Below are positions 1 through 56,800 of a DNA stretch of 56,800 nucleotides, piece by piece. The notes beneath the pieces were generated by a model. It was not told the origin of the DNA. It searched no databases and saw only the letters and a program-made list of their open reading frames with translations. Source of the stretch: an archaeon (lineage in GTDB: Archaea > Thermoproteota > Nitrososphaeria > Nitrososphaerales > Gagatemarchaeaceae); assembly GCA_021796515.1 (NCBI GenBank), contig JAKACC010000004.1, positions 1 to 56,800 on the forward strand, written 5' to 3'. The number at the start of each line of letters is the position of its first letter. The first letter of the stretch is position 1. Both the position numbers and the translations under genes were made by a program.

Positions 1-362
1 TGGTATGAGTAGCTCGGAGGGAGCTGGACAAGAATGGGTCCGAGCTTGCCCGTGGCGATGAGCGGCTTGAGAACCTCCAGGAACCTGACCAGGTCTGCCT
101 CGACTCCCTGGCCCGTGTCAAGCCGCTTGTCATGTGTGAGCTGCCTTGGGAGCTTGACCGAAAAGACGAATCTTTCTGGGGTGTATCTGGCCCACCCCTC
201 GACCATCCTCTTCGAGGGGAACGCGTAGAACGAGGAGTCTACCTCGACGGTCTGATAATACTTGGAGTAGTAAGCGAGCTTGTTCGTCGTCGAGCTGGGA
301 TAGAAAGCGCCCGCCCACTCGTTATACGACCACCCCGACGTCCCTATGAGGAGATCGGACAA
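1..362 (-). CDS. DUF72 (YecE-like) family protein, 3' end cut by window edge
   Basis: The reverse strand is open from a TTG at 362 to the window edge (120 codons) and is missing from the ORF track because it has no ATG. The N-terminus reads LIGTSGWSYNEWAGAFYP, followed by VEVDSSFYAFPS and FVFSVKLPRQLTHDKRL, which are the hallmark segments of the DUF72 TIM-barrel family. The biochemical role of DUF72 is not established. The start is chosen because a TATA-like element lies about 30 nt upstream, implying a leaderless TTG start. The C-terminal half lies outside the window. Confidence 0.85.
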   Translation of the reverse strand, partial: MSDLLIGTSGWSYNEWAGAFYPSSTTNKLAYYSKYYQTVEVDSSFYAFPSKRMVEGWARYTPERFVFSVKLPRQLTHDKRLDTGQGVEADLVRFLEVLKPLIATGKLGPILVQLPPSYSY

Positions 363-387
363 GCTGGTTGGGTCGCTGGGGGTTTGC

Positions 388-397
388 GATTTAAACC
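388..397 (-). promoter_or_regulatory. TATA box of the DUF72 gene
   Basis: The reverse strand carries ggtttaaatc about 30 nt before the TTG start at 362. This spacing matches an archaeal TATA box driving a leaderless transcript. Confidence 0.55.
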
Positions 398-408
398 TCG
401 GCTACGGC

Positions 409-1155
409 CTAGAGGATAGGCATCCATCCGGGACGCGCTGACCAGGTTGCAATGGCGTCGTGGGCGTGGATAGACTCGAAGCACCGCCCGCTCACGAAGA
501 GCGCGTTGGGGAACCTGCTCACGCACTCACGCACGAGGTCCTCGGCGAACCTGGGGTTGGCCTGCGCCTCCAGAATCTTCTTCGCTTCCTCCAGCCTCTT
601 CATGTGCTCCCGCGGCGAAGCAGAGAAACACTCGTTGATCCTCCGGATGACTCCCACCGAGTCCAGCGCCCTCTCGCTCTTGAGGACAAGAGTCATCTGG
701 GCTCGCTGCATGTGCCCGATCCCTATCATCTTCTTCGAGCAGGGACACGCCGTCATCCCGTCGACCACGTAACGATAGGTGACCGCTCCCCGCTGGGTGG
801 CCCGCATGGTGACCTTTGCGAACTGGTCGTCGAAGGGAAGGTCGAAGCTCGCGGTGACGCTCGACCCAGGTTGTGTCTCGTTGATTTCGCTGCATACAAG
901 CCTTAGCCACTGTTCGACCCCCCTGGGCCTTCTGCCGTTGGCCGCCTTCACTAGCCGGCTCATGTGCACCCCTCTGTGCAACCCGGTCGACGTCTGAATC
1001 GAAAGTTCGACGGGGAATGTCAGACTCCCGGTCGTCCCCAGAACCCTGAAGTTTGCAATGCCCGCATCGATCGGAACTTTCGAAGTTTCAGACTGCACGT
1101 CGGCGGTGGCGTCTATGAAGTCGAGAGCGTCTGATGCCCTCTCCTGCCTCTTCAA
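409..1155 (-). CDS. mptA: GTP cyclohydrolase, MptA/FolE2 (type IB) family
   Basis: GTP cyclohydrolase IB opens the GTP ring, the first step toward preQ0/archaeosine or archaeal pterins. The protein contains the family signature ACPCSKKMIGIGHMQRAQM with the metal-binding Cys, the early segment TADVQ..KVPIDAGIANFRV, and a C-terminal RFPNALFVSGRCFESIHAHDA block. The track start at 1269 lies inside queC. A TATA-like attacttaaa at 1181-1190 sits about 30 nt upstream of an in-frame TTG at 1155, so I place the start there (248 aa, normal for the family). It lies just downstream of queC and a QueD-like gene, supporting a role in preQ0 synthesis. No queE is visible in the window. Confidence 0.88.
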   Translation of the reverse strand: MKRQERASDALDFIDATADVQSETSKVPIDAGIANFRVLGTTGSLTFPVELSIQTSTGLHRGVHMSRLVKAANGRRPRGVEQWLRLVCSEINETQPGSSVTASFDLPFDDQFAKVTMRATQRGAVTYRYVVDGMTACPCSKKMIGIGHMQRAQMTLVLKSERALDSVGVIRRINECFSASPREHMKRLEEAKKILEAQANPRFAEDLVRECVSRFPNALFVSGRCFESIHAHDAIATWSARPGWMPIL

Positions 1156-1180
1156 GGAGCCCTGAACTGGCCGCCCTTCC

Positions 1181-1190
1181 TTTAAGTAAT
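1181..1190 (-). promoter_or_regulatory. Internal TATA box upstream of mptA
   Basis: The reverse strand reads attacttaaa across the queC stop codon, about 30 nt before the TTG start of mptA. It suggests mptA has its own promoter in addition to read-through from queC. Confidence 0.5.
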
Positions 1191-1814
1191 TTTCCCCCGA
1201 CCGGGAGAAAGAGGGTCCAGAACCCCGGCCTCGGCGAAGGAACGCCTCCGGGTGAGGCACCCGTCGCACTTCCAGCAGTGCGCCTTCCCATCCCCGTGGC
1301 AGCTCCAGGTCCTTTCCAGAGGCACTCCCAGGGAGGAGGCAAGTGAGATGACTTTCGGCTTCGTCATCCGGCCAAGGGGCCTGACGATGCGAAGGCGGTT
1401 CTTGTCCAAGATAGGGGACGCGGCTCTGAAAGCCCTCTCAAGCGAGCTAAAGAAGCGGGGGGTCACGTCCCGGAAGACCTCTAGATCGTCCCTGTTGTGC
1501 CCTCCCACCAGGACCGAAGCACCCACCTCTTCGCCGTACGAGGCGGCGAACGAGTAAAACACGCTGTTCCTGAGAGGGATGTAGGTCGGAGGGAGACCGC
1601 CGAAGAGACCTCCAGGGATGTCTCCCGCCTCTCTCAGGTCGGGGACCCTCACCAGTCTATGCTCCGATACCCCCGCCCGAGAGGCGATCGACTCCGATGC
1701 CCGAAGCTCCTGCCGGGCGATGCCATGGTACTCGAAGGTCAGCGCCCTGACAGAGTATTCCCGCCTGACCATATAGAGCGCGGTGGCGGAGTCGATCCCA
1801 CCCGAAAGAAGCAC
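1182..1814 (-). CDS. queC: 7-cyano-7-deazaguanine synthase QueC
   Basis: QueC converts 7-carboxy-7-deazaguanine to preQ0 using ATP and ammonia; in archaea preQ0 is the precursor of archaeosine in tRNA. The PP-loop motif LLSGGIDSATALY is at the extreme N-terminus. The C-terminal zinc site is visible as CHGDGKAHCWKCDGC (four Cys, plus His). The start is GTG at 1814, overlapping the upstream stop by one base (TAGTG), so translation is probably coupled to the QueD-like gene. At 210 aa it is slightly short for the family, but no core motif is missing. Confidence 0.92.
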   Translation of the reverse strand: MLLSGGIDSATALYMVRREYSVRALTFEYHGIARQELRASESIASRAGVSEHRLVRVPDLREAGDIPGGLFGGLPPTYIPLRNSVFYSFAASYGEEVGASVLVGGHNRDDLEVFRDVTPRFFSSLERAFRAASPILDKNRLRIVRPLGRMTKPKVISLASSLGVPLERTWSCHGDGKAHCWKCDGCLTRRRSFAEAGVLDPLSPGRGKIT

Positions 1815-2674
1815 TACCGCTTCTTTCGTCCTGCCGACGCACCGTCCTGATGCAGTTTCGCCAGTACGTGGCTACCCTTGTTGAGGCCTTCGTAGACATA
1901 GACTCCGACGGCGGTCACGTTCTTGGGCATCTTCGGGGCGACGCGCCCGAGGACCTCCCTCGCCAGGTTCTCCACCGTCGCCTCTCCATTCAACAGGACC
2001 GTCGTGTCTTTGGGGGCCTTTATGGCAAACTCTCCGTGCACAGTCTTGAACATGAGTGAGACGCTCTTGGCGTCCATGGCGGTCACATACTTCTCGTTGA
2101 TGAACAGCTTGTGGTCTAACCCCCGCACTGCCTCCCTGACTACAGGCTTCGTCACCCCGAAGTCGACCACCATCCCCTCGATGGGGCGGCCGACGACTTC
2201 CACCAGGACGCTGGAGGTGTGCCCATGCATGACCGAACACTTCTCAGTCTTAGGGAGGATGTGCGCATAGTCGAAGTTGAAAGAAGGGTCGTCGAGGAAA
2301 ATCGTCTGGACTCCTCCCTCTTCCCCAAGACCGAGCACCCTGATACCGTGGTCCATGCCATCGCTGCGGATCGCGTCCCTCCTGACGATCACGCAGTCTT
2401 TCTTCACTTGGTTCAGCCCTCTCAGTTCAGAGCCGCCAAACGCGGGTTCGACGAAGAGCCATACGCCATTGACCGCGAAATCTGCGACCAGCCCTGACCC
2501 TGGGACCTTCACGTTCTCCCTGTAGGCGATTTTTAGGCCGTCGAGGAGTCCCGCCACCAGCTGGTGAGTCCCGCTTCTCTTCAAGCCCCCTGCCGTCCTG
2601 TACCCCCTCTCATACCCCCCTTCGTCAAGGCGCCTGAGCCGGGGGGCGAGCTTGGACAGGAGTTTCTCACTCAT
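1814..2674 (-). CDS. queD: 6-pyruvoyl-tetrahydropterin/6-carboxy-tetrahydropterin synthase (QueD-like) with an extra N-terminal domain
   Basis: The C-terminal half (about residues 130-275) is a PTPS/QueD domain. Zinc ligands are FDYAH and MHGHT, the catalytic Cys is in TEKCSVMHGH, followed by MVVDFG and LDHKLFIN and a late glutamate in VYVYEGLN. QueD makes 6-carboxytetrahydropterin for preQ0. The N-terminal about 130 residues are not part of the usual enzyme. They contain VADFAVNGVWLFVEP followed by NQVKKDCVIVRRDAI, a D...E...K pattern loosely like PD-(D/E)xK/VSR-type nuclease folds; that resemblance is inference only. It is the first gene of the queD-queC-mptA operon. ATG 2674 is about 30 nt from a TATA box. 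Confidence 0.85.
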   Translation of the reverse strand: MSEKLLSKLAPRLRRLDEGGYERGYRTAGGLKRSGTHQLVAGLLDGLKIAYRENVKVPGSGLVADFAVNGVWLFVEPAFGGSELRGLNQVKKDCVIVRRDAIRSDGMDHGIRVLGLGEEGGVQTIFLDDPSFNFDYAHILPKTEKCSVMHGHTSSVLVEVVGRPIEGMVVDFGVTKPVVREAVRGLDHKLFINEKYVTAMDAKSVSLMFKTVHGEFAIKAPKDTTVLLNGEATVENLAREVLGRVAPKMPKNVTAVGVYVYEGLNKGSHVLAKLHQDGASAGRKKR

Positions 2675-2699
2675 CTTCGGTGTGGCCGGAGACGGGTTC

Positions 2700-2709
2700 G
2701 TTTATACTG
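2700..2709. promoter_or_regulatory. Shared, near-palindromic TATA box for queD (-) and tRNA-Gly (+)
   Basis: The sequence gtttatactg is followed about 29 nt later by tRNA-Gly on the + strand. It also lies 30 nt before the queD ATG on the - strand (read as cagtataaac). No other TATA-like element is visible between the two genes, so one element probably serves both directions. Confidence 0.55.
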
Positions 2710-2732
2710 TTTCCGGCGGAGGGGCCTGTGGC

Positions 2733-2822
2733 GCGGCCTTGATCCAGCCTGGTCAGGATAGTGGCTTCCCATTCCCTGAGAGGAGAGAGCCATTCGCCCG
2801 GGTTCGAATCCCGGAGGCCGCA
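2733..2822 (+). tRNA. tRNA-Gly(CCC) with a 16-nt intron; CCA encoded
   Basis: Acceptor gcggcct pairs with aggccgc. The D stem atcc/ggat and T arm ccggg-ttcgaat-cccgg are intact. The anticodon stem gtggc/gccat encloses an over-long loop starting ttccca, giving anticodon CCC at 2768-2770. Removing 16 nt at the canonical 37/38 site (about 2772-2787) restores a 7-nt loop. The discriminator is A, followed by genomically encoded CCA (2823-2825). Splicing would need EndA and RtcB, both encoded in this window. Confidence 0.9.
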
Positions 2823-3011
2823 CCACAAATCGCGCCGCGTAACCATTCGGAGCAGTGGTCGGCGGGCCGTGAAGCCGGGGCCCATTGGAACTTGCGCTCG
2901 TTGTGACCGCTGCCAAGTCATGGTGAAGCTCTAATCCACAGGCCCTTCTCCATCACGTCCCATGTATGATTGCCAGCTTCGGGGATAATGGTGGTCAGTC
3001 GACCTGCGCGG

Positions 3012-3470
3012 TCAGTCTCCGATTGCCTTCAGAGCCTCAATCGCCTCGGCGATGTGCTGTCTTGGCTTGAGCTGCGACGAGAACTTGTGTCTTACGACAC
3101 CTTTCTTGTCTATGACGAAAGTGACCCGGTCAGGGATGAGGCCCATCGACTTCGCACCGTACTCAGCTCTGACTTTGCCCCCTACGTCTGCGAGCAGCGG
3201 GAATCTGGCCCCACATTCCTTTGCGAAACCGCTATGGCTCTCGGCCGAGTCGGAGCTTATGCCGACCACCTCTGCTCCCATCTCCAAAAGGCCTTCGTAG
3301 TTTTCACCGAATCCCTTTGTCTCTTGTGTGCATCCCGCGGTGAAGTCCTTGGGATAGAAGTAGAGGACCACGTTCTTCGTGCCGGCGAACTCATGTAACG
3401 ACACCGTCCGTCCATCCTGTGCTGGGAGGGTGAAGTCAGGGGCCTTGTCCCCTACCTTTGGACCGCCCAA
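3012..3470 (-). CDS. bcp: Thioredoxin-dependent peroxiredoxin (Bcp/PrxQ family)
   Basis: It reduces peroxides using thioredoxin. The N-terminus [15 protein letters not shown], the peroxidatic Cys in [12 protein letters not shown], and [16 protein letters not shown] are Bcp signatures. A second Cys in KECGARF may act as a resolving residue. At 152 aa it has the usual length. The start is TTG at 3470, preceded by TGAGGA, which can act as a Shine-Dalgarno sequence and overlaps the stop of the upstream gene 5 nt away. It is probably co-transcribed with that gene. Cytosolic, oxidative-stress role. Confidence 0.92.
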
Positions 3471-3475
3471 TGTCC

Positions 3476-3811
3476 TCAGGTCCCCTCCGTGATCTTCTTC
3501 ATTGTAATCGAGCCGTTCCGGATGTCCAAGTCATAGATTTCATTGACGTCGAGCCTCAGGCCGAACATGTCGTACTCCGACTCGGTCAGGGTCATGATAA
3601 TCTTGGAGAACCCTACCTCCCTCATCTGGGGCATCAGACCCATGGACTGCAACTGCGACACCATCCCCTGGACGACTCTGGCCTCGTCGCTGGCAGGGAA
3701 CATTTCCGGCCTGCGCGCGTCTCTGACCTCAACCAGCTCGATTTGCTTCGCCGGGAGCCCGGTCAGAGGGTCAGTAACTCCGCTGATCCGGTTCACCTTC
3801 ACCTTGCCCAT
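3476..3811 (-). CDS. Small conserved archaeal protein, possibly arcadin-1-like
   Basis: A 111-aa soluble protein beginning [20 protein letters not shown] and ending [10 protein letters not shown], predicted mainly beta-rich with a central Gln/Met-rich helix. The N-terminal layout (K-K-R-I...TG.P.K.IELVEV) resembles, from memory, the arcadin-1 family linked to crenactin cytoskeletons. I could not verify this by a search. It has its own TATA box (agtttatacc, about 3834-3843), 28 nt before the ATG, implying a leaderless start, and is followed directly by bcp. No cytoskeletal gene is adjacent, so the function remains open. Confidence 0.5.
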
Positions 3812-3886
3812 TGGTGCGTCGTCCCATGCCGCTGGTATAAACTCAGCGCCGGCTGTTTGCGCTCCGTTTGCTGCATGGAAACGGGG

Positions 3887-4363
3887 CTATTGTTGCGCGT
3901 CTGACCCAGGCTCGCCGTGTGTCTCTTCAGGCGCCCCCTGCTGCGGCTCCTCGGGGGGCATCTGGACGCCTTCCTCGCCCTGCTGGTTCGCCATGATAGC
4001 CTCAACATCTTCTGGCGAGAGGATTCTTGCCATCGAGAGGTTCACCAGTGAGTTCGCAGACGCGTCGCCGGACATCCTCCCTATCCTCCCTCTGAGCTGG
4101 CGCCATTTCAGCTTCGTGTTTCCGCTCTTGGAGGTATAGATGATCCCGAGGACGTCTCTGGCGTTGATGAACGTGATGTCCCTGATCTTCTTGAGGTCTA
4201 CCTTGTCGACCGCCTCAACATAGATGGATCCCTGATCACCTTGCTTTTCAGGGAACACTTCAGGGTCTCTGAGGTATGACTCCGGGATGAAGCTCCTGCA
4301 GGTGCTGCTGATCAGAAACCTGCGGAACCCCTCGAGGTTGCAAGTGACGTCGAGCTCGACCAA
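3887..4363 (-). CDS. Hypothetical protein with an acidic, Pro/Gln-rich C-terminal tail
   Basis: A 158-aa protein I do not recognise. The first about 120 residues look folded: CNLEGFRRFLISSTCRSFIPESYL, then a basic stretch KLKWRQLRGRIGRMSG. Residues from about 125 onward are a low-complexity, acidic and proline/glutamine-rich tail, probably disordered. The basic core might bind nucleic acid, but this is a guess. The start is TTG at 4363, with GAGGAGG upstream and a TATA-like cattttataac about 40 nt upstream. It stands 75 nt from the next gene, which has its own promoter. Confidence 0.6.
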   Translation of the reverse strand: MVELDVTCNLEGFRRFLISSTCRSFIPESYLRDPEVFPEKQGDQGSIYVEAVDKVDLKKIRDITFINARDVLGIIYTSKSGNTKLKWRQLRGRIGRMSGDASANSLVNLSMARILSPEDVEAIMANQQGEEGVQMPPEEPQQGAPEETHGEPGSDAQQ

Positions 4364-4559
4364 ATCCCGTCGCCTGACTCGCCGCGCCTCCTCAGAGGTT
4401 ATAAAATGATTCCCGCACAGAAACGGCTCTCCGGGGAAGGGTGGGTTCCACTACTCAAGATCTTCCACACAAGGTTCAGACGGCTAATCCGGTCATCACC
4501 CACGACGAAAACACGGGTCGCTCAACATTAAAGCGTTCCAGAGGCGCGGCGCAGCCTCG

Positions 4560-5120
4560 ATGCGGTTCCTCGTCGGGTTGAAGGCGAAGGGGGTCCCCCA
4601 AGGGAGCCTCCTGGACTCGGCCAGAGCGGCCGCCAGGGGGCTCGGCGTCCAATGCAGCAACCCGAAGTGGACCTCGTCCGGGACCCTCGAGCTCGACGTG
4701 TTCTCCCCGACTCGAGGAGACTTCGACCTCTTCCTTGAAGTAGTCCGCCCTCTGGCCGACCTCGAGTTCGCCCGTGACCTGAGCGCGCCCCCAGAGCACA
4801 GATCCGAACCCGAGCTCCTCTCTGAAGCGAGGTCCCTCTTCAACGCAGAGCGCTACTGGGAGTGCCATGAAGTCCTCGAGGGGATCTGGAGGTCGAAGCA
4901 GGGGGAGGAGAAGCGGCTCCTCCAAGGGATCATCCTGGTCTGCGCCGCTTTCGTGCATCATCAGAAGGGGGAGGCGGAAGTAGCCATCGGCATCATGAGG
5001 CGCGCCAGGCCTCAGCTCATCTACCCCTCACCCAAGTACTGCGGCTTCGACGTGGGGGCTCTCAGGGCGAACGTCGAGACGGTCATCCAGACCGGCCACT
5101 TCTCAAACTTCCGGGTCTAG
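4560..5120 (+). CDS. DUF309 domain protein
   Basis: The C-terminal half (residues about 90-160) matches DUF309: SLFNAERYWECHEVLEGIW, then RLLQGIILVCAAFVHHQKGE. This is the family's helical bundle with its conserved H-E-LE-W and Q-G pattern. The N-terminal about 85 residues are a separate region without a recognised domain. DUF309 proteins have no agreed function. A TATA-like cattaaag lies about 32 nt before the ATG. The 3' end overlaps the convergent membrane-protein gene by 4 nt. Confidence 0.8.
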   Translation: MRFLVGLKAKGVPQGSLLDSARAAARGLGVQCSNPKWTSSGTLELDVFSPTRGDFDLFLEVVRPLADLEFARDLSAPPEHRSEPELLSEARSLFNAERYWECHEVLEGIWRSKQGEEKRLLQGIILVCAAFVHHQKGEAEVAIGIMRRARPQLIYPSPKYCGFDVGALRANVETVIQTGHFSNFRV

Positions 5121-5551
5121 CCGAACACGGGGAGGTTCATCGGATTCGCCTGTTCGGAGAGGGCGTTCCTGTCCCTCAGTCCCAGCAGGTTCAGCCCGAT
5201 GCCCAGGGCCGCCAGGACGACGCCGAGCGCGTAATGGTAAAAGACGCCCCCGAGGGAGGGATACCCGACGTAAAGGTAGGCGAGGTACCCCAGCAGCGCG
5301 AGGAAGACCGCAGAGAGACCGGCGCCCACAGGGTACGCGATCGACGCCCCCCAGAACCCGAAGGCGCCCACCGCCAATAGGGCGAATGCGAGCACGACGA
5401 CCAGGCCCGGCACAGCCCAGCCCAGTTGGGGCGCGACGCAACCCCCGGAGGGGCAGCCCCCCGGGGAGTTCCATATCCAGGTGGTGTAGATGGCGAAAGC
5501 CGACTCCAATATGGTGGTCCCACCGGCCACCTTCTTGATGGACGACGTCAC
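5117..5551 (-). CDS. Four-TM membrane protein, last gene of the trmB-type operon
   Basis: A 144-aa protein with about four hydrophobic segments, including GLVVVLAFALLAVGAFGFWG and AVFLALLGYLAYLYVGY. An early CPSGGC motif lies in the first loop and could form a disulfide or bind metal. No family recognised. Its start overlaps the upstream stop by 4 nt (ATGA), making it the fourth gene of the operon that begins with a TrmB-like regulator. Confidence 0.65.
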   Translation of the reverse strand: MTSSIKKVAGGTTILESAFAIYTTWIWNSPGGCPSGGCVAPQLGWAVPGLVVVLAFALLAVGAFGFWGASIAYPVGAGLSAVFLALLGYLAYLYVGYPSLGGVFYHYALGVVLAALGIGLNLLGLRDRNALSEQANPMNLPVFG

Positions 5552-5973
5552 TTCTGCACCGTCAGCCTGTAGTGCCCGGCTTCGACGTTCTTGTTGATGT
5601 TGTCCCTCACGAGGAAGAGCCTGTGGATGGGGTCGACCGTCACGGGCGACAGCGAGAAGTCCTTCCCAACGACGAGCTCATACACCCGGCCGTCTCTGCA
5701 GGCGTGCGCCAGCTTCTTCCCCGGTTTCGCCCCGAGGCTGTTCATCACGACGTCTTTGGCCGTCGTGCAGGTTAGGACCGCCCACTCTTCGTCTTCCGGT
5801 ATCGACTCGAACCCTACGCTCGGCTTGAGCGGCTCTCCATACCTCTTGTCGTCGCAGAACAGCTTCTTGCAGCTCCTGCACCTCCAGACGTCCACGACCC
5901 CCTGAAGGTAGTTGTCGCGGTTCACGTTGACCATGCCGATGAATACGATTTCATGCTGGTGAGGTTCAGTCAT
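5548..5973 (-). CDS. Hypothetical zinc-ribbon-like protein
   Basis: A 141-aa soluble protein with a short Cys cluster WRCRSCKKLFC near residue 30 that could bind a metal, although a second CxxC pair is not evident. The rest is unrecognised, with TAKDVVMNSLG and a C-terminal HYRLTVQK. It overlaps both neighbours by 4 nt (ATGA), so it is translationally coupled inside the TrmB operon. Confidence 0.6.
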   Translation of the reverse strand: MTEPHQHEIVFIGMVNVNRDNYLQGVVDVWRCRSCKKLFCDDKRYGEPLKPSVGFESIPEDEEWAVLTCTTAKDVVMNSLGAKPGKKLAHACRDGRVYELVVGKDFSLSPVTVDPIHRLFLVRDNINKNVEAGHYRLTVQK

Positions 5974-6341
5974 TGTTCAGCCGCCTCCGCCCCCCTGTTT
6001 TTCTCCGTTGCGGCCTCGTACAGAGGGATGAGCTCCAGTATCAGCCTGTCTACGCGCATCCTCCTCTGGTTGATCTCCCTCACCATCGCCTCTCTCCAGG
6101 TCCTGTAACCGTTGGCTATCCCCAGCCTGGGGTGCACCGGGATGACGCTCTCCCCATCGCCTGAGATGATGGCCATCCCCTTCTCCAAGAGCCCTTTGGC
6201 CGACTCCCTCTGCGAGGATGGGACCCGGCCCTCGCGCAGGAGCCTCAGGTAGAGGGTGGCTTCCTCTCTGGACAGCGCCGCCTCGGCCCTCAGCTCCCTG
6301 ACGACCTCTTCCTCATCCCTGGGCGGCTGTCTTCTGCTCAA
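5970..6341 (-). CDS. Small TrmB-related (degenerate winged-helix) protein
   Basis: A 123-aa charged protein. The segment LSREEATLYLRLLREG mirrors the first HTH helix of the adjacent TrmB protein (LTGSEVKAYVALLKGG), and the gene sits directly downstream with an ATGA overlap. The canonical recognition helix is not obvious; instead there is HPRLGIANGYRTWREAM and a long C-terminal helix rich in Arg and Glu. It may have arisen from a duplicated TrmB HTH and now act as a partner or modulator. That is inference. Confidence 0.55.
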   Translation of the reverse strand: MSRRQPPRDEEEVVRELRAEAALSREEATLYLRLLREGRVPSSQRESAKGLLEKGMAIISGDGESVIPVHPRLGIANGYRTWREAMVREINQRRMRVDRLILELIPLYEAATEKNRGAEAAEQ

Positions 6342-7102
6342 TGATTTGACGTCCCCGGCGAGCTCCAGAGGAACTCGAAGTAGTCCTTCGCGAAGCTCGC
6401 CAGCCCGTGGTGAGAAGCCCAGATTGCAAGCGGGAGACCTCCCTGCTCCCCGCTCCCAAGCAGGAGGACCACCTCTCTGGAGTCCGATACGAGGCCTCCT
6501 CCGTACATCGTCTTCCTCGACCTGACCTCTGCGTGCTTCGCCAGCTGGTCAGCCGCCCCATGCGGGAGGTCAGGGGAAGTCAGTATGAGGCATTTGACCC
6601 CCTTCTCCCTCAAGGTGGCAAGGAGGGGCTCGATCCTGTCGATGAACGGCGCCAGCTGCGAAGGCAGCGCTATGAGCAGCTCCGCCCTGCAGTTCAGCAG
6701 CAGGTTCTTCACCCGCGAAAGGATCTCGTTAGTCCCTCTCATGATCCATATGTCCGGCTTCTCCTGCTCTCCTCTGCTGACATAGATCCCCATCAGCTCC
6801 TCGAGGGCGGTCTGTTCCCTCTCCTTTCTCTCGGTCTCCTGCCTGGCCCTCAGCTCTTCCAGGGCGGTGTCCGGAGGCTTCGCGGTATACACGATTGGCC
6901 TGCTTTTCTGCTCCTCCACCCACCCGCGCCTGTGAAGCGACTCCAGGGCGTCATACACCTTGGAGTAGGGTATCCTTGCTTCCCTGCTTACGTCGCTGGC
7001 GGTCATCGTCCCTCCCTTCAGGAGGGCGACGTACGCTTTGACCTCGCTCCCGGTCAGACCGAGCTCCTCCAGAGACCCAGACGCCCTCTCGCTCAGAGTC
7101 AC
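6338..7102 (-). CDS. TrmB-family transcriptional regulator
   Basis: The N-terminal winged helix LGLTGSEVKAYVALLKGG..TASDVSREARIPYSKVYDALESLHRRGWVEE is the TrmB DNA-binding domain. A coiled linker (RARQETERKEREQTALEEL) and a C-terminal PLD-like sensor region follow (PDIWIMRGTNEILSRVKNLL). The track start (7222) would read through the divergent promoter. I favour GTG 7102 (254 aa), which leaves the inverted repeat at 7141-7171 in its leader. It is first in a four-gene operon and divergent from the tetraether-synthase-like gene, so it may control that gene and itself. Confidence 0.8.
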   Translation of the reverse strand: MTLSERASGSLEELGLTGSEVKAYVALLKGGTMTASDVSREARIPYSKVYDALESLHRRGWVEEQKSRPIVYTAKPPDTALEELRARQETERKEREQTALEELMGIYVSRGEQEKPDIWIMRGTNEILSRVKNLLLNCRAELLIALPSQLAPFIDRIEPLLATLREKGVKCLILTSPDLPHGAADQLAKHAEVRSRKTMYGGGLVSDSREVVLLLGSGEQGGLPLAIWASHHGLASFAKDYFEFLWSSPGTSNH

Positions 7103-7140
7103 CTTTTCCAGCCTCCGGTCCCGTCGCGACAGGGCGAGTT

Positions 7141-7171
7141 TTAACTTTTTACCCTCGGCAAAGTTAAAATG
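7141..7171. promoter_or_regulatory. Perfect 10-bp inverted repeat: probable operator of the TrmB regulator
   Basis: ttttaacttt and aaagttaaaa flank an 11-bp spacer. The repeat lies just beside the TATA-like gcttatatgc (7173-7182), whose reverse complement gcatataagc can also serve the opposite strand. A regulator bound here would cover the trmB start region and the upstream edge of the divergent promoter. Confidence 0.6.
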
Positions 7172-7213
7172 CTTATATGCACTACGGGGTAGGGAGACTC
7201 CAGCGAATCTACT

Positions 7214-8887
7214 TTGGCCCAAATCGCAGATGTCAGCCTAGAGCTGAAGAAAGAAGTTTCGAAGGGGAACTTCATCCGACAGACGCAGTCGATCTGTCCC
7301 GACTGCAACCGGATCCTGCCCGCGATCGTCTTCGAGCGCGGCAGCAAGGTCTGGATGACCAAGACCTGTCCGGAGCACGGCGAGACGGAGGAGCTCTACT
7401 TCGGCTCCTACGAGATGTACAGCAAGTTTTCGCGCTATTGGAAGGACGGCAAGGGGACCCACGCCGCCAACGTCCCCATGGACGTCTGCTCCTGCCCGGC
7501 AAACTGCGGCCTTTGCTCCAACCACCTGTCGCACACTGGGCTGTCCAACATCATAGTTACCAACAGATGCGACCTGACCTGCTGGTACTGCTTCTTCTAC
7601 GTCAAGAAGGGGCTGGAGGGGGCCTACGTCTACGAGCCCACCCTAGACCAGGTCAGAGAGATGGGTCGCTCCCTGAAGGCTGAGAGGCCGGTCGCTGGGA
7701 ACTCCGTCCAGATCACTGGCGGAGAGCCGACGATCAGGGAAGACCTCCCCACCATAATCAAGATACTGAAGGAGGAAGGGGTAGACCACATCCAGCTCAA
7801 CACCAATGGGATCAACCTCGCGTTGAACCCTGGACTGGCGAAGAGGCTCAAAGAAGCCGGCGTGTCGAACCTCTACATGAGCTTCGACGGCGTGACCCCG
7901 AAGACGAACCCGAAGAACCACTGGGAAGCGCCCTATGCCATCGATGCCTGCCGGAAGGTAGGGGTGGGGATAGTGCTGGTCCCGACGGTCATAAAGTCGG
8001 TCAACGACCACGAGCTCGGTGACATCATCCGGTTCGGACAGAAGAACATCGACACGGTCCACGCCGTCAACTTCCAGCCTGTCTCGCTCACGGGCCGCCT
8101 TACCAAGACCGAGAGGGCAAAGTACAGGATAACCATCCCCGACTGCATCGAGAGGATAGAGGAACAGACCAACGGCATGATCACAAAGGACGGCTGGTTC
8201 CCGGTCCCGTCCTGCTCGCCGGTGACCGGCTTCATCGAAGCCTTCACGAAGAAGGAGCAGTACGAGCTCTCCATACACTTCGCCTGCGGGGCCGGGACGT
8301 ACGTGTTCAACGACCCGGACAAGAAGAGGCTCGTCCCGTTGCCGGAGTTCGTCGACATCCCGGGGCTCATCGAATTCCTCGACGAGAAACAGGAAGAGAT
8401 CTACTCAGGGACCAACCGCTACGTGGTCGCGGCGAAGGTCCTCACCAGGATTTCGTCTTTCGTCAACAAAGAGAAGCAGCCCAAGAGCCTGAGCTTCGCC
8501 AAGCTGCTGACCGACGCCCTTGTCAAGCACGACTACTCTTCCATCGGGCAGTTCCACCTTAAGAGCATGTTCCTGGGGATGATGCATTTCCAGGACAAAT
8601 ACAACCAGGACGAGGAAAGGCTCCAGCGTTGCGACATCCACTACCTCACCCCAGACCTGAGGGTCATACCATTCTGCAGCTTCAATGTCATACCGGAATG
8701 GTATCGTGACAAGATTCAGCAGAAGTACGGGATGCCCATAGAGGATTGGGAGGCCAAGACTGGGAAGAAGCTCGAGGCGGGGCTCTACAGAGGGACTCTA
8801 AGGCGCGGTGGGCACGTGCAGGGGTGCGGCTGCGCTGCAGGTGAGCACGGAGAACCACTTCCCATCCAGCCCATAACGGGAACCTAG
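7214..8887 (+). CDS. tes: Radical SAM enzyme, tetraether lipid synthase (Tes)-like
   Basis: A 557-aa radical SAM protein. The radical SAM cluster is CDLTCWYC, and ITGGEPTIREDLP is the GGE motif. The N-terminal region has CPDCNRILPAIVFERG and CPEHG (rubredoxin-like Cys), then CSCPANCGLCSNH, an auxiliary-cluster pattern known from the Tes/MJ0619 family. Tes joins two archaeol chains through an sp3-sp3 C-C bond to make GDGT membrane lipids. A C-terminal GCGC cluster is also present. The start is TTG 7214, with a TATA-like element about 36 nt upstream. The assignment rests on motif layout; other MJ0619-like radical SAM methylases are the alternative. Confidence 0.72.
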   Translation: MAQIADVSLELKKEVSKGNFIRQTQSICPDCNRILPAIVFERGSKVWMTKTCPEHGETEELYFGSYEMYSKFSRYWKDGKGTHAANVPMDVCSCPANCGLCSNHLSHTGLSNIIVTNRCDLTCWYCFFYVKKGLEGAYVYEPTLDQVREMGRSLKAERPVAGNSVQITGGEPTIREDLPTIIKILKEEGVDHIQLNTNGINLALNPGLAKRLKEAGVSNLYMSFDGVTPKTNPKNHWEAPYAIDACRKVGVGIVLVPTVIKSVNDHELGDIIRFGQKNIDTVHAVNFQPVSLTGRLTKTERAKYRITIPDCIERIEEQTNGMITKDGWFPVPSCSPVTGFIEAFTKKEQYELSIHFACGAGTYVFNDPDKKRLVPLPEFVDIPGLIEFLDEKQEEIYSGTNRYVVAAKVLTRISSFVNKEKQPKSLSFAKLLTDALVKHDYSSIGQFHLKSMFLGMMHFQDKYNQDEERLQRCDIHYLTPDLRVIPFCSFNVIPEWYRDKIQQKYGMPIEDWEAKTGKKLEAGLYRGTLRRGGHVQGCGCAAGEHGEPLPIQPITGT

Positions 8888-9031
8888 TCGCCGACCTCCA
8901 GGCTGACCGCTTTCAAACCGAGACGCCTTGGCTCAGGCCCCGATTCCGTCGGGTGCTTCAGCCAAAGGCGCGGGGCGAGGCTGTGTTTCCTTCACTCGAT
9001 TTATTTACCGGTGTTAGAGGTCGCTCTCTGA

Positions 9032-9940
9032 TTGTCGATAAAGGCCAACCTGAGGGCCCGCCAGAGGAGGAGGCGGATCATGTGGATCTCGATACTGGCG
9101 GCCGTGGCCGCCCTCATCGTCGTCTCATACTTCGTAGCCGCTTCGCTGAACGACCCCTACGCCAAGTACATCGGCCTCCCCGTCGACTCCGCGACCATGA
9201 ACGCGCTCACCGGGGTGAGCACGTCGACATTCGATGCCGTGGGAGCGCCCAGCGGCGTCTCGCCCCCGTTCAACATCACGGGCCCCCTCTTGACGTCCGG
9301 CGGGAAACCTGAGGTGCTCTACATAGGGGGGGACTACTGCCCGTACTGCGCCGTCGAGCGGTGGAGCCTGATAATAGCGCTGTCGCGCTTCGGGAACTTC
9401 AGCGGCCTTCAGTACATGCTCTCTTCGAGCACAGACGTAAACAAGAACTCCCCGACCTTCACGTTCACCAACGCGAACTACACGAGCAAGTACGTCTCAT
9501 TCGTCGCAGTTGAAGAATGGGACAGGAGCGGGAACGTGATACAGACCCCCACGACGGAACAGTCCAGCCTGATGGCGCAATACGACACCTGCGCTTCCAC
9601 GGGGCGAAGCGGCTCCATCCCCTTCTTGGACATAGCCAACCAGTACGTGCTCAACTGCGGGGCCCAGTTCAACCCGTCCTGCCAACCCCTGACCCCGCTC
9701 TGCATATCCGGAGACAACTGGACCCAGATCACCTCCCACCTGAACGACCCGACCAACCCCAAGACCCAGGCCATAGTCGGGGCGGCCAACTACCTCGTCT
9801 CGGCCATCTGCCAGGTGACCGGCGGGAAGCCGAGCTCCGTCTGCAGTCAGACCTACGCCCAGCAGAACCTTTCCTACTCGCCGCAGGCGGCTTCCTTCCA
9901 GCCGACGCTCATGGCGGTCCCCACACGACCACTGGAGTAG
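9032..9940 (+). CDS. Membrane-anchored DUF929 thioredoxin-like protein
   Basis: A 302-aa protein with a basic N-terminus (RQRRRR), one TM helix ([19 protein letters not shown]) and an exported domain. That domain has [17 protein letters not shown], a CxxC thioredoxin-like site typical of DUF929, and several more Cys downstream. It probably exchanges disulfides outside the membrane. The next gene (2 nt away) encodes a VKOR homologue, the usual membrane oxidase partner. The TTG start at 9032 is 29 nt after a TATA-like tttattta, implying a leaderless transcript. Confidence 0.82.
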
Positions 9941-9942
9941 CG

Positions 9943-10395
9943 TTGGACCGTCTCACCAAGGCGTTTGTCGCCCTCTCTGCCGCAGGGATCGTCATAGCCG
10001 TCTACCACGGCTACGACGAAATCACGGCGTACTCGGGCCCGCTCTCGAACGGCTGCAGCGTCTTCACCGGCTTCAACCCGTTCCTATCGTGTACCACCGT
10101 GTTCGCAGGAGGGCATGACACCTTCCCTCCAGGCCCCTATGGGATCCCTCTCTACGTCTACGGCCTCGTCTGGTTCCCCTTGATGACCGCCCTCGCCCTC
10201 TACTTCGGGCGGAGGGGGCCCCTCAACGGAGAGGTTATGGTCCCGGTGCTGATGGTGGGGAACCTCTTCACGGTCTATCTCTGGTACATCGAGCTAGTCG
10301 TCATCCAGGCCCTCTGCCCCGTCTGTGTCTCCATGTACATCCTGAACTACGCCATGTCCGGGCTCGCCTTCAAGGCCCTGGCGAGCGCCTCCTAG
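9943..10395 (+). CDS. Vitamin K epoxide reductase (VKOR) family protein
   Basis: The real gene starts at TTG 9943, two bases after the upstream stop (150 aa). The longer track ORF from 9517 reads through DUF929 in another frame. It has about four TM helices, a loop Cys pair region (GCSVFTGFNPFLSCTTVF), GPYGIPLYVYGLVW, and the CPVC redox motif in the last helix. VKOR oxidises a thioredoxin-like partner and passes electrons to quinones. The neighbouring DUF929 protein is the obvious partner in an extracytoplasmic disulfide-forming system. Confidence 0.88.
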   Translation: MDRLTKAFVALSAAGIVIAVYHGYDEITAYSGPLSNGCSVFTGFNPFLSCTTVFAGGHDTFPPGPYGIPLYVYGLVWFPLMTALALYFGRRGPLNGEVMVPVLMVGNLFTVYLWYIELVVIQALCPVCVSMYILNYAMSGLAFKALASAS

Positions 10396-10402
10396 GCCCG
10401 GC

Positions 10403-10924
10403 TCACTCGATTCCAGGAGGCTCCTGGCAGCTGATGTTAGAAGGGGATATCGGCAGGTTTCCCGCCGAGATAGACGGGACGTTGTATACTATGGTGAACT
10501 GGCTCCCCCCGGCAAGGGGTTTGACGGCGATGGACAGGTCGACGTTGGAAAGTGCCGGCGACTCGGTGATGGTAAAGGGCATGAATATGCTCTGCCCTTC
10601 CGTCACGTTCGACAGGCCTATGCCGCACACCGGGGTGTTGGCCGCGTCGGTGGCGGGGGACGTGAGCTGGGCATAGAGCGGAAGCGCGCTCGCGTTCTGC
10701 CAGGTCAGGGTGAAGGCGAACTCGGTCCCGTTGAACGATGACGAGGAGACGGTCGCGTAGTTGGCGAAGGGCTCGGTCCGGGTCGGGAAACTGTCGTTGG
10801 CATATGCAAGGTATCCGATGTACAGCCCGAAGATCACCGCTCCCACGATCGCTACGACCACCAGGGCCTTCGGCAGTGACAGTCTGGTGCGGGCCCTTTC
10901 CCTGGGGCCGCTACCTGAGGTCAT
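10403..10924 (-). CDS. Exported membrane-anchored hypothetical protein
   Basis: A 173-aa protein with one N-terminal TM (ALVVVAIVGAVIFGLYIGYLA) and a Ser/Thr/Asn-rich extracytoplasmic beta-type domain carrying several N-x-S/T sites (FNGTEF, SNVTEG, SNISC) and two Cys that could form a disulfide. No family recognised. The start overlaps the end of the upstream metallopeptidase-like gene by 14 nt. It is convergent with the VKOR gene, so it may be a substrate of that system, which is speculation. Confidence 0.65.
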   Translation of the reverse strand: MTSGSGPRERARTRLSLPKALVVVAIVGAVIFGLYIGYLAYANDSFPTRTEPFANYATVSSSSFNGTEFAFTLTWQNASALPLYAQLTSPATDAANTPVCGIGLSNVTEGQSIFMPFTITESPALSNVDLSIAVKPLAGGSQFTIVYNVPSISAGNLPISPSNISCQEPPGIE

Positions 10925-11726
10925 CTAGCCTCGAGGACGAACGCATCAGGCTCAGGATTCTGTCGAAGTAGGATCCGAGCGCTGCCCGGAACCTCTCCGC
11001 CTTCCAGCTCGGATCCGCGCCTTCGAGGAACTTCTCAAGCCATTCGAAGTCCTGATCAGACCTCCCCCCCATGGACGAAACGAACGACTTGTTCCTGTAG
11101 TGCATGTCGCTCTCATTCTCGAATTCCCCCCTCCTCTTCAGCGAAGCTACCGCGAAGGCGTTCCTACAGAGGAGCCCGGCGTCTGTGACCGGATCCCCGG
11201 AGGGCCTGTCAGAGACCCATTCGGCGAAGAACTTCTTGGTCATCCCTCTCTCCTTCTCGCCCATCACCTCGAAGACGACGTCGTCTACGAGCACGTTTTG
11301 GAGGTGGTTGAAGGCGTCGATGAGGAGCTCCGTCTCCTTCGCCCTCAGCCCGTCTCTCTCCTTGAGCTCTTCCAGGACCTCCTCCAAGACGCCGCCGTCG
11401 TGCGAGCTCGCTCCCTGCTCGGTGAAGTATACATGCGCCAGCTCATGGAGGACGAGCCCTCCGAGCATCTCCGAGTCGAGGGCCCACTCAGAGATCAGGA
11501 TCCTGTGGGCATCGCCCTCCTTCCGCGCGTATCCCATTATAGCCAGGCTGGGTTCGACGTTGAGCGCCACTTTGGATTTGACCACATACCCCTTCTGCCG
11601 CATGCGCTCCAGCGCCCAGTCGAGAGTGTTCTGGAGGGACCTGTCGGTGCTCATGGCGCGCATTGCCGGACGCGCGTTGCGCTTCAGACGGATAAACATC
11701 TCGGTCTGAATCGAAACCGGGGCCAC
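10911..11726 (-). CDS. HExxH putative zinc metallopeptidase-like protein
   Basis: A 271-aa soluble protein with a zinc-protease motif VLHELAHVYF near residue 90 and a possible third ligand region in ETELLIDAFNHLQNVLVDDVV. This layout resembles VWA-linked or SprT-like predicted peptidases, but I do not recognise a named family. The start is uncertain: GTG 11726 is given by the track, while a TATA-like element at 11739-11747 would favour ATG 11699 or a Met around codons 22-25. It precedes an exported protein with a 14-nt overlap. Confidence 0.65.
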   Translation of the reverse strand: MAPVSIQTEMFIRLKRNARPAMRAMSTDRSLQNTLDWALERMRQKGYVVKSKVALNVEPSLAIMGYARKEGDAHRILISEWALDSEMLGGLVLHELAHVYFTEQGASSHDGGVLEEVLEELKERDGLRAKETELLIDAFNHLQNVLVDDVVFEVMGEKERGMTKKFFAEWVSDRPSGDPVTDAGLLCRNAFAVASLKRRGEFENESDMHYRNKSFVSSMGGRSDQDFEWLEKFLEGADPSWKAERFRAALGSYFDRILSLMRSSSRLDDLR

Positions 11727-11738
11727 GCGACAGCAATC

Positions 11739-11747
11739 CTATTCTAT
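11739..11747. promoter_or_regulatory. TATA-like element between two divergent genes
   Basis: ctattctat lies 27 nt before ATG 11770 on the + strand. Read as atagaatag, it is also the best promoter candidate for the divergent metallopeptidase-like gene. Confidence 0.4.
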
Positions 11748-11769
11748 CGGAGCGTCGGCGTTGGGAGGG

Positions 11770-12195
11770 ATGGATTCCAGACGACTCGCCGCAGGAGGAC
11801 TGGCTATCCTCGGGGGTGTGCTCATGCTCGGGAGCGGCTATGTCTCGCGGGGGTTCCTTTACACCGCCCTCGGGTACGCGGAGCCTCACATCTCGGCCTT
11901 CCTGAGTGGAGAATACGCGGGCGCGGCGGTGCTCGCGATCACTATCGTCCAGGCGGTCATCGCCCTTGGGGGCGCCACGGTCGCTGCCGGAGGGCTCGCG
12001 GTCATAGCGAGACACGCGACCGTCGGAAGGACCCTGATATGGCTCGGCGGGGGTGCGGGCTTCCTGGGCCTGTTGGTGGGGTTCGGATACTCCGCGTACA
12101 GGCTGGGCGGTGTGAATCCGGTTCTGGGGTATCTCCCATACTGGGTGGGCCTATTGATGGCGATCGTTGCGAGAAGGCTCGCGAAGGGCGCATGA
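11770..12195 (+). CDS. Four-TM membrane protein, unknown function
   Basis: A protein of about 141 aa with four glycine/alanine-rich helices (AAGGLAILGGVLMLGSGYV, AVLAITIVQAVIALGGATVAA, LIWLGGGAGFLGLLVGFGY, LPYWVGLLMAIVA). It has no recognisable motif. The track begins at TTG 11761, but ATG 11770 lies 27 nt from the TATA-like element and is preferred. Confidence 0.6.
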   Translation: MDSRRLAAGGLAILGGVLMLGSGYVSRGFLYTALGYAEPHISAFLSGEYAGAAVLAITIVQAVIALGGATVAAGGLAVIARHATVGRTLIWLGGGAGFLGLLVGFGYSAYRLGGVNPVLGYLPYWVGLLMAIVARRLAKGA

Positions 12196-12286
12196 ACCTG
12201 CTGAAGGCACCGAGGGAGATGCGTCTGCCCGAGGCAGGCGTCGCGACACCGGCTGGGCGCCTCCGCAGGAATTCGGAGACACTCTG

Positions 12287-13012
12287 CTAATGGTAGATGC
12301 TCTCTTTGGGGGCTGTCCTCGGGGGGGCTGCGGGCAGGGCCTTGGAGCGCAGCTCTTCTAGGTCCAGGTCGAACCCGGCCAAGCCCCCGAGGACCCCAAG
12401 GAGCCTGATGACGGAACGGACGTGCGGGCTGGGCTCTCCGTGGTCCACGGAGAGCTTGTACCCCCTGATTCCATGCTCCTTCGCCATGGCGACCACCATG
12501 GAGGCGAAGAAGGGGGCCGGCTCCTCTCCCAGTATCTTTACGCCGTTTTTCTTGAGCTTGGAGACTCCGACGGCGTCCGTAGCGAACCCCGACGCCTCAG
12601 GGTCGGCCTCTGGTGGGAGCGGATTCTCCGCCCACCTCGCTCCGATCGAGTAGAGCTCCTTCACCCCCATCTCCTCCGCCTTCGACAGGAGAAACTGGGC
12701 GAATCCGTACTGCTCGTCTATGGGGCTCGCGTCTCCGGCGAACAGGACGATGTCGCGCTTCCCCCTGCAGAGGTAGAACCCGCATTCCTGCAGGGAAGCC
12801 AACCCCTCCTCCCTGACTATGATTTCAGGCGGGAAGGCCGAAGCCCTGACGGTCCCTATCTTCTTGAATTCCATCTTCTTCAGCATGTACTGCCCGAGCT
12901 CTCGGGCCTGTGAGTAGAGTGCACGATACTGCGGCATTGCGGTGGAGACCGCGACGACCATGACAGAGTCTTTGAGCGGGCGGCCGGCGGCCCCCTGGTA
13001 ATCTAGCCACAT
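12287..13012 (-). CDS. PAC2 family protein (proteasome assembly chaperone-like)
   Basis: A 241-aa PAC2-fold protein: FPPEIIVREEG, DIVLFAGDASPIDEQYGFAQFLL, GVKELYSIGARW and KLSVDHGEPSPH follow the typical order of this family, whose members include archaeal proteasome assembly chaperones and proteins of unknown role. The start is taken as ATG 13012 rather than 13027 because a TATA box (cttatttaac, 13039-13048) is about 30 nt upstream. A second PAC2 paralogue lies at 48745-49512 and proteasome beta is also in this window. Confidence 0.78.
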   Translation of the reverse strand: MWLDYQGAAGRPLKDSVMVVAVSTAMPQYRALYSQARELGQYMLKKMEFKKIGTVRASAFPPEIIVREEGLASLQECGFYLCRGKRDIVLFAGDASPIDEQYGFAQFLLSKAEEMGVKELYSIGARWAENPLPPEADPEASGFATDAVGVSKLKKNGVKILGEEPAPFFASMVVAMAKEHGIRGYKLSVDHGEPSPHVRSVIRLLGVLGGLAGFDLDLEELRSKALPAAPPRTAPKESIYH

Positions 13013-13120
13013 GAGACGGGGCGCCACGGGTCCCCCCGCTTATTTAACCATCCCAAGGAAAGAGGAGATCGGCATGGCGATTTTAAATAGACGCGGAAGA
13101 GAAACTTCCTCAGCCCGTTC

Positions 13121-14665
13121 ATGAGCGCCTACTGGACGACGCTTTCTCACAATGGGGTCAACTTTCCCGACCCCTACCTGCCCGACGACCTGTCGATATC
13201 GGTGAGAGGGAAGGTCGTTCCTCTATCGGCCTTGGCCGAAGAAATGGCATACAACTTCGCCAAGAAGAAGGACACGCCCTATGTCCAGGACCCGGTCTTC
13301 CAGTCCAACTTCGTCTCGGACTTCGTCACGGAGCTTCCAGATTGGTGCAAGGGGGCGAGGTTCAATGACTTCGATTTCACCCTGCTGAACAGGAAGGTGG
13401 ACCGCGAGAAGGCTGCGAAGGAAGCCATGTCCAAGGAGGAGAGGAAGTCCCTGGCCGCTTCGAGGAAGGAAAGACGGGAGTCCCTGAAGGCGAGGTACGG
13501 CAAGGCGGTCCTCGACGGGAAGGAAGTGGACATCGCAAACTGGATGGTGGAGCCTCCAGGACTGTTCATGGGTCGGGGGCAGCACCCTCTCAGGGGAAGG
13601 TGGAAGCCGAGGGTGGGCGCCTCTGACGTCGTGCTCAACCTCGGGGAGTCGGCCCGGGTCCCGCCGGGGGACTGGAAGGAAGTGGTTCACGATCACAACT
13701 CCATGTGGATGGCCAAATGGATCGACAAGCTTACGGACAAGGAAAAGTACGTCTGGCTCCACGAAAGCTCGCCCCTTCAGCAGTCCCGGAGCAAGGCGAA
13801 GTACGACAACGCGAGGAAGGTCGGGACCCACCTCGACAGGATTCGGGGAAAGATGAACAAGGAGCTCGACGCGAAGGACGAAAGGCTGAGGCAGGTCGCA
13901 ACGGTGTGCTATCTGATTGACACCTTCGGAATGAGGGTCGGAGACGAGAAGGACGAAGACGAGGCGGACACGGTCGGGGCGAGCACCCTCAGAGTCGAGC
14001 ACGTCACGCTTGGCGGAGACCTCGCAGAGTTCAACTTCCTTGGGAAGGATTCGGTCCTGTGGCACAAGTCTGAGAAGGTGCCCGCATCCGTGGCACGGAA
14101 CCTCAGGGAGTTCATGTCCGGGAAGAGTCCAGGGGACGAGGTGTTCCACAACGTCAGCTCCGGTATGGTCAACCAGTTCCTTTCATCCATAGTCCCCGGA
14201 GCCACTGCAAAGGTGTTCAGGACGTTCCACGCGACGGCGAAGGCACGGGAGGTCTTGGGCGCGAAAGACATGAGGGAAGCTGACGACCTAGACAAGCTCT
14301 ACCATGCCAAGGAGGCCAACCTGCAGGCCGCAGTGTTCTGCAACCACCAGAGGACCCCTCCGAAGAGCTGGGAGGAGTCTCGTTTGAAGAAGAAGCAGAA
14401 GCTAGAAGAAGCGGTCTCCAGGAACGACGTGAAGAGGATCCCGAAGCTCAGGCGCGAGCTCGAGTTCTACGAGAGGACCAAGAACTACAACCTGAACACT
14501 TCGCTGAAGAACTACATCGACCCAAGGGTGTACAAGGCGTGGTGCGACTACGTGGGGCTCGAGTGGGCCAAGGTGTACAGCAAGTCTCTGCAGAAGAAGT
14601 TTGCATGGGCCGCGAAATCCTCGACGAAGTGGGAGGGTTCCCGACCTGGAGAGCCGGAGCCCTAG
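13121..14665 (+). CDS. top1B: DNA topoisomerase IB (eukaryote-type)
   Basis: A 514-aa type IB topoisomerase that relaxes positive and negative supercoils through a 3'-phosphotyrosine. Catalytic elements align with human TOP1: Arg in GMRVGDEKDEDEADTVGAS, Lys in LGKDSV, Arg in VFRTFHATAKA, His in CNHQR, and the nucleophilic Tyr in SLKNYIDPRVYKAWC near residue 470. A charged coiled-coil linker (KKKQKLEEAVSR) precedes the tyrosine domain. The N-terminal core LSHNGVNFPDPYLPDD also matches. The enzyme is a recognised marker of Thaumarchaeota-related archaea. A TATA box (gattttaaat) sits about 35 nt upstream. The 3' end overlaps the convergent gene by 4 nt. Confidence 0.95.
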   Translation: MSAYWTTLSHNGVNFPDPYLPDDLSISVRGKVVPLSALAEEMAYNFAKKKDTPYVQDPVFQSNFVSDFVTELPDWCKGARFNDFDFTLLNRKVDREKAAKEAMSKEERKSLAASRKERRESLKARYGKAVLDGKEVDIANWMVEPPGLFMGRGQHPLRGRWKPRVGASDVVLNLGESARVPPGDWKEVVHDHNSMWMAKWIDKLTDKEKYVWLHESSPLQQSRSKAKYDNARKVGTHLDRIRGKMNKELDAKDERLRQVATVCYLIDTFGMRVGDEKDEDEADTVGASTLRVEHVTLGGDLAEFNFLGKDSVLWHKSEKVPASVARNLREFMSGKSPGDEVFHNVSSGMVNQFLSSIVPGATAKVFRTFHATAKAREVLGAKDMREADDLDKLYHAKEANLQAAVFCNHQRTPPKSWEESRLKKKQKLEEAVSRNDVKRIPKLRRELEFYERTKNYNLNTSLKNYIDPRVYKAWCDYVGLEWAKVYSKSLQKKFAWAAKSSTKWEGSRPGEPEP

Positions 14666-15669
14666 CCTCTCAGAGGGGGTCTGCGAAATACCCGCCACAG
14701 TTCGTCCTGCGGGGCGTCGGTCATCGCTAGTTTCGAGCCGCCTCTGCCGACGACCAACCTGGCCCCCTCCGCAAAGTTCCCTATGCGCGTGACCCTGCAC
14801 ATCCCGCCGAGCGCTTTCTCCACCCTGATCTCCTCCCCCTTCCTCACGGCCAGAAGGAGCGCCCCAGAGCCTATGAGCTTCAGCGGGTCGATCGACAGAG
14901 CCTCGCATATCTTCGCAGTTTCTGGGAGCACCGGGACCAGCTCTCTTCTGAGCACGAATCCAAGGCCCGAGGCCAGTGACATCTCATAGGCGGCCCCGAG
15001 GACGCCTCCTTCGGTGCAGTCGTGCATCGCGTGGATGCTCCCGGTCGCGAATGCGGCCACGGCCTCCTCGACGACGCTGACCTGGGAGATGAGGCTCCCC
15101 GCCCTCCGCAAGGCGGCCTGCGGGACGCCCCGCAGCAGGTCGGCGCGCTCGGTTGCTATCTCCGACGTCCCTTCCAGCCCGGCGAACTTCGTCATCATCA
15201 TCGTGTCGCCTGCCTTGGCCCCACTCGAAGAAACGTACTTCTTCGCATAGCCGAACGCCGTGACCACGACTATCGTCTTCTTCAGTCCGGGGGTGACCTC
15301 CGTGTGCCCCCCCACGATGGCCATCCTCAGCGACGCCGCAGTTTCGTGCATCTGCTTCCCGATCCCGGCGGCGTCCTCGACCGAAGAGCCCTCTGCCAGA
15401 AGGACGACGGTCTCGGCGAACATCGGCCTGGTCCCGCTGGTGGCCACGTCGTTGGCGCTCACGTGGATGGCGTAGCGTCCGATGTCCTCGGTGGCGCCGG
15501 TTATGGGATCGGCTGACACGAGGAGGAATCCGCCGTCCAGCCTGACTGTGGCGAAATCGAGGCCGGGCTTCGGCCCTTCGACGACCAGGTCCGAATGTGC
15601 GCCTATGCCGGTCAACATCGTCCGCCGCAGGATGTCGATGGGGAGCTTCCCCAGCTGGAGCCGCTTCAA
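14662..15669 (-). CDS. AIR synthase-related (HypE-like) protein
   Basis: A 335-aa protein with the PurM/HypE fold: LVSADPITGATEDIGRYAIHVSANDVATSGTRP (Mg-ATP loop), VGGHTEV, HAMHDCTEGGVLGAAYEMS, and LIGSGALLLAV near the end. It lacks the C-terminal PRxC tail that carries thiocarbamoylated Cys in HypE, and no hydrogenase maturation genes are nearby, so it is probably a HypE-like ATP-dependent enzyme with another substrate. The start is TTG 15669. It is third in the APC permease/amidohydrolase operon. Confidence 0.8.
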   Translation of the reverse strand: MKRLQLGKLPIDILRRTMLTGIGAHSDLVVEGPKPGLDFATVRLDGGFLLVSADPITGATEDIGRYAIHVSANDVATSGTRPMFAETVVLLAEGSSVEDAAGIGKQMHETAASLRMAIVGGHTEVTPGLKKTIVVVTAFGYAKKYVSSSGAKAGDTMMMTKFAGLEGTSEIATERADLLRGVPQAALRRAGSLISQVSVVEEAVAAFATGSIHAMHDCTEGGVLGAAYEMSLASGLGFVLRRELVPVLPETAKICEALSIDPLKLIGSGALLLAVRKGEEIRVEKALGGMCRVTRIGNFAEGARLVVGRGGSKLAMTDAPQDELWRVFRRPPLRG

Positions 15670-15694
15670 CTCCCATCACCAGGCACGGGACGCT

Positions 15695-16408
15695 TCACGA
15701 CAGCAGGCGCTCCGCGTTGTCATGAAGGACCTTGCGTTGGAGGCGGTCGTCGAGCCCAGAGACCCGGACCTTCTGGAGCTCCACGGAGTAGTCGTGGAAA
15801 GGGTAGTCTGAGCCGAAGACGACCCTATCCTCCCCCACGCGCTCGACCGCCTCCCTGATCTTGGAATGCATCGACACCCCCGAAGTCTCTAGCGTTATGT
15901 TGTCGAACTTCTTCGCCGTATCTATGGCCGCCTTGATGTAGACCCCGTGGGCGTGACCCATGTGGAGCATGACTATCCTGGCTCGTGGATACTTCTCCGC
16001 CAACTCCCCTATGCTCCACGGGAGCGAGAACGGAGGATGGCCTGAGTGGATGGCCACCGGGAGGCGCCTTGACGCCATGAACTCCACGATGGGTCCGACC
16101 TCGTCGTCGGTGGGGAGGAACGCATGCAAGAGAGGGTGGAGCTTCACCCCCATGAACCCCCATTCGTCGACCGCCTTCTGGACGAGGTTTAGCGCCCCCG
16201 GATCGTGGGGGTTAGGCCAGACATACCCGACCAGCCTTCCAGGGTGGGAGTCGACGGCCCGCCTGACTAGGTCGTTGTCGAGGCCGAAGACGGCCGCCTT
16301 TTCAACTTCGAACTTGTCCATCTGCTCGAGAAGTTGGTCTGCTGTGGCCGAGACCCCGGCCCAGCTTTCGAACACTCCGATGTGGGCGTGGGCGTCTATC
16401 ACTGCCAC
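15695..16408 (-). CDS. Amidohydrolase (metal-dependent TIM-barrel, amidohydrolase-2 type)
   Basis: A 237-aa hydrolase or decarboxylase-like protein. Metal ligands are visible: HAHIG at the N-terminus, GVKLHP in the middle, AIHSGHPP, LHMGHAHG, and VVFGSDYPFHD at the C-terminus. The substrate is unknown. The start is GTG 16408, 6 nt after the stop of the APC permease. The operon arrangement suggests it acts on something the permease imports. Confidence 0.82.
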   Translation of the reverse strand: MAVIDAHAHIGVFESWAGVSATADQLLEQMDKFEVEKAAVFGLDNDLVRRAVDSHPGRLVGYVWPNPHDPGALNLVQKAVDEWGFMGVKLHPLLHAFLPTDDEVGPIVEFMASRRLPVAIHSGHPPFSLPWSIGELAEKYPRARIVMLHMGHAHGVYIKAAIDTAKKFDNITLETSGVSMHSKIREAVERVGEDRVVFGSDYPFHDYSVELQKVRVSGLDDRLQRKVLHDNAERLLS

Positions 16409-16414
16409 TGGGCA

Positions 16415-17992
16415 TCAGTCCGGTGGGAGCCTAGAGTGGAGCGTGGATAGGTCTATGCCTCTCTTCTTGTTGTACCAGCGCGAGGCCGCGTAGACTACAG
16501 CTGGGACGGCGACAACGACGGCGGTGAAGACCTCGGCAGGGACCGAGAACGGTCCCACCGCGGGGTTCGCTATGCTGTTGTATCCTAGATACGCGAACAG
16601 CGTTGCGGCTGCTACGCCGAGGACGGACAGCAGGGGGACCCCCCTCCTCTGCCCGTAGATGTCTCTCCTGGTCAGGGGGAGAAGGATCGCGCAGATGGCC
16701 GCGAGGAACCAGACGACGCTGTAGAAGAAGATGGAGTTGACCTGGGTGGCTATGAATGAAGTGAAATACTGAAGGTACATCGGGACCACCGCTAGGATCG
16801 CAGCGAAGCCTATGGCCACCGTGGGTGTATGGAACCTGTCGCTGACGCTGGCGAACCGCGCCGGTATCACCCTGTCGAACGACCATGCGAGGAAGAGCCT
16901 GCTGATGAACGCGATCGCCAGCCACGACCACCCTATGTTCCCGACGAAGAGGGCTGCCACCAGGAACCAGAGCAGGTAGGGGTTCCCGTTCAGGACGGTC
17001 GCGAAGGCCGTGGGGACTGTGGCCACTCCCCCGTTCGACACCGTCCATGCTTCAATGAAGGATATGCCTACCCTCGAGTCGATGAGGTAGGTCAGCCCGA
17101 ACCAGATGGCGATCGATACTACTTCAGCGAGGACGAGCCCATAGAGCAGGGACCTCCTGGGCTTCTTCAGTTCGCCTCCTACCAGCTGCATGACCGGGTA
17201 CGGCCCGATGCTCACGAAGAGGAGCGGGACGACTGCGCTGAGGTTGGCGAGGCTGGCTCCGGGGGTGTATCCCTTCGCCTCGGCTTGGGCCATCACCGCG
17301 CTCATCCCTCCGCTGAAGTGACTGGCGTAGGCGCTCGCGAACTGAGAGCTGCTGGTCGTCGTGAAGATCACCAAGACCATGGCCATAGCCACGGCTCCCA
17401 TCCCGAAGAATGCGTAGACTGCGTACTTCAGAACCCTCCCTCCAAGGGCCACGATGACCGTCCCCGCTAGGAGAATCAAGAGCCCCCCCGCCATCAACAG
17501 CTCAGGTGAGTTCGAAGTCCCGGGGTTCATCGTCGTCCCGAGTGAAGCCATCCACTGGTTCCCAAGGGCCTGCCCCGCGAAGGAGAGTTGCGTGCCCGCT
17601 TCTGTGAACGCCCAGTAAGAACCGGACCCTGCAGAGATCAAAAGCGCCACAAAGAAGAGGAAGCTCGCGACGAACCCCACCGGACTCGAGAGTATCCTGG
17701 AGATGAATACGTAGTCCCCTCCCGTCTTCGGCATTATGGAGGTCAGCTGCCAATACAAGACCACTATCACCAGGGCGATTACCCCCCAGACCGCGAGTCC
17801 GGCATAATAGTTCACGTTCTGGTAGTAGTCGGGGGTGACCCAGAAGATCCCCGCCCAGCTGGTGAGCCACGGGAAGAAGACGACCGTCCAGGCGAAGACG
17901 TCCCAGGCTGAGAGCTCCTTCACTATGCCTGTGGCCTCCCTCACGAATGTCTCGGGCAAAGCGCTTGTGGTCGTCCCGCCGGCCGATGACAT
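16415..17992 (-). CDS. APC-superfamily amino acid permease
   Basis: A 525-aa protein with about 12 TM helices. Family features include the N-terminal KELSAWDVFAWTVVFFPW segment, MPKTGGDYVFISRIL (conserved GGDY near TM2/3), VGGELKKPRRSLLYGLVLAE and a TM-rich C-terminus ending in KKRGIDL. It probably imports amino acids or amines; the substrate cannot be read from sequence. It is first in an operon with an amidohydrolase and an AIR-synthase-like gene. Its start is 42 nt from the divergent threonine-synthase/PadR fusion, which may regulate it. Confidence 0.88.
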   Translation of the reverse strand: MSSAGGTTTSALPETFVREATGIVKELSAWDVFAWTVVFFPWLTSWAGIFWVTPDYYQNVNYYAGLAVWGVIALVIVVLYWQLTSIMPKTGGDYVFISRILSSPVGFVASFLFFVALLISAGSGSYWAFTEAGTQLSFAGQALGNQWMASLGTTMNPGTSNSPELLMAGGLLILLAGTVIVALGGRVLKYAVYAFFGMGAVAMAMVLVIFTTTSSSQFASAYASHFSGGMSAVMAQAEAKGYTPGASLANLSAVVPLLFVSIGPYPVMQLVGGELKKPRRSLLYGLVLAEVVSIAIWFGLTYLIDSRVGISFIEAWTVSNGGVATVPTAFATVLNGNPYLLWFLVAALFVGNIGWSWLAIAFISRLFLAWSFDRVIPARFASVSDRFHTPTVAIGFAAILAVVPMYLQYFTSFIATQVNSIFFYSVVWFLAAICAILLPLTRRDIYGQRRGVPLLSVLGVAAATLFAYLGYNSIANPAVGPFSVPAEVFTAVVVAVPAVVYAASRWYNKKRGIDLSTLHSRLPPD

Positions 17993-18030
17993 ATAAGCTG
18001 CAACCTATATATCAGCCCGGCGGCCGATCC
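17978..18030. promoter_or_regulatory. Compact divergent promoter between APC permease and threonine-synthase/PadR fusion
   Basis: Two TATA-like elements, acatataag (17989-17997) and cctatatat (18004-18012), lie about 15 bp apart between the genes. The direct repeat ggccgat occurs at 17981-17987 and 18022-18028, flanking both TATA elements. The second TATA is about 25 nt before GTG 18034. The short shared region suggests the fusion protein could control both itself and the permease. Confidence 0.5.
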
Positions 18031-18033
18031 GTC

Positions 18034-19509
18034 GTGCAGTCGCTGAGGTGCGTGCGCTGCTCGAAACTGACGAAGTCAGAGCGGCTCGACCCTTCCTGCG
18101 AAGGGTGTGGAGGCGCAGTCCTTTTCTCCGGCCAGCCTGCTTCGTTCCCGACGAGGGCGGAGCTTGACGGGTCTCCAGCCGGCGTCTGGAGATACCGCGC
18201 CTTCCTCCCCCCGGTTAGCCTTGGGCAGGTGGTCAGCCTGGGCGAAGGGGGGACCCCGCTCCTCCGCTCTCAGAGGCTGGGCAAGGAGCTGGGGCTTCGT
18301 AACCTCTTGATCAAGGACGAGAGCCGGAACCCGACCGGCTCTTTTATGGACAGGGGCTCAACGGTCCTCCTCAGCCTCGCGAAGGGGAGAGGAGTCAGGG
18401 AATGCGACTGCGTGACCACGGGGAACCTCGGCGCTTCACTCGCGGCATACTGCGCCAAGGCCGGCGTGAGAGCGGTGATCAAGGTGCCTCCGAACGTCGA
18501 CCGCGGGAAGCTCTACCAGATGCTCGCCTACGGGGCCGAACTGGACGCGACTCCCGGGAGAAGGGACGCCGGCCGCCATGGGGAGGCTCTGAGCGTGTCG
18601 GCGAGCAACCCGTTCATCCTTGAGGGCGAAAAGACGACGGGGTTCGAGCTGGCCCAAGAGCTGGGCTGGAAGCTCCCCGACGTCATCGTGGTTCCGGTAG
18701 GGACGGGGGGCCACCTGACCATGATATGGAGGGCGATCCAGGAACTCCGTGCGGCAGGGCTGGCCGAAGGTAGCTGCAGACTGCTGGGTGTCAGGCTTGG
18801 CACCCCCTTCATCGGCCGGAGGGGAAGAGGATCAGGGCCGGGAGACGGGGAAGGCGAGCCCTCCCCAGCCGAGCTAGAGTCAGAGCCTCTCTTCGGGGCG
18901 GAGGCGGCCTCTTCAGTGTCCGAGTCGGGCGGGAGGACGGTGGAGGTTTCTCCAAGGGAGATGATAGAAGCCACGGGGCTGCTGGCGCGGACCGAGGGCA
19001 TATTCGCCGAGCCCTCCGGTTCCTCGGTGGTAGCTGCAATAGAACGGGCCATCGAAGAAGGATTTGTCGGCCCCACTGAGATGGTTGTCTGCGTGATCAC
19101 CGGCGCCGGGCTCAAGGACACGAGGTCGGTGACGAAGCTTGCGAGGGAGGCAAGGAAACCCGAACCCGCCATCCCATTCGGCGGCGCTGGGCCTGCTATG
19201 GGGAGGACCAAGGTCGAGCTCCTCCGCCTGTTACAGGACGGCCCTGGCTACGGCTACGACCTCCGCGCGAAGCTCAGCGCGGACCGGGTTATGTCCACGG
19301 CAAGCGTCTACCAGCATCTAACGGAGCTAGAGGCCGCCGGGATGGTCCGCAGGAGGGGGACCGTTACAGCGAAGGGGAGGGAGAGGGTCTTCTACGAAAT
19401 CACGGGGCGGGGGACGGCCCTGCTCGCACTGGCCGGCCGGCTCGAGGAGCTGGCGGGTCGCGGCGCGAACCCACCGAGTAGGCGTCGCGTCAGAGGCGCG
19501 TTCAGATAA
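18034..19509 (+). CDS. Threonine-synthase-like protein lacking the PLP lysine, fused to a C-terminal PadR-like winged helix
   Basis: A 491-aa protein. Residues 1-30 form a zinc-ribbon-like segment (LRCVRCSK...CEGCG). Residues about 60-385 are a threonine-synthase fold: LGEGGTPL, KDESRNPTGSF, TTGNLGASLAAYCAKAG, EGEKTTGFELAQELGW, PVGTGGHLTMIW, EPSGSSVV, VITGAGLKD. In the family the Schiff-base lysine follows NPTGSF; here the codon is ATG (NPTGSFMDRG), so the catalytic Lys is Met and normal synthase activity is not expected. Residues about 400-491 form a PadR-type winged helix (KVELLRLLQDGPGYGYDLRAKL, ASVYQHLTELEAAGMVRRRG, VFYEITGRG). The start GTG 18034 fits a TATA box 25 nt upstream; the track start at 17947 lies inside the divergent permease. 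Inferred role: ligand-sensing regulator of threonine or permease genes. Confidence 0.85.
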   Translation: MQSLRCVRCSKLTKSERLDPSCEGCGGAVLFSGQPASFPTRAELDGSPAGVWRYRAFLPPVSLGQVVSLGEGGTPLLRSQRLGKELGLRNLLIKDESRNPTGSFMDRGSTVLLSLAKGRGVRECDCVTTGNLGASLAAYCAKAGVRAVIKVPPNVDRGKLYQMLAYGAELDATPGRRDAGRHGEALSVSASNPFILEGEKTTGFELAQELGWKLPDVIVVPVGTGGHLTMIWRAIQELRAAGLAEGSCRLLGVRLGTPFIGRRGRGSGPGDGEGEPSPAELESEPLFGAEAASSVSESGGRTVEVSPREMIEATGLLARTEGIFAEPSGSSVVAAIERAIEEGFVGPTEMVVCVITGAGLKDTRSVTKLAREARKPEPAIPFGGAGPAMGRTKVELLRLLQDGPGYGYDLRAKLSADRVMSTASVYQHLTELEAAGMVRRRGTVTAKGRERVFYEITGRGTALLALAGRLEELAGRGANPPSRRRVRGAFR

Positions 19510-20230
19510 CCGACACCAAGAGGCCGATCAGGTAGAGGAGGATCCCGGCTACAGCTCCGACCAGCGCTGATTCGAGGCCGGAGGCGGGGCGGAAGCTCCT
19601 CGGTACGAAGACCTTCGAGCCGAGCACGAATAGTGCGAAGAGAGAAGCAGCCACCGAGCCCAGAAGGGCGTCGATTCGGGCGACCTGGAGAGTGTACGGG
19701 ACAACGGCCAGGAGCGCAAGCAGGAGAAAAGCCACTCCGGCCGCCGCCGGCCTGGAGAAAACGCCCGTGCGGGCGTCCTCCACGTTCACCCGCAGCTCCC
19801 TCCGGAGCATCTCCTTCAGCCAGAGCTCCTTGTTCCTGACAAGCCTCCTCATTATCACTTCTACCTCGGCATCGCCATATCCGTCCTTCCTCAGGAGGTC
19901 CACCATCTCTCTCCTCTCTTCGTCGGGCTCCGTCTCGATCTCCATCATCTCCCTGTTGATGTCTATCTCCAGAGAGTCCAGCTCGGACCTCCGGGAAAGG
20001 TAGTTGCTGAAGAACATGGAGATAGCGCCTGCCAAGGCGAAGGCCAGGCCGGCCAGGGCTATCGTCCCAAAGGGGACCCCCGCCCCGTTAAGGGCGGCGG
20101 TCATGGCCAACCCTTCGATGGCGCCATCGCTCCCCCCCAGGACGACCCTATCCAAGACTTGACGCGCAGGAATGTGCGGATGCTTCTCTCCCTGTTCTGC
20201 CGACAGACCCAGTCGGGCCGAACGCGGCAC
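19502..20230 (-). CDS. VIT1/CCC1 family iron/manganese transporter
   Basis: A 242-aa membrane protein with the VIT1 signature DRVVLGGSDGAIEGLAMTAAL in TM1, then AISMFFSNYLSRRSELD, a cytoplasmic helical metal-binding segment rich in Glu (REMMEIETEPDEERREM), and three C-terminal TM helices. VIT1 proteins export Fe2+/Mn2+ from the cytoplasm. The start is uncertain (track GTG 20230; a TATA-like tctaaataag lies just upstream). The 3' end overlaps the convergent fusion gene by 8 nt. Confidence 0.85.
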   Translation of the reverse strand: MPRSARLGLSAEQGEKHPHIPARQVLDRVVLGGSDGAIEGLAMTAALNGAGVPFGTIALAGLAFALAGAISMFFSNYLSRRSELDSLEIDINREMMEIETEPDEERREMVDLLRKDGYGDAEVEVIMRRLVRNKELWLKEMLRRELRVNVEDARTGVFSRPAAAGVAFLLLALLAVVPYTLQVARIDALLGSVAASLFALFVLGSKVFVPRSFRPASGLESALVGAVAGILLYLIGLLVSVI

Positions 20231-20353
20231 GGTTCTTATTTAGAAGTTGACCAAAGGAGGGGGAGACGGCCGGGGCGCCTCCGGGCTAGGTTTTCTGCCA
20301 CTGAAATGGGAGCATTTATTAGGAATCCCCATCAGGGGAGAACCAATTCAGTC

Positions 20354-21193
20354 ATGCGTTATCCAAAAGAGATAGAAGTCTGGGAACATGCGCCTGGGAG
20401 GCGACTCGTGGAAGTGGTCGTCAAAATCCGGAACGAGAAGGGGGCGCTCGCGAAGTGCAGCCAGGTCTTGAACGATTCGAACGTCAACATCCTGACGGGG
20501 TTCTTCACAGCGCCCTCCTCCTCAAGGGGGGCGTTTCTGAGCTTCTTTGCTGACGTGACTGACTCGGAAGGGGGGCTCACGGAGCTCAAGAAGACCCTCC
20601 AGGGGCTCGACGTCATAGAATCGGTTGACGGAGTGGCCGCCGAAGGCGGTTTCATGGTTGACAGGCAGCACTTCCCCGTCCAGTGGGCAGGGCGGAAGGC
20701 GGTCGTCATGCGGACAGAGGCCCTCAACGAGATGCTCAACAGGCTCTGGGCCGTCTTCGGAACCGGGGCGGCCACGATCATCGACCAGATGGCGGAGGCC
20801 ATGGGGAGACACTCGGCCAGGGAGGTCGTCGAGGACTTCGGCAAGAGGTTCGCAGTGGACCAGATCGACGAGCTCATAGCGACCTATTCGGCCCTCGGTT
20901 ACGCCGACGTCTCGATTGAGAAGAGCAAGTCCTCGGACTTCCCCATAGTGGTGAACGCAAGGGAACTCTTCGAGTGCGAAGCGAACGCGAAGCTAAAGTT
21001 CCGCAGACGGAGCGGTTTCTTCAGGGCCCACCTCAGGGGTTTCATGTCCGGGATCTTCGGAAAGCCGCTCGAGGTCAGCGAGGTCCAGTGCCTTACGGAA
21101 GGGGACGAAGTCTGCTCGTTCAGGGTCGCCCTTTCCGAGGCGGCCGTCCCCAGCGTCACGAGCAGGTTGGCGGAGCGCGGCGCTCGGGCCTAA
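20354..21193 (+). CDS. ACT domain plus V4R domain protein
   Basis: A 279-aa protein. Residues about 15-90 are an ACT domain (LVEVVVKIRNEKGALAKCSQVL, VNILTGFF), which commonly binds amino acids. The C-terminal about 100 residues form a V4R (4-vinyl-reductase) domain with FECEANAKLK and VSEVQCLTEGDEVCSFRV, whose conserved Cys may bind metal. V4R domains bind small hydrophobic ligands. No DNA-binding domain is visible. The track start (20159) lies inside the divergent VIT1 gene; ATG 20354 follows a TATA-like catttattag by about 38 nt. Confidence 0.82.
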   Translation: MRYPKEIEVWEHAPGRRLVEVVVKIRNEKGALAKCSQVLNDSNVNILTGFFTAPSSSRGAFLSFFADVTDSEGGLTELKKTLQGLDVIESVDGVAAEGGFMVDRQHFPVQWAGRKAVVMRTEALNEMLNRLWAVFGTGAATIIDQMAEAMGRHSAREVVEDFGKRFAVDQIDELIATYSALGYADVSIEKSKSSDFPIVVNARELFECEANAKLKFRRRSGFFRAHLRGFMSGIFGKPLEVSEVQCLTEGDEVCSFRVALSEAAVPSVTSRLAERGARA

Positions 21194-21232
21194 CTAACCC
21201 TTTTAACCGGCAGCCGTTCGCGCCAAATTAGG

Positions 21233-21796
21233 TTGTCTCTCAAGGACAGGCGGGGAGAATACTCGTGGCCAAAGACGCGGGTGGATAGGGTCCAGGTGGC
21301 CACAGACAAGAAGACCTACGCTCTGGGCGACTCGATCAGGGCGAGCGTGGCGTTCAGAATCGTGGGAGGGTTACGTGAAGCGTTCCATCCTGACGTATGG
21401 ACAGTGGCTTGGGAGGATTTCGACAAGAAACTCCGGCTCACGACCAGGATGAAGCTGAGCGCGCACGGCGGGTTGCGCCCGCGGAAAGTGGGCGAGATCA
21501 AGAAGGAGGTGAGGATGGCGAGCTTTTACTGGAGCAGGGACCCCGACCTCCCTTACAGGATATGGGTGATGATCATGCCCGAAGACGGCGGGGCGCCAAA
21601 GATACCCCGAAACGTCGAAGACGCGAAGTCGGAGATGCTCGACGTGGAGAAGGAATTCACCTTCCCGGCATCTGAGCTCGGCGTGGGAACCCACAATCTG
21701 GTCGCAGAGGCTACCGGAAAATGGGGCCGGCGGAGCTTCATCGAGAAAGGAGAGGCGTCGTCGAAGTCGAAGCCCGCGGTGGTCAAGGTTGAGTGA
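21233..21796 (+). CDS. Conserved-looking hypothetical protein, probable beta-sandwich
   Basis: A 187-aa soluble protein with no family I recognise. It begins with a short polar segment, then alternating strands (VDRVQVATDKKTYALGDSIRASVAF) reminiscent of arrestin/Ig-like beta-sandwich domains, and ends FPASELGVGTHNLVAEATGKWG with a Lys/Ser-rich tail. The TTG start at 21233 is 29 nt after a TATA-like cttttaacc, implying a leaderless transcript. OsmC overlaps its end by 8 nt. Confidence 0.65.
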   Translation: MSLKDRRGEYSWPKTRVDRVQVATDKKTYALGDSIRASVAFRIVGGLREAFHPDVWTVAWEDFDKKLRLTTRMKLSAHGGLRPRKVGEIKKEVRMASFYWSRDPDLPYRIWVMIMPEDGGAPKIPRNVEDAKSEMLDVEKEFTFPASELGVGTHNLVAEATGKWGRRSFIEKGEASSKSKPAVVKVE

Positions 21797-22211
21797 AGAG
21801 CACTGGCTCGCCGAGGTGAAGTGGGACGAGGGGAATGTCTTTCTCGGTTCCGATACCTCAGGGCACACCGTCGTTTACGACTCGGCGGAGGGGGTACAGA
21901 AGGGCATTGGTCCGATGAGAGCGCTCCTCACCTCGCTCGGGGCCTGCACCGGGATGGACGTCGTCGCCATCCTGAAGAAGCGCAAGCAGAACCTGACATC
22001 GCTGAGAATCTTCCTGTCGGGCGACAGGCCGGAGCACGGGCTTCCCAAGCCCTGGACTTCCATACACGTGAAGTACGTCCTTTCCGGGGCCTCCCTTGAC
22101 AAGGGGTTCGTGGAAGAAGCGATCAGGGACAGCACGGAAAAGTTCTGCAGCGTCGGGGCCACGCTACAGCCTACCGCCCGGATTTCGCACTCTTACGAAA
22201 TAGTCCCTTAG
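21789..22211 (+). CDS. OsmC/Ohr family peroxide-reductase-like protein
   Basis: A 140-aa protein with the family pattern GPMRALLTSLGACTGMDVVAILKKR (first Cys) and EEAIRDSTEKFCSVGATL (second Cys). These two redox Cys reduce organic hydroperoxides in the OsmC family. The start TTG 21789 overlaps the preceding gene by 8 nt, so translation is probably coupled. The 3' end overlaps the convergent dehydrogenase by 4 nt. Confidence 0.88.
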   Translation: MSEEHWLAEVKWDEGNVFLGSDTSGHTVVYDSAEGVQKGIGPMRALLTSLGACTGMDVVAILKKRKQNLTSLRIFLSGDRPEHGLPKPWTSIHVKYVLSGASLDKGFVEEAIRDSTEKFCSVGATLQPTARISHSYEIVP

Positions 22212-23236
22212 ACCTTCAGGACTATCTTCCCGAAGTGCCGGCTCTCCTGCATCTTCGCCTGGGCGTCGGCGGCGCGCTCGAGCGGGTAGACCGAGTCGAC
22301 GACGGTCCTGAGCTTCCCCTTTTCGTAGAGCTTCACCACGTCGAGGAGTTCCCCCATCCCTGCCATGAAGCTCCCGTAGATGGTAAGCTCCCGGTTGTAG
22401 ACATACCTGAGGTCAGTTGCGACGTCTGCCCCTGTCGTCGCCCCGCAAGTGACCAGCCTCCCTCCCTTGGCCAGCGCCTTCACGCTCCGGTCCCACGTGG
22501 ATTTCCCCACGTGCTCGACGACGACGTCCACCCCCTTCCTCTCGGTGAGCTTCTTCACCTCCTCGAGCACGTCCTGCGAGTAGTGGTCGATCACTTCGTC
22601 GGCGCCGAGGGCCCTCGCCTTCTCCAGCTTCTCTGACCCTCCCGCAGTCGCAATCACCCTAGCGCCGAACAGTTTGGCCAGCTGGATGGCGACAGAGCCC
22701 ACCCCGGAGTTCCCCCCCAGGACCAGGACGGTGTCCCCAGGGGACACTCTGGCCTTCGTCACGAGCATGTGGTGTGCCGTCTCTGAGACAAGAGGGAAGG
22801 ACGCCGCCTCTTCGAACGTCATCCCCTTCGGCTTCCTGACTAGGTGCGTCCTCCTTGCCCTGACAAGCTGGGCGTAACCTCCGTCCACGCCGTACCCGGT
22901 TATGGTGTACTCCCTGCACTGGTTGTCCCTCCCGGAGAGGCACCTGTCGCACCGCCCGCACCCGAGCCCGGGATTGACTATGACAGCGTCCCCCTTCTGG
23001 AACTCCTTCTCCTCAGGGGGGACCCATTCCACCTCCCCGGCGATGTCGCTCCCCGAGATGTGGGGAAGCGGGATCTTTACGTTGGGGAGACCCTCCCGCG
23101 CCCAGATGTCGAGGTGGTTGAGGGCGCACGCTTTCACACTCACCAGGGCTTCGTCTGCGGTCGGCATTGGATCAGGGGCTTCCTCGTACTGCAGCACTTC
23201 CGTTCCTCCATGCCTGTGGAATCTGACGGCCCTCAT
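22208..23236 (-). CDS. Zinc-containing alcohol dehydrogenase/quinone oxidoreductase (MDR family)
   Basis: A 342-aa MDR protein. The catalytic zinc region is ACALNHLDIWAREG with PHISGSDIAGEVE. The structural zinc loop is CGRCDRCLSGRDNQC. The Rossmann segment is VLVLGGNSGVGSVAIQLAKLFGARVIATAG, suggesting an NADP(H) preference. The substrate is not predictable. It is oriented away from orc1/cdc6; the 124-bp gap between their starts is AT-richer than its surroundings. Confidence 0.9.
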   Translation of the reverse strand: MRAVRFHRHGGTEVLQYEEAPDPMPTADEALVSVKACALNHLDIWAREGLPNVKIPLPHISGSDIAGEVEWVPPEEKEFQKGDAVIVNPGLGCGRCDRCLSGRDNQCREYTITGYGVDGGYAQLVRARRTHLVRKPKGMTFEEAASFPLVSETAHHMLVTKARVSPGDTVLVLGGNSGVGSVAIQLAKLFGARVIATAGGSEKLEKARALGADEVIDHYSQDVLEEVKKLTERKGVDVVVEHVGKSTWDRSVKALAKGGRLVTCGATTGADVATDLRYVYNRELTIYGSFMAGMGELLDVVKLYEKGKLRTVVDSVYPLERAADAQAKMQESRHFGKIVLKV

Positions 23237-23360
23237 GGCCCCTCCTCGCCGAGCCCGGCTATTTCCACTTTCAGAATACTTTCGGCTAACCCTCTACCCT
23301 TGGTTCTATCAAGCATATGCCTAAGGTTATAAAAGAAACCGGAACGATGATTCGACCCTT

Positions 23361-25592
23361 ATGACCCTCCCTCGCTCGGTCTTCCGGGACGAATCGACAC
23401 TCCTTCAGGAGTATCTCCCTCACCAGATCCCCCACCGCGAAGCGCAGCTCAAGAAGCTAGAGCTCTACTTCCAGGGCGTGGCGCAGAACGCCTCGAAGGC
23501 GAGCCAGACGGTGATGATAACGGGCCCGGTGGGGTGCCACAGAAAGGGGCAACTCGTTCTGACGTTCGACGGTCCAACGAAACGCGTCGAAGACGTGGTC
23601 CAAGGAGATCTGCTGATGGGTCCAGACAGCACACCAAGAAGAGTGCTTGAGACAGTACATGGCTTTGGAAAAATGGTCGAAGTCCAACCCTTCAAGGGGA
23701 AGCCGTTCGTCGTCTCCGAAGACCACATCCTTACTGTCATACAGGCTCGACCGAGGGACGCTCCGCGAAAGACATCGGACGGCACAGAAGGGATTGTCAA
23801 AGACGTCCGGGTAAGCGAGCTACTGAATCTCCAAAAGCTGCCCGTTGGTCCCAAGCCGTTGTACATGCTAGTCAGGACCGGGGTCGATTTCCCGCAGATA
23901 CCAGAAGGGCCTATCGATCCGCACTTCCTCGGCATATGCCTTGGAGGCGGCGGGGGTACTCATGGCAGCACAGCCCTCGCTTCGGCGGACACGGAAATGG
24001 CAGCAATCGTAAAGGACCGGTCTGAAAAATACGCGTCTAAAGTGCGCCAGTACCCTGCAGACCAAGCTCAACAACGCATGCTAACAGTGGGGATGACAGG
24101 CGGCCAAACGCTGCTGGATGGTCTGGCCAATGACCTGATGGCGCTAAATCTCTACAAGGTTACAGCTGGATCGAAGTTCATCCCGTTCCAGTACAAGTTC
24201 GGCTCGAGAAAGACGCGCTTCGAAGTTCTGGCCGGACTGCTCGACGCAGATGGCAGCCTGGAGGCAGGGCGCTTCAACTACACAACGGAATCGAGGCAGC
24301 TGGCTGAGGACGCGGCATTTGTAGCTAGGAGCCTAGGGTTCTATGTCTTCGTCAGGGCGAAGTCTTCTCACGACCAGTCTTGTCAAGGGCTGCAGTACGG
24401 GGTTGGGATCTCGGGGGACCTCTCCAAGATTCCCACGAGGGTCAAGCAAAAACAGGCGCCGCTGCGGAAGCAGAAGAGCGTCCTAAGGACCGGTTTCACG
24501 CTGAAACCCCTAGGGGAAGAAGAGTACTTCGGCTTCCGGGTCGACGGAGACGGGCGATATCTCTTGGAAGACTTCACCGTAACGCACAACTCGGGAAAGA
24601 CCATGCTGGCGAAGAAGCTCCTCCTCGAGTCGCTGCCGAGGAAGGCTTCCCTCTACGGGAACCTCGTAAAGGTCGTGCACGTCAACTGCAGGATAGACAG
24701 GACCATCCAGGCCATAATGGTGAAGGCCCTGAAGTCGCTCGGTCATAACTATCCGACCCGTGGGTACAGCTTCGAGGAGCTGCTGACCGCCTTGGTCGAG
24801 GAGCTCAGGACGAACAGGATGCACCTCGTCATCGCCTTCGACGAGGTCGACTCCCTGGTCCTCTCCGACCCGTCTTCCTTGTATATCATCACACGCCTAA
24901 GAGAGATGGCGCCCGGGAGCCAGGTGCTGTCGTCCGTCCTGATATCCAAGACGACTGACTACCTCAAGAAGGTGGACCTGAGCACGCTCAGCTCGCTCCA
25001 GTGGAACGAGATTGCGCTCGACGGCTACCCGTCGGAGCAGCTAGCAGACATACTCGCCTCCCGGGCCGAAGCGTTCAACGACGGCTGCTTTGATGACGAC
25101 ATGATTCAGCTGGCCGCCGATATTGCGGGGACGTACGGCGACGCTCGCTACGCCCTGGACCTGATCTGGAGGGCGGGGAAGCTGGCGGACGACTCGGGGT
25201 CGCCGCGGGTCCTCCCAGAGCACATAAGGTCTGCCAAGGCCTCACTCCCGCCTCAGCTCAGGAAGGAGGAGCTGGCCTACCTGACCATGCACCAGAAGCT
25301 GCTACTGCTGGCGGCATCCGCCCTCCTGAAAAAGGGGGGCTCGGCCTACGTCACCATCGGGGAAGTGGAGAAGAGTTACTCCGCCCTCTGCGAAGACATG
25401 AAGCTCGCCGCATACCACCACACACAGGTGTGGAGCGACATCAGCGAGCTCTCGAGGAAGGGGATTATAGAGACCCAGCTCTCCGGCAAGGGGGTTCGGG
25501 GGAGGACTACGATGATAGGGCTCTCCCTCGTATCGGCGAAGGAGCTGATGGCCGAGCTCGAAAAGGGGATGCTCACAGACGTTAGAGCTTGA
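23361..25592 (+). CDS. orc1/cdc6: Replication initiator Orc1/Cdc6, interrupted by an intein in the P-loop
   Basis: The precursor is 743 aa; after removal of the 352-residue intein the host is about 391 aa, normal for archaeal Orc1/Cdc6. Extein features: N-terminal VFRDESTLLQEYLPHQIPHRE, Walker A GPVG|SGKT split exactly by the intein, Walker B VIAFDEVDSLV, sensor-type LSTLSSLQWNEIALDGY, and a C-terminal winged helix (LLLAASALLKKGGSAYVTIGEVEKSY). It binds origins and loads MCM. A TATA-like ggttataaaag is about 33 nt upstream. A small winged-helix gene follows after 7 nt. Activity requires splicing, because the ATP site is split. Confidence 0.93.
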   Translation: MTLPRSVFRDESTLLQEYLPHQIPHREAQLKKLELYFQGVAQNASKASQTVMITGPVGCHRKGQLVLTFDGPTKRVEDVVQGDLLMGPDSTPRRVLETVHGFGKMVEVQPFKGKPFVVSEDHILTVIQARPRDAPRKTSDGTEGIVKDVRVSELLNLQKLPVGPKPLYMLVRTGVDFPQIPEGPIDPHFLGICLGGGGGTHGSTALASADTEMAAIVKDRSEKYASKVRQYPADQAQQRMLTVGMTGGQTLLDGLANDLMALNLYKVTAGSKFIPFQYKFGSRKTRFEVLAGLLDADGSLEAGRFNYTTESRQLAEDAAFVARSLGFYVFVRAKSSHDQSCQGLQYGVGISGDLSKIPTRVKQKQAPLRKQKSVLRTGFTLKPLGEEEYFGFRVDGDGRYLLEDFTVTHNSGKTMLAKKLLLESLPRKASLYGNLVKVVHVNCRIDRTIQAIMVKALKSLGHNYPTRGYSFEELLTALVEELRTNRMHLVIAFDEVDSLVLSDPSSLYIITRLREMAPGSQVLSSVLISKTTDYLKKVDLSTLSSLQWNEIALDGYPSEQLADILASRAEAFNDGCFDDDMIQLAADIAGTYGDARYALDLIWRAGKLADDSGSPRVLPEHIRSAKASLPPQLRKEELAYLTMHQKLLLLAASALLKKGGSAYVTIGEVEKSYSALCEDMKLAAYHHTQVWSDISELSRKGIIETQLSGKGVRGRTTMIGLSLVSAKELMAELEKGMLTDVRA
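23535..24590 (+). mobile_element. Intein (352 aa) inserted in the Walker A motif of Orc1/Cdc6
   Basis: It begins at Cys59 (TGC, CHRKGQLVLTFDG) and ends VTHN before Ser+1 of SGKT. Splicing blocks are visible: block A at the start, block B as VVSEDHILTV, block F as YFGFRVDGDGRYLLEDF, block G VTHN. An internal LAGLIDADG endonuclease is indicated by EVLAGLLDADGSLEAGRF. The first endonuclease motif is degenerate (FLGICLGGGGGTHG), lacking the usual acidic residue, so DNA cutting may be weak or lost. The codon use looks less GC-rich than the surrounding extein, consistent with later acquisition. Confidence 0.93.
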
Positions 25593-25599
25593 GGAGTTG

Positions 25600-25875
25600 A
25601 TGTCCTCTTACGGGAGGGCGAAGGTTCTCACGGTGATGTTGGAGACCGGGGAGCTCAACGTCTCCGAAATCACGCGGAGGGCCGGGCTGTCTCACGGCGC
25701 CGCTGTGCGCCACCTGGAGTTCCTGACCAAGTCGGGGCTCATCACGGAGAAGCGCTTCAACAGGATAAGGATATTCCGGGTGGACCCCGATAACCCTTTG
25801 ACGGGCGCACTCTCGAGGTTCTACGCAGACTGGAAGGAGTCGGGAGGGACGGCCGCCACCGCGCTCTACAACTAG
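25600..25875 (+). CDS. Small ArsR/MarR-like winged-helix protein
   Basis: A 91-aa single-domain winged helix: AKVLTVMLETGELNVSEITRRAGLSHGAAVRHLEFLTKSGLITEKRF, followed by IRIFRVDPDNP. ATG 25600 is preferred over TTG 25597 because GAGGAG lies just upstream. It begins 7 nt after the orc1/cdc6 stop and is probably co-transcribed, so it may be an accessory replication or regulatory factor. The 3' end overlaps rfcL by 4 nt on the opposite strand. Confidence 0.8.
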   Translation: MSSYGRAKVLTVMLETGELNVSEITRRAGLSHGAAVRHLEFLTKSGLITEKRFNRIRIFRVDPDNPLTGALSRFYADWKESGGTAATALYN

Positions 25876-27044
25876 CGCCCAGTCTTCCTCGCCGCTTCCT
25901 TCGCCAAAAACGCGCCGTAGCCCTCATCCAGGTTCAGGCTCTTAACAAAAGACTCCCGGAAACCCCCGTCAGAGCAGAGGAGGAGAACGAAAGGCATGTC
26001 CTCCACCATGAACCCCTTCTGGCTGATCGCGAGCCTCCGGCCGGCGGCTGACGCGATCTCCTTCAGCCTCTTGGAGTCGTTCCAGATTCTCAGCTGCAGG
26101 GGCCAGGGGACGGCGTCCATGGTGTACTTGGGCCCCCCGTCCCCGAGGGACCTCCAGAGCTCCGACGCGAGCGTAGGGTCCAGATACCGCAGGAGCCTCC
26201 AGTCCTTTCCGCGCATCATCCTCCCCAGGAGCATGTCCGCGCGAGACAGGACGTCGAGTGCCTCTGATTTCCTCTCTTCGTGGACTCCGGACCTGACCAC
26301 CGAGGTGAACAGGTCCCTGATCTTCTCCCTCGGCTGACCTGGATAGGCCTTCAGCGCGGCTAGGGCCGCCCCCTCGTCGATCGCGTCGAAGAACGCGTTT
26401 ATCGATTCGGACGCCGTGAGCTCTTCGTCTTTCCGCGCCGGAATCCCAGCCTGTAAGGCGTTGATCGCAGACCTCAGGTCTCCGTTGGCGACCCGGGCCA
26501 GCTCCTCGATCTCGCCTGGACCAAAGTCGACCCCCTCCAGCCGGGCTATCGCCTCCAGCCTCTGGCGGACCGTCTGGAGATCGGCCCTCCTGAACTCGAT
26601 CTTGGTCACAGAGCTTCCCAGTTTCTTCACTTGGTCAGAGTCGGGGTCGTTGGCCGCCATGACCACGGGGTTCTCGCTCTTTTTCACGGCGTCTTTGATG
26701 AAGTCGATGGCGCCGTAGTCCGCCCTCCCGGCGAGGCCGTCGACCTCGTCCAGGAACACCATGGTCTTTCCCAGAAGGCTGGTGCTGTAGATGACTTCTC
26801 CCAGCTTCTTGTCGAGCCTATCCTTGGTCCTCGCATCGCTGGCGTTCAGCTCCACCAGCTGCACCCCCATGTCATCGGCTACTAGGTGGACCGTCGTGGT
26901 CTTGCCCGTCCCGGGGGGGCCGACCAGCAGCGCCGCCCTCCCGCCAGGCTTCCACTTCTTCAGCCAGAGAGCGAGCTTCGCCTTCCCTTCGTCGTTCCCC
27001 ACCATCTCTTCGAGTTTCCTTGGTCGGTGCTTCTCCGTCCACAA
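25872..27044 (-). CDS. rfcL: Replication factor C large subunit
   Basis: A 390-aa AAA+ clamp-loader subunit. N-terminal WTEKHRPRKLEEMVGN, Walker A GPPGTGKTT, Walker B FLDEVDGL, sensor AANDPDSD, and NGDLRSAINALQAG are typical of RfcL. It loads PCNA with RfcS, which is encoded at 41457. The C-terminus ends AKEAARKTGR with no evident PIP box, and the protein is about 80-100 residues shorter than many archaeal RfcL. The start is TTG 27044, 2 nt after the upstream stop. Confidence 0.93.
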   Translation of the reverse strand: MWTEKHRPRKLEEMVGNDEGKAKLALWLKKWKPGGRAALLVGPPGTGKTTTVHLVADDMGVQLVELNASDARTKDRLDKKLGEVIYSTSLLGKTMVFLDEVDGLAGRADYGAIDFIKDAVKKSENPVVMAANDPDSDQVKKLGSSVTKIEFRRADLQTVRQRLEAIARLEGVDFGPGEIEELARVANGDLRSAINALQAGIPARKDEELTASESINAFFDAIDEGAALAALKAYPGQPREKIRDLFTSVVRSGVHEERKSEALDVLSRADMLLGRMMRGKDWRLLRYLDPTLASELWRSLGDGGPKYTMDAVPWPLQLRIWNDSKRLKEIASAAGRRLAISQKGFMVEDMPFVLLLCSDGGFRESFVKSLNLDEGYGAFLAKEAARKTGR

Positions 27045-27046
27045 GG

Positions 27047-27892
27047 CTAGAGCGCCCCTCCGATGAAGACAAGCAGCCCGACGGTCATCCCAGCCAGGGC
27101 GATGTTCTTGACCCTGTACGCGTTGGCCGGGTCTCCGCGGACTAGGATGGCAGCCGCGAGATAGACGAAGATCACGTCTGGTGCAACCACTCCTAGGCTA
27201 TAGACCTCGTTGGCGAGCCCGGTCAGGAGAGGGACCCAGCTTGTGAGCACTGCGAGTAGGAAGAACCCCGCGCCTACGCGCGAGGCGAAACCGAACCCTC
27301 TCCTCCTGGCGACGGATTCGACGTCCCTGTGGGCATCCCCCTCGACGTCCGCCATGGCCTTGACGACCTCCCTCCCTACCCCGGAGAAGAAGGCGGTGAG
27401 AGCCATGAGCAGGAGTAGGGAGCCGGCGACGGCGCCTCCCGCGACGACCCCTCCGTAGACGAACGGGATTGCGAGGGACGAAGCCACTATGATGTTCCCC
27501 GGAAGCCCCGACTTCTTGGCTCTGCTGTTGTAAACCCAGGACAGCGCGGCGTAGGCTGCGGCGACCGCCACTGCCAGCGGGTTGAGCGAGAGTATGGAGC
27601 AGGCCATCCCCGCCGCGAGGGCGGCGACGGAGAGCCTGTCAGCGTCAGTGACGGTGATCCTTCCGCTGGGGATTGGCCTCTTGGGTCTGTTCACCCTGTC
27701 TACCTCCACGTCATAGACGTCGTTGACCACCATCGAATAGGCGCAGATGAAAAACCCGGTCAGGAACCCCAGCGCCAGTTGCGGGACCTGCACGGACGGT
27801 GGCTTCGACACGAACGCCCCGATGATCACCGCGAACCCGATCATGGCGCAGTTGACCGGCCTGACCAGGTCAAGCGCCCCTCTGGCGTTCAT
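27047..27892 (-). CDS. UbiA-family prenyltransferase, probable digeranylgeranylglyceryl phosphate synthase
   Basis: A 281-aa protein with about eight TM helices. The prenyl-diphosphate-binding motif is NDVYDVEVDRVNRPKRPIPSG and the second Asp-rich motif is MADVEGDAHRDVESVARRRG. In archaea this layout typically denotes DGGGP synthase, which adds the second geranylgeranyl chain to make the archaeol core. Other UbiA roles (for example quinone synthesis) cannot be excluded. It lies between endA and rfcL with 5- and 2-nt gaps. Confidence 0.85.
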   Translation of the reverse strand: MNARGALDLVRPVNCAMIGFAVIIGAFVSKPPSVQVPQLALGFLTGFFICAYSMVVNDVYDVEVDRVNRPKRPIPSGRITVTDADRLSVAALAAGMACSILSLNPLAVAVAAAYAALSWVYNSRAKKSGLPGNIIVASSLAIPFVYGGVVAGGAVAGSLLLLMALTAFFSGVGREVVKAMADVEGDAHRDVESVARRRGFGFASRVGAGFFLLAVLTSWVPLLTGLANEVYSLGVVAPDVIFVYLAAAILVRGDPANAYRVKNIALAGMTVGLLVFIGGAL

Positions 27893-27897
27893 CTGGG

Positions 27898-28443
27898 TCA
27901 GAACCTTGCCCTGCTCACCTTGTAGTAGATGACCTCCCCTCTCCTCTCGATCACGGCGATGATCGCCTCCTTGCCCATCTTGGCCATCTCCTTGACCGAC
28001 TTCTGGAGGTCATCCATCCCTTTCTCTATCCCTTCGTCCAGAGCGAAGACGACATACTTCGCTGGTTTCTTGGGGTAGTCTCCGCGCTCGTACACCCTGA
28101 GGTCGGTCCCGAAACCGAACCCTTCCCTCACGGTGTACCCGCGGCTCCTGAGGTCCCTGTATATCACGAACTTCGTCCACGAGTCCCGTTCCTTCTTCTG
28201 TGAGAGTTCCGCGAGCCCCTCGAAGCTCACGTCGCCCTGCTCTCCCTGCAGGAGCAGCTTCTTCGAATAGAGGAGATACAACGCTTCGTAATCTCTCAGG
28301 GCGAGCACCTCCCCTTCCCTGGTGCCGTACCCCGACTCCTCCAGCTCTCCGAACCTCTCCTTGTCCGTTATCTTCACCCCTCCGTCCCTGATGACTCCTT
28401 CGAAGGGCCGGACTTCGGCTCCTCCTGCATGCTCCTCTTGCAT
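27898..28443 (-). CDS. endA: tRNA-splicing endonuclease subunit EndA, catalytic His not at the expected place
   Basis: A 181-aa EndA-type protein with DSWTKFVIYRDLRSRGYTVREGFGFGTDLRVYERG, then KYVVFAL and the C-terminal EVIYYKVSRARF. Of the usual Tyr-His-Lys triad, Tyr (RVYERG) and Lys (YYK) are present. The position normally occupied by His (HxKY/HSxY) reads PAKY. This suggests either a structural subunit of a heteromeric enzyme or a lineage-specific active site. ATG 28443 is about 27 nt from a TATA-like tcaaatagag. It is first in the endA-ubiA-rfcL operon. Confidence 0.87.
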   Translation of the reverse strand: MQEEHAGGAEVRPFEGVIRDGGVKITDKERFGELEESGYGTREGEVLALRDYEALYLLYSKKLLLQGEQGDVSFEGLAELSQKKERDSWTKFVIYRDLRSRGYTVREGFGFGTDLRVYERGDYPKKPAKYVVFALDEGIEKGMDDLQKSVKEMAKMGKEAIIAVIERRGEVIYYKVSRARF

Positions 28444-28532
28444 CGGAGCTCTGACGCATCCTGACTCTATTTGAAGGTGATTAACGGGAGAAGTCGGAAA
28501 CCCTTTTGTGCACTCCGCTCCGTTCGGAGGTC

Positions 28533-29570
28533 ATGGCTGACTTCTTCACCCTCAGGACGGTGACTTGGGAAGGGGACCACGTCAAGATGGTCGACCAGAC
28601 GGCGCTCCCGGCCAAGCTTACCTACGTGTCGTACTCCACCCCGGAGCAGGTCGCTTCGGCGATAAGGACGATGGTGGTCAGAGGCGCACCGGCCATCGGG
28701 GTGGCTGCGGCCATGGGGGTGGCCCTCGCCGCCCGCCGCTCGAAGGCGTCGCGCCTTCCGGACCTCCTGCGGGACATGGAGTCCAGCGCGTCTCTGTTGA
28801 AGTCCGCTAGGCCCACCGCCGTGAACCTGTTCTGGGCGGTCGACCGGGTCATGGAGAAGGCCAGGGCCGCACCTACCGTGGGACGCGCCAGGGATGATGT
28901 GTCAGTCGAGGTGATGAAGATGGAGGACGAGGACGTCAGGGTCAACAGGGAGATGGGCAAGCGGGGGGCGGAGCTAATCCGCGACGGGGACACGATACTC
29001 ACCCAGTGCAACGCCGGCGCGCTCGCGACCGTAGGGTACGGCACCGCGCTGGGGGTGGTCAGGGCAGCCGTGGAGCAGGGGAAGCTCGTCAAGGTCATAG
29101 TCCCGGAGACCCGCCCCGCGCTGCAGGGGGCGAGGCTCACCGCGTTCGAGCTCTCCCACGACGGGATACCCTGTACGCTGATATCAGACACCGCCGTCGG
29201 CCATATGCTCAGCCTGGGGCGCGTGGACAGGGTCGTGGTCGGAGCAGATAGGATCACCAGAGACGGGTACGTCTTCAACAAGATCGGGACCTACCAGGAG
29301 GCCGTGCTGGCGAAGCGGCATGGCGTCCCCTTCCATCCCGCTGCGCCCGCGTCAACGTTCGACCTGGCTAGGGTGCACGACGAGGTCACCATCGAAGAGA
29401 GGGCGGCCGACGAGGTCGTCCGAATCAGGGGGCGGCGCATAGCCCCCAAGGGAGTCCCGGTCGCCAACCCCGCGTTCGACATGACCCCTCCCGACCTGGT
29501 CACCTCCATGATAACAGAGAGGGGGATCCTTGAGCCTCCCTTCGCCGACAGCATCGCTGCCATGGCTTAA
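28533..29570 (+). CDS. mtnA: S-methyl-5-thioribose-1-phosphate isomerase (MtnA/eIF2B-like)
   Basis: It isomerises methylthioribose-1-phosphate to methylthioribulose-1-phosphate in methionine salvage. Visible motifs: TMVVRGAPAIGVAAAMG, TQCNAGALATVGYGTALGVV with the catalytic Cys, VGADRITRDGYVFNKIGTYQEA with the catalytic Asp, and FHPAAPASTFD. A ribose-1,5-bisphosphate isomerase is the related alternative. ATG 28533 (345 aa) is 27 nt from a TATA-like cccttttgtg, so I prefer it to the track start at 28506. The stop codon overlaps the TATA box of tRNA-Arg. Confidence 0.9.
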   Translation: MADFFTLRTVTWEGDHVKMVDQTALPAKLTYVSYSTPEQVASAIRTMVVRGAPAIGVAAAMGVALAARRSKASRLPDLLRDMESSASLLKSARPTAVNLFWAVDRVMEKARAAPTVGRARDDVSVEVMKMEDEDVRVNREMGKRGAELIRDGDTILTQCNAGALATVGYGTALGVVRAAVEQGKLVKVIVPETRPALQGARLTAFELSHDGIPCTLISDTAVGHMLSLGRVDRVVVGADRITRDGYVFNKIGTYQEAVLAKRHGVPFHPAAPASTFDLARVHDEVTIEERAADEVVRIRGRRIAPKGVPVANPAFDMTPPDLVTSMITERGILEPPFADSIAAMA

Positions 29571-29574
29571 TTAG
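29565..29574 (+). promoter_or_regulatory. TATA box of tRNA-Arg, overlapping the mtnA stop codon
   Basis: gcttaattag is centred about 26 nt before the tRNA 5' end and includes the TAA of mtnA. Confidence 0.55.
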
Positions 29575-29595
29575 ATGAGGCCGGCGCGCCTAACC

Positions 29596-29686
29596 GGGCC
29601 CGTAGCCTAGCACGGATTAAGGCGTCAGCCTTCGGAGCTGAAGACATGCGCCTCAGAGACCATGGGTTCGAATCCCACCGGGCCCG
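29596..29686 (+). tRNA. tRNA-Arg(TCG) with a probable 15-16-nt intron in the variable region
   Basis: Acceptor gggcccg/cgggccc, D stem gcct/aggc, anticodon stem tcagc/gctga with loop cttcgga (anticodon TCG at 29632-29634), and T loop ttcgaat are clear. Between the anticodon stem and T stem are 20 nt (agacatgcgcctcagagacc) instead of 4-5. A short direct repeat (agac...agac) marks possible exon/intron borders; excising about 15 nt leaves a normal variable loop. This is a non-canonical intron position. The T stem has one A-C mismatch (atggg/cccac). No CCA is encoded. Confidence 0.85.
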
Positions 29687-29737
29687 TCCAAGATTTAATC
29701 GAATCCCTTTAACCCGCGTGAGCCTTCTAGGAAACTC

Positions 29738-29988
29738 TTGGTGGTCGTTGTAACGTATTGGTATCTGCCGGAGGACCCGGATGCCAAGCGATGGCTCGGC
29801 AACCTCGAAGCTGGGTCTCCTCTCGAAAGGGGTACGAGATAGAGAAACGCCTTTGGCTGGCTGAGGTTTTGGGGAACTTGGACACCGTAGCTGATGGGGC
29901 CCGCGATCTGACGATTACGTTTCGCGTGATAACGAATAAGCTAGACAAGCAGAACAGATTGGACATAAAGAGAGGAGTATTGAGGTAG
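29738..29988 (+). pseudogene. Small frameshifted reading frame, unknown function
   Basis: A TATA-like ctttaac (about 29707-29713) precedes TTG 29738 by about 28 nt. From there the frame reads VVVVTYWYLPEDPDAKRWLGN and stops at TAG 29840-29842. A different frame continues smoothly from a GGGG run near 29829-29832 as GYEIEKRLWLAEVLGNLDT to TAG 29986-29988. One missing G would join the two into a protein of about 84 aa. It could be a decayed gene, a sequencing error or programmed frameshifting. No family recognised. A short hairpin (ctgggtgcccag) follows the stop. Confidence 0.4.
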
Positions 29989-30291
29989 CTGGGTGCCCAG
30001 AACTGTGGGGGCGGGGTGTGACTGCGTGCACATGGCGAGCAAGGAGGTCGGGCGTTCGAGTCCTGCAGGTCCTCGGGCCTCTGATGGGTTTCAAGCCACC
30101 CCCGTTGTCAGGGGATTAACTCCGGACAACTGGTGCTAGTTGAAAGGAGCGCTCGCCGGGACGCGCTTTCTGATGTACGCCACCTGATGTTCTGCACGCA
30201 CTCTAGGGGACAGGGCCAATGGGAGTTCCGAGCCCACAATGGGCCCCGCTAGCCCGCCTGGGATCGGCGCCGTCAGGTCGCGAACAGCGCC
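29989..30291. other. Intergenic region with small hairpins, no convincing gene
   Basis: About 300 bp between the frameshifted ORF and the 3' end of the CLC gene. It contains ctgggtgcccag right after the upstream stop and a gttgtc/gacaac stem at 30104-30130. A gttcgagtcc sequence near 30053 looks like a tRNA T loop, but no complete cloverleaf forms around it. No credible protein-coding frame was seen. Confidence 0.35.
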
Positions 30292-32130
30292 TCATGTGGG
30301 CTCCGACTTCGACATCAGCATCACCGCCCTTTCGTATGCCCGTATCACGTCGGTCCTGGTTATGATGCCCACGAGCCTCCCTGATTCCTCGGACACGACC
30401 GGGAGCCGGCCCACCCCCTGGTTCGTCATCGTCTCCAGTGCGGTGAGCAGAGAGTCGTCAGAGTGGGCGACCAGGAGGTTCTGGGTCATCACATCCTTCA
30501 CCGGTGTGCTCCCCATCTGCTCCCGGGGTATCCGCTGAAGGTCGCTGACAGTCACAATCCCGACCACCTTGTCGGCCTCTACTATCGGAATCCCTCGGTA
30601 CCCTTTCTCCACCACCACCTGGTAGGCGGAGGCCACTGTATCGGTCGGGGAGAGAGTGAAGACCGAGTGGTTCATGGCGTCTGACACGAGGATCTTGGTC
30701 AGGAGCGGGACGTTGTACTCCCCCCTGTGCGCCGGGGAGTCCGCCCTTCTGAGGACCTGGCTCCTGTAGATGGTGAACTTCGGCGTCGTGACGAAGTAGG
30801 CGGCGACCACCGCGACCATCGCCGGCGGGAGCAGGTTTAGGGTCCCGGTCATCTCGCTGACCATCAGCATCACGGCGATTGGGACGCGGCCCACCCCCCC
30901 GAAGAGGGCTATCATCCCGACCACGACCAGGGGCGCAGGGACGGGTATCCACCCGGGGAGGAGCTCGTTCACGACAATCCAGAAGGCGGCGCCGACGAAC
31001 CCTCCGATCACGAGCGAAGGCGCGAAGACGCCTGCGCTCCCCCCGGAGCCCACCGTGAATGCGGTAGCCGTTATCTTCAGGAGGATTACCGCGATCAGGA
31101 CGGCCAGGAGGGGGAGGGCGAGGTAGTTGGCGCTTATCTGCGAAAGGTTGCCGTCGATCATGATTTGGAGGAAGCCGTAGCCGAGGCCGACCACCTGGGG
31201 GAAGAAGATCGCGATGACGCCGGCGACCCCCGCCCCTATCATAGGCCTCGCGTACTTGGTGACGGGGAGGCGGGCGAAGAGATCCTTGACCGAGTAGAAC
31301 GTGTACGTGTGGAGCCGCCCCACGAGCCCGCAGACGATCCCGAGTGCGGCATAGATTAGGAGGTTCCGAGGTTCGCTGAAGGAGTAGGTCAGGCCGGAGC
31401 CGAATATGGGGGTGAACCCTGTGTAGGACGCGAATATTATGTATCCGACGGGTGAAGCGATGAACGACGGGATCAAGGCCTCCACTTCGAAGTCGCCTCC
31501 GCTGTACAGTATCTCTCCTGAAAGGATGGCGCCGCCGAAGGGGGACTTGAAGATGGACCCTATCCCTGCCCCGATCCCCACAGCCACAGCTATCCGTTTG
31601 TCCTTGACCGGAAGTTTGAGCAGGTCGCCGATGAAGGACCCGAACCCCGCGGCGATCTGGGCGGTCGGCCCCTCCCTTCCGCCGCTCCCTCCTGACCCGA
31701 TAGTGAACGCCGAGGCGACCGCCTTCACCAGGGGAACCCTCCTCCTGATCTTCCCGTCCCGCCTGTGGAATGCGGCGATCGCCTCGTCTGTTCCGTGACC
31801 CTCTGCTTCGGGGGCGAAGCGGTAGACTATGAATCCCGCAATCGCCCCTCCTATGATAGTTGAGATTGGGATTAGGAGGAAGTTGGGGTGAACCGTGAGC
31901 GGGGCAGCCGCCTCACCGGCGGGGTTCGGGGGGAAGAACCCCGTAATCCCTCCCAGCATCAGGTTGTTCACGAGTTCTATGGCGGTGTAGAACCCTACGG
32001 CCCCCGCTCCTGCTATGGTCCCGATCAGGAGGCCTACTACCACCCATTTTGCAAGGTAGCCCTGCTGGAGTACCCGGTTGATTCTCGAGCCGATGGAGGA
32101 GCCGCTTAATGGCACAGAGAGGTGAACCAT
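30292..32130 (-). CDS. CLC family chloride channel/transporter with C-terminal CBS pair
   Basis: A 612-aa protein. Anion-pathway motifs: GSGGSGGREGPTAQIAAGFGS with the gating Glu, GSGGSAGVFAPSLVIGGF, and GHGTDEAI in place of GSGIP. Two CBS domains follow (MNHSVFTLSPTDTVASAY, PVKDVMTQNLLVAHSDDSLL), which usually bind nucleotides. In KSPFGGAILSGEILYS the position aligned with the internal proton Glu of E. coli ClC is occupied by Ile, so proton coupling may differ. The upstream 170 bp can fold into several strong hairpins. Confidence 0.92.
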   Translation of the reverse strand: MVHLSVPLSGSSIGSRINRVLQQGYLAKWVVVGLLIGTIAGAGAVGFYTAIELVNNLMLGGITGFFPPNPAGEAAAPLTVHPNFLLIPISTIIGGAIAGFIVYRFAPEAEGHGTDEAIAAFHRRDGKIRRRVPLVKAVASAFTIGSGGSGGREGPTAQIAAGFGSFIGDLLKLPVKDKRIAVAVGIGAGIGSIFKSPFGGAILSGEILYSGGDFEVEALIPSFIASPVGYIIFASYTGFTPIFGSGLTYSFSEPRNLLIYAALGIVCGLVGRLHTYTFYSVKDLFARLPVTKYARPMIGAGVAGVIAIFFPQVVGLGYGFLQIMIDGNLSQISANYLALPLLAVLIAVILLKITATAFTVGSGGSAGVFAPSLVIGGFVGAAFWIVVNELLPGWIPVPAPLVVVGMIALFGGVGRVPIAVMLMVSEMTGTLNLLPPAMVAVVAAYFVTTPKFTIYRSQVLRRADSPAHRGEYNVPLLTKILVSDAMNHSVFTLSPTDTVASAYQVVVEKGYRGIPIVEADKVVGIVTVSDLQRIPREQMGSTPVKDVMTQNLLVAHSDDSLLTALETMTNQGVGRLPVVSEESGRLVGIITRTDVIRAYERAVMLMSKSEPT

Positions 32131-32163
32131 GCGCCCGAGACCTCAAAAAGGTTTGGAGCTTTC

Positions 32164-32300
32164 CGCTCTGATGCGAGTCCGCCCCGACGCCAAGGACGAA
32201 GAGCGTCGAGGCGGACCGTCGCATGGTCCCGGATGCAGTCGGCTGCAGAAATCGCTGGCAGCGCGCCTCGGATTGTGCCCCTCGCCGGAGCCCGAGGCGT
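32164..32300 (-). ncRNA. Structured RNA candidate: long leader of the CLC gene or a separate small RNA
   Basis: Several stems lie in a row: 32171-32190/32203-32224 (19 paired bases with a 2-nt bulge and one mismatch); 32234-32247 (tgcag-tcgg-ctgca); 32253-32263 (cgct/agcg); 32264-32271/32292-32299 (cgcctcgg/ccgaggcg) enclosing ctc-gccg-gag. A TATA-like gttaaatacc (32318-32327) works in both directions and would start a minus-strand transcript near the last stem. A T5 run (cctttttgagg) follows the first-listed stem before the CLC ATG. No known riboswitch consensus recognised. Confidence 0.45.
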
Positions 32301-32317
32301 CCAAAAATCTAACACCC

Positions 32318-32327
32318 GTTAAATACC
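32318..32327. promoter_or_regulatory. TATA box for the radical SAM/SPASM gene, possibly bidirectional
   Basis: gttaaatacc lies about 37 nt before ATG 32359. Read on the other strand as ggtatttaac, it could drive the structured CLC leader. Confidence 0.5.
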
Positions 32328-32358
32328 CGACCTGCAGACGGAAAGTCGCGAACCTGCA

Positions 32359-33450
32359 ATGCCATTTTCCGAGAGGCCAGTGTTGGTCTTCTGGGAGACT
32401 ACCAAGGCGTGCCCCCTCTCGTGCGTCCACTGCAGGGCGTCGGCGATCCTCGGGCCTGTCCCCGGGGAGCTGACCACCGAGGAGGGGACGCATGTGATCG
32501 ACCAGGTAAAATCCTTCGGCGGCCGGCCCCCTGTATTGGTCTTCACAGGGGGGGACCCGTTGATGCGGAGCGACCTCCCCAGGCTGTTGGCGTACGCCAG
32601 GGACTCCGGAGTGCCGTTCGCGGTCTCCCCGGCTGTGAGCAAGAATCTCACTGACGGTTTCCTGACCGGCCTCCGCGACGTGGGGGCCTCGTCCATCTCC
32701 ATCAGCCTGGACGGTGCGCGCCCCGCGACCCACGACGCGATAAGACGGGTCGACGGGACCTTCGAGTTGACCCTCGAGAGGATCAAGACCGCGATAAAGC
32801 TCGGGGTGAACGTCCAAGTCAACACCGCAGTCATGAAAGCGAACCTCCGCGAGCTCCCCGAGATGCTCGACCTGGTCAAGGGACTGGGGGTGAAGATATG
32901 GGAGCTCTTTTTCCTGATTCAAGTAGGGAGGGGGTCCGGCGTCGCTGACCTGACTCCCTCGGAATACGAGACCGCCTGCAACTTCGCCTACGACGCTTCG
33001 CGGCTGGGGATGGTCGTCAGGTGCGTCGAAGCGCCTTTCGTCAGAAGGGTTGCGAGCAGGAGGAGGGCGGAAGGTGAGTACTGGCATGATGTGGCATATC
33101 TGGAGATGAAAGAGGGACTCGGTGGCGCCGGGAGCGAGCTCGCGGCTTCGACCCTCGGTCCGAGGGGGACCCTGGACGGAGACGGAATCGTCTTCGTCGC
33201 TCACGATGGGACCATCAGCCCCGGGGGCCTGCTCCCGGTCCCCCTCGGCAACGTGAAGAATGACGACCTAGCTGCTGTCTACAGGACGGACCCGCTCCTG
33301 CAGAAGATACGGGGGAGGGAGTTCAGCGGCCCATGCGGGCGCTGTGCCTTCTCCGATGTCTGCGGCGGGAGCAGGGCCAGGTCCTACGCTTGGAGCGGAG
33401 ACCCCCTCGGCTCGGACCCGGCATGCTCCCTCGCGGGCTCTTCCTTCTGA
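32359..33450 (+). CDS. Radical SAM/SPASM domain protein
   Basis: A 363-aa protein. The radical SAM cluster motif is CPLSCVHC in FWETTKACPLSCVHCRASA, with FTGGDPLMRSDLP and SISLDGARPATHDAIRRVDG following. The C-terminal SPASM-type Cys set CGRCAFSDVCGGSRARS...C binds auxiliary Fe-S. The N-terminal layout resembles AhbD/NirJ-type heme-pathway enzymes and peptide-modifying SPASM proteins. No heme or precursor-peptide gene is adjacent, so the substrate is unknown. A small membrane protein follows after 10 nt. Confidence 0.85.
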   Translation: MPFSERPVLVFWETTKACPLSCVHCRASAILGPVPGELTTEEGTHVIDQVKSFGGRPPVLVFTGGDPLMRSDLPRLLAYARDSGVPFAVSPAVSKNLTDGFLTGLRDVGASSISISLDGARPATHDAIRRVDGTFELTLERIKTAIKLGVNVQVNTAVMKANLRELPEMLDLVKGLGVKIWELFFLIQVGRGSGVADLTPSEYETACNFAYDASRLGMVVRCVEAPFVRRVASRRRAEGEYWHDVAYLEMKEGLGGAGSELAASTLGPRGTLDGDGIVFVAHDGTISPGGLLPVPLGNVKNDDLAAVYRTDPLLQKIRGREFSGPCGRCAFSDVCGGSRARSYAWSGDPLGSDPACSLAGSSF

Positions 33451-33460
33451 CGGTGTCAAC

Positions 33461-33946
33461 ATGTCCCTGCTCTTCGCCTTGGTCCTCTGGGTGCACCTGT
33501 TCTCGGCGATGGTACTCGTCGGCGGCTCTTTCTTCATCTGGCTCGTCGTCTGGCCCGCGTCTTACAAGATAGCCAAGGACGAGGCCGACCGGACCCGGAT
33601 GGTCGGGAGGATAGCCAAGCGGTTCGCCTACTTCACCCACGGCACCGTCGTGGCACTCGTCCTGAGCGGGCTGTATCTGGCGGCGCCTTACATCGAGGCG
33701 CCTGCTCTCCTCCTCTCGACGTTCGCGGGAGATGTGTTGCTGGCGAAAATGGTTTTGGTGGTCTCGGCCGTCTCGCTCATGTACGCCAACAACATCTACC
33801 ACGGCAGGAAGATAATGCGCCTCGTCACCGAGGGGCGGCTCGATGACGTGAAGAGGGTGAGAAGGCTCACCCACGTCGCGTCCTACGTCACCCTCGGGCT
33901 GCTCGTCGCTATCACGGTGCTCGGCGCCGTCCTCGTGGCCGGCTAG
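33461..33946 (+). CDS. CopD-like four-TM membrane protein
   Basis: A 161-aa protein with four helices. ALVLWVHLFSAMVLVGGSFFIWLVVWPASYKI resembles the HL..A...GG..F start of CopD/DUF4149-type proteins, and a His in the second helix (YFTHGTVVALVLSGLYL) could bind heme or copper. The actual start is ATG 33461, 10 nt after the SPASM protein stop; the track ORF begins inside that gene. Probably co-transcribed with it. Function uncertain. Confidence 0.6.
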   Translation: MSLLFALVLWVHLFSAMVLVGGSFFIWLVVWPASYKIAKDEADRTRMVGRIAKRFAYFTHGTVVALVLSGLYLAAPYIEAPALLLSTFAGDVLLAKMVLVVSAVSLMYANNIYHGRKIMRLVTEGRLDDVKRVRRLTHVASYVTLGLLVAITVLGAVLVAG

Positions 33947-34030
33947 TCCGGACCTGTCCGTTGAAACGAATATTCGACCGAGGCAGGGGGACGGCGCGAC
34001 GGAAGCGCTCAGATCGCCTCGAGAGCCGAA

Positions 34031-34702
34031 TCAAAACGCCGGCTGTTTCAGCGGAACCTGGTCATCCTGGAGCGGCATCCCGAGGGCGGTAGCCATTATC
34101 CTGCGCTCTGCGCTCCTGAGTATCTCGCTCAGGGTAGAGGGCCTCACCCCCACGAGTTCGCTCAGCCCAGTAAGGCTGATCCGCCTGGGGAACTCGAAGT
34201 AGCCTCGCGCCACGGCCTCGGCCAGAATCTCCTTCTGTCTCGCGGTGAGGGTGGCTCTCGTTTCGAGGGGCGCCACGTCCTCTATCTTCGCGTCGACCCC
34301 TTCTTTATCCAGCCTAGACATGACCTGGCGGAAGTCGCTAGTCTTCCTGACGATGAACCTCCAGGAAGACGGGCTCGCATCGAAGTTCAGGGGGCAGTCG
34401 AGGCACACTATGGCTGCGTCGTTCGACGCACGGCAGACCGCGGGCTTGTCGAGGACCACGAGGAGCGGGTACACGTTCCCTTGTCCTTCCCCCTCCACGG
34501 CCTGCCTGACCCCTCTTGCCTTGCGTATCCCCGCGACGACAGCCCTGACCCTTCTGGCGTCCCCCCGCAGCTCGAGGAGCAGAGACATGCCCGTCCCGTT
34601 GAAGGGTTTACAGTCCACGACCTCAAGTTTCACCCCGTTCTCTTTCGCAATGTCCTGTAGCTTGTTCTCGGCCTTGATCTGGAGCGTGATCTGCCTGAGC
34701 AT
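34031..34702 (-). CDS. HTH_10 (bacterioopsin-activator type) transcriptional regulator
   Basis: A 223-aa protein. The C-terminal HTH_10 domain is clear: LTARQKEILAEAVARGYFEFPR, SLTGLSELVGVRPSTLSEILRSAERRI. The N-terminal about 150 residues form a sensor region with several Cys (VDCKPF, AVCRASN, IVCLDCPLNF) that could sense metal or redox state. ATG 34702 is about 25 nt from a TATA box (gttatatact), implying a leaderless transcript. It is monocistronic; targets unknown. Confidence 0.85.
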   Translation of the reverse strand: MLRQITLQIKAENKLQDIAKENGVKLEVVDCKPFNGTGMSLLLELRGDARRVRAVVAGIRKARGVRQAVEGEGQGNVYPLLVVLDKPAVCRASNDAAIVCLDCPLNFDASPSSWRFIVRKTSDFRQVMSRLDKEGVDAKIEDVAPLETRATLTARQKEILAEAVARGYFEFPRRISLTGLSELVGVRPSTLSEILRSAERRIMATALGMPLQDDQVPLKQPAF

Positions 34703-34792
34703 CTACAGGATTCAGGGCGGTGGAGTATATAACGCGGAAAGGCGATTCTCAGAACTGGAAACCGCGCCCTCCGCGGGGGTCCTCATGACCCA

Positions 34793-35335
34793 CTAGGTGG
34801 GTTTCGTCGCCCCCGGCTCGGTCTTCGTCGCCTCATACACCGACAACTCTTCGTAGAAGAGCCTCAACGAGGACAGCCGCCGGAGGCTGAAACCGCCCTC
34901 GGCGCAGATGGCCCTCATCTCGGCCGGGTCGGCCTGGTCGTTGAGAAGGAACACGACCGCACCGCCTTTCTTCACGGCCCTGAGCGCCTCGCGCAGGAAC
35001 CTCTTTGGGACCTCGAGCCCGCTCCCTGCTTCCACTGCGGCGTCGCCTGCCTCTTCCTCCTTCAGATAGGGAGGGTTGAACGCCACCAGGTCGAAGCTCG
35101 AGTTACGGATGCAGGAAGCTCCGTCGGCGAGTAGGAAGCTAGCGCCAGCCCGCCAGTCATCCATCGACGGCCTTACGAGATCTGTTCCTGCTACGGTGTT
35201 GAACCTCTTTGAAAGGACCGAGAGGCCCCCTCCGTTCCCCGCCCCCATCTCAAGGCACGCCTCTCCGGCGTACCGGCCCAGGGCTTCCCTGAACAGCGCC
35301 GAGTCATGCGAAGAGATGTAAGGCTCCGCGCTCAT
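34793..35335 (-). CDS. HemK/PrmC-like methyltransferase (archaeal Mtq2-type)
   Basis: A 180-aa class I methyltransferase. The SAM-binding ACLEMGAGNGGGLSVLSKRF and the glutamine-methyltransferase motif FDLVAFNPPYLKEEE are visible. Archaeal and eukaryal homologues methylate the GGQ glutamine of release factor aRF1/eRF1. Its start overlaps the previous small gene by 4 nt. It is the last gene of the GINS-MCM-Hel308 operon. Confidence 0.85.
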   Translation of the reverse strand: MSAEPYISSHDSALFREALGRYAGEACLEMGAGNGGGLSVLSKRFNTVAGTDLVRPSMDDWRAGASFLLADGASCIRNSSFDLVAFNPPYLKEEEAGDAAVEAGSGLEVPKRFLREALRAVKKGGAVVFLLNDQADPAEMRAICAEGGFSLRRLSSLRLFYEELSVYEATKTEPGATKPT

Positions 35336-35595
35336 TCGGTGATGCCATCGTCTTTGAGGGACTTGTACTCTTCTGGGGCGAGTATCTGCGTTATGTTCTG
35401 GGTGGTGTAGAAATAGGCAGGGGCCCCGTCGGGAGAGAACGCAAGGCTGTTGTCAGGGTTTTGGAGCCTGTAGACCTTCACCATCGCCGGCTTTATCCCC
35501 AGTACGGTCCCGTCGTCGAGCGAGTAGTAGCTGAACCTCTCCTGTAGCGGCTTGAAGCCTACCAGTTTTCCCTTGGGTTGCGGCGAAGGAATCAT
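35332..35595 (-). CDS. Small conserved-looking hypothetical protein
   Basis: An 87-aa soluble protein (GFKPLQERFSYYSLDDGTVLGIKPAMVKVYRL), probably a small beta-barrel-like fold. No family recognised. It is coupled to the methyltransferase by a 4-nt overlap and starts 9 nt after the PP-loop gene. Confidence 0.6.
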   Translation of the reverse strand: MIPSPQPKGKLVGFKPLQERFSYYSLDDGTVLGIKPAMVKVYRLQNPDNSLAFSPDGAPAYFYTTQNITQILAPEEYKSLKDDGITE

Positions 35596-35604
35596 AGGCC
35601 TCCT

Positions 35605-36378
35605 TCAGGCAGGGGCGTTAAAAGGTGCTCTGGCCACCAGCTTCTGGACCCCGGAGCTGTACTGGGCTGCCTTCTTGGGCGCGCCGGCCACATCCTCGGG
35701 GACGCCAAGGATGACCGCGGCCCTCCTTAGAACCGCTTTCCTCACCCCGCCCGAGATCTTGTAGGCCAGCGGGATCCCACCGGCGACAGACCCCAGCATC
35801 TCGTAGGGGAACCTTGGTTCGGCCCAGCGGCTGCATGCCCTGACGTCTCTCTCCTTCCCCCTCTCGGAGTACTCCCTCGCGTCGGAAGACATGAGGGACT
35901 CGGCCGCTGCGCCCCCTGCCTTCTCAATCGCCTCGGAGTACTTCGCATACCCTCCGAAGAGCTCGTCGGCCATCTGGCCGAGGAGAATCACCTTGGCCCC
36001 TCCGTCCCGGGCTTTCTGAGACACGAGTGCGTAGAGGCACCACAGGCTCCGGTCCATGAGGGTCGGGGGGAACGGAAGGTCGACCTCTCCAAGTTCCCTC
36101 GAAACGTTCTGAGGGGTGAGTTCCACGGTCGCTAGCTCGACCCCCAGCGCAGCCGCAGCCCTCCTCGCCGTCCCTGCATCGCTCGAGCCTGCGGCGAACC
36201 CCGCCACGGCAGTGACCGCGGCATCGGCGGCCGCGCACCTAACCAGGACCGAGCTGTCCACCCCGCCAGAAAAGGCCACGGCCACTCTGCTCTCCCCCCG
36301 CACCGCCTCTGCCACGGCTCCCCTGATCTTTCCAGCCAGGACTTGGGCGCAGTCTTCGAACTCCCTGGGGAGGGCCAT
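35605..36378 (-). CDS. Asparagine-synthetase-like PP-loop ATPase (no glutaminase domain)
   Basis: A 257-aa protein. It has the PP-loop AVAFSGGVDSSVLVRCAA, LLGQMADELFGGYAKY, the family's RFPYEMLG region, and KKAAQYSSGVQKL near the C-terminus. This is the synthetase domain of AsnB without the N-terminal amidotransferase domain, so ammonia would come from elsewhere or the acceptor differs. The start overlaps the hel308 stop (TGATG). Confidence 0.82.
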   Translation of the reverse strand: MALPREFEDCAQVLAGKIRGAVAEAVRGESRVAVAFSGGVDSSVLVRCAAADAAVTAVAGFAAGSSDAGTARRAAAALGVELATVELTPQNVSRELGEVDLPFPPTLMDRSLWCLYALVSQKARDGGAKVILLGQMADELFGGYAKYSEAIEKAGGAAAESLMSSDAREYSERGKERDVRACSRWAEPRFPYEMLGSVAGGIPLAYKISGGVRKAVLRRAAVILGVPEDVAGAPKKAAQYSSGVQKLVARAPFNAPA

Positions 36379-38522
36379 CAGCGTCTCGACACCTGCTCCT
36401 TGATCTTCCTGGCCATGGAGGTGCCAACCTTGTCCACGGCCGCCAACTTCTCGGCGGGGGCTTCCTCGAGTTCTTCCAGTGTCCTGAACCCCGCCGTGAA
36501 AAGGGCCCGCGCCCTGACCCTCCCGACCCCGCTCAGGGCGGTCAGCTCTACCAGCTCCTCAGACACGCCGCTCACGACCCTCCTCCTGAGCAGGTCGGCT
36601 TGCCTCACCATGTCAGGGAGTTTGAAGAGCTTGGACAGCTCGCCCAGAGCATGGAGCAGCCAGTCGGCGTTGTCGACGGCCCTGTGCATGTCTCCGGGCT
36701 CTACCCCGAGCCTGTCGAGCAGCTGTTCCTCGCGCCATTCATCGATCCACCCGTGGAGGGCCATCACGCTCCTCATGTCCTGCAGGGCCCTGTCGTAGTC
36801 GGCGAACTCCCTGGCGGTGTGCCTCTTCAGCATCTCGGGACCGTGCTCTTCCATGAACGCGATGGCGAGGTCGTAGTCCTTGGTCCTGAGAGGGAACTTT
36901 GGTTCGAAGTCGGGGGTCGAGGCGACGAGGTGGAGCAGCCCCGCCGTGTAGTCCTTCCCCGGCTCCGTGTGCTTTACCGAGTCCCTGAACAGGACGGCGG
37001 TGGCCGGGTCGACATAGAGCACAGAGACCATCATGCCGAAGTCCGTCGCGTAGAAGAGCCCCCCGCGAGACTCCACCAGCCGCTCTGACAGGAGGTATCC
37101 GAGCGCCCTTTCCGTAAGCTTCGTCAGGTCGCCCTCCTCTATCTGGATGGCGAGCAGAGTCTTCCGGAACAGGCTGTCGAGGTCCGCCTTGGAGACCCCC
37201 CTCCACGTGGCGATCGTTGCCAGGCAGTGTGAGCGCATCGCGGGCTCGCCCGCAAGCTTCGACATGATGGGCTCCGGAGGCCCCTTTGTGTAATGCTCTA
37301 GGAAGTCAGCGGCGAGCTGGGAAGGGGGTGGTATCATCACGGTCTCGCCATGGTCGTCGTATTGGGGGCGTCCCGCCCTCCCGGCCATCTGCCTGTAATC
37401 TATGACCGAGATCTCCGCGTTCCCTCCGTGCTCTGCGTCGTAGCGCGTCATGTCTGCTATCACGACCCGCCTCGCCGGGAGGTTGATCCCGGCGGCGAGC
37501 GTTGGAGTGGCCGCGAGGACCTTTATTGCCCTGGCGCGGTAGTACTGTTCCACGATCCTTCTATGCTCGGCCTCCAGCCCGGCGTGATGGAAGGCGGACC
37601 CCTTCGCCACAACCTCCGCAAGAAGCCTGCTTAGGCTCGTCTCCTCCCCCGAGGCGAGGATCCTCCTGGACGCTTCGGACGCCGCCTTCCTCTCCTCCTG
37701 GCCGAGGCTCTTCTGGGTCAGCTCCGCCGCCCTCGTAGCCAGGCTGACGGCCCTTCTTCTGGTGCTGGCGAAGATGAGCGCCTGCCCTCCTCCCTTGAGG
37801 GTGTCCATCGCCACGTCTATGGGCGGGCCGTAGGTGGACCGGGGGATAGGCGCCTCCTCGCCGTCGGCGAAGACCACCCTCCCGTAGTCGTACACGCCCT
37901 CCCTGAGGGGGACAGGCCTCCAGTTCAGCTCCACGGAGGCCGCCCTGAGCCACGACGCGACGGTCCCCGCGTTGCTGATTGTAGCCGAGAGGGCGAGTAC
38001 CTGCGCGTCGAGCCCCAGATGCAGCACCTTCGTCAGGATCATCTCCAGCGTTGGCCCCCTGTGGTCGCTTCCGGCAAGGTGGACCTCGTCCGCTATGAAG
38101 AGCCCGACGCTGTTGATCCAACCGACCCGATGCCGCATCACCGAATCGAAGCGCTCGTTCGTCAAGACGATGATGTCCGCCTTTCCCAGCGACTCTCCCG
38201 ACGAGTCGTAGTCCCCCGTCGAGATAGTGGTCCTGAGACCGAACGTCGAGAACTCGGAGAACTCCGCATATTTCTCGGACGCGAGCGCTCTCAGCGGGGC
38301 GAGATACACCACCTTCTTCCGCTGTACCTTTGCCTTCAGATAGGCGGCCATCAGGGCGAGCAGTGTCTTCCCCGAGGCCGTGGGGGATGATACCACCAGG
38401 CTCTTGCCTTCGAGGAGCCCTGCTAGGATCGCCTGCTCCTGAGGGGGGTAGAGCACGGTAATCCCTTTTCCCCGGATGTACTGGAGGAGCTCATCAGGAA
38501 CCTTCACCTCTTCTAGCCTCAA
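36378..38522 (-). CDS. hel308: Hel308-type Ski2-like DNA helicase
   Basis: A 714-aa superfamily 2 helicase acting at stalled forks. Motifs: Q-like YPPQEQAI, Walker A SPTASGKT, LAPLRALASEKY, DEVH box ADEVHLAG, SATISN, STRRRAV, QMAGRAGRPQYDDHGE, and a C-terminal HhH-like region (LSGVGRVRARALFTAGF; KVGTSMARKIKEQV). The start TTG 38522 is 18 nt after the MCM stop. It overlaps the PP-loop gene by 1 nt. Confidence 0.93.
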   Translation of the reverse strand: MRLEEVKVPDELLQYIRGKGITVLYPPQEQAILAGLLEGKSLVVSSPTASGKTLLALMAAYLKAKVQRKKVVYLAPLRALASEKYAEFSEFSTFGLRTTISTGDYDSSGESLGKADIIVLTNERFDSVMRHRVGWINSVGLFIADEVHLAGSDHRGPTLEMILTKVLHLGLDAQVLALSATISNAGTVASWLRAASVELNWRPVPLREGVYDYGRVVFADGEEAPIPRSTYGPPIDVAMDTLKGGGQALIFASTRRRAVSLATRAAELTQKSLGQEERKAASEASRRILASGEETSLSRLLAEVVAKGSAFHHAGLEAEHRRIVEQYYRARAIKVLAATPTLAAGINLPARRVVIADMTRYDAEHGGNAEISVIDYRQMAGRAGRPQYDDHGETVMIPPPSQLAADFLEHYTKGPPEPIMSKLAGEPAMRSHCLATIATWRGVSKADLDSLFRKTLLAIQIEEGDLTKLTERALGYLLSERLVESRGGLFYATDFGMMVSVLYVDPATAVLFRDSVKHTEPGKDYTAGLLHLVASTPDFEPKFPLRTKDYDLAIAFMEEHGPEMLKRHTAREFADYDRALQDMRSVMALHGWIDEWREEQLLDRLGVEPGDMHRAVDNADWLLHALGELSKLFKLPDMVRQADLLRRRVVSGVSEELVELTALSGVGRVRARALFTAGFRTLEELEEAPAEKLAAVDKVGTSMARKIKEQVSRR

Positions 38523-38540
38523 ACGGCCGTCACCTGCAGG

Positions 38541-40589
38541 CTAACTGCCCAGCCGTCTTAAGAACCCGGGCTTGGACTCGTAGACCATCCCTTCTCTGAA
38601 CATCGTCCTGATCATCTTTTCGGCGTCTTCATCGGAGAACTTCGCCTTCATCAGTTCCTCCTTGAACACCCTCCTCTCCACGGCCTTCTTGTCCGTCCCC
38701 TCCAGGTTCTTGAGCACGTCGAGCGCAGACCTCAGGTTTTTTGTCTCTCCCACCGGCTTCCCGAGCTGGATACCGAAGTCGGTCTTCTTGGTCGCCGCGT
38801 CGGTGAGCACGTCCTGCACCATCCTGTTCATCAGAGCTATTGCGCCCAAGGCGTCTTCTTCAGAGACTTCCTCCTTCAGCAGCACTCTGGCGCGGGCGGT
38901 CGAAAGTCTGATCAGCGCCTCCAGGGTCCTGGGGGTCGGAGGGATCGAGTCCTCGGCTCCTCCTGCCTTCCTCAGCTGGAGATAGTAGTCCTTCAGCCTT
39001 TCCATGGCCTTCGGGGTCAGAGCCGGTGACACCCTCTTGACGTAGGTCAGGTATTTCTTGAGGAGGGTGAACTCGATGGGGGGCGCCGTGGCATAGGACT
39101 TCCTGGCATGGACCGCCAGGATGTGACTGGCGAGCATCTCGTCCTCAGACGGCGTCGGCTGGTCCCTGAAGACGAAAATGAGATCGAAGCGGCTGAGGAG
39201 CGGAAGGGGGAGGGTCCCTATGTTCTCGATTAGGTTCTGGTAGGGGTTGTACCTCCCGAGGACCGGGTTGCTGGCCGCGAGGATGGCTGTCCTTGCGTTG
39301 AGCGTCGCGTAGATCCCTCCCTTGGCTATGGTCACCGACTGCTGTTCCATCGCCTCGTGGAGCGAGGTCCTGTCTTCGGGTTTCATCTTCTCGAACTCGT
39401 CGATGGATGCAAGGCCCAGGTCAGCCAGGACCACCACCCCCGCCTCGAGCATCAGAACATTCTTCTCCCTGATCACTGCGGCAGTGAGCCCGGCTGCCGT
39501 GGTGCCCCGGCCCGAGGCATATAGCCCGCGGGGAGCGACCTGGGCGGCGAACTTCAGCATCTCGCTCTTCCCGGTGCCAGGGTCTCCTACGAAGAGCGTG
39601 TTGATGTCCCCTCTTAGTCTTGTCCCGTCGGGAAGCTGCGTCGCGCTCCCCCCCGCGAGGAGCAGGAGTATCGCCTCCTTCTCGGGGAGGTGCCCGAGGA
39701 TGACCGGGGCTATCGACTTCACTAACCTGTCATAGGCGTCGGGGGCGCCCGCGATCTTCCTGATCAGTTCCTCGTCCTCCTTGGTGACAAGGACCGCGTC
39801 CGGCTCTTTCCCCTTCACTTCGACGTGGTTACAGTCAATCTGGGACCTGAACAGCCTCGTCCTGACCTGGCCGACTGTGTAGTCTGGAACCGCCCTGACT
39901 ATGCCGGTGAGGACCACCCTGTCCCCGGGCCTGGCCATATTCACGATGTCCCCCTCTATGTTCACGTCGAAGAACTGCGGGAGCTGCCCCGGCGGGAGCT
40001 CTTCGGGGAGCTCCTGAATGCGGATGACCTGGAAGTCGATAAACCTGCTGTGCCTCCTGTCCAGCTCGAAGTTCCTCGCCTCTCCGCAGAGCTCACACTT
40101 CGGCGGCCTCTTCAGCATCAGGTCGTCCTGCTCTTGGTAGGTGAGGTGGCCGCTCGGGCAGACCCAGGCGGCATCTGTCATCATCGGCCTCAGCTCGGAG
40201 GTCCTCACGACCATCCCGGAGATCGCGAGCATGTGGTCGATGTATGAGATGTCCACCTTCCTCAGAGCGACCAGGTCGGAGAGCCCTCGGAGCCGTACCG
40301 ACAGTTCCCGCTTCACCCTGTCAGCATAGAGGGCGTTTTCGCTCCTCATGGTCTCGAAGGCGGCAATCTTGAAAGACGCGAGGGAAGAGTCCGGCTCCAG
40401 CAGGACCCTGTTCGCAAGGTCGTTGTTATACCTCAGCAGGTCCCCGAACTCGACTACGAGGGACTTACCCTCGGTCGAGATGAGTTGGGATATCTTTGCC
40501 CGGTACACGGGGTTACCTCCCCTGTCGGTGACCGACTTCAGAAAATCCTCGAACTGCTCAGACAGCTTTCCGCTCGCCAGGGTCGCCAT
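38541..40589 (-). CDS. mcm: MCM replicative helicase
   Basis: 682 aa when started at ATG 40589, which overlaps the GINS stop by one base (TAATG); the track start lies inside GINS. N-terminal domain with a zinc site (CPSGH...CELCGEAR), then AAA+: Walker A GDPGTGKS, Walker B SIDEFEKM, sensor ASNPVLGRYNP, Arg finger LSRFDLIF, and a C-terminal winged helix. It unwinds DNA at the fork as a hexamer with GINS. No intein is present here. Confidence 0.96.
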   Translation of the reverse strand: MATLASGKLSEQFEDFLKSVTDRGGNPVYRAKISQLISTEGKSLVVEFGDLLRYNNDLANRVLLEPDSSLASFKIAAFETMRSENALYADRVKRELSVRLRGLSDLVALRKVDISYIDHMLAISGMVVRTSELRPMMTDAAWVCPSGHLTYQEQDDLMLKRPPKCELCGEARNFELDRRHSRFIDFQVIRIQELPEELPPGQLPQFFDVNIEGDIVNMARPGDRVVLTGIVRAVPDYTVGQVRTRLFRSQIDCNHVEVKGKEPDAVLVTKEDEELIRKIAGAPDAYDRLVKSIAPVILGHLPEKEAILLLLAGGSATQLPDGTRLRGDINTLFVGDPGTGKSEMLKFAAQVAPRGLYASGRGTTAAGLTAAVIREKNVLMLEAGVVVLADLGLASIDEFEKMKPEDRTSLHEAMEQQSVTIAKGGIYATLNARTAILAASNPVLGRYNPYQNLIENIGTLPLPLLSRFDLIFVFRDQPTPSEDEMLASHILAVHARKSYATAPPIEFTLLKKYLTYVKRVSPALTPKAMERLKDYYLQLRKAGGAEDSIPPTPRTLEALIRLSTARARVLLKEEVSEEDALGAIALMNRMVQDVLTDAATKKTDFGIQLGKPVGETKNLRSALDVLKNLEGTDKKAVERRVFKEELMKAKFSDEDAEKMIRTMFREGMVYESKPGFLRRLGS

Positions 40590-41152
40590 TAAGTCGCCCC
40601 GCCTAAGAGACCCGTCTTCCACTCCTTCGAAAGGGATTGGGATAGGGCGAAGAAGGAGCCCTCCTCGGGGGTGAGCTTGTCCGATAGGGTGGACGCCGGG
40701 ACCGAGGAACTAGAGAGCGACAGGAGCTTGCTCAGCCTTATTCCGACCAGGTCGTAGCAGACCGCCCTCAGCCTCTCGAGTTCTTCCCTTCTCATCTTCC
40801 CCTCTCCCGAGGCGCCTCCCAGAGCCGCTAGCCTCCTTCTCATCCTGACGTAGAAGTCCTGCGGGAGCTTCGACAGCTGGAGGGGCCCCATCATCTTTTC
40901 CCTGCTCAACGCTCCGAATATCTCGCTCTCGAACGGCGCTTCAGCAGGCTCGGCGAGCCCCTGCTCCACCAGCTCGTCCACGACCCATCTGGGGAGGTCG
41001 AAGGAATCTCCCTGCCCGAGCTTCTCGGCATGGAAGTCTCCCACGTCAAGGCTCTCTACCGAGGACTTCATCTTCGTCCTCGCGGTCGCCAGCATGTACT
41101 CTCGTTCCCTCCGCTCGAGCATCTGCTTCAGGGTAATTTGCTCCTCAGACAA
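40589..41152 (-). CDS. GINS complex subunit (Gins51/15-like)
   Basis: The track ORF begins far upstream. TTG 41152 (187 aa) follows a TATA-like gtttattatc by about 32 nt and is preferred. Features: MLERREREYM helix, GDSFDLPRWVVDELVEQGLAE, LSKLPQDFYVRMRRRLAAL, LRAVCYDLVGIRLSKLLSL (helical A domain), and a terminal small domain LTPEEGSFFALSQSL. GINS activates MCM. It is first in a six-gene operon with mcm and hel308. Confidence 0.85.
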   Translation of the reverse strand: MSEEQITLKQMLERREREYMLATARTKMKSSVESLDVGDFHAEKLGQGDSFDLPRWVVDELVEQGLAEPAEAPFESEIFGALSREKMMGPLQLSKLPQDFYVRMRRRLAALGGASGEGKMRREELERLRAVCYDLVGIRLSKLLSLSSSSVPASTLSDKLTPEEGSFFALSQSLSKEWKTGLLGGAT

Positions 41153-41456
41153 ACCGAGCCCAGAAGTTCCCGTCTCGATAATAAACGTTCGGCGCCGTAT
41201 AACATGTTTCAGCGCACCCTCGTCCCACAAAAGGCTCGGCCGCAAAGCTCTACTCCGTCCACGACGCTTTCTGACCGGCCAGGTTTTTCCAGAGTCCGGG
41301 ATGGCTCGATCGCTCATTTCAGGGACGAAGGCACCGAGCTCAAGGACCTCGTCCGAGCCCGCAAGGCGCCCTCTGACCGCGCTGGCTTGGAACGGATAAA
41401 TACGAACGGCTGCCAAGTTCTTTCAGAGATCGTCTCTAGCCTCGGAGCCATCATCC
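41153..41456. other. Divergent intergenic region between gins and rfcS
   Basis: About 300 bp. It holds the gins TATA box (about 41179-41189) and a TATA-like ggataaata (41392-41400) that would place the rfcS transcript start about 33 nt before its TTG. A small agaga-tcg-tctct hairpin (41425-41437) lies at that expected start. The open frames here look like GC-rich chance ORFs. Confidence 0.4.
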
Positions 41457-42422
41457 TTGCCATTAGAAGACCTGATGTGGGTTGAGAAGTACCGCCCGTC
41501 ATCCCTGGAGGACCTTGTCGACCAGACCGCGGTGAAACAGAGGCTGATGGCCCTCCTAGTGAAGAAAGGGCAACTTCCACACCTACTCTTCGCGGGCCCC
41601 CCTGGGTCTGGGAAGACGTCCACGGCGGTCATCATTGCGAAGCAAATCCTGGGCGAGCACTGGCGTGACTACACCCTCTCCCTGAACGCGTCCGACGAGA
41701 GGGGGATTGACGTCGTACGGGAAAGGATCAAGACCTTCGCGAGGTTCGCAGACCGAAGGGAAGGGGTCCCCTACCGGCTGGTCATACTGGACGAGTCGGA
41801 CGAGATGACGTCAGACGGGCAGACGGCGTTGCGCAGGATAATGGAAGAGAATTCGGAGCACACCCGCTTCATCCTCATCTGTAACTACTCTTCGGGGATC
41901 ATCGAGCCTCTTCAGAGCAGGTGTGTCATCTTCAGATTCCAGCGCTATGACGAAGCATCCGTGACGGAACACCTGAAGTCGATATCCAAGAAGGAGAAGC
42001 TCAGGCATCAGGGAGACTCTGTGTTCGCCGCGATATACGAGGCGACTCAGGGCGACCTGAGGCAGGCCATCAACACGCTCCAGGCGGCTTCGGCCTCGGG
42101 GGAGCTGACCGTCGAGTCAGTAAAGGCCGTGACCGGAGCGGCGGTGAAGGGCCGCGTGGGAGCGGTGATCGAGGCCGCCCTCGGGGGGGACTTCGAAGCT
42201 GCCAGGACAAGGATGGTGGAGCTCACAAGGGTCTACGGCATCCCGGAAAGGGACTTCCTGAAGTACGCCTACGAAACCCTCGGCTCGATGAAAGGGTTCG
42301 ACCGGGCCAGGGCGGTATCCATATTCGCGGAGTACGACTTCCGCCTCGTCCAGGGCTCGCAGCCCGAACTCCAGCTGGCCGCCATGCTCGCCCAACTCGC
42401 CAGGCTGAAAAAGGAAGGCTAG
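41457..42422 (+). CDS. rfcS: Replication factor C small subunit
   Basis: A 321-aa AAA+ clamp-loader subunit. WVEKYRPSSLEDLV, Walker A GPPGSGKTS, Walker B VILDESDEMT (DESD instead of the usual DEAD), LNASDERGIDVVRERIK, sensor CNYSS, and the SRC motif LQSRC are present. Start TTG 41457; ATG 41475 (MWVEKYRP) is a plausible alternative. hisS follows after 1 nt. It works with RfcL (25872-27044). Confidence 0.94.
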   Translation: MPLEDLMWVEKYRPSSLEDLVDQTAVKQRLMALLVKKGQLPHLLFAGPPGSGKTSTAVIIAKQILGEHWRDYTLSLNASDERGIDVVRERIKTFARFADRREGVPYRLVILDESDEMTSDGQTALRRIMEENSEHTRFILICNYSSGIIEPLQSRCVIFRFQRYDEASVTEHLKSISKKEKLRHQGDSVFAAIYEATQGDLRQAINTLQAASASGELTVESVKAVTGAAVKGRVGAVIEAALGGDFEAARTRMVELTRVYGIPERDFLKYAYETLGSMKGFDRARAVSIFAEYDFRLVQGSQPELQLAAMLAQLARLKKEG

Positions 42423-42423
42423 C

Positions 42424-43713
42424 TTGGACCTCGCCCTTCCGAGGGGAGTCGACGACATCGAGCCCTCCACCTACGCGGTCCACGCAAGGATCAAGGACGC
42501 CTTCGATGAAGCATCGCGGCTCTACAACTTCCAGGCGATGGAGCCCGCGTCGCTAGAGCACCTGGCCGTCCTCAGGGTGAAGAGCGGGGAAGCCATAGAC
42601 AAGGAGATCTACTCTTTCAAGGACAAAGGGGGACGGGACATCGGGCTCCGCTTCGACCTGACCATAGGGATCACGAGGTACGTCTGCTCCCGAAAGGGGG
42701 TACGGCTCCCCGTGAAGCTCTCGGCCTTCGGCGGGATCTGGAGGTACGATGAACCTCAGTATGGCAGGTACAGGTGGGCGCACCAGTGGGACTTGGAGAT
42801 GTTCGGGCCCCCGTCCGTCGAAGCCGACGCCGAGGTGATCGACGCGGCCTCGGCCATACTCAGGCTGGCGGGCCTCGCGGAGACGACTGTCAAGGTGGGG
42901 GACAGGCGCATGGTGGAGGAGTTCATCCGGAAGAAGATAGGGATCTCAGAAGAGGAGAGCGTCCTCGACCTGATGCGGGCCCTGGACAAGGTAGAGAAGA
43001 AGCCCCCTGAGGAGCTCACGGACGAGTACGTCCAACGGGGGTTCGGAACAGAGCAGGTGGAGAAGCTCCTGGAGTTCGGCAGGCTGCGCGGAAAGCCTGA
43101 CGACATCCTCGCCAGGGCTCAAGAGTTCAGGCTCGAGTCGGCGGGGGACCTTGCCGCCCTCGCGGACATGCTCGACTCGAGGGGGGTGAGGAACGTCGAG
43201 TACAACATGAGCATAGTGAGGGGGATCGACTACTACACCGGGATCGTGTTCGAAGCGGTCGACAGCAGGAACCCCCGGCTCGGGTCCCTTTTCGGCGGCG
43301 GGAGGTACGACGCCCTCCCCAGGCTGTTCGGGCGCCCTGACCTGTCCGCGACCGGAGCTGCGGGGGGAGTGGAGCGCATGGCCATCTCCATGTCTGCCCA
43401 GGCCAGGCCCCCAGGACTCCTCGCCTACGTCGCGGTCGCAGGAGACGGCTTCATTGGCGAGGCCCTGAAAGTGAGAAGGGCAGCGATCGATGGCGGAATC
43501 CCGTGTGAGATGTCGCTCCAGCGCAAGTCTCTCTCGAAGCAGATGGAGGACGCGAGCCGCCTCGGCGCTTCATGGGTCATCATCCTCGGGGAGAGGGAGG
43601 CAAAGGCGGGCTCGGTCACGATACGGGACATGGACAGCCGCAAGGAAGAGCTGGTCCCCCTCGAAGAGGCCCTCAGACGCATGGCCGCCGGTCCCGGCCG
43701 GCGTAATCTTTAA
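42424..43713 (+). CDS. hisS: Histidyl-tRNA synthetase
   Basis: A 429-aa class II synthetase. Motif 1 region PRGVDDIEP, motif 2 GGIWRYDEPQYGRYRWAHQW, the histidine-binding RGIDYYTGIVFEAVD, GGGRYDALP, motif 3-like TGAAGGVERM, and a C-terminal anticodon domain (ISMSAQARPPGLL onward). The motif 2 tail (WAHQWDLE) differs from the bacterial REF-Q consensus. The start is TTG 42424, 1 nt after rfcS. Confidence 0.93.
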   Translation: MDLALPRGVDDIEPSTYAVHARIKDAFDEASRLYNFQAMEPASLEHLAVLRVKSGEAIDKEIYSFKDKGGRDIGLRFDLTIGITRYVCSRKGVRLPVKLSAFGGIWRYDEPQYGRYRWAHQWDLEMFGPPSVEADAEVIDAASAILRLAGLAETTVKVGDRRMVEEFIRKKIGISEEESVLDLMRALDKVEKKPPEELTDEYVQRGFGTEQVEKLLEFGRLRGKPDDILARAQEFRLESAGDLAALADMLDSRGVRNVEYNMSIVRGIDYYTGIVFEAVDSRNPRLGSLFGGGRYDALPRLFGRPDLSATGAAGGVERMAISMSAQARPPGLLAYVAVAGDGFIGEALKVRRAAIDGGIPCEMSLQRKSLSKQMEDASRLGASWVIILGEREAKAGSVTIRDMDSRKEELVPLEEALRRMAAGPGRRNL

Positions 43714-43743
43714 TGAAAGGCCCCAGCCGTAACGTGGACTGAA

Positions 43744-43974
43744 ATGGAGCGGGCGATAGTCCTTGTCAACCTCAGCCCAGGCGCCGAGGAGCAGAGCATC
43801 TCGGCCCTGAAGGGGATTTCGGGGATAAAGTCAGTCTACCAGCTTTACGGACTGTACGACCTGCTGGTGATGGTTGAGGGGGCCGACGACCAGACAGTGA
43901 AGTCGATCATCGCAGAGAACCTGAGGTCGAAACCAGGGGTGGTCTCTACCATCACGATGAAGATACTGGCCTAG
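43744..43974 (+). CDS. Stand-alone Lrp/AsnC ligand-binding (RAM) domain protein
   Basis: A 76-aa protein consisting only of the RAM fold: AIVLVNLSPGAEEQSISALKG, VYQLYGLYDLLVMVEG, SIIAENLRSKPGV. It has no HTH. Such proteins bind amino acids and can modulate Lrp-type regulators. The neighbouring genes downstream are threonine catabolism enzymes, so a link to amino-acid sensing is possible. A TATA-like tctttaatg is about 34 nt upstream. Confidence 0.85.
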   Translation: MERAIVLVNLSPGAEEQSISALKGISGIKSVYQLYGLYDLLVMVEGADDQTVKSIIAENLRSKPGVVSTITMKILA

Positions 43975-44015
43975 CCATGAACCCTTAAACAGCTTGGGCA
44001 TTCAGGCCGCAAGGG

Positions 44016-44972
44016 TTGCCACCCAAGGTCCTCGTAACGGGATCAGCTGGACAGATAGGAGCCGAGCTCGTCCCCCACCTCCGGTCTTTTTATGGTGACG
44101 CCAATGTGGTGGCAGCGGTCCACAAGGCCGCCGGCCCCCCTTCGCTAAACGACGGCCCGGTGATAACTTTGGACACAGACGACCCCGACGCCGTAGCCTC
44201 GGCCGTGAGGGACACCGGCGCGGACACGGTCTACCACCTGGCCGCCCTCCTTTCGGCGACCGGAGAGAAGGACCCGCAGCTAGCCTGGAAAGTGAACATG
44301 GACGGGCTCAGGAACGTCCTCGAAGCTTCCAGGAAAGGCGGGGTCTCGAGGGTGTTCTGGCCGAGCTCCATCGGGGCATTCGGCCCTGACGCCCCGCGCA
44401 AGGACGCCCCCCAGAACGCCCCATTGAATCCCACCACCATCTATGGCGTAACCAAGGTGGCCGGAGAGCTCCTTTGCAACTACTACTTCGTGAAGTACGG
44501 GCTGGACGTGAGGTGCCTCCGTTATCCGGGGCTCATAAGCAACGTGACCCCGCCGGGGGGTGGGACCACGGACTACGCCGTCGAGATCTTCTACGAGGCG
44601 ATACGGAAGGGTTCCTACAGCTGTTTCCTGAGAGAGGACACAGTACTCCCGATGATGTACATGCCGGACGCTCTGAAAGCTACCGTGCTCATCATGGAAG
44701 CCGATCCTTCAAGGGTCATACGTCACTTGGGGTACAACCTTGCGGCGTTCAGCTTCTCGGCTGGGGAGCTGGCCGCGGAGATCAGGAAGAGGATTCCCGG
44801 GTTCAGAGTGAGCTACGCCCCTGACTCCCGCCAGAAGATCGCCGACTCCTGGCCTATGTCCATCGACGACTCCGAGGCACGAAAGGACTGGGGATGGAGT
44901 CCTGGTTACGACCTTCAGGGGATGGTCTCGGACATGCTCACGAAGCTGAAAGCCCGGCTCGCTCTCCGCTAG
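44016..44972 (+). CDS. tdh: L-threonine 3-dehydrogenase (SDR/epimerase type)
   Basis: A 318-aa extended SDR. NAD site VLVTGSAGQIGAELVPHL, catalytic SSIGAF and YGVTK. The segment TTDYAVEIFYEAI with DTVLPMMYMPDA is characteristic of the epimerase-like L-threonine dehydrogenases, which yield 2-amino-3-ketobutyrate. The TTG start at 44016 is about 29 nt from a TATA-like cttaaac, implying a leaderless transcript. The next gene encodes the pathway partner, Kbl. Confidence 0.88.
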   Translation: MPPKVLVTGSAGQIGAELVPHLRSFYGDANVVAAVHKAAGPPSLNDGPVITLDTDDPDAVASAVRDTGADTVYHLAALLSATGEKDPQLAWKVNMDGLRNVLEASRKGGVSRVFWPSSIGAFGPDAPRKDAPQNAPLNPTTIYGVTKVAGELLCNYYFVKYGLDVRCLRYPGLISNVTPPGGGTTDYAVEIFYEAIRKGSYSCFLREDTVLPMMYMPDALKATVLIMEADPSRVIRHLGYNLAAFSFSAGELAAEIRKRIPGFRVSYAPDSRQKIADSWPMSIDDSEARKDWGWSPGYDLQGMVSDMLTKLKARLALR

Positions 44973-45009
44973 CTTCGGGGAAAGGCGTTTAACCGCTCTC
45001 ACGCCCCCG

Positions 45010-46233
45010 GTGACGGAAGCCATGAGAGACCCTACAACTTTCCTCCGTCAGGAGTACGAAGACCTCGTCCGCCAGGAGCTGGACTGGAAGCTGAGGGTAC
45101 TCGGCGGGCCGAGCGCCCCCTGGTGCACGGTGGACGGGAAGCGGGTCCTGATGTTCTGCTCTAACAACTACCTCGGGCTCAGCAACCACCCTAAACTGAA
45201 GGCCGCCGCAGTGGACGCCATCAACACGCACGGCGCAGGTTCTGGTTCGGTCCGGCCCATCGCAGGGAACATGGATCTTCACGTTGAGCTGGAGAGGCGG
45301 CTGGCGAGGTTCAAGGACGCCGAAGCGTCTCTGGTGTACCAGACGGGCTTCGCCGCCAACGCAGGGCTGATCCCGCAACTCGCGGGAAAAGGCGACGTGA
45401 TTATCAGCGACGAGCTCAACCATGGAAGCATCATCGACGGCGTCAGGCTCTCGGCAGCAGAGAGGAAGGTGTACAAGCACTCCGACACCGGTGACCTGGC
45501 AAGGGTCCTTGAGGAGGCGGAGCGCGCCGCTCCGCAGTTCAGGCGAATCCTGATAATCACCGACGGGGTCTTTTCGATGGACGGGGACATCGCCCCCTTG
45601 GACAAGGTGGCGTCACTGGGAGCTGAGCACGGGGCCATGGTGTATGTGGATGACGCCCATGGGGAGGGGGTGTTGGGAGAAGGAGGGAGGGGCATCGTTT
45701 CGCACTTCCGCCTTGGAAGAGACAAGGTCCACGTGGAGATGGGGACGTTCTCCAAGGCCTTCGGGGTGGTCGGCGGCCACGTCTCGGGGTCCCGCGACCT
45801 TGTCAACTTCGCCTACAACAAATCCCGGACCTGGCTTCTGAGCGGCTCGCACCCTCCGGGAGTGGCCGCCGCCTGCCTGGCCGCCGTGGACGTCCTCGAG
45901 AAAGAGCCGCAGCACGTCCAGAGACTCTGGGAGAACACACGCTACTTCAAGAAGGCGATGAAGGACCTCGGGTTCGACCTAGGCAGGAGCGAGACCCCCA
46001 TCACGCCCGTGATGGTCGGCGAGAGCGGCAAAGCCAAGAAGCTAAGCTCCAGGCTCTTTGAAATCGGCGTGTTCGCCCTCCCCATCGTGTATCCTATGGT
46101 CGCGCAGGGGAAGGCGAGGATAAGGACAATAATGAACGCCGCTCTCTCAAAAGAGGACCTCGACTTCGCTATAGGCGCCTTCGAGAAGGCAGGAAGGGAG
46201 TTGGAGCTCATCCCGGCCAGGAAAGCAGCCTAG
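45010..46233 (+). CDS. kbl: 2-amino-3-ketobutyrate CoA ligase (glycine C-acetyltransferase)
   Basis: A 407-aa alpha-oxoamine synthase (PLP fold type I). VLMFCSNNYLGLSNHP, GSGSVRPIAGNMDLHVELE, VYVDDAHGEGVLGEGGRG, and the PLP lysine in GTFSKAFGVVGG are present. It cleaves 2-amino-3-ketobutyrate with CoA to glycine and acetyl-CoA, completing threonine degradation with Tdh. 8-amino-7-oxononanoate synthase is the alternative, but the adjacent tdh favours Kbl. The start is GTG 45010 or ATG 45022; a TATA-like gtttaacc is near 44988. Confidence 0.9.
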   Translation: MTEAMRDPTTFLRQEYEDLVRQELDWKLRVLGGPSAPWCTVDGKRVLMFCSNNYLGLSNHPKLKAAAVDAINTHGAGSGSVRPIAGNMDLHVELERRLARFKDAEASLVYQTGFAANAGLIPQLAGKGDVIISDELNHGSIIDGVRLSAAERKVYKHSDTGDLARVLEEAERAAPQFRRILIITDGVFSMDGDIAPLDKVASLGAEHGAMVYVDDAHGEGVLGEGGRGIVSHFRLGRDKVHVEMGTFSKAFGVVGGHVSGSRDLVNFAYNKSRTWLLSGSHPPGVAAACLAAVDVLEKEPQHVQRLWENTRYFKKAMKDLGFDLGRSETPITPVMVGESGKAKKLSSRLFEIGVFALPIVYPMVAQGKARIRTIMNAALSKEDLDFAIGAFEKAGRELELIPARKAA

Positions 46234-46381
46234 GGCCATTCCTCGGGTACGCCTCCCTGCACCCTCTCCCGGGCTTCTGGCGCCGTCGGCCGCACGCACG
46301 GTCGTAGCCGGCCCCAGGCCCACCGCCCTGCCGCTCCTTGCGCACAGGTTAAGAGCGCTTGGCGCGCAGGCTCCCAACGCT

Positions 46382-46804
46382 GTGCCGTTCAGGTACCTCC
46401 CAGATGTCGCCCTCGCAGACGTCGCTTTCGAAGCCGAGTCCGACTCGATTGACGGCCTCTTCGAAACGTGCGCTCTCGCCGTTACGGACGTCATGGTCGA
46501 CCCCAAGACCTTGAAGGGGGGCACCGCGAAGAACTTCTCGCTGGAAGCCCAAGACCTCGACAGGCTTCTCTATGACTTCCTCACTGAGCTCATCATCTCG
46601 AAGGACGTCGATTCCCTCCTCTTCAGGGAGTACAGCGTCAAGGTCGATCCAGGTGGCCGGTCCCTCACGGCGCAGGCGAGGGGGGATGCGATAGACAGGG
46701 AGCGCCACTCCCTCCGCAACGACGTCAAGGCCGTGACCATGCACCTCTTCGGAGTGAGCCAGGTCGGGCCTCGGTGGAAGGCTACCGTCGTCCTCGACAT
46801 CTGA
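46382..46804 (+). CDS. Archease
   Basis: A 140-aa archease, the activator of RtcB RNA ligase. PDVALADVAFEAESDSIDGLFETCALAVTDVMVD, DLDRLLYDFLTELI, and the C-terminal DVKAVTMHLFGV are family segments with acidic metal-binding residues. The usual YDHTAD opening is altered to YLPDVALAD. The start GTG 46382 has a TATA-like ggttaagag about 34 nt upstream. It directly precedes rtcB. Confidence 0.88.
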   Translation: MPFRYLPDVALADVAFEAESDSIDGLFETCALAVTDVMVDPKTLKGGTAKNFSLEAQDLDRLLYDFLTELIISKDVDSLLFREYSVKVDPGGRSLTAQARGDAIDRERHSLRNDVKAVTMHLFGVSQVGPRWKATVVLDI

Positions 46805-46859
46805 GCCCTCTAAACGCTTAAAGAATCAACGCGGCTGCAGCGGGCAAGGGTGGTTCTGC

Positions 46860-48317
46860 GTGGCACAGGCGAGCTCGTTCAAGCAGGTTTCTGACGTCTC
46901 CTGGGAGATTCCCACCACCTACAAGCAGGGGATGAGGGTCCCCGCCAGAATCTACGCCACTAGGAAACTCCTCGAGGCCATGGACAACGGGGTGATAGAG
47001 CAGGTGACCAACGTGGCATGCCTCCCGGGGATAGTCCGCTACGCTTACGCCATGGCTGATGCCCACTGGGGATACGGCTTCCCCATAGGCGGGGTTGCGG
47101 CATTCGACGTCGAAAAGGGCGTAATCTCACCTGGAGGAATAGGTTTCGACGTGAACTGTGGAATGCGCCTCATCAGGACGAATCTACGGTATTCTGAGGT
47201 CAAACCAAAGATAAAAGAGCTGGTAGACCTCATTTTCAACCTGGTCCCCGCCGGAGTGGGGGTAAAGGGATTCCAAAACTTCGCTCAGGGGCAGATGGGG
47301 GATATCACTTCTCTTGGGGTCAAGTGGTGCGCGGAGCACGACCTCGCCTGGGACGACGACCCTGCCCACGTCGAAGAAGGAGGGTACATCAAAGGGGCCG
47401 ACATCTCGAAGGTGAGCAGGCAGGCCATGAGCCGGGGGGTGAGCCAGTTCGGGACCCTCGGCTCTGGGAACCATTACCTCGAGATCCAGGTCGTGGACCC
47501 GGCGAGGTTCTTCGACCCCGACCTCGCGAAGGGGTTCGGGATCGTCCACGACGATCAGGTCGTCGTAATGATCCACTGCGGGAGCCGAGGGTTCGGGCAC
47601 CAGATCTGCACCGACTACCTCAGGAACTTCGAGTCCAGCATGCGCCGATACGACATCCAGGTGAGGGACAGAGACCTGGCCTGCCTCCCGTTCGACTCCA
47701 GGGAGGCGAAGGACTACTACTCCGCGATGGTCTGCGCAGCCAACTTCGCCTTCGTCAACAGGCAGATCATAGTCAACAGGGTCAGGGAAGCCTTCTCCAA
47801 GGTCTTCCATCGAGACGCCGAGTCCCTCGACATGCACCTGATCTATGATGTCTGTCACAACATAGCCAAGGTGGAGCGGCACAGCTACGAAGGGTTCAAC
47901 GGGGAACTCCTGGTCCACAGGAAGGGGGCGACGAGGAGCTTCGGCCCTGGTCACCCAGACATCCCCGCCCCCTACAGAGAGGTGGGCCAGCCGGTCATCA
48001 TCGGAGGGTCCATGGAGACCGGGTCCTACCTTCTGGTGGGGACCAAGAAGGCGATGGAGGAGACCTTCGGCTCCACTGCCCACGGGTCAGGGAGGACCAT
48101 GTCTAGGACCGCGGCAAAACGCGAGGTCCGCGGGGCCGAGCTACAGAAGAAGATGCTCGACAGGGGGATATACGTGAAGGCCGCGACCATGGACGGCCTG
48201 GCCGAGGAGGCGGGGATGGCCTACAAAGACATCTCCGAGGTGGTGGAGACCATGGACAGGGCCGGGATCTCTAGGAAGGTCGTGGCACTGCGTCCAGTGG
48301 GCAACATCAAGGGGTAA
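46860..48317 (+). CDS. rtcB: RNA-splicing ligase RtcB
   Basis: A 485-aa ligase joining 2',3'-cyclic phosphate and 5'-OH RNA ends after tRNA intron removal. GIGFDVNCGMR (metal Cys), GSGNHYLE, HCGSRGFGHQI, RKGATRSFGPGHPDIP and the guanylylated His in TAHGSGRTMSR are present. The start is GTG 46860, after a TATA-like gcttaaag about 40 nt upstream. It is adjacent to archease and shares the window with endA and two intron-bearing tRNAs. Confidence 0.96.
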   Translation: MAQASSFKQVSDVSWEIPTTYKQGMRVPARIYATRKLLEAMDNGVIEQVTNVACLPGIVRYAYAMADAHWGYGFPIGGVAAFDVEKGVISPGGIGFDVNCGMRLIRTNLRYSEVKPKIKELVDLIFNLVPAGVGVKGFQNFAQGQMGDITSLGVKWCAEHDLAWDDDPAHVEEGGYIKGADISKVSRQAMSRGVSQFGTLGSGNHYLEIQVVDPARFFDPDLAKGFGIVHDDQVVVMIHCGSRGFGHQICTDYLRNFESSMRRYDIQVRDRDLACLPFDSREAKDYYSAMVCAANFAFVNRQIIVNRVREAFSKVFHRDAESLDMHLIYDVCHNIAKVERHSYEGFNGELLVHRKGATRSFGPGHPDIPAPYREVGQPVIIGGSMETGSYLLVGTKKAMEETFGSTAHGSGRTMSRTAAKREVRGAELQKKMLDRGIYVKAATMDGLAEEAGMAYKDISEVVETMDRAGISRKVVALRPVGNIKG

Positions 48318-48331
48318 GCCACATACCCTCC

Positions 48332-48736
48332 TTGCACTTCCCGACGTCCCCTCTAGGGGTCTTGGTTTACGTCCTGGGGCTGGCCATCCTCTGGGTGATC
48401 GTCACTGTTCCAGTCTACTTCGCGGCGAGGGCGATCAGGGGGGACACCGTGGGCTTCGGGGACGCCCTGGGAGCCACCCTCGGCGGAGTGGTGGCCTACT
48501 ACGTCGTCTACCTCGCGGCAGCCCTTGCGCTTGGGGCTGTGATAGGGACCTCAGCCGGCGCCTTCGCGCTCCTGTTGGGGCTACTCACGTGGCTCGCTGT
48601 CTTCAGGGGCGCCTTCCGCACCACCTGGTCCAGGGCGGTCGGGATAGCCGTCCTCGCTTGGGTAATCCTGGTCATCCTTGACGCGGTCATGGTAGCGTTC
48701 TTCGGCGTGACCTTCCCCGCGTTCTACCCCTTCTGA
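48332..48736 (+). CDS. Four-TM membrane protein, unknown function
   Basis: A 134-aa hydrophobic protein with helices such as VLVYVLGLAILWVIVTVPVYF and AVGIAVLAWVILVILDAVMV, and an ARAIRGDTVGFGDALGATLGG loop. No motif recognised. The TTG start is 14 nt after rtcB, probably in the same transcript. Confidence 0.6.
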   Translation: MHFPTSPLGVLVYVLGLAILWVIVTVPVYFAARAIRGDTVGFGDALGATLGGVVAYYVVYLAAALALGAVIGTSAGAFALLLGLLTWLAVFRGAFRTTWSRAVGIAVLAWVILVILDAVMVAFFGVTFPAFYPF

Positions 48737-48744
48737 GAGGCTTG

Positions 48745-49512
48745 CTATCCTATGTACCCGGGCCTCTGATCGCGCCCGGTCTGGGGGGCTGCCTCCCTCG
48801 CTTGGTCGGCCATGGCCTGCAGCTGGCCGATCAACTTCTGGGTCTCGTCCGCCTTCTCTTTGAGCTTGGAGGTGTCGATGGGGATGCCGAGCACCTTCGA
48901 GAGTTGCTCCAGCACCGCCTTGGAAGCCCCGGCGTCCACGACGTACCCTGAAGTCTCCCCCAGCAGGCACGCCCCCTCGAGGCCCCTCAGCGCGGCGATG
49001 CCTATCAGGAGGCCGTTCATCCCGCTTATCCCCCCGTCCTTCATCAGGATGACCCCGTTCTCCCGAAGCGCCCCGGCGATCACCTTGGATGTCCCGGCGC
49101 CATACACCTTGGGCGATTCGGAGAACGAACCTGTGATGTAGGCTGCCAGGGTGTAGACCTTCTTTACTCCGCACTTCTTGGCGAACTTCACCACTGCATC
49201 GGACAGCTCGTACTCGCCCTCGGAGGTCGTTGGCTGGGCGTCGGCCGTGAACACGAAGAGCCCCCTCTTCGCCTTCGTGGGGGCGTAGTAGAGCGCCCCC
49301 ATGGGAGGGTCTACCGTCCCGTCTTCCTTCACGCTCACTTGGGGCGGGAAGGTGGAGCTCCTGTACCCCGCCACTTTCTTGAGCTTGAAGGACGACACCA
49401 GGTGGTCGGCCGCCAGCTTCCCCACGTAGCCGCTCCCTGGGAGGCCGCAGACTAGGACCGGTTCGGAGGCCTTCGGGACCTCCAGGACCTCCTCGCTGAC
49501 GGTCCCGTTCAC
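48745..49512 (-). CDS. PAC2 family protein, proteasome assembly chaperone-like
   Basis: A 255-aa PAC2 protein: PVLVCGLPGSGYVGKLAADHL, TFPPQVSVKEDGTV, FVFTADAQPTTSEGEYEL, KDGGISGMNGLLIGIAALRG and GETSGYVVDAGASKAVLEQL. This matches archaeal PbaB/PbaA-type chaperones better than the paralogue at 12287. A C-terminal coiled region (LKEKADETQKLIGQLQAMAD) follows. It overlaps the PDCD5 gene by 4 nt. Confidence 0.85.
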   Translation of the reverse strand: MNGTVSEEVLEVPKASEPVLVCGLPGSGYVGKLAADHLVSSFKLKKVAGYRSSTFPPQVSVKEDGTVDPPMGALYYAPTKAKRGLFVFTADAQPTTSEGEYELSDAVVKFAKKCGVKKVYTLAAYITGSFSESPKVYGAGTSKVIAGALRENGVILMKDGGISGMNGLLIGIAALRGLEGACLLGETSGYVVDAGASKAVLEQLSKVLGIPIDTSKLKEKADETQKLIGQLQAMADQAREAAPQTGRDQRPGYIG

Positions 49513-49886
49513 TGCCCCTCGCTCCTCCCTAGCTTCTCGCTCAGGTCTACGAGCTTCCCCTGGTCCATTACCTTGATGGACGTCTTTAGCCTCAACCTCA
49601 TCCCGAGCTGCCTGAAGATCGAGAGGAGCTCCCCTCCAGCGATCCTTTCCTGCAGCCGGCCGCCCCTTATCAGCGACGCGAGCTCCCGCACTAGTCTCTC
49701 CGTCTCCTTCGGGTAGAACGAGTAGGCCGCCTGCAGTACTTCGTCCCCCCTGTCGTAAAGCATCCCTTCCACGACCTCCCTGTCAGTCTTCTCCGCTCGC
49801 ACGGCCGGAGCCGAGGCCTTCAGCCTCCGCTTCATCTCCTCGAGTTTCCTCCGCTCCAGCAGCTTTAGGTCCGCGTCTTCCTCCAT
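49509..49886 (-). CDS. DNA-binding PDCD5 (TFAR19) family protein
   Basis: A 125-aa basic helical protein. LLERRKLEEMKRRLKAS starts the family's N-terminal helix, and KETERLVRELASLIRGGRLQERIAGGELLSIFRQLG matches the core followed by a LKTSIKVMDQ strand. Archaeal members bind double-stranded DNA. ATG 49886 is about 30 nt from a TATA-like attttatcc. It is co-transcribed with the PAC2 gene. Confidence 0.8.
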   Translation of the reverse strand: MEEDADLKLLERRKLEEMKRRLKASAPAVRAEKTDREVVEGMLYDRGDEVLQAAYSFYPKETERLVRELASLIRGGRLQERIAGGELLSIFRQLGMRLRLKTSIKVMDQGKLVDLSEKLGRSEGQ

Positions 49887-50084
49887 AGCCGAGACGGCTC
49901 CGAATTCCTTCAGGATAAAATGCTTGCTGACAGTTGCCCGAGGAGGACGAAGGGTCGACCTAGATCGGGTGGGCCTGTCTAAATCGAGAGAAGAGTCCTT
50001 GTCCCGAAGGCTGCGTCAGAGTCCCCCAGTTCTCACGGGGCAGCATCGTAGTACGCTACCCTCTGCGCTTTAGCAAACCATCGG

Positions 50085-50513
50085 CTAAGGCTGTGTGATC
50101 TTGATGCTCTGCGTGGGGCAACTTGTCTCGCACGCCATGCAGAAGATGCAGTCAGACTCGCGTATGGGCTCTGACTTGTCGCTCCTGTACTGATCCCATT
50201 CGGGAGTCCCCTGGTCGACTACTTTGTCCTTGCCGGTCCCTGCCTGGCCGGGGTTGAGGGCCCACTCATAGACGAAGACCGGGCAGACATCCATGCAGAC
50301 GCCGTCTGCGACGCACGAGTCCCAGTCGACAGCTACGGAGGTGCCGTGGATGCCGTTGCTGATTGGATACGGGTTTCCGTCCCCGTCATTCCTCTGCGTC
50401 CCCGCGGCTCTGACCTTGTGGCCGTTGTGCTCCCCCGTCACCGGGAACTGGTCTGGCTTCGAAAGGAAGTTCGGGTCGATTGGCGCGGACTTGTATCCCA
50501 CTTCGCGAGTCAT
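50085..50513 (-). CDS. Zinc-type dicluster ferredoxin
   Basis: A 142-aa ferredoxin. Cluster motifs are CVADGVCMDVCPV and CIFCMACETSCP. The long N-terminal extension contains TGEHNGHKV, whose His residues bind zinc in Sulfolobus/Thermoplasma-type ferredoxins. The 3'-most cluster is a standard 4Fe-4S; the first looks like the 3Fe/4Fe variant. It is probably the main electron carrier for 2-oxoacid oxidoreductases. A TATA-like cttataacc is about 38 nt upstream. Confidence 0.88.
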   Translation of the reverse strand: MTREVGYKSAPIDPNFLSKPDQFPVTGEHNGHKVRAAGTQRNDGDGNPYPISNGIHGTSVAVDWDSCVADGVCMDVCPVFVYEWALNPGQAGTGKDKVVDQGTPEWDQYRSDKSEPIRESDCIFCMACETSCPTQSIKITQP

Positions 50514-50614
50514 ATGTCTCTCAGTCTCTCGTTCCGGTCAGGTGGTTATAAGTCATGCGGAGGCGGAGGCTCATCACTGCGAGGTCCTCATCCCGTCAGG
50601 GATGCCCGGAGTCT

Positions 50615-51301
50615 TCACTCTTCACCCGTGAGCGCTTCGAACCTTCCTTCCCCTTCCAGCCTGTACACGGTCAACGGCTTGAATGTGAATATCCCGACCT
50701 CCGCCACCCCTGGCGTCGACCTCACCCTGACTTCGAGGTCCTTCGGCGACTCGATGGGTTCGAAAAGGGTGTCGAGTATCACGTTGCCGTTCTCGGTGAA
50801 GTAAGGGTACCCCTTGGGGAGAAGGCGCTCTTCGGCGACTCCTCCGAGCATGGACAGCTTGAGCTTGGCGCTTTCCCTCGCCATGGGCAACACTTCGACG
50901 GGGACTCGCACCCCGTTGTCGCAGAGCCTCTTCACGAACTTGTTCTCGCCGGCGACCACGGCGATCGACTTCGCGCTCCCCATCACCACCTTTTCGCGGA
51001 GCAGGGCGCCGCCGCCTCCTTTGACCAGGTTCAGCCTACGGTCCACCTGGTCCGCGCCGTCGACTACCAGGTCGACCGACCCTCTGAAAGGGACGAGCTC
51101 GATGCCGCACCTCGACGCCACCAACTCTATCTGAGTGGAGGTGGCGACGCCTCTGACCGACTTCCCGATTATCAGTGGCGCCAACTCTTCCAGGAGCCGT
51201 GCTACCGTGGAGCCGCTCCCCAGGCCGAGGACAGCGCGCGAAGTTATGGATCGGGCGACCTCAGCGGCGACTCCCTTCAGGGCGTCCCTTGTAGGGTCCA
51301 T
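50615..51301 (-). CDS. rpiA: Ribose-5-phosphate isomerase A
   Basis: A 228-aa enzyme interconverting ribose-5-phosphate and ribulose-5-phosphate. VLGLGSGSTVARLLEEL, VDLVVDGADQVDRRLNLVKGGGGALLREKV and a C-terminal PGVAEVGIFTF are the family hallmarks. The start ATG 51301 overlaps the upstream stop (TGATG). Confidence 0.94.
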   Translation of the reverse strand: MDPTRDALKGVAAEVARSITSRAVLGLGSGSTVARLLEELAPLIIGKSVRGVATSTQIELVASRCGIELVPFRGSVDLVVDGADQVDRRLNLVKGGGGALLREKVVMGSAKSIAVVAGENKFVKRLCDNGVRVPVEVLPMARESAKLKLSMLGGVAEERLLPKGYPYFTENGNVILDTLFEPIESPKDLEVRVRSTPGVAEVGIFTFKPLTVYRLEGEGRFEALTGEE

Positions 51302-51960
51302 CAGTCTTCCTGCTTCTTTTCTATGTCTATCTGCTCTAGCTTGGTCAGGGCGTCCATCACTTCGTCCCTGATCACCTTGACCCGCTTCTCGGACTCGGAC
51401 ATCTCCGGCTTGGCCCTCCTCTCGACCACCTTCTCAAGGTCGGTTTCCCGCTCCGTCTTCGACGGGGCGTCTTTCTTTGGAGGCTGCGGGGCTGCTGGCC
51501 CCAGCATCTGCTTTGCGGCGTCGAGGCGCGTTTCGATGTTCCGGATCTTGCTCTCGAAGAGCGACACAAGCTCCCCTCTGAGTCCCTCCAGTTCTCCGAC
51601 CTCCACCACGAGCTCTACGTCCTTGAGCTTGGACTGCAGGTCCTTGATCTGGTCGCTGTATCTCTTAGAGATGGTCTCTCTCTCTTCGCGCGTGATCCTC
51701 CCCTCGCTCTCGGCCTCGTAGAGCTTCATCATGGCCGACGAAAGGAGATCCCTCTCCACCATGATTGTCCTCATGTTCCTCCTCGACCGTTCGAGCTCCG
51801 CCGACGTGACGGTAGTCTCGGAGCGCAGGGGTCCCGGCTCGACGTGCCTAGGCGCGGCCGCAACCTGCTTCGGCCTGGTGTAGAAGACGAAGTATGCTGT
51901 GAGCCCTCCGAGGCCGACCCCGACGACGCCGGCCACCGCGACCGTGAGGAGGTCCACCAT
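51301..51960 (-). CDS. Membrane-anchored coiled-coil protein
   Basis: A 219-aa protein with one N-terminal TM (LLTVAVAGVVGVGLGGLTAYFVF) then a largely coiled-coil cytoplasmic region rich in Glu, Lys and Arg (ERETISKRYSDQIKDLQSKL, EKVVERRAKPEMSESEKRVK). No family recognised; a scaffold or cell-envelope role is possible. I start it at ATG 51960, about 33 nt after a TATA box (gtataaaag on +), rather than 52023. It is coupled to rpiA. Confidence 0.65.
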   Translation of the reverse strand: MVDLLTVAVAGVVGVGLGGLTAYFVFYTRPKQVAAAPRHVEPGPLRSETTVTSAELERSRRNMRTIMVERDLLSSAMMKLYEAESEGRITREERETISKRYSDQIKDLQSKLKDVELVVEVGELEGLRGELVSLFESKIRNIETRLDAAKQMLGPAAPQPPKKDAPSKTERETDLEKVVERRAKPEMSESEKRVKVIRDEVMDALTKLEQIDIEKKQED

Positions 51961-52039
51961 TGGGCTCTGCCTTCCGCTCCAGCGGCCTGAGTATAAAAGT
52001 AGATTCGGAGGTCCGGGGTCCACACTTGCTGCTGGAGCT

Positions 52040-52270
52040 TCAGCTCGGAGGCGGGGAGATTATTATGATGTTGTCCCCCCTGACTATGAGCGTGCCTAGC
52101 GAGTTCGAGTGACCGTCCTCCGCCACCTCTTCGGCCTTCTCTAGCGCCAGGTTCATGTGCTGGTCGAACCCCTGTAGGTTCCCCCTGATCACTTTACCTC
52201 CCTTCAGTTTGATGAGCACAATCTTGCCGACGCTCTCGTCGAGGACTTTCACCGCCATGTCGACTGACAA
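52040..52270 (-). CDS. LSm/Sm-like RNA-binding protein
   Basis: A 76-aa archaeal Sm protein: Sm1 VLIKLKGGKVIRGNLQGFDQHMNLALEKAEEV and Sm2 LIVRGDNIIIISP. It forms a heptameric ring binding U-rich RNA. TTG 52270 gives the N-terminus SVDMAVKVLDES; ATG 52258 is the alternative. It shares the TATA region with the divergent PUA gene. Confidence 0.93.
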   Translation of the reverse strand: MSVDMAVKVLDESVGKIVLIKLKGGKVIRGNLQGFDQHMNLALEKAEEVAEDGHSNSLGTLIVRGDNIIIISPPPS

Positions 52271-52298
52271 ATGGACCCTCAAGCCGGGCGTCTGGATT

Positions 52299-52311
52299 GA
52301 TTTATTTAAGC
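52299..52311. promoter_or_regulatory. Shared bidirectional TATA box between LSm (-) and PUA protein (+)
   Basis: gatttatttaagc is centred 27 nt before TTG 52332 and about 35 nt before TTG 52270 on the other strand. It is the only TATA-like element in the 61-bp gap. Confidence 0.55.
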
Positions 52312-52331
52312 AGTCATGCGGGTCGACCCAT

Positions 52332-52811
52332 TTGAAGAAATGGGTGCTTTCCCGCCGGGACTCGGCCGACCTCATATCTAAGATCGAGTCATACCTCGGC
52401 CTCTCCCTCGGCCTTCCGAAGTCGTCGCAGGCGAGTTGCTCCGAGCCCGAGGAGGGGGTTGTCTTCATAGCGCTCGACGGCTACGAATTCGTGCAGGCCG
52501 GAGCAGGCTATCTCCCCTTCCTGGGCTCCCAGGCTACCCTCGCGCTCTTTCCCACAGCCACCGTCGACGAAGGAGCCATCAGGTTCCTGATCAACGGAGC
52601 GGACGTCATGAGGCCCGGGATCAGGGCGATGGACGATTGGGGGCCGGCCGGAAAGATGGTGGTGGTCAAGGAGGAGAAGAGAGGAAGGGCCATCGCCGTA
52701 GGTAGCTCAATGGTGGGGGGCGCAGCAGCCAGTGCGATGGCCAAGGGCGGGTGCGTCAGAAACCTGCATCACATTGGAGACAGATACTGGAACGTCCACA
52801 AGTCCCTCTGA
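52332..52811 (+). CDS. PUA-domain RNA-binding protein (MCT-1/Tma20-like)
   Basis: A 159-aa protein. The N-terminus LKKWVLSRRDSADLISKIE and the C-terminal PUA domain (IRFLINGADVMRPGIRAMDDW, GRAIAVGSSMVGGAAASAMAKGG) match archaeal homologues of MCT-1/Tma20, implicated in ribosome or initiation-factor binding. The track start at 52155 lies in the LSm gene. TTG 52332 sits 27 nt after the TATA box and gives a normal N-terminus. A cgaaac-a-gtttcg palindrome (52814-52826) follows the stop and may help termination. Confidence 0.87.
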   Translation: MKKWVLSRRDSADLISKIESYLGLSLGLPKSSQASCSEPEEGVVFIALDGYEFVQAGAGYLPFLGSQATLALFPTATVDEGAIRFLINGADVMRPGIRAMDDWGPAGKMVVVKEEKRGRAIAVGSSMVGGAAASAMAKGGCVRNLHHIGDRYWNVHKSL

Positions 52812-52952
52812 AGCGAAACAGTTTCGGCGTCCCCTCCCCTTTTAAGCTGAGAACGGATTTTCCTCCCTCTAAACAATTCTCCACAACAGAGTCTAACAAT
52901 TTCATGGCCATCATAGATTTGCACTGCCTCCCTACCCTTAATAATAGCCGCC

Positions 52953-53270
52953 ATGTCAGCAAACCAAGGTCTCATGTCAGGCGTGATGCAGGAGAGGAAG
53001 CTTGAGGGCCAGAGCAAAGAGATACTACTGAAGGCCCTGGCGCTGAGGAGCATCGAGGACCTCCCGAAGATACAGGAAGACGTGTCCAACAAGACGATCG
53101 TCATCCTGAAGGTGACCCCGCTCGCCCAGAAGAGCCTCGAAGAACTGAAGTCGTCCGTCGAACAGCTCTACGAGTTCGCGACCTCCGTCGGAGGAGACAT
53201 CGCCAGGCTGGGGGACGAAAGGGTGGTTATCACCCCACCAGGCGTCCGCATCTGGCGCGGACTACAATAG
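52953..53270 (+). CDS. sepF: SepF (DUF552) cell-division protein
   Basis: A 105-aa protein. An N-terminal amphipathic segment (LMSGVMQERKLE) precedes the SepF fold: IVILKVTPLAQKSLEELKSSVEQLYEFATSVGGDIARLGDERVVITPPGVRIWRG. Archaeal SepF anchors FtsZ to the membrane. The upstream 140 bp is AT-richer than its surroundings and holds no gene. No ftsZ is in the window. Confidence 0.85.
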   Translation: MSANQGLMSGVMQERKLEGQSKEILLKALALRSIEDLPKIQEDVSNKTIVILKVTPLAQKSLEELKSSVEQLYEFATSVGGDIARLGDERVVITPPGVRIWRGLQ

Positions 53271-53663
53271 TCGAGACCAGAGCCCTGGCTCCGTTACGGC
53301 TTCCATTCCCTCTGCTCCTCTTATGATGCGATTAGGTCTTCGGGGTCGGGCTGTTTCATCGCGGACTCCGCGACGACCGACCTCGGTGACCCCATCGTCG
53401 AACAGCTTCTCGGTGCGCGTTCTCTTTTCCACCAACACCGCCGCCGCCTCCCTGGACCGGAGGCGGAGCGCCGCCACCATGATCAGAGGGGAGCCACGGC
53501 TTGCCAAGGGGGCCGACTTGGCAAGCGTCGGGAAAAGTGAACCCAGGCCAGGTCTGCCAAACGCACGTTCTGGAAAGAGGTTCAGGCTATGTCTGTTTTG
53601 TCCTGATACGTGCTACACGTTACAACGTTTCTACAATAACGGCGGGAACGTTCCCCTGTGCCG
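53271..53663. other. Convergent intergenic region with hairpins, no confident gene
   Basis: 393 bp between the 3' ends of sepF and the aCPSF1 gene. It contains the inverted repeats tcgcgga-c-tccgcga (53359-53373) and cttgccaa/ttggcaag (53500-53525). One minus-strand frame (53262-53507) reads a basic peptide of up to 81 aa, but no promoter or family match supports it. Possibly a small RNA or terminator region. Confidence 0.35.
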
Positions 53664-55577
53664 CTAGTATACCCGAATCGCTTCCTGCACCGCCGGATGG
53701 ATGGCGGGGACACGATATATCCTCTGGATGGAATAGGCCAGATTCTCCGTCTTCCTCTTCTCTCCGTGGTTCACTATCACGAGCTGGAGCTTGGGCCTCA
53801 CCTTCCCGACGAACCTGATAATCTGATTGTAGTCACTGTGGCCGCTGAACCCGTCGGCCTTCTGCACCTTGGCCTTGACGTCGACGATCTTTATCTTCCC
53901 GTTCTGGTCCATGAGGCTCGCCTGGCTCCCCCCGTCGAGGACCCGCCTTCCCATTGATCCCTGGACTTGGTAGGAGACGAAAAGTATCTTGTTCTTCTCA
54001 GAAGGCGCCAGATGCTCAAAGTAGTCCAGCACCGGCCCGCCCTCGAGCATCCCAGATGTCGCCATTATGATGGCCGGCCCCTCGCGATATGCCTCCTCTC
54101 TGTCTGCAGGGTGCTCCACCTCAGTGAAGTACTCCGACTTGAACGGGTTCACTCCCTCTTCGAGTATCTTCGTCCTCAGCTCTCGCGAAAGATAGTCCGC
54201 GTAGGAGACGTGGATGGCCGTGGCCTCGGAAATCATCCCTTCCATGAAGACAGGCGCCTCCATCAGGACCTTGTTCCTCATATACTGGTCAAGGACTATG
54301 AGAATCTCCTGTGCCCTCCCGACGGCCGGGATGGGGATCAGCACCTTCCCTCCCTGCTGGAGGGTCTCGTTGATGGCGCTAACGAAGCTCATCTCTACCT
54401 CTTCCCTTACGGGCATTATGTCCTCCTTCGCTCCGTAGGTGCTCTCCGTGATGAGGGTCTCGACGCGCGGGTAGTTCCAGGTGGCCGAGTCGAACAGCGC
54501 CGTCCTTCCATACTTGTAGTCCCCCGTGTAAACTATGTTGTGAGCCCCGTCGCCTATGTGCAGGTGGACCGTGGCGGAGCCAAGTATGTGCCCTGCATTG
54601 TTGAACACAAGCTTGATGTCGGGGGAGATGTCCGTGACCATCCCGTATGGGAGGGTTATGGCGTGCTGTATCTCGTCGCGGATGTCTTTCTGGTCGTAGA
54701 TCAGCCTCCCGCCTTCTATCTGCGCTATCTTCACGAAGTCGTTCTGCAGCATGGTCATCAGCGGCAAGGTCGGCTCGGTGCAGTACACCGGCCCGTCGTA
54801 GCCGTACTTGTACATGGCGGGGACGAAGCCCTGATGGTCCAGGTGCGCATGGCTGACAACTATGGCGTCAAGCTCGTTGGGAGATATGTCGGCCCAGTCG
54901 AGCCTCGGATACGCATCCCAGCTGTTCCTCGACCCCGGATGGATGCCGCAGTCTAGCAGAATCTTGCTCTCCGCCGTCTCCACCAGGACGCATGACCTCC
55001 CCACCTGCTGGAACGCGCCGAGCGTCTTGATGGTCACGTGCTCTTCGGCAGCGATTCTCGGCCGGAAGATCGCCTCCCCGAGCTCCCTGTAGAACTTCTC
55101 TCTCGCCTCGCTCCCGACCTTCAGTGCATAGTACACGTTCTGAATAGCGGTGGATTTTATGTGCGGGGCCTTCCTCACCCTGATCTTCCACCCCGTCTGC
55201 TCCATGGCGCCGCCGAGGTCGAACCCCGCTTCCTGCGACAGGACCTTGGGGTTCTCGGCTTCGATTGTTATCTCTCCGAGAGCGTCGTCAAAGAAGTAGT
55301 TGGACGCTCCGGCCCCGGGTGGGATGAGGCGCTCCAGGGTCTGCCGCGCATCGCTCTCCTGCTTCCGTATGGACTTCTCCGTCCTCGTCACGACCCGTTT
55401 CTTCAGGGAGTTGACTATCTCCGAGATGACGTAGCTGTTCTTATGCAGGAAGGCCGGGTTCCTTGTGTAGAGAGCTATTCTCGGACCCTCGTATTCTATA
55501 CGCGTTATCTGAGCCTCCGCTGGGATGTTGGTCAGGATGGCGCTCATCAGGCCTACGCCGCTAGCTTTCTGTTCCAA
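53664..55577 (-). CDS. fttA: aCPSF1/FttA: KH-domain beta-CASP ribonuclease, transcription termination factor
   Basis: A 637-aa protein. N-terminal KH domains (ITRIEYEGPRIALYTRNPAFL; GEITIEAENPKVL, WKIRVRKAPHIKS) are followed by the metallo-beta-lactamase core (VSHAHLDHQGFVPAMYKYGY, NNAGHILGSATVHLHIG, YTGDYKYG) and beta-CASP motifs (LIPIPAVGRAQEIL, IMATSGMLEGGP, GFSGHSDYNQI, VIVNHGE). It cleaves nascent RNA 3' ends and terminates RNA polymerase. The start TTG 55577 is 2 nt after the psmB stop. Confidence 0.96.
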   Translation of the reverse strand: MEQKASGVGLMSAILTNIPAEAQITRIEYEGPRIALYTRNPAFLHKNSYVISEIVNSLKKRVVTRTEKSIRKQESDARQTLERLIPPGAGASNYFFDDALGEITIEAENPKVLSQEAGFDLGGAMEQTGWKIRVRKAPHIKSTAIQNVYYALKVGSEAREKFYRELGEAIFRPRIAAEEHVTIKTLGAFQQVGRSCVLVETAESKILLDCGIHPGSRNSWDAYPRLDWADISPNELDAIVVSHAHLDHQGFVPAMYKYGYDGPVYCTEPTLPLMTMLQNDFVKIAQIEGGRLIYDQKDIRDEIQHAITLPYGMVTDISPDIKLVFNNAGHILGSATVHLHIGDGAHNIVYTGDYKYGRTALFDSATWNYPRVETLITESTYGAKEDIMPVREEVEMSFVSAINETLQQGGKVLIPIPAVGRAQEILIVLDQYMRNKVLMEAPVFMEGMISEATAIHVSYADYLSRELRTKILEEGVNPFKSEYFTEVEHPADREEAYREGPAIIMATSGMLEGGPVLDYFEHLAPSEKNKILFVSYQVQGSMGRRVLDGGSQASLMDQNGKIKIVDVKAKVQKADGFSGHSDYNQIIRFVGKVRPKLQLVIVNHGEKRKTENLAYSIQRIYRVPAIHPAVQEAIRVY

Positions 55578-55579
55578 GA

Positions 55580-56254
55580 CTAATTGTCAGTTGTAAACTG
55601 GGCCAGGAGCTTGTCCTTCTCGGCCTCCGACAGCTCTCTGAATCCTTCCGAGTCGAGAATCGCGACATCGAAGTGGTCCCCCGTCGCCACGTTCCTTCTC
55701 GTGGCCGCGATTATGGCCTTGGCTGCCAGGGGATATGCCTTGGAGGTCGTCATCCCTTCCTTGAACTCTGCTTCCAGGATCCCGTAGGCTACAGGCGACC
55801 CGCTCCCTGTCGCTATGGCTTTCTCCCGGTTCATCGACCCGAAGAAGTCCACGTTGTATATCGAGCCCCCGGTGGTGTCTACCCCCCCAATGAGGACGTC
55901 TACGAGTAGCGGGTACAACCTCGACGAGAACGCGACGTTGGAGACCACTTGGGCGGCCGCCTTCACCGGCATGGGCCTTCCCTTTTCGATCCTGTAGGTG
56001 TTGGTGTGATACTTCAGGGTGTCTGCGACGTACTGCAGGTCAGCGACACCCCCGGAAATCGTCATCGCTATGTTGTCGTCGATTTTGAGCAGCTTCTTGG
56101 CTTTCTTGTGGGCGATGAACCCTCCGGCAGTCACTCTCGTGTCTGTCGCGAACACGACTCCGTCGGAGCAGACGAGTCCCACGGTCGTCGTGCCGTGGTA
56201 GGTCATCGACTCTACGGTCTTCCTCTTCCCTGCTTGGTTGAAAGCGTTAGACAT
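55580..56254 (-). CDS. psmB: Proteasome beta subunit
   Basis: 224 aa including a short propeptide (MSNAFNQAGKRKTVESMTYHG) cleaved before the catalytic Thr of TTTVGLVCSDG. Asp in DTRVTAGG, Lys in HKKAKKLLKI and GSGSPVAYGILE complete the active-site pattern. It is the proteolytic subunit of the 20S core. A TATA box (gattaaataagc, about 56302) lies about 48 nt upstream, leaving a short leader with GAGG before ATG. It is co-transcribed with fttA. Confidence 0.95.
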   Translation of the reverse strand: MSNAFNQAGKRKTVESMTYHGTTTVGLVCSDGVVFATDTRVTAGGFIAHKKAKKLLKIDDNIAMTISGGVADLQYVADTLKYHTNTYRIEKGRPMPVKAAAQVVSNVAFSSRLYPLLVDVLIGGVDTTGGSIYNVDFFGSMNREKAIATGSGSPVAYGILEAEFKEGMTTSKAYPLAAKAIIAATRRNVATGDHFDVAILDSEGFRELSEAEKDKLLAQFTTDN

Positions 56255-56570
56255 TTACCCAAAACCTCTTCAGAACGGACGAGAACCTCTGCGGCCCGGT
56301 TGCTTATTTAATCTTTCCAACCGCGGTTTGGGCTCTGTCCAATCTACGGGTGATTCTCCCTCTCCGTCCAATCATGGGTGATGGCCTCGGTGAGCATGGC
56401 TAACCACTTGTTTTTGGCCCCTATCCCGACCCCCGCACAGAGGGCGGGTTTGGTGGTGGAAGGAGAAAACAAATGGCTCTCGCTGATAAAGGCCGCACTC
56501 ACCACCAAAGGCGGGACAGCCTCATGAACCACCAAGAAGACGGGACAGAGCCGACGCAGCCGCGACAAGG
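56255..56570. other. Divergent intergenic region between psmB and carbamate kinase
   Basis: About 315 bp. It contains the psmB TATA box (near 56302-56311, minus strand). The 432-bp minus ORF here (56344-56775) runs antisense into carbamate kinase and is a chance frame. I see no RNA gene or clear repeat. Confidence 0.4.
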
Positions 56571-56580
56571 GCTTAACTAT
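56571..56580 (+). promoter_or_regulatory. TATA-like box upstream of carbamate kinase
   Basis: gcttaactat predicts a transcript start near 56602, at the ATG of a 9-codon frame (56603-56632: MTGPWSPTA) whose TGA overlaps the TTG start of carbamate kinase (cTTGA). Confidence 0.4.
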
Positions 56581-56628
56581 CGAAGAAGACGCACCGGCAG
56601 CAATGACAGGCCCCTGGAGCCCCACCGC

Positions 56629-56800
56629 TTGAGGGTCGTTGTCGCCCTGGGGGGGAACGCGCTCGACGGCAAAGCGCGGCAGGGGGTGTACGCGGCCCAG
56701 GTCCGGAACGCGCTCGCGGCATCGCGGCAGATCCTCGAGATTGTCAAGGCGGGCCACCAGGTCGTCCTCACCCATGGGAACGGCCCGCAGGTCGGAAACC
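56629..56800 (+). CDS. Carbamate kinase, N-terminal part (runs off window)
   Basis: The frame begins LRVVVALGGNALDGKARQGV and continues to VVLTHGNGPQVGN at the window edge. These are the two N-terminal hallmarks of carbamate kinase (amino-acid kinase fold), which makes ATP from carbamoyl phosphate or the reverse. TTG 56629 gives the normal N-terminus; an in-frame ATG at 56524 would add 35 low-complexity residues and lies before the TATA box. It is absent from the track because it lacks a stop in the window. Confidence 0.85.
   Translation, partial: MRVVVALGGNALDGKARQGVYAAQVRNALAASRQILEIVKAGHQVVLTHGNGPQVGN

Follow-up and report, generated by a model that had tools for sequence, protein, structure and literature searches.

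A threonine synthase-like protein without its PLP lysine, fused to a PadR domain, as a candidate regulator of vitamin B6 supply in archaea

Introduction

The closest described counterparts of the protein analyzed here are bacterial: MocR proteins, in which an N-terminal GntR domain is joined to a fold-type-I aminotransferase domain, have been reported to be absent from Archaea, and PdxR regulons hold pdxST, pdxK and pdxU, with gene pairs that are divergent and autoregulated (PMC5320631). The fusion protein encoded in the window (the whole 56,800-nucleotide stretch of archaeal DNA that was analyzed) would likewise be a one-component regulator made of a PLP-enzyme fold and a winged helix, and its family is linked to genes of PLP biosynthesis and salvage (pdxST and PF07155), a resemblance of function only. 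Unlike MocR proteins, it is archaeal, has a C-terminal PadR domain and a fold-type-II threonine synthase (ThrC) domain without the lysine, and is preceded by a predicted operator that lies over TATA boxes. The original prediction, made from the window's letters, had called it analogous to MocR regulators yet unrelated to them; this description is apt, since the fold is another one and the winged helix is a C-terminal PadR rather than an N-terminal GntR domain.

Threonine synthases (TIGR00260; structures 2zsj, 1uim and 6cgq) share with the fusion protein the fold, the N-terminal cysteine ribbon and most PLP-pocket residues, but the fusion protein has lost the catalytic lysine and a substrate arginine, has an extra DNA-binding domain and is linked to B6 genes. 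The NCBIfam model NF004170 (PRK05638) describes the same ThrC plus winged-helix architecture, although the window protein, a member of the clade called A below, scores under its cutoff. The PadR family (PF03551; for example, structure 5dym) has the same type of winged helix with a C-terminal helix; unlike the fusion, PadR proteins are not known to have an enzyme-derived sensor domain, and their classical operators follow the pattern ATGT-N8-ACAT. In the CysK-CymR system of Bacillus a fold-type-II PLP enzyme also takes part in transcription control, but there the two are separate proteins and CysK is still an active enzyme.

The fusion gene and its protein

The gene and its recognizable parts lie in the window as follows:

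18034..19509, + strand: pseudo-threonine-synthase/PadR fusion gene (open reading frame and translation), a predicted PLP-responsive repressor
18049..18108, + strand: N-terminal four-cysteine, zinc-ribbon-like segment (C6, C9, C22 and C25; cysteine columns)
18232..19104, + strand: putative PALP sensor domain, fold type II, threonine-synthase-like (Pfam PF00291)
18346..18348, + strand: ATG codon of Met105, at the position of the PLP Schiff-base lysine (alignments)
19219..19425, + strand: DNA-binding winged helix of PadR type, then a long C-terminal helix (Pfam PF03551)

The open reading frame starts with GTG and encodes 491 amino acids. Pfam finds both of the domains from which the architecture had been predicted, a ThrC-like PALP domain (PF00291) at residues 67–357 with 200 bits and a C-terminal PadR winged helix (PF03551) at residues 396–464 with 46.8 bits against a cutoff of 27; it finds no GntR match in the protein. 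The family profile also matches the PadR structure 5dym, and the four cysteine columns of the zinc-ribbon-like segment are nearly invariant in two family alignments (A1 and A2). In the AF2 model (mean pLDDT 86.9) both domains are confident, the loop 258–282 is poorly modeled and the C-terminal helix comprises residues 458–476. The best structural matches of this model are threonine synthases, the top Foldseek match being 2zsj (target TM-score 0.80, E 3e-26), in agreement with the predicted fold.

Loss of the catalytic lysine and the PLP pocket

Alignment by phmmer to the solved threonine synthases 2zsj, 2d1f and 6cgq places Met105 (ATG, 18346–18348) on the PLP lysine of the NPTGSFK motif, exactly the replacement of this invariant lysine that had been proposed. 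The ATG codon is also present in identical and 94%-identical genomes, and in other relatives this codon specifies Ile, Leu, Val or Thr. Comparison of the window gene with that of the 94% relative gives a dN of 0.029 and a dS of 0.216, which shows purifying selection and a maintained protein; the two rates and the agreement of the near-identical genomes rule out both a pseudogene and a sequencing error in an AAG codon. Relocation of the catalytic lysine is ruled out as well, since all other conserved lysines of the ThrC domain also occur in active ThrC, and the family alignment of this domain contains no new conserved lysine in place of the lost one.

The loss is not an oddity of a single genome, as fused relatives occur in related genomes, in the phylum and in a named genome collection. 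These sources yielded 160 distinct alignable ThrC-like sequences, 109 of them fused and 51 unfused; the lysine is absent from 108 of the 109 and is kept in all 51 of the unfused proteins. In clade A (n = 81), which includes the window protein, no member has it (0/81), and the position is occupied by Leu, Ile, Met, Thr, Val, Ala or Asn. The fused proteins of clade B (n = 28) have Arg in 27 cases and Lys in one (L224), so the supposition that fused homologs do not keep the lysine holds for the window's own clade but has one exception in the other.

The rest of the PLP pocket is largely preserved in clade A. Of its proteins, 98% keep the Asn of the GN motif and 100% keep the Gly-rich phosphate loop and the Thr of the TG motif (T-G-x-G-L-K), and the lysines at positions 94, 159, 200 and 361 of the window protein are also retained; in threonine synthase these residues presumably cradle PLP. 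In 65% of clade A, His replaces the phosphate-loop Asn; a different affinity for PLP is therefore possible, which counts against a role in B6 regulation. The arginine after NP(Y/F), which presumably holds the substrate in threonine synthase, is present in 86% of unfused ThrC (NP(Y/F)R-x-EGQKT) and is gone in both fused clades, being Ile in the window protein and mostly Phe, Leu, Ile or Val in clade A. Retention of the pocket together with loss of the lysine and the arginine is consistent with a non-enzymatic holder of PLP, and fits a clade A protein that could bind PLP but would neither form an internal aldimine nor take up phosphohomoserine.

Distribution and naming of the family

Clade A records carry the names (MAG labels) Thaumarchaeota/Nitrososphaerales, Bathyarchaeota, Thorarchaeota, Lokiarchaeota and Brockarchaeota, as well as Terraquivivens, Thermoprotei, Methanosuratincola and Thermoplasmata. 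One fused record (L055) bears the label "bacterium", but its contig is identical to that of G016, which belongs to the same genus as the window; apart from it, no bacterial locus that was fetched is fused. The family tree is unrooted and thus compatible with one fusion event as well as with two.

NF004170, which is named "threonine synthase", spans both ThrC and the winged helix; a fusion protein with Arg for Lys (L297) scores 695 bits to it, and the window protein scores 235.8 bits, below the curated cutoff of 421. Since the model includes a fusion with Arg, the fusion is already present in databases under an enzyme name, one that looks wrong for both fused clades. The literature searched (openly licensed papers only) describes neither a ThrC-PadR regulator nor a regulator of B6 in archaea; thus, the earlier statement that no regulator of this architecture had been described stands for the regulator, but not for the architecture itself, which NCBIfam already holds.

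Genes adjacent to the fusions

A vitamin B6 gene, either a PF07155 ECF S-component or pdxS-pdxT, adjoins the fusion at 50 of the 75 clade A loci in which at least 1 kb of upstream sequence is visible (divergent S-component at 44, divergent pdxS-pdxT at 5 and a downstream S-component at 1). PdxU and PdxU2/HmpT are members of PF07155/COG4720 (PMC9997740), and HmpT carries pyridoxamine (PMC4860826). No S-component or pdxS gene lies near unfused ThrC in 37 control loci (422 kb), a control of limited weight since these loci are mostly bacterial. The 25 clade A loci without an adjacent B6 gene, among them that of the window with its permease, count against the B6-regulator reading. In clade B an S-component gene lies directly downstream on the same strand at 18 of 26 loci (L197, L203–L205, L207–L209, L211–L216 and L218–L222), and a real thrC gene is divergent at five, where a second input is conceivable; clade B would be a second regulator group with an operator of a different kind.

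Some other neighbors recur. Nine clade A loci have a divergent glycosyl hydrolase 18 (L089, L091, L093 and L094), nucleoside hydrolase (L017, L061 and L062) or EamA transporter gene (L065 and L079); the operator described below is present in most of them, and these neighbors are possibly further B6-related genes. An AIR-synthase-related protein (HypE/ThiL-like), encoded in the window at 14662–15669 (− strand), has homologs that often adjoin the S-component in both clades.

A conserved inverted repeat as the predicted operator

The clade A upstream regions have in common an inverted repeat, ATATATAAG-N6-CCTATATATAGG, which in the window is found between the fusion gene and its divergent neighbor:

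17991..18015, no strand: predicted operator ATATAAGCTGCAACCTATATATCAG (family motif; sole match in the window's genome)

Its core is at 17992–18012, and the site is the only match in the genome both with the exact core and with a longer pattern at up to two mismatches. The two half-sites resemble the TATA boxes of two divergent genes, one facing each, and each lies about 25 bases from a start codon. The strict expression is present in 46 of 78 clade A upstream regions, in none of the 28 clade B regions and in none of 50 shuffles, and with a leave-one-out matrix 67 of the 78 clade A regions exceed the 99% shuffle level.

Among 30 genomes the exact core has 21 matches, 18 at the fusion and three at unlinked pdxS promoters, just upstream of the gene (G002, G039 and G042); the reversed pattern has no match in the same genomes. 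A search at two mismatches adds a site before an S-component gene of G240 that is not linked to the fusion. A 300-genome sample of the phylum gave 27 matches, 22 of them at fusions; the other five are probably chance, and equally many came from the reversed control. Another site with two mismatches (G252:C6, L273) was judged to be chance and was rejected as an operator. Seven genomes that have pdxS but for which the searches made found no fused homolog have no operator site. Simple conservation of TATA boxes is unlikely to explain the motif, given the absence of matches to the reversed pattern in the 30 genomes and of matches in the shuffles; ordinary archaeal promoters may account for part of the likeness of the half-sites to TATA boxes, but the same two controls argue against this alone. 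The sites predict a regulon that would include the fusion gene itself and the unlinked pdxS and S-component promoters.

The divergent permease of the window

On the other side of the predicted operator lie two genes of a different kind:

16415..17992, − strand: AA_permease_2 transporter, divergent from the fusion gene (Pfam PF13520), candidate B6-vitamer importer
15695..16408, − strand: Amidohydro_2 protein, directly downstream of the permease gene (Pfam PF04909)

The true start of the permease is probably the TTG at 17959, and the two genes probably form one transcription unit; the pair also occurs in another family of the order (L308). At this same locus other genomes of the genus have a divergent S-component (G001, G005 and G016) or pdxST (G012). 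Neither pdxS nor a PF07155 protein was found in the window genome (95.6% complete) or in G015 (100% complete), whose fusion protein is 94% identical to that of the window. This absence, and the location of the permease where relatives have an ECF S-component or pdxST, make it a candidate B6-vitamer importer that would be under the same operator as the fusion. Close homologs of the permease (59% identity or more) are found only in G000 (the window genome), G015, G018, G007 and G044 among 37 genomes searched, and none of these five has a pdxS match, G018 and G007 being incomplete; G018 retains the permease, a fragment of the fusion and the exact operator. In L039 (5700–7787), from the same taxonomic family as the window, an S-component gene separates the N-terminal remnant of a window-type permease from the C-terminal one. 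Remnants of both permease and amidohydrolase flank the ECF S-component there, which has the appearance of a gene replacement caught in progress.

Against B6 import stands the pairing of the permease with an amidohydrolase, in the window and in G044; no operator was found in the latter. In addition, no PF08543 pyridoxal kinase scores above cutoff in the window genome or G015, so the route from an imported vitamer to PLP is questionable.

Several other features of the window were noted. A V4R-domain protein (20159–21193, + strand) and a VIT1-family transporter (19502–20230, − strand) are encoded beside the fusion locus, and a eukaryote-type DNA topoisomerase IB (13121–14665, + strand) has conserved synteny with it in the genus. 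The Cdc6/Orc1 replication protein (23361–25592, + strand) carries an intein (Hint and LAGLIDADG) inserted at the Walker A loop.

Proposed mechanism and alternative readings

Quite likely the fusion is a PLP-sensing repressor, a one-component regulator through which these archaea control the transcription of genes for vitamin B6 supply. That an enzyme fold has been turned into a ligand-sensing regulator, as originally predicted, agrees with the correlation between fusion and lysine loss, the divergent gene pairs and the putative operator. The three ligands suggested then were threonine, phosphohomoserine and PLP; the linked B6-transporter S-components and pdxST favor PLP, and the first two are unsupported in clade A, which has lost the substrate arginine and has no linked threonine gene.

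From what can be read directly in the sequences (the lysine loss, the fusion, the gene linkage, and the conserved motif, including its copies at unlinked pdxS and S-component promoters), the following scheme may be drawn. The starting point would have been a threonine synthase that was joined to a PadR winged helix and in which the catalytic lysine and the substrate arginine disappeared while the PLP cradle stayed. When PLP is plentiful the protein would bind it non-covalently, and a dimer of the holo-protein would sit on ATATATAAG-N6-CCTATATATAGG, where it would cover both TATA boxes and keep its own gene as well as the divergent B6 gene switched off. When PLP is low it would be released, and the importer (an ECF S-component or, in the window, probably the permease at 16415–17992) or pdxST would be expressed. 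The inverted repeat is consistent with dimeric DNA binding, and the sign of regulation, with PLP as putative co-repressor, is inferred from the operator position and feedback logic. Bacterial PdxR activates pdxST in its apo form (PMC5320631), and the opposite sign must therefore be kept in view for the fusion.

An unlikely alternative is that the protein senses threonine or phosphohomoserine and governs the transport or synthesis of amino acids, the divergent permease being an amino-acid importer. The ThrC ancestry, the AA_permease_2 identity of the divergent window gene and the real thrC beside five clade B loci are all in its favor, but the clade A neighbors and genome-wide operator sites are B6 genes, the substrate arginine is missing in both clades, and a relative has an ECF S-component gene inside the permease remnants. 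It is less probable still that the regulated vitamin is another one, riboflavin or hydroxymethylpyrimidine/thiamine: although PF07155 bears the Pfam name "riboflavin transporter, S component" and hydroxymethylpyrimidine was the first substrate assigned to HmpT (PMC4860826), the operator also stands before PLP-specific pdxS and pdxT, whether or not they are linked to the fusion, PdxU and HmpT belong to PF07155, and the sensor fold is a PLP fold. Least probable is an active or altered enzyme whose winged helix serves protein contacts, with no regulatory role; nearly all remaining ThrC landmarks are conserved and the NCBIfam name is "threonine synthase", but the Schiff-base lysine and substrate arginine are missing throughout clade A, the same genome encodes a second ThrC-like protein with an intact lysine (PTGTFKARG), and an operator is conserved at the promoter.

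The PLP-sensing repressor thus remains the preferred reading. A broader proposal, in which such repressors are widespread in archaea and convergent with PdxR and the window permease represents a new class of B6-vitamer importer, replaced by ECF S-components or pdxST in relatives, is possible and is put forward tentatively.

Biological meaning

The fusion family is a candidate archaeal B6 regulator, present in many lineages, for which operator and target genes are defined. In this family a PLP enzyme may have become a PLP sensor for a second time and independently, here without the covalent lysine. The importers of vitamin B6 in prokaryotes are an open question (PMC9997740), and since the operator marks candidate transporter genes, it turns that question into a testable case. 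The fusions that go by the name "threonine synthase" are probably non-enzymes, which affects the reconstruction of amino-acid pathways in archaeal MAGs.
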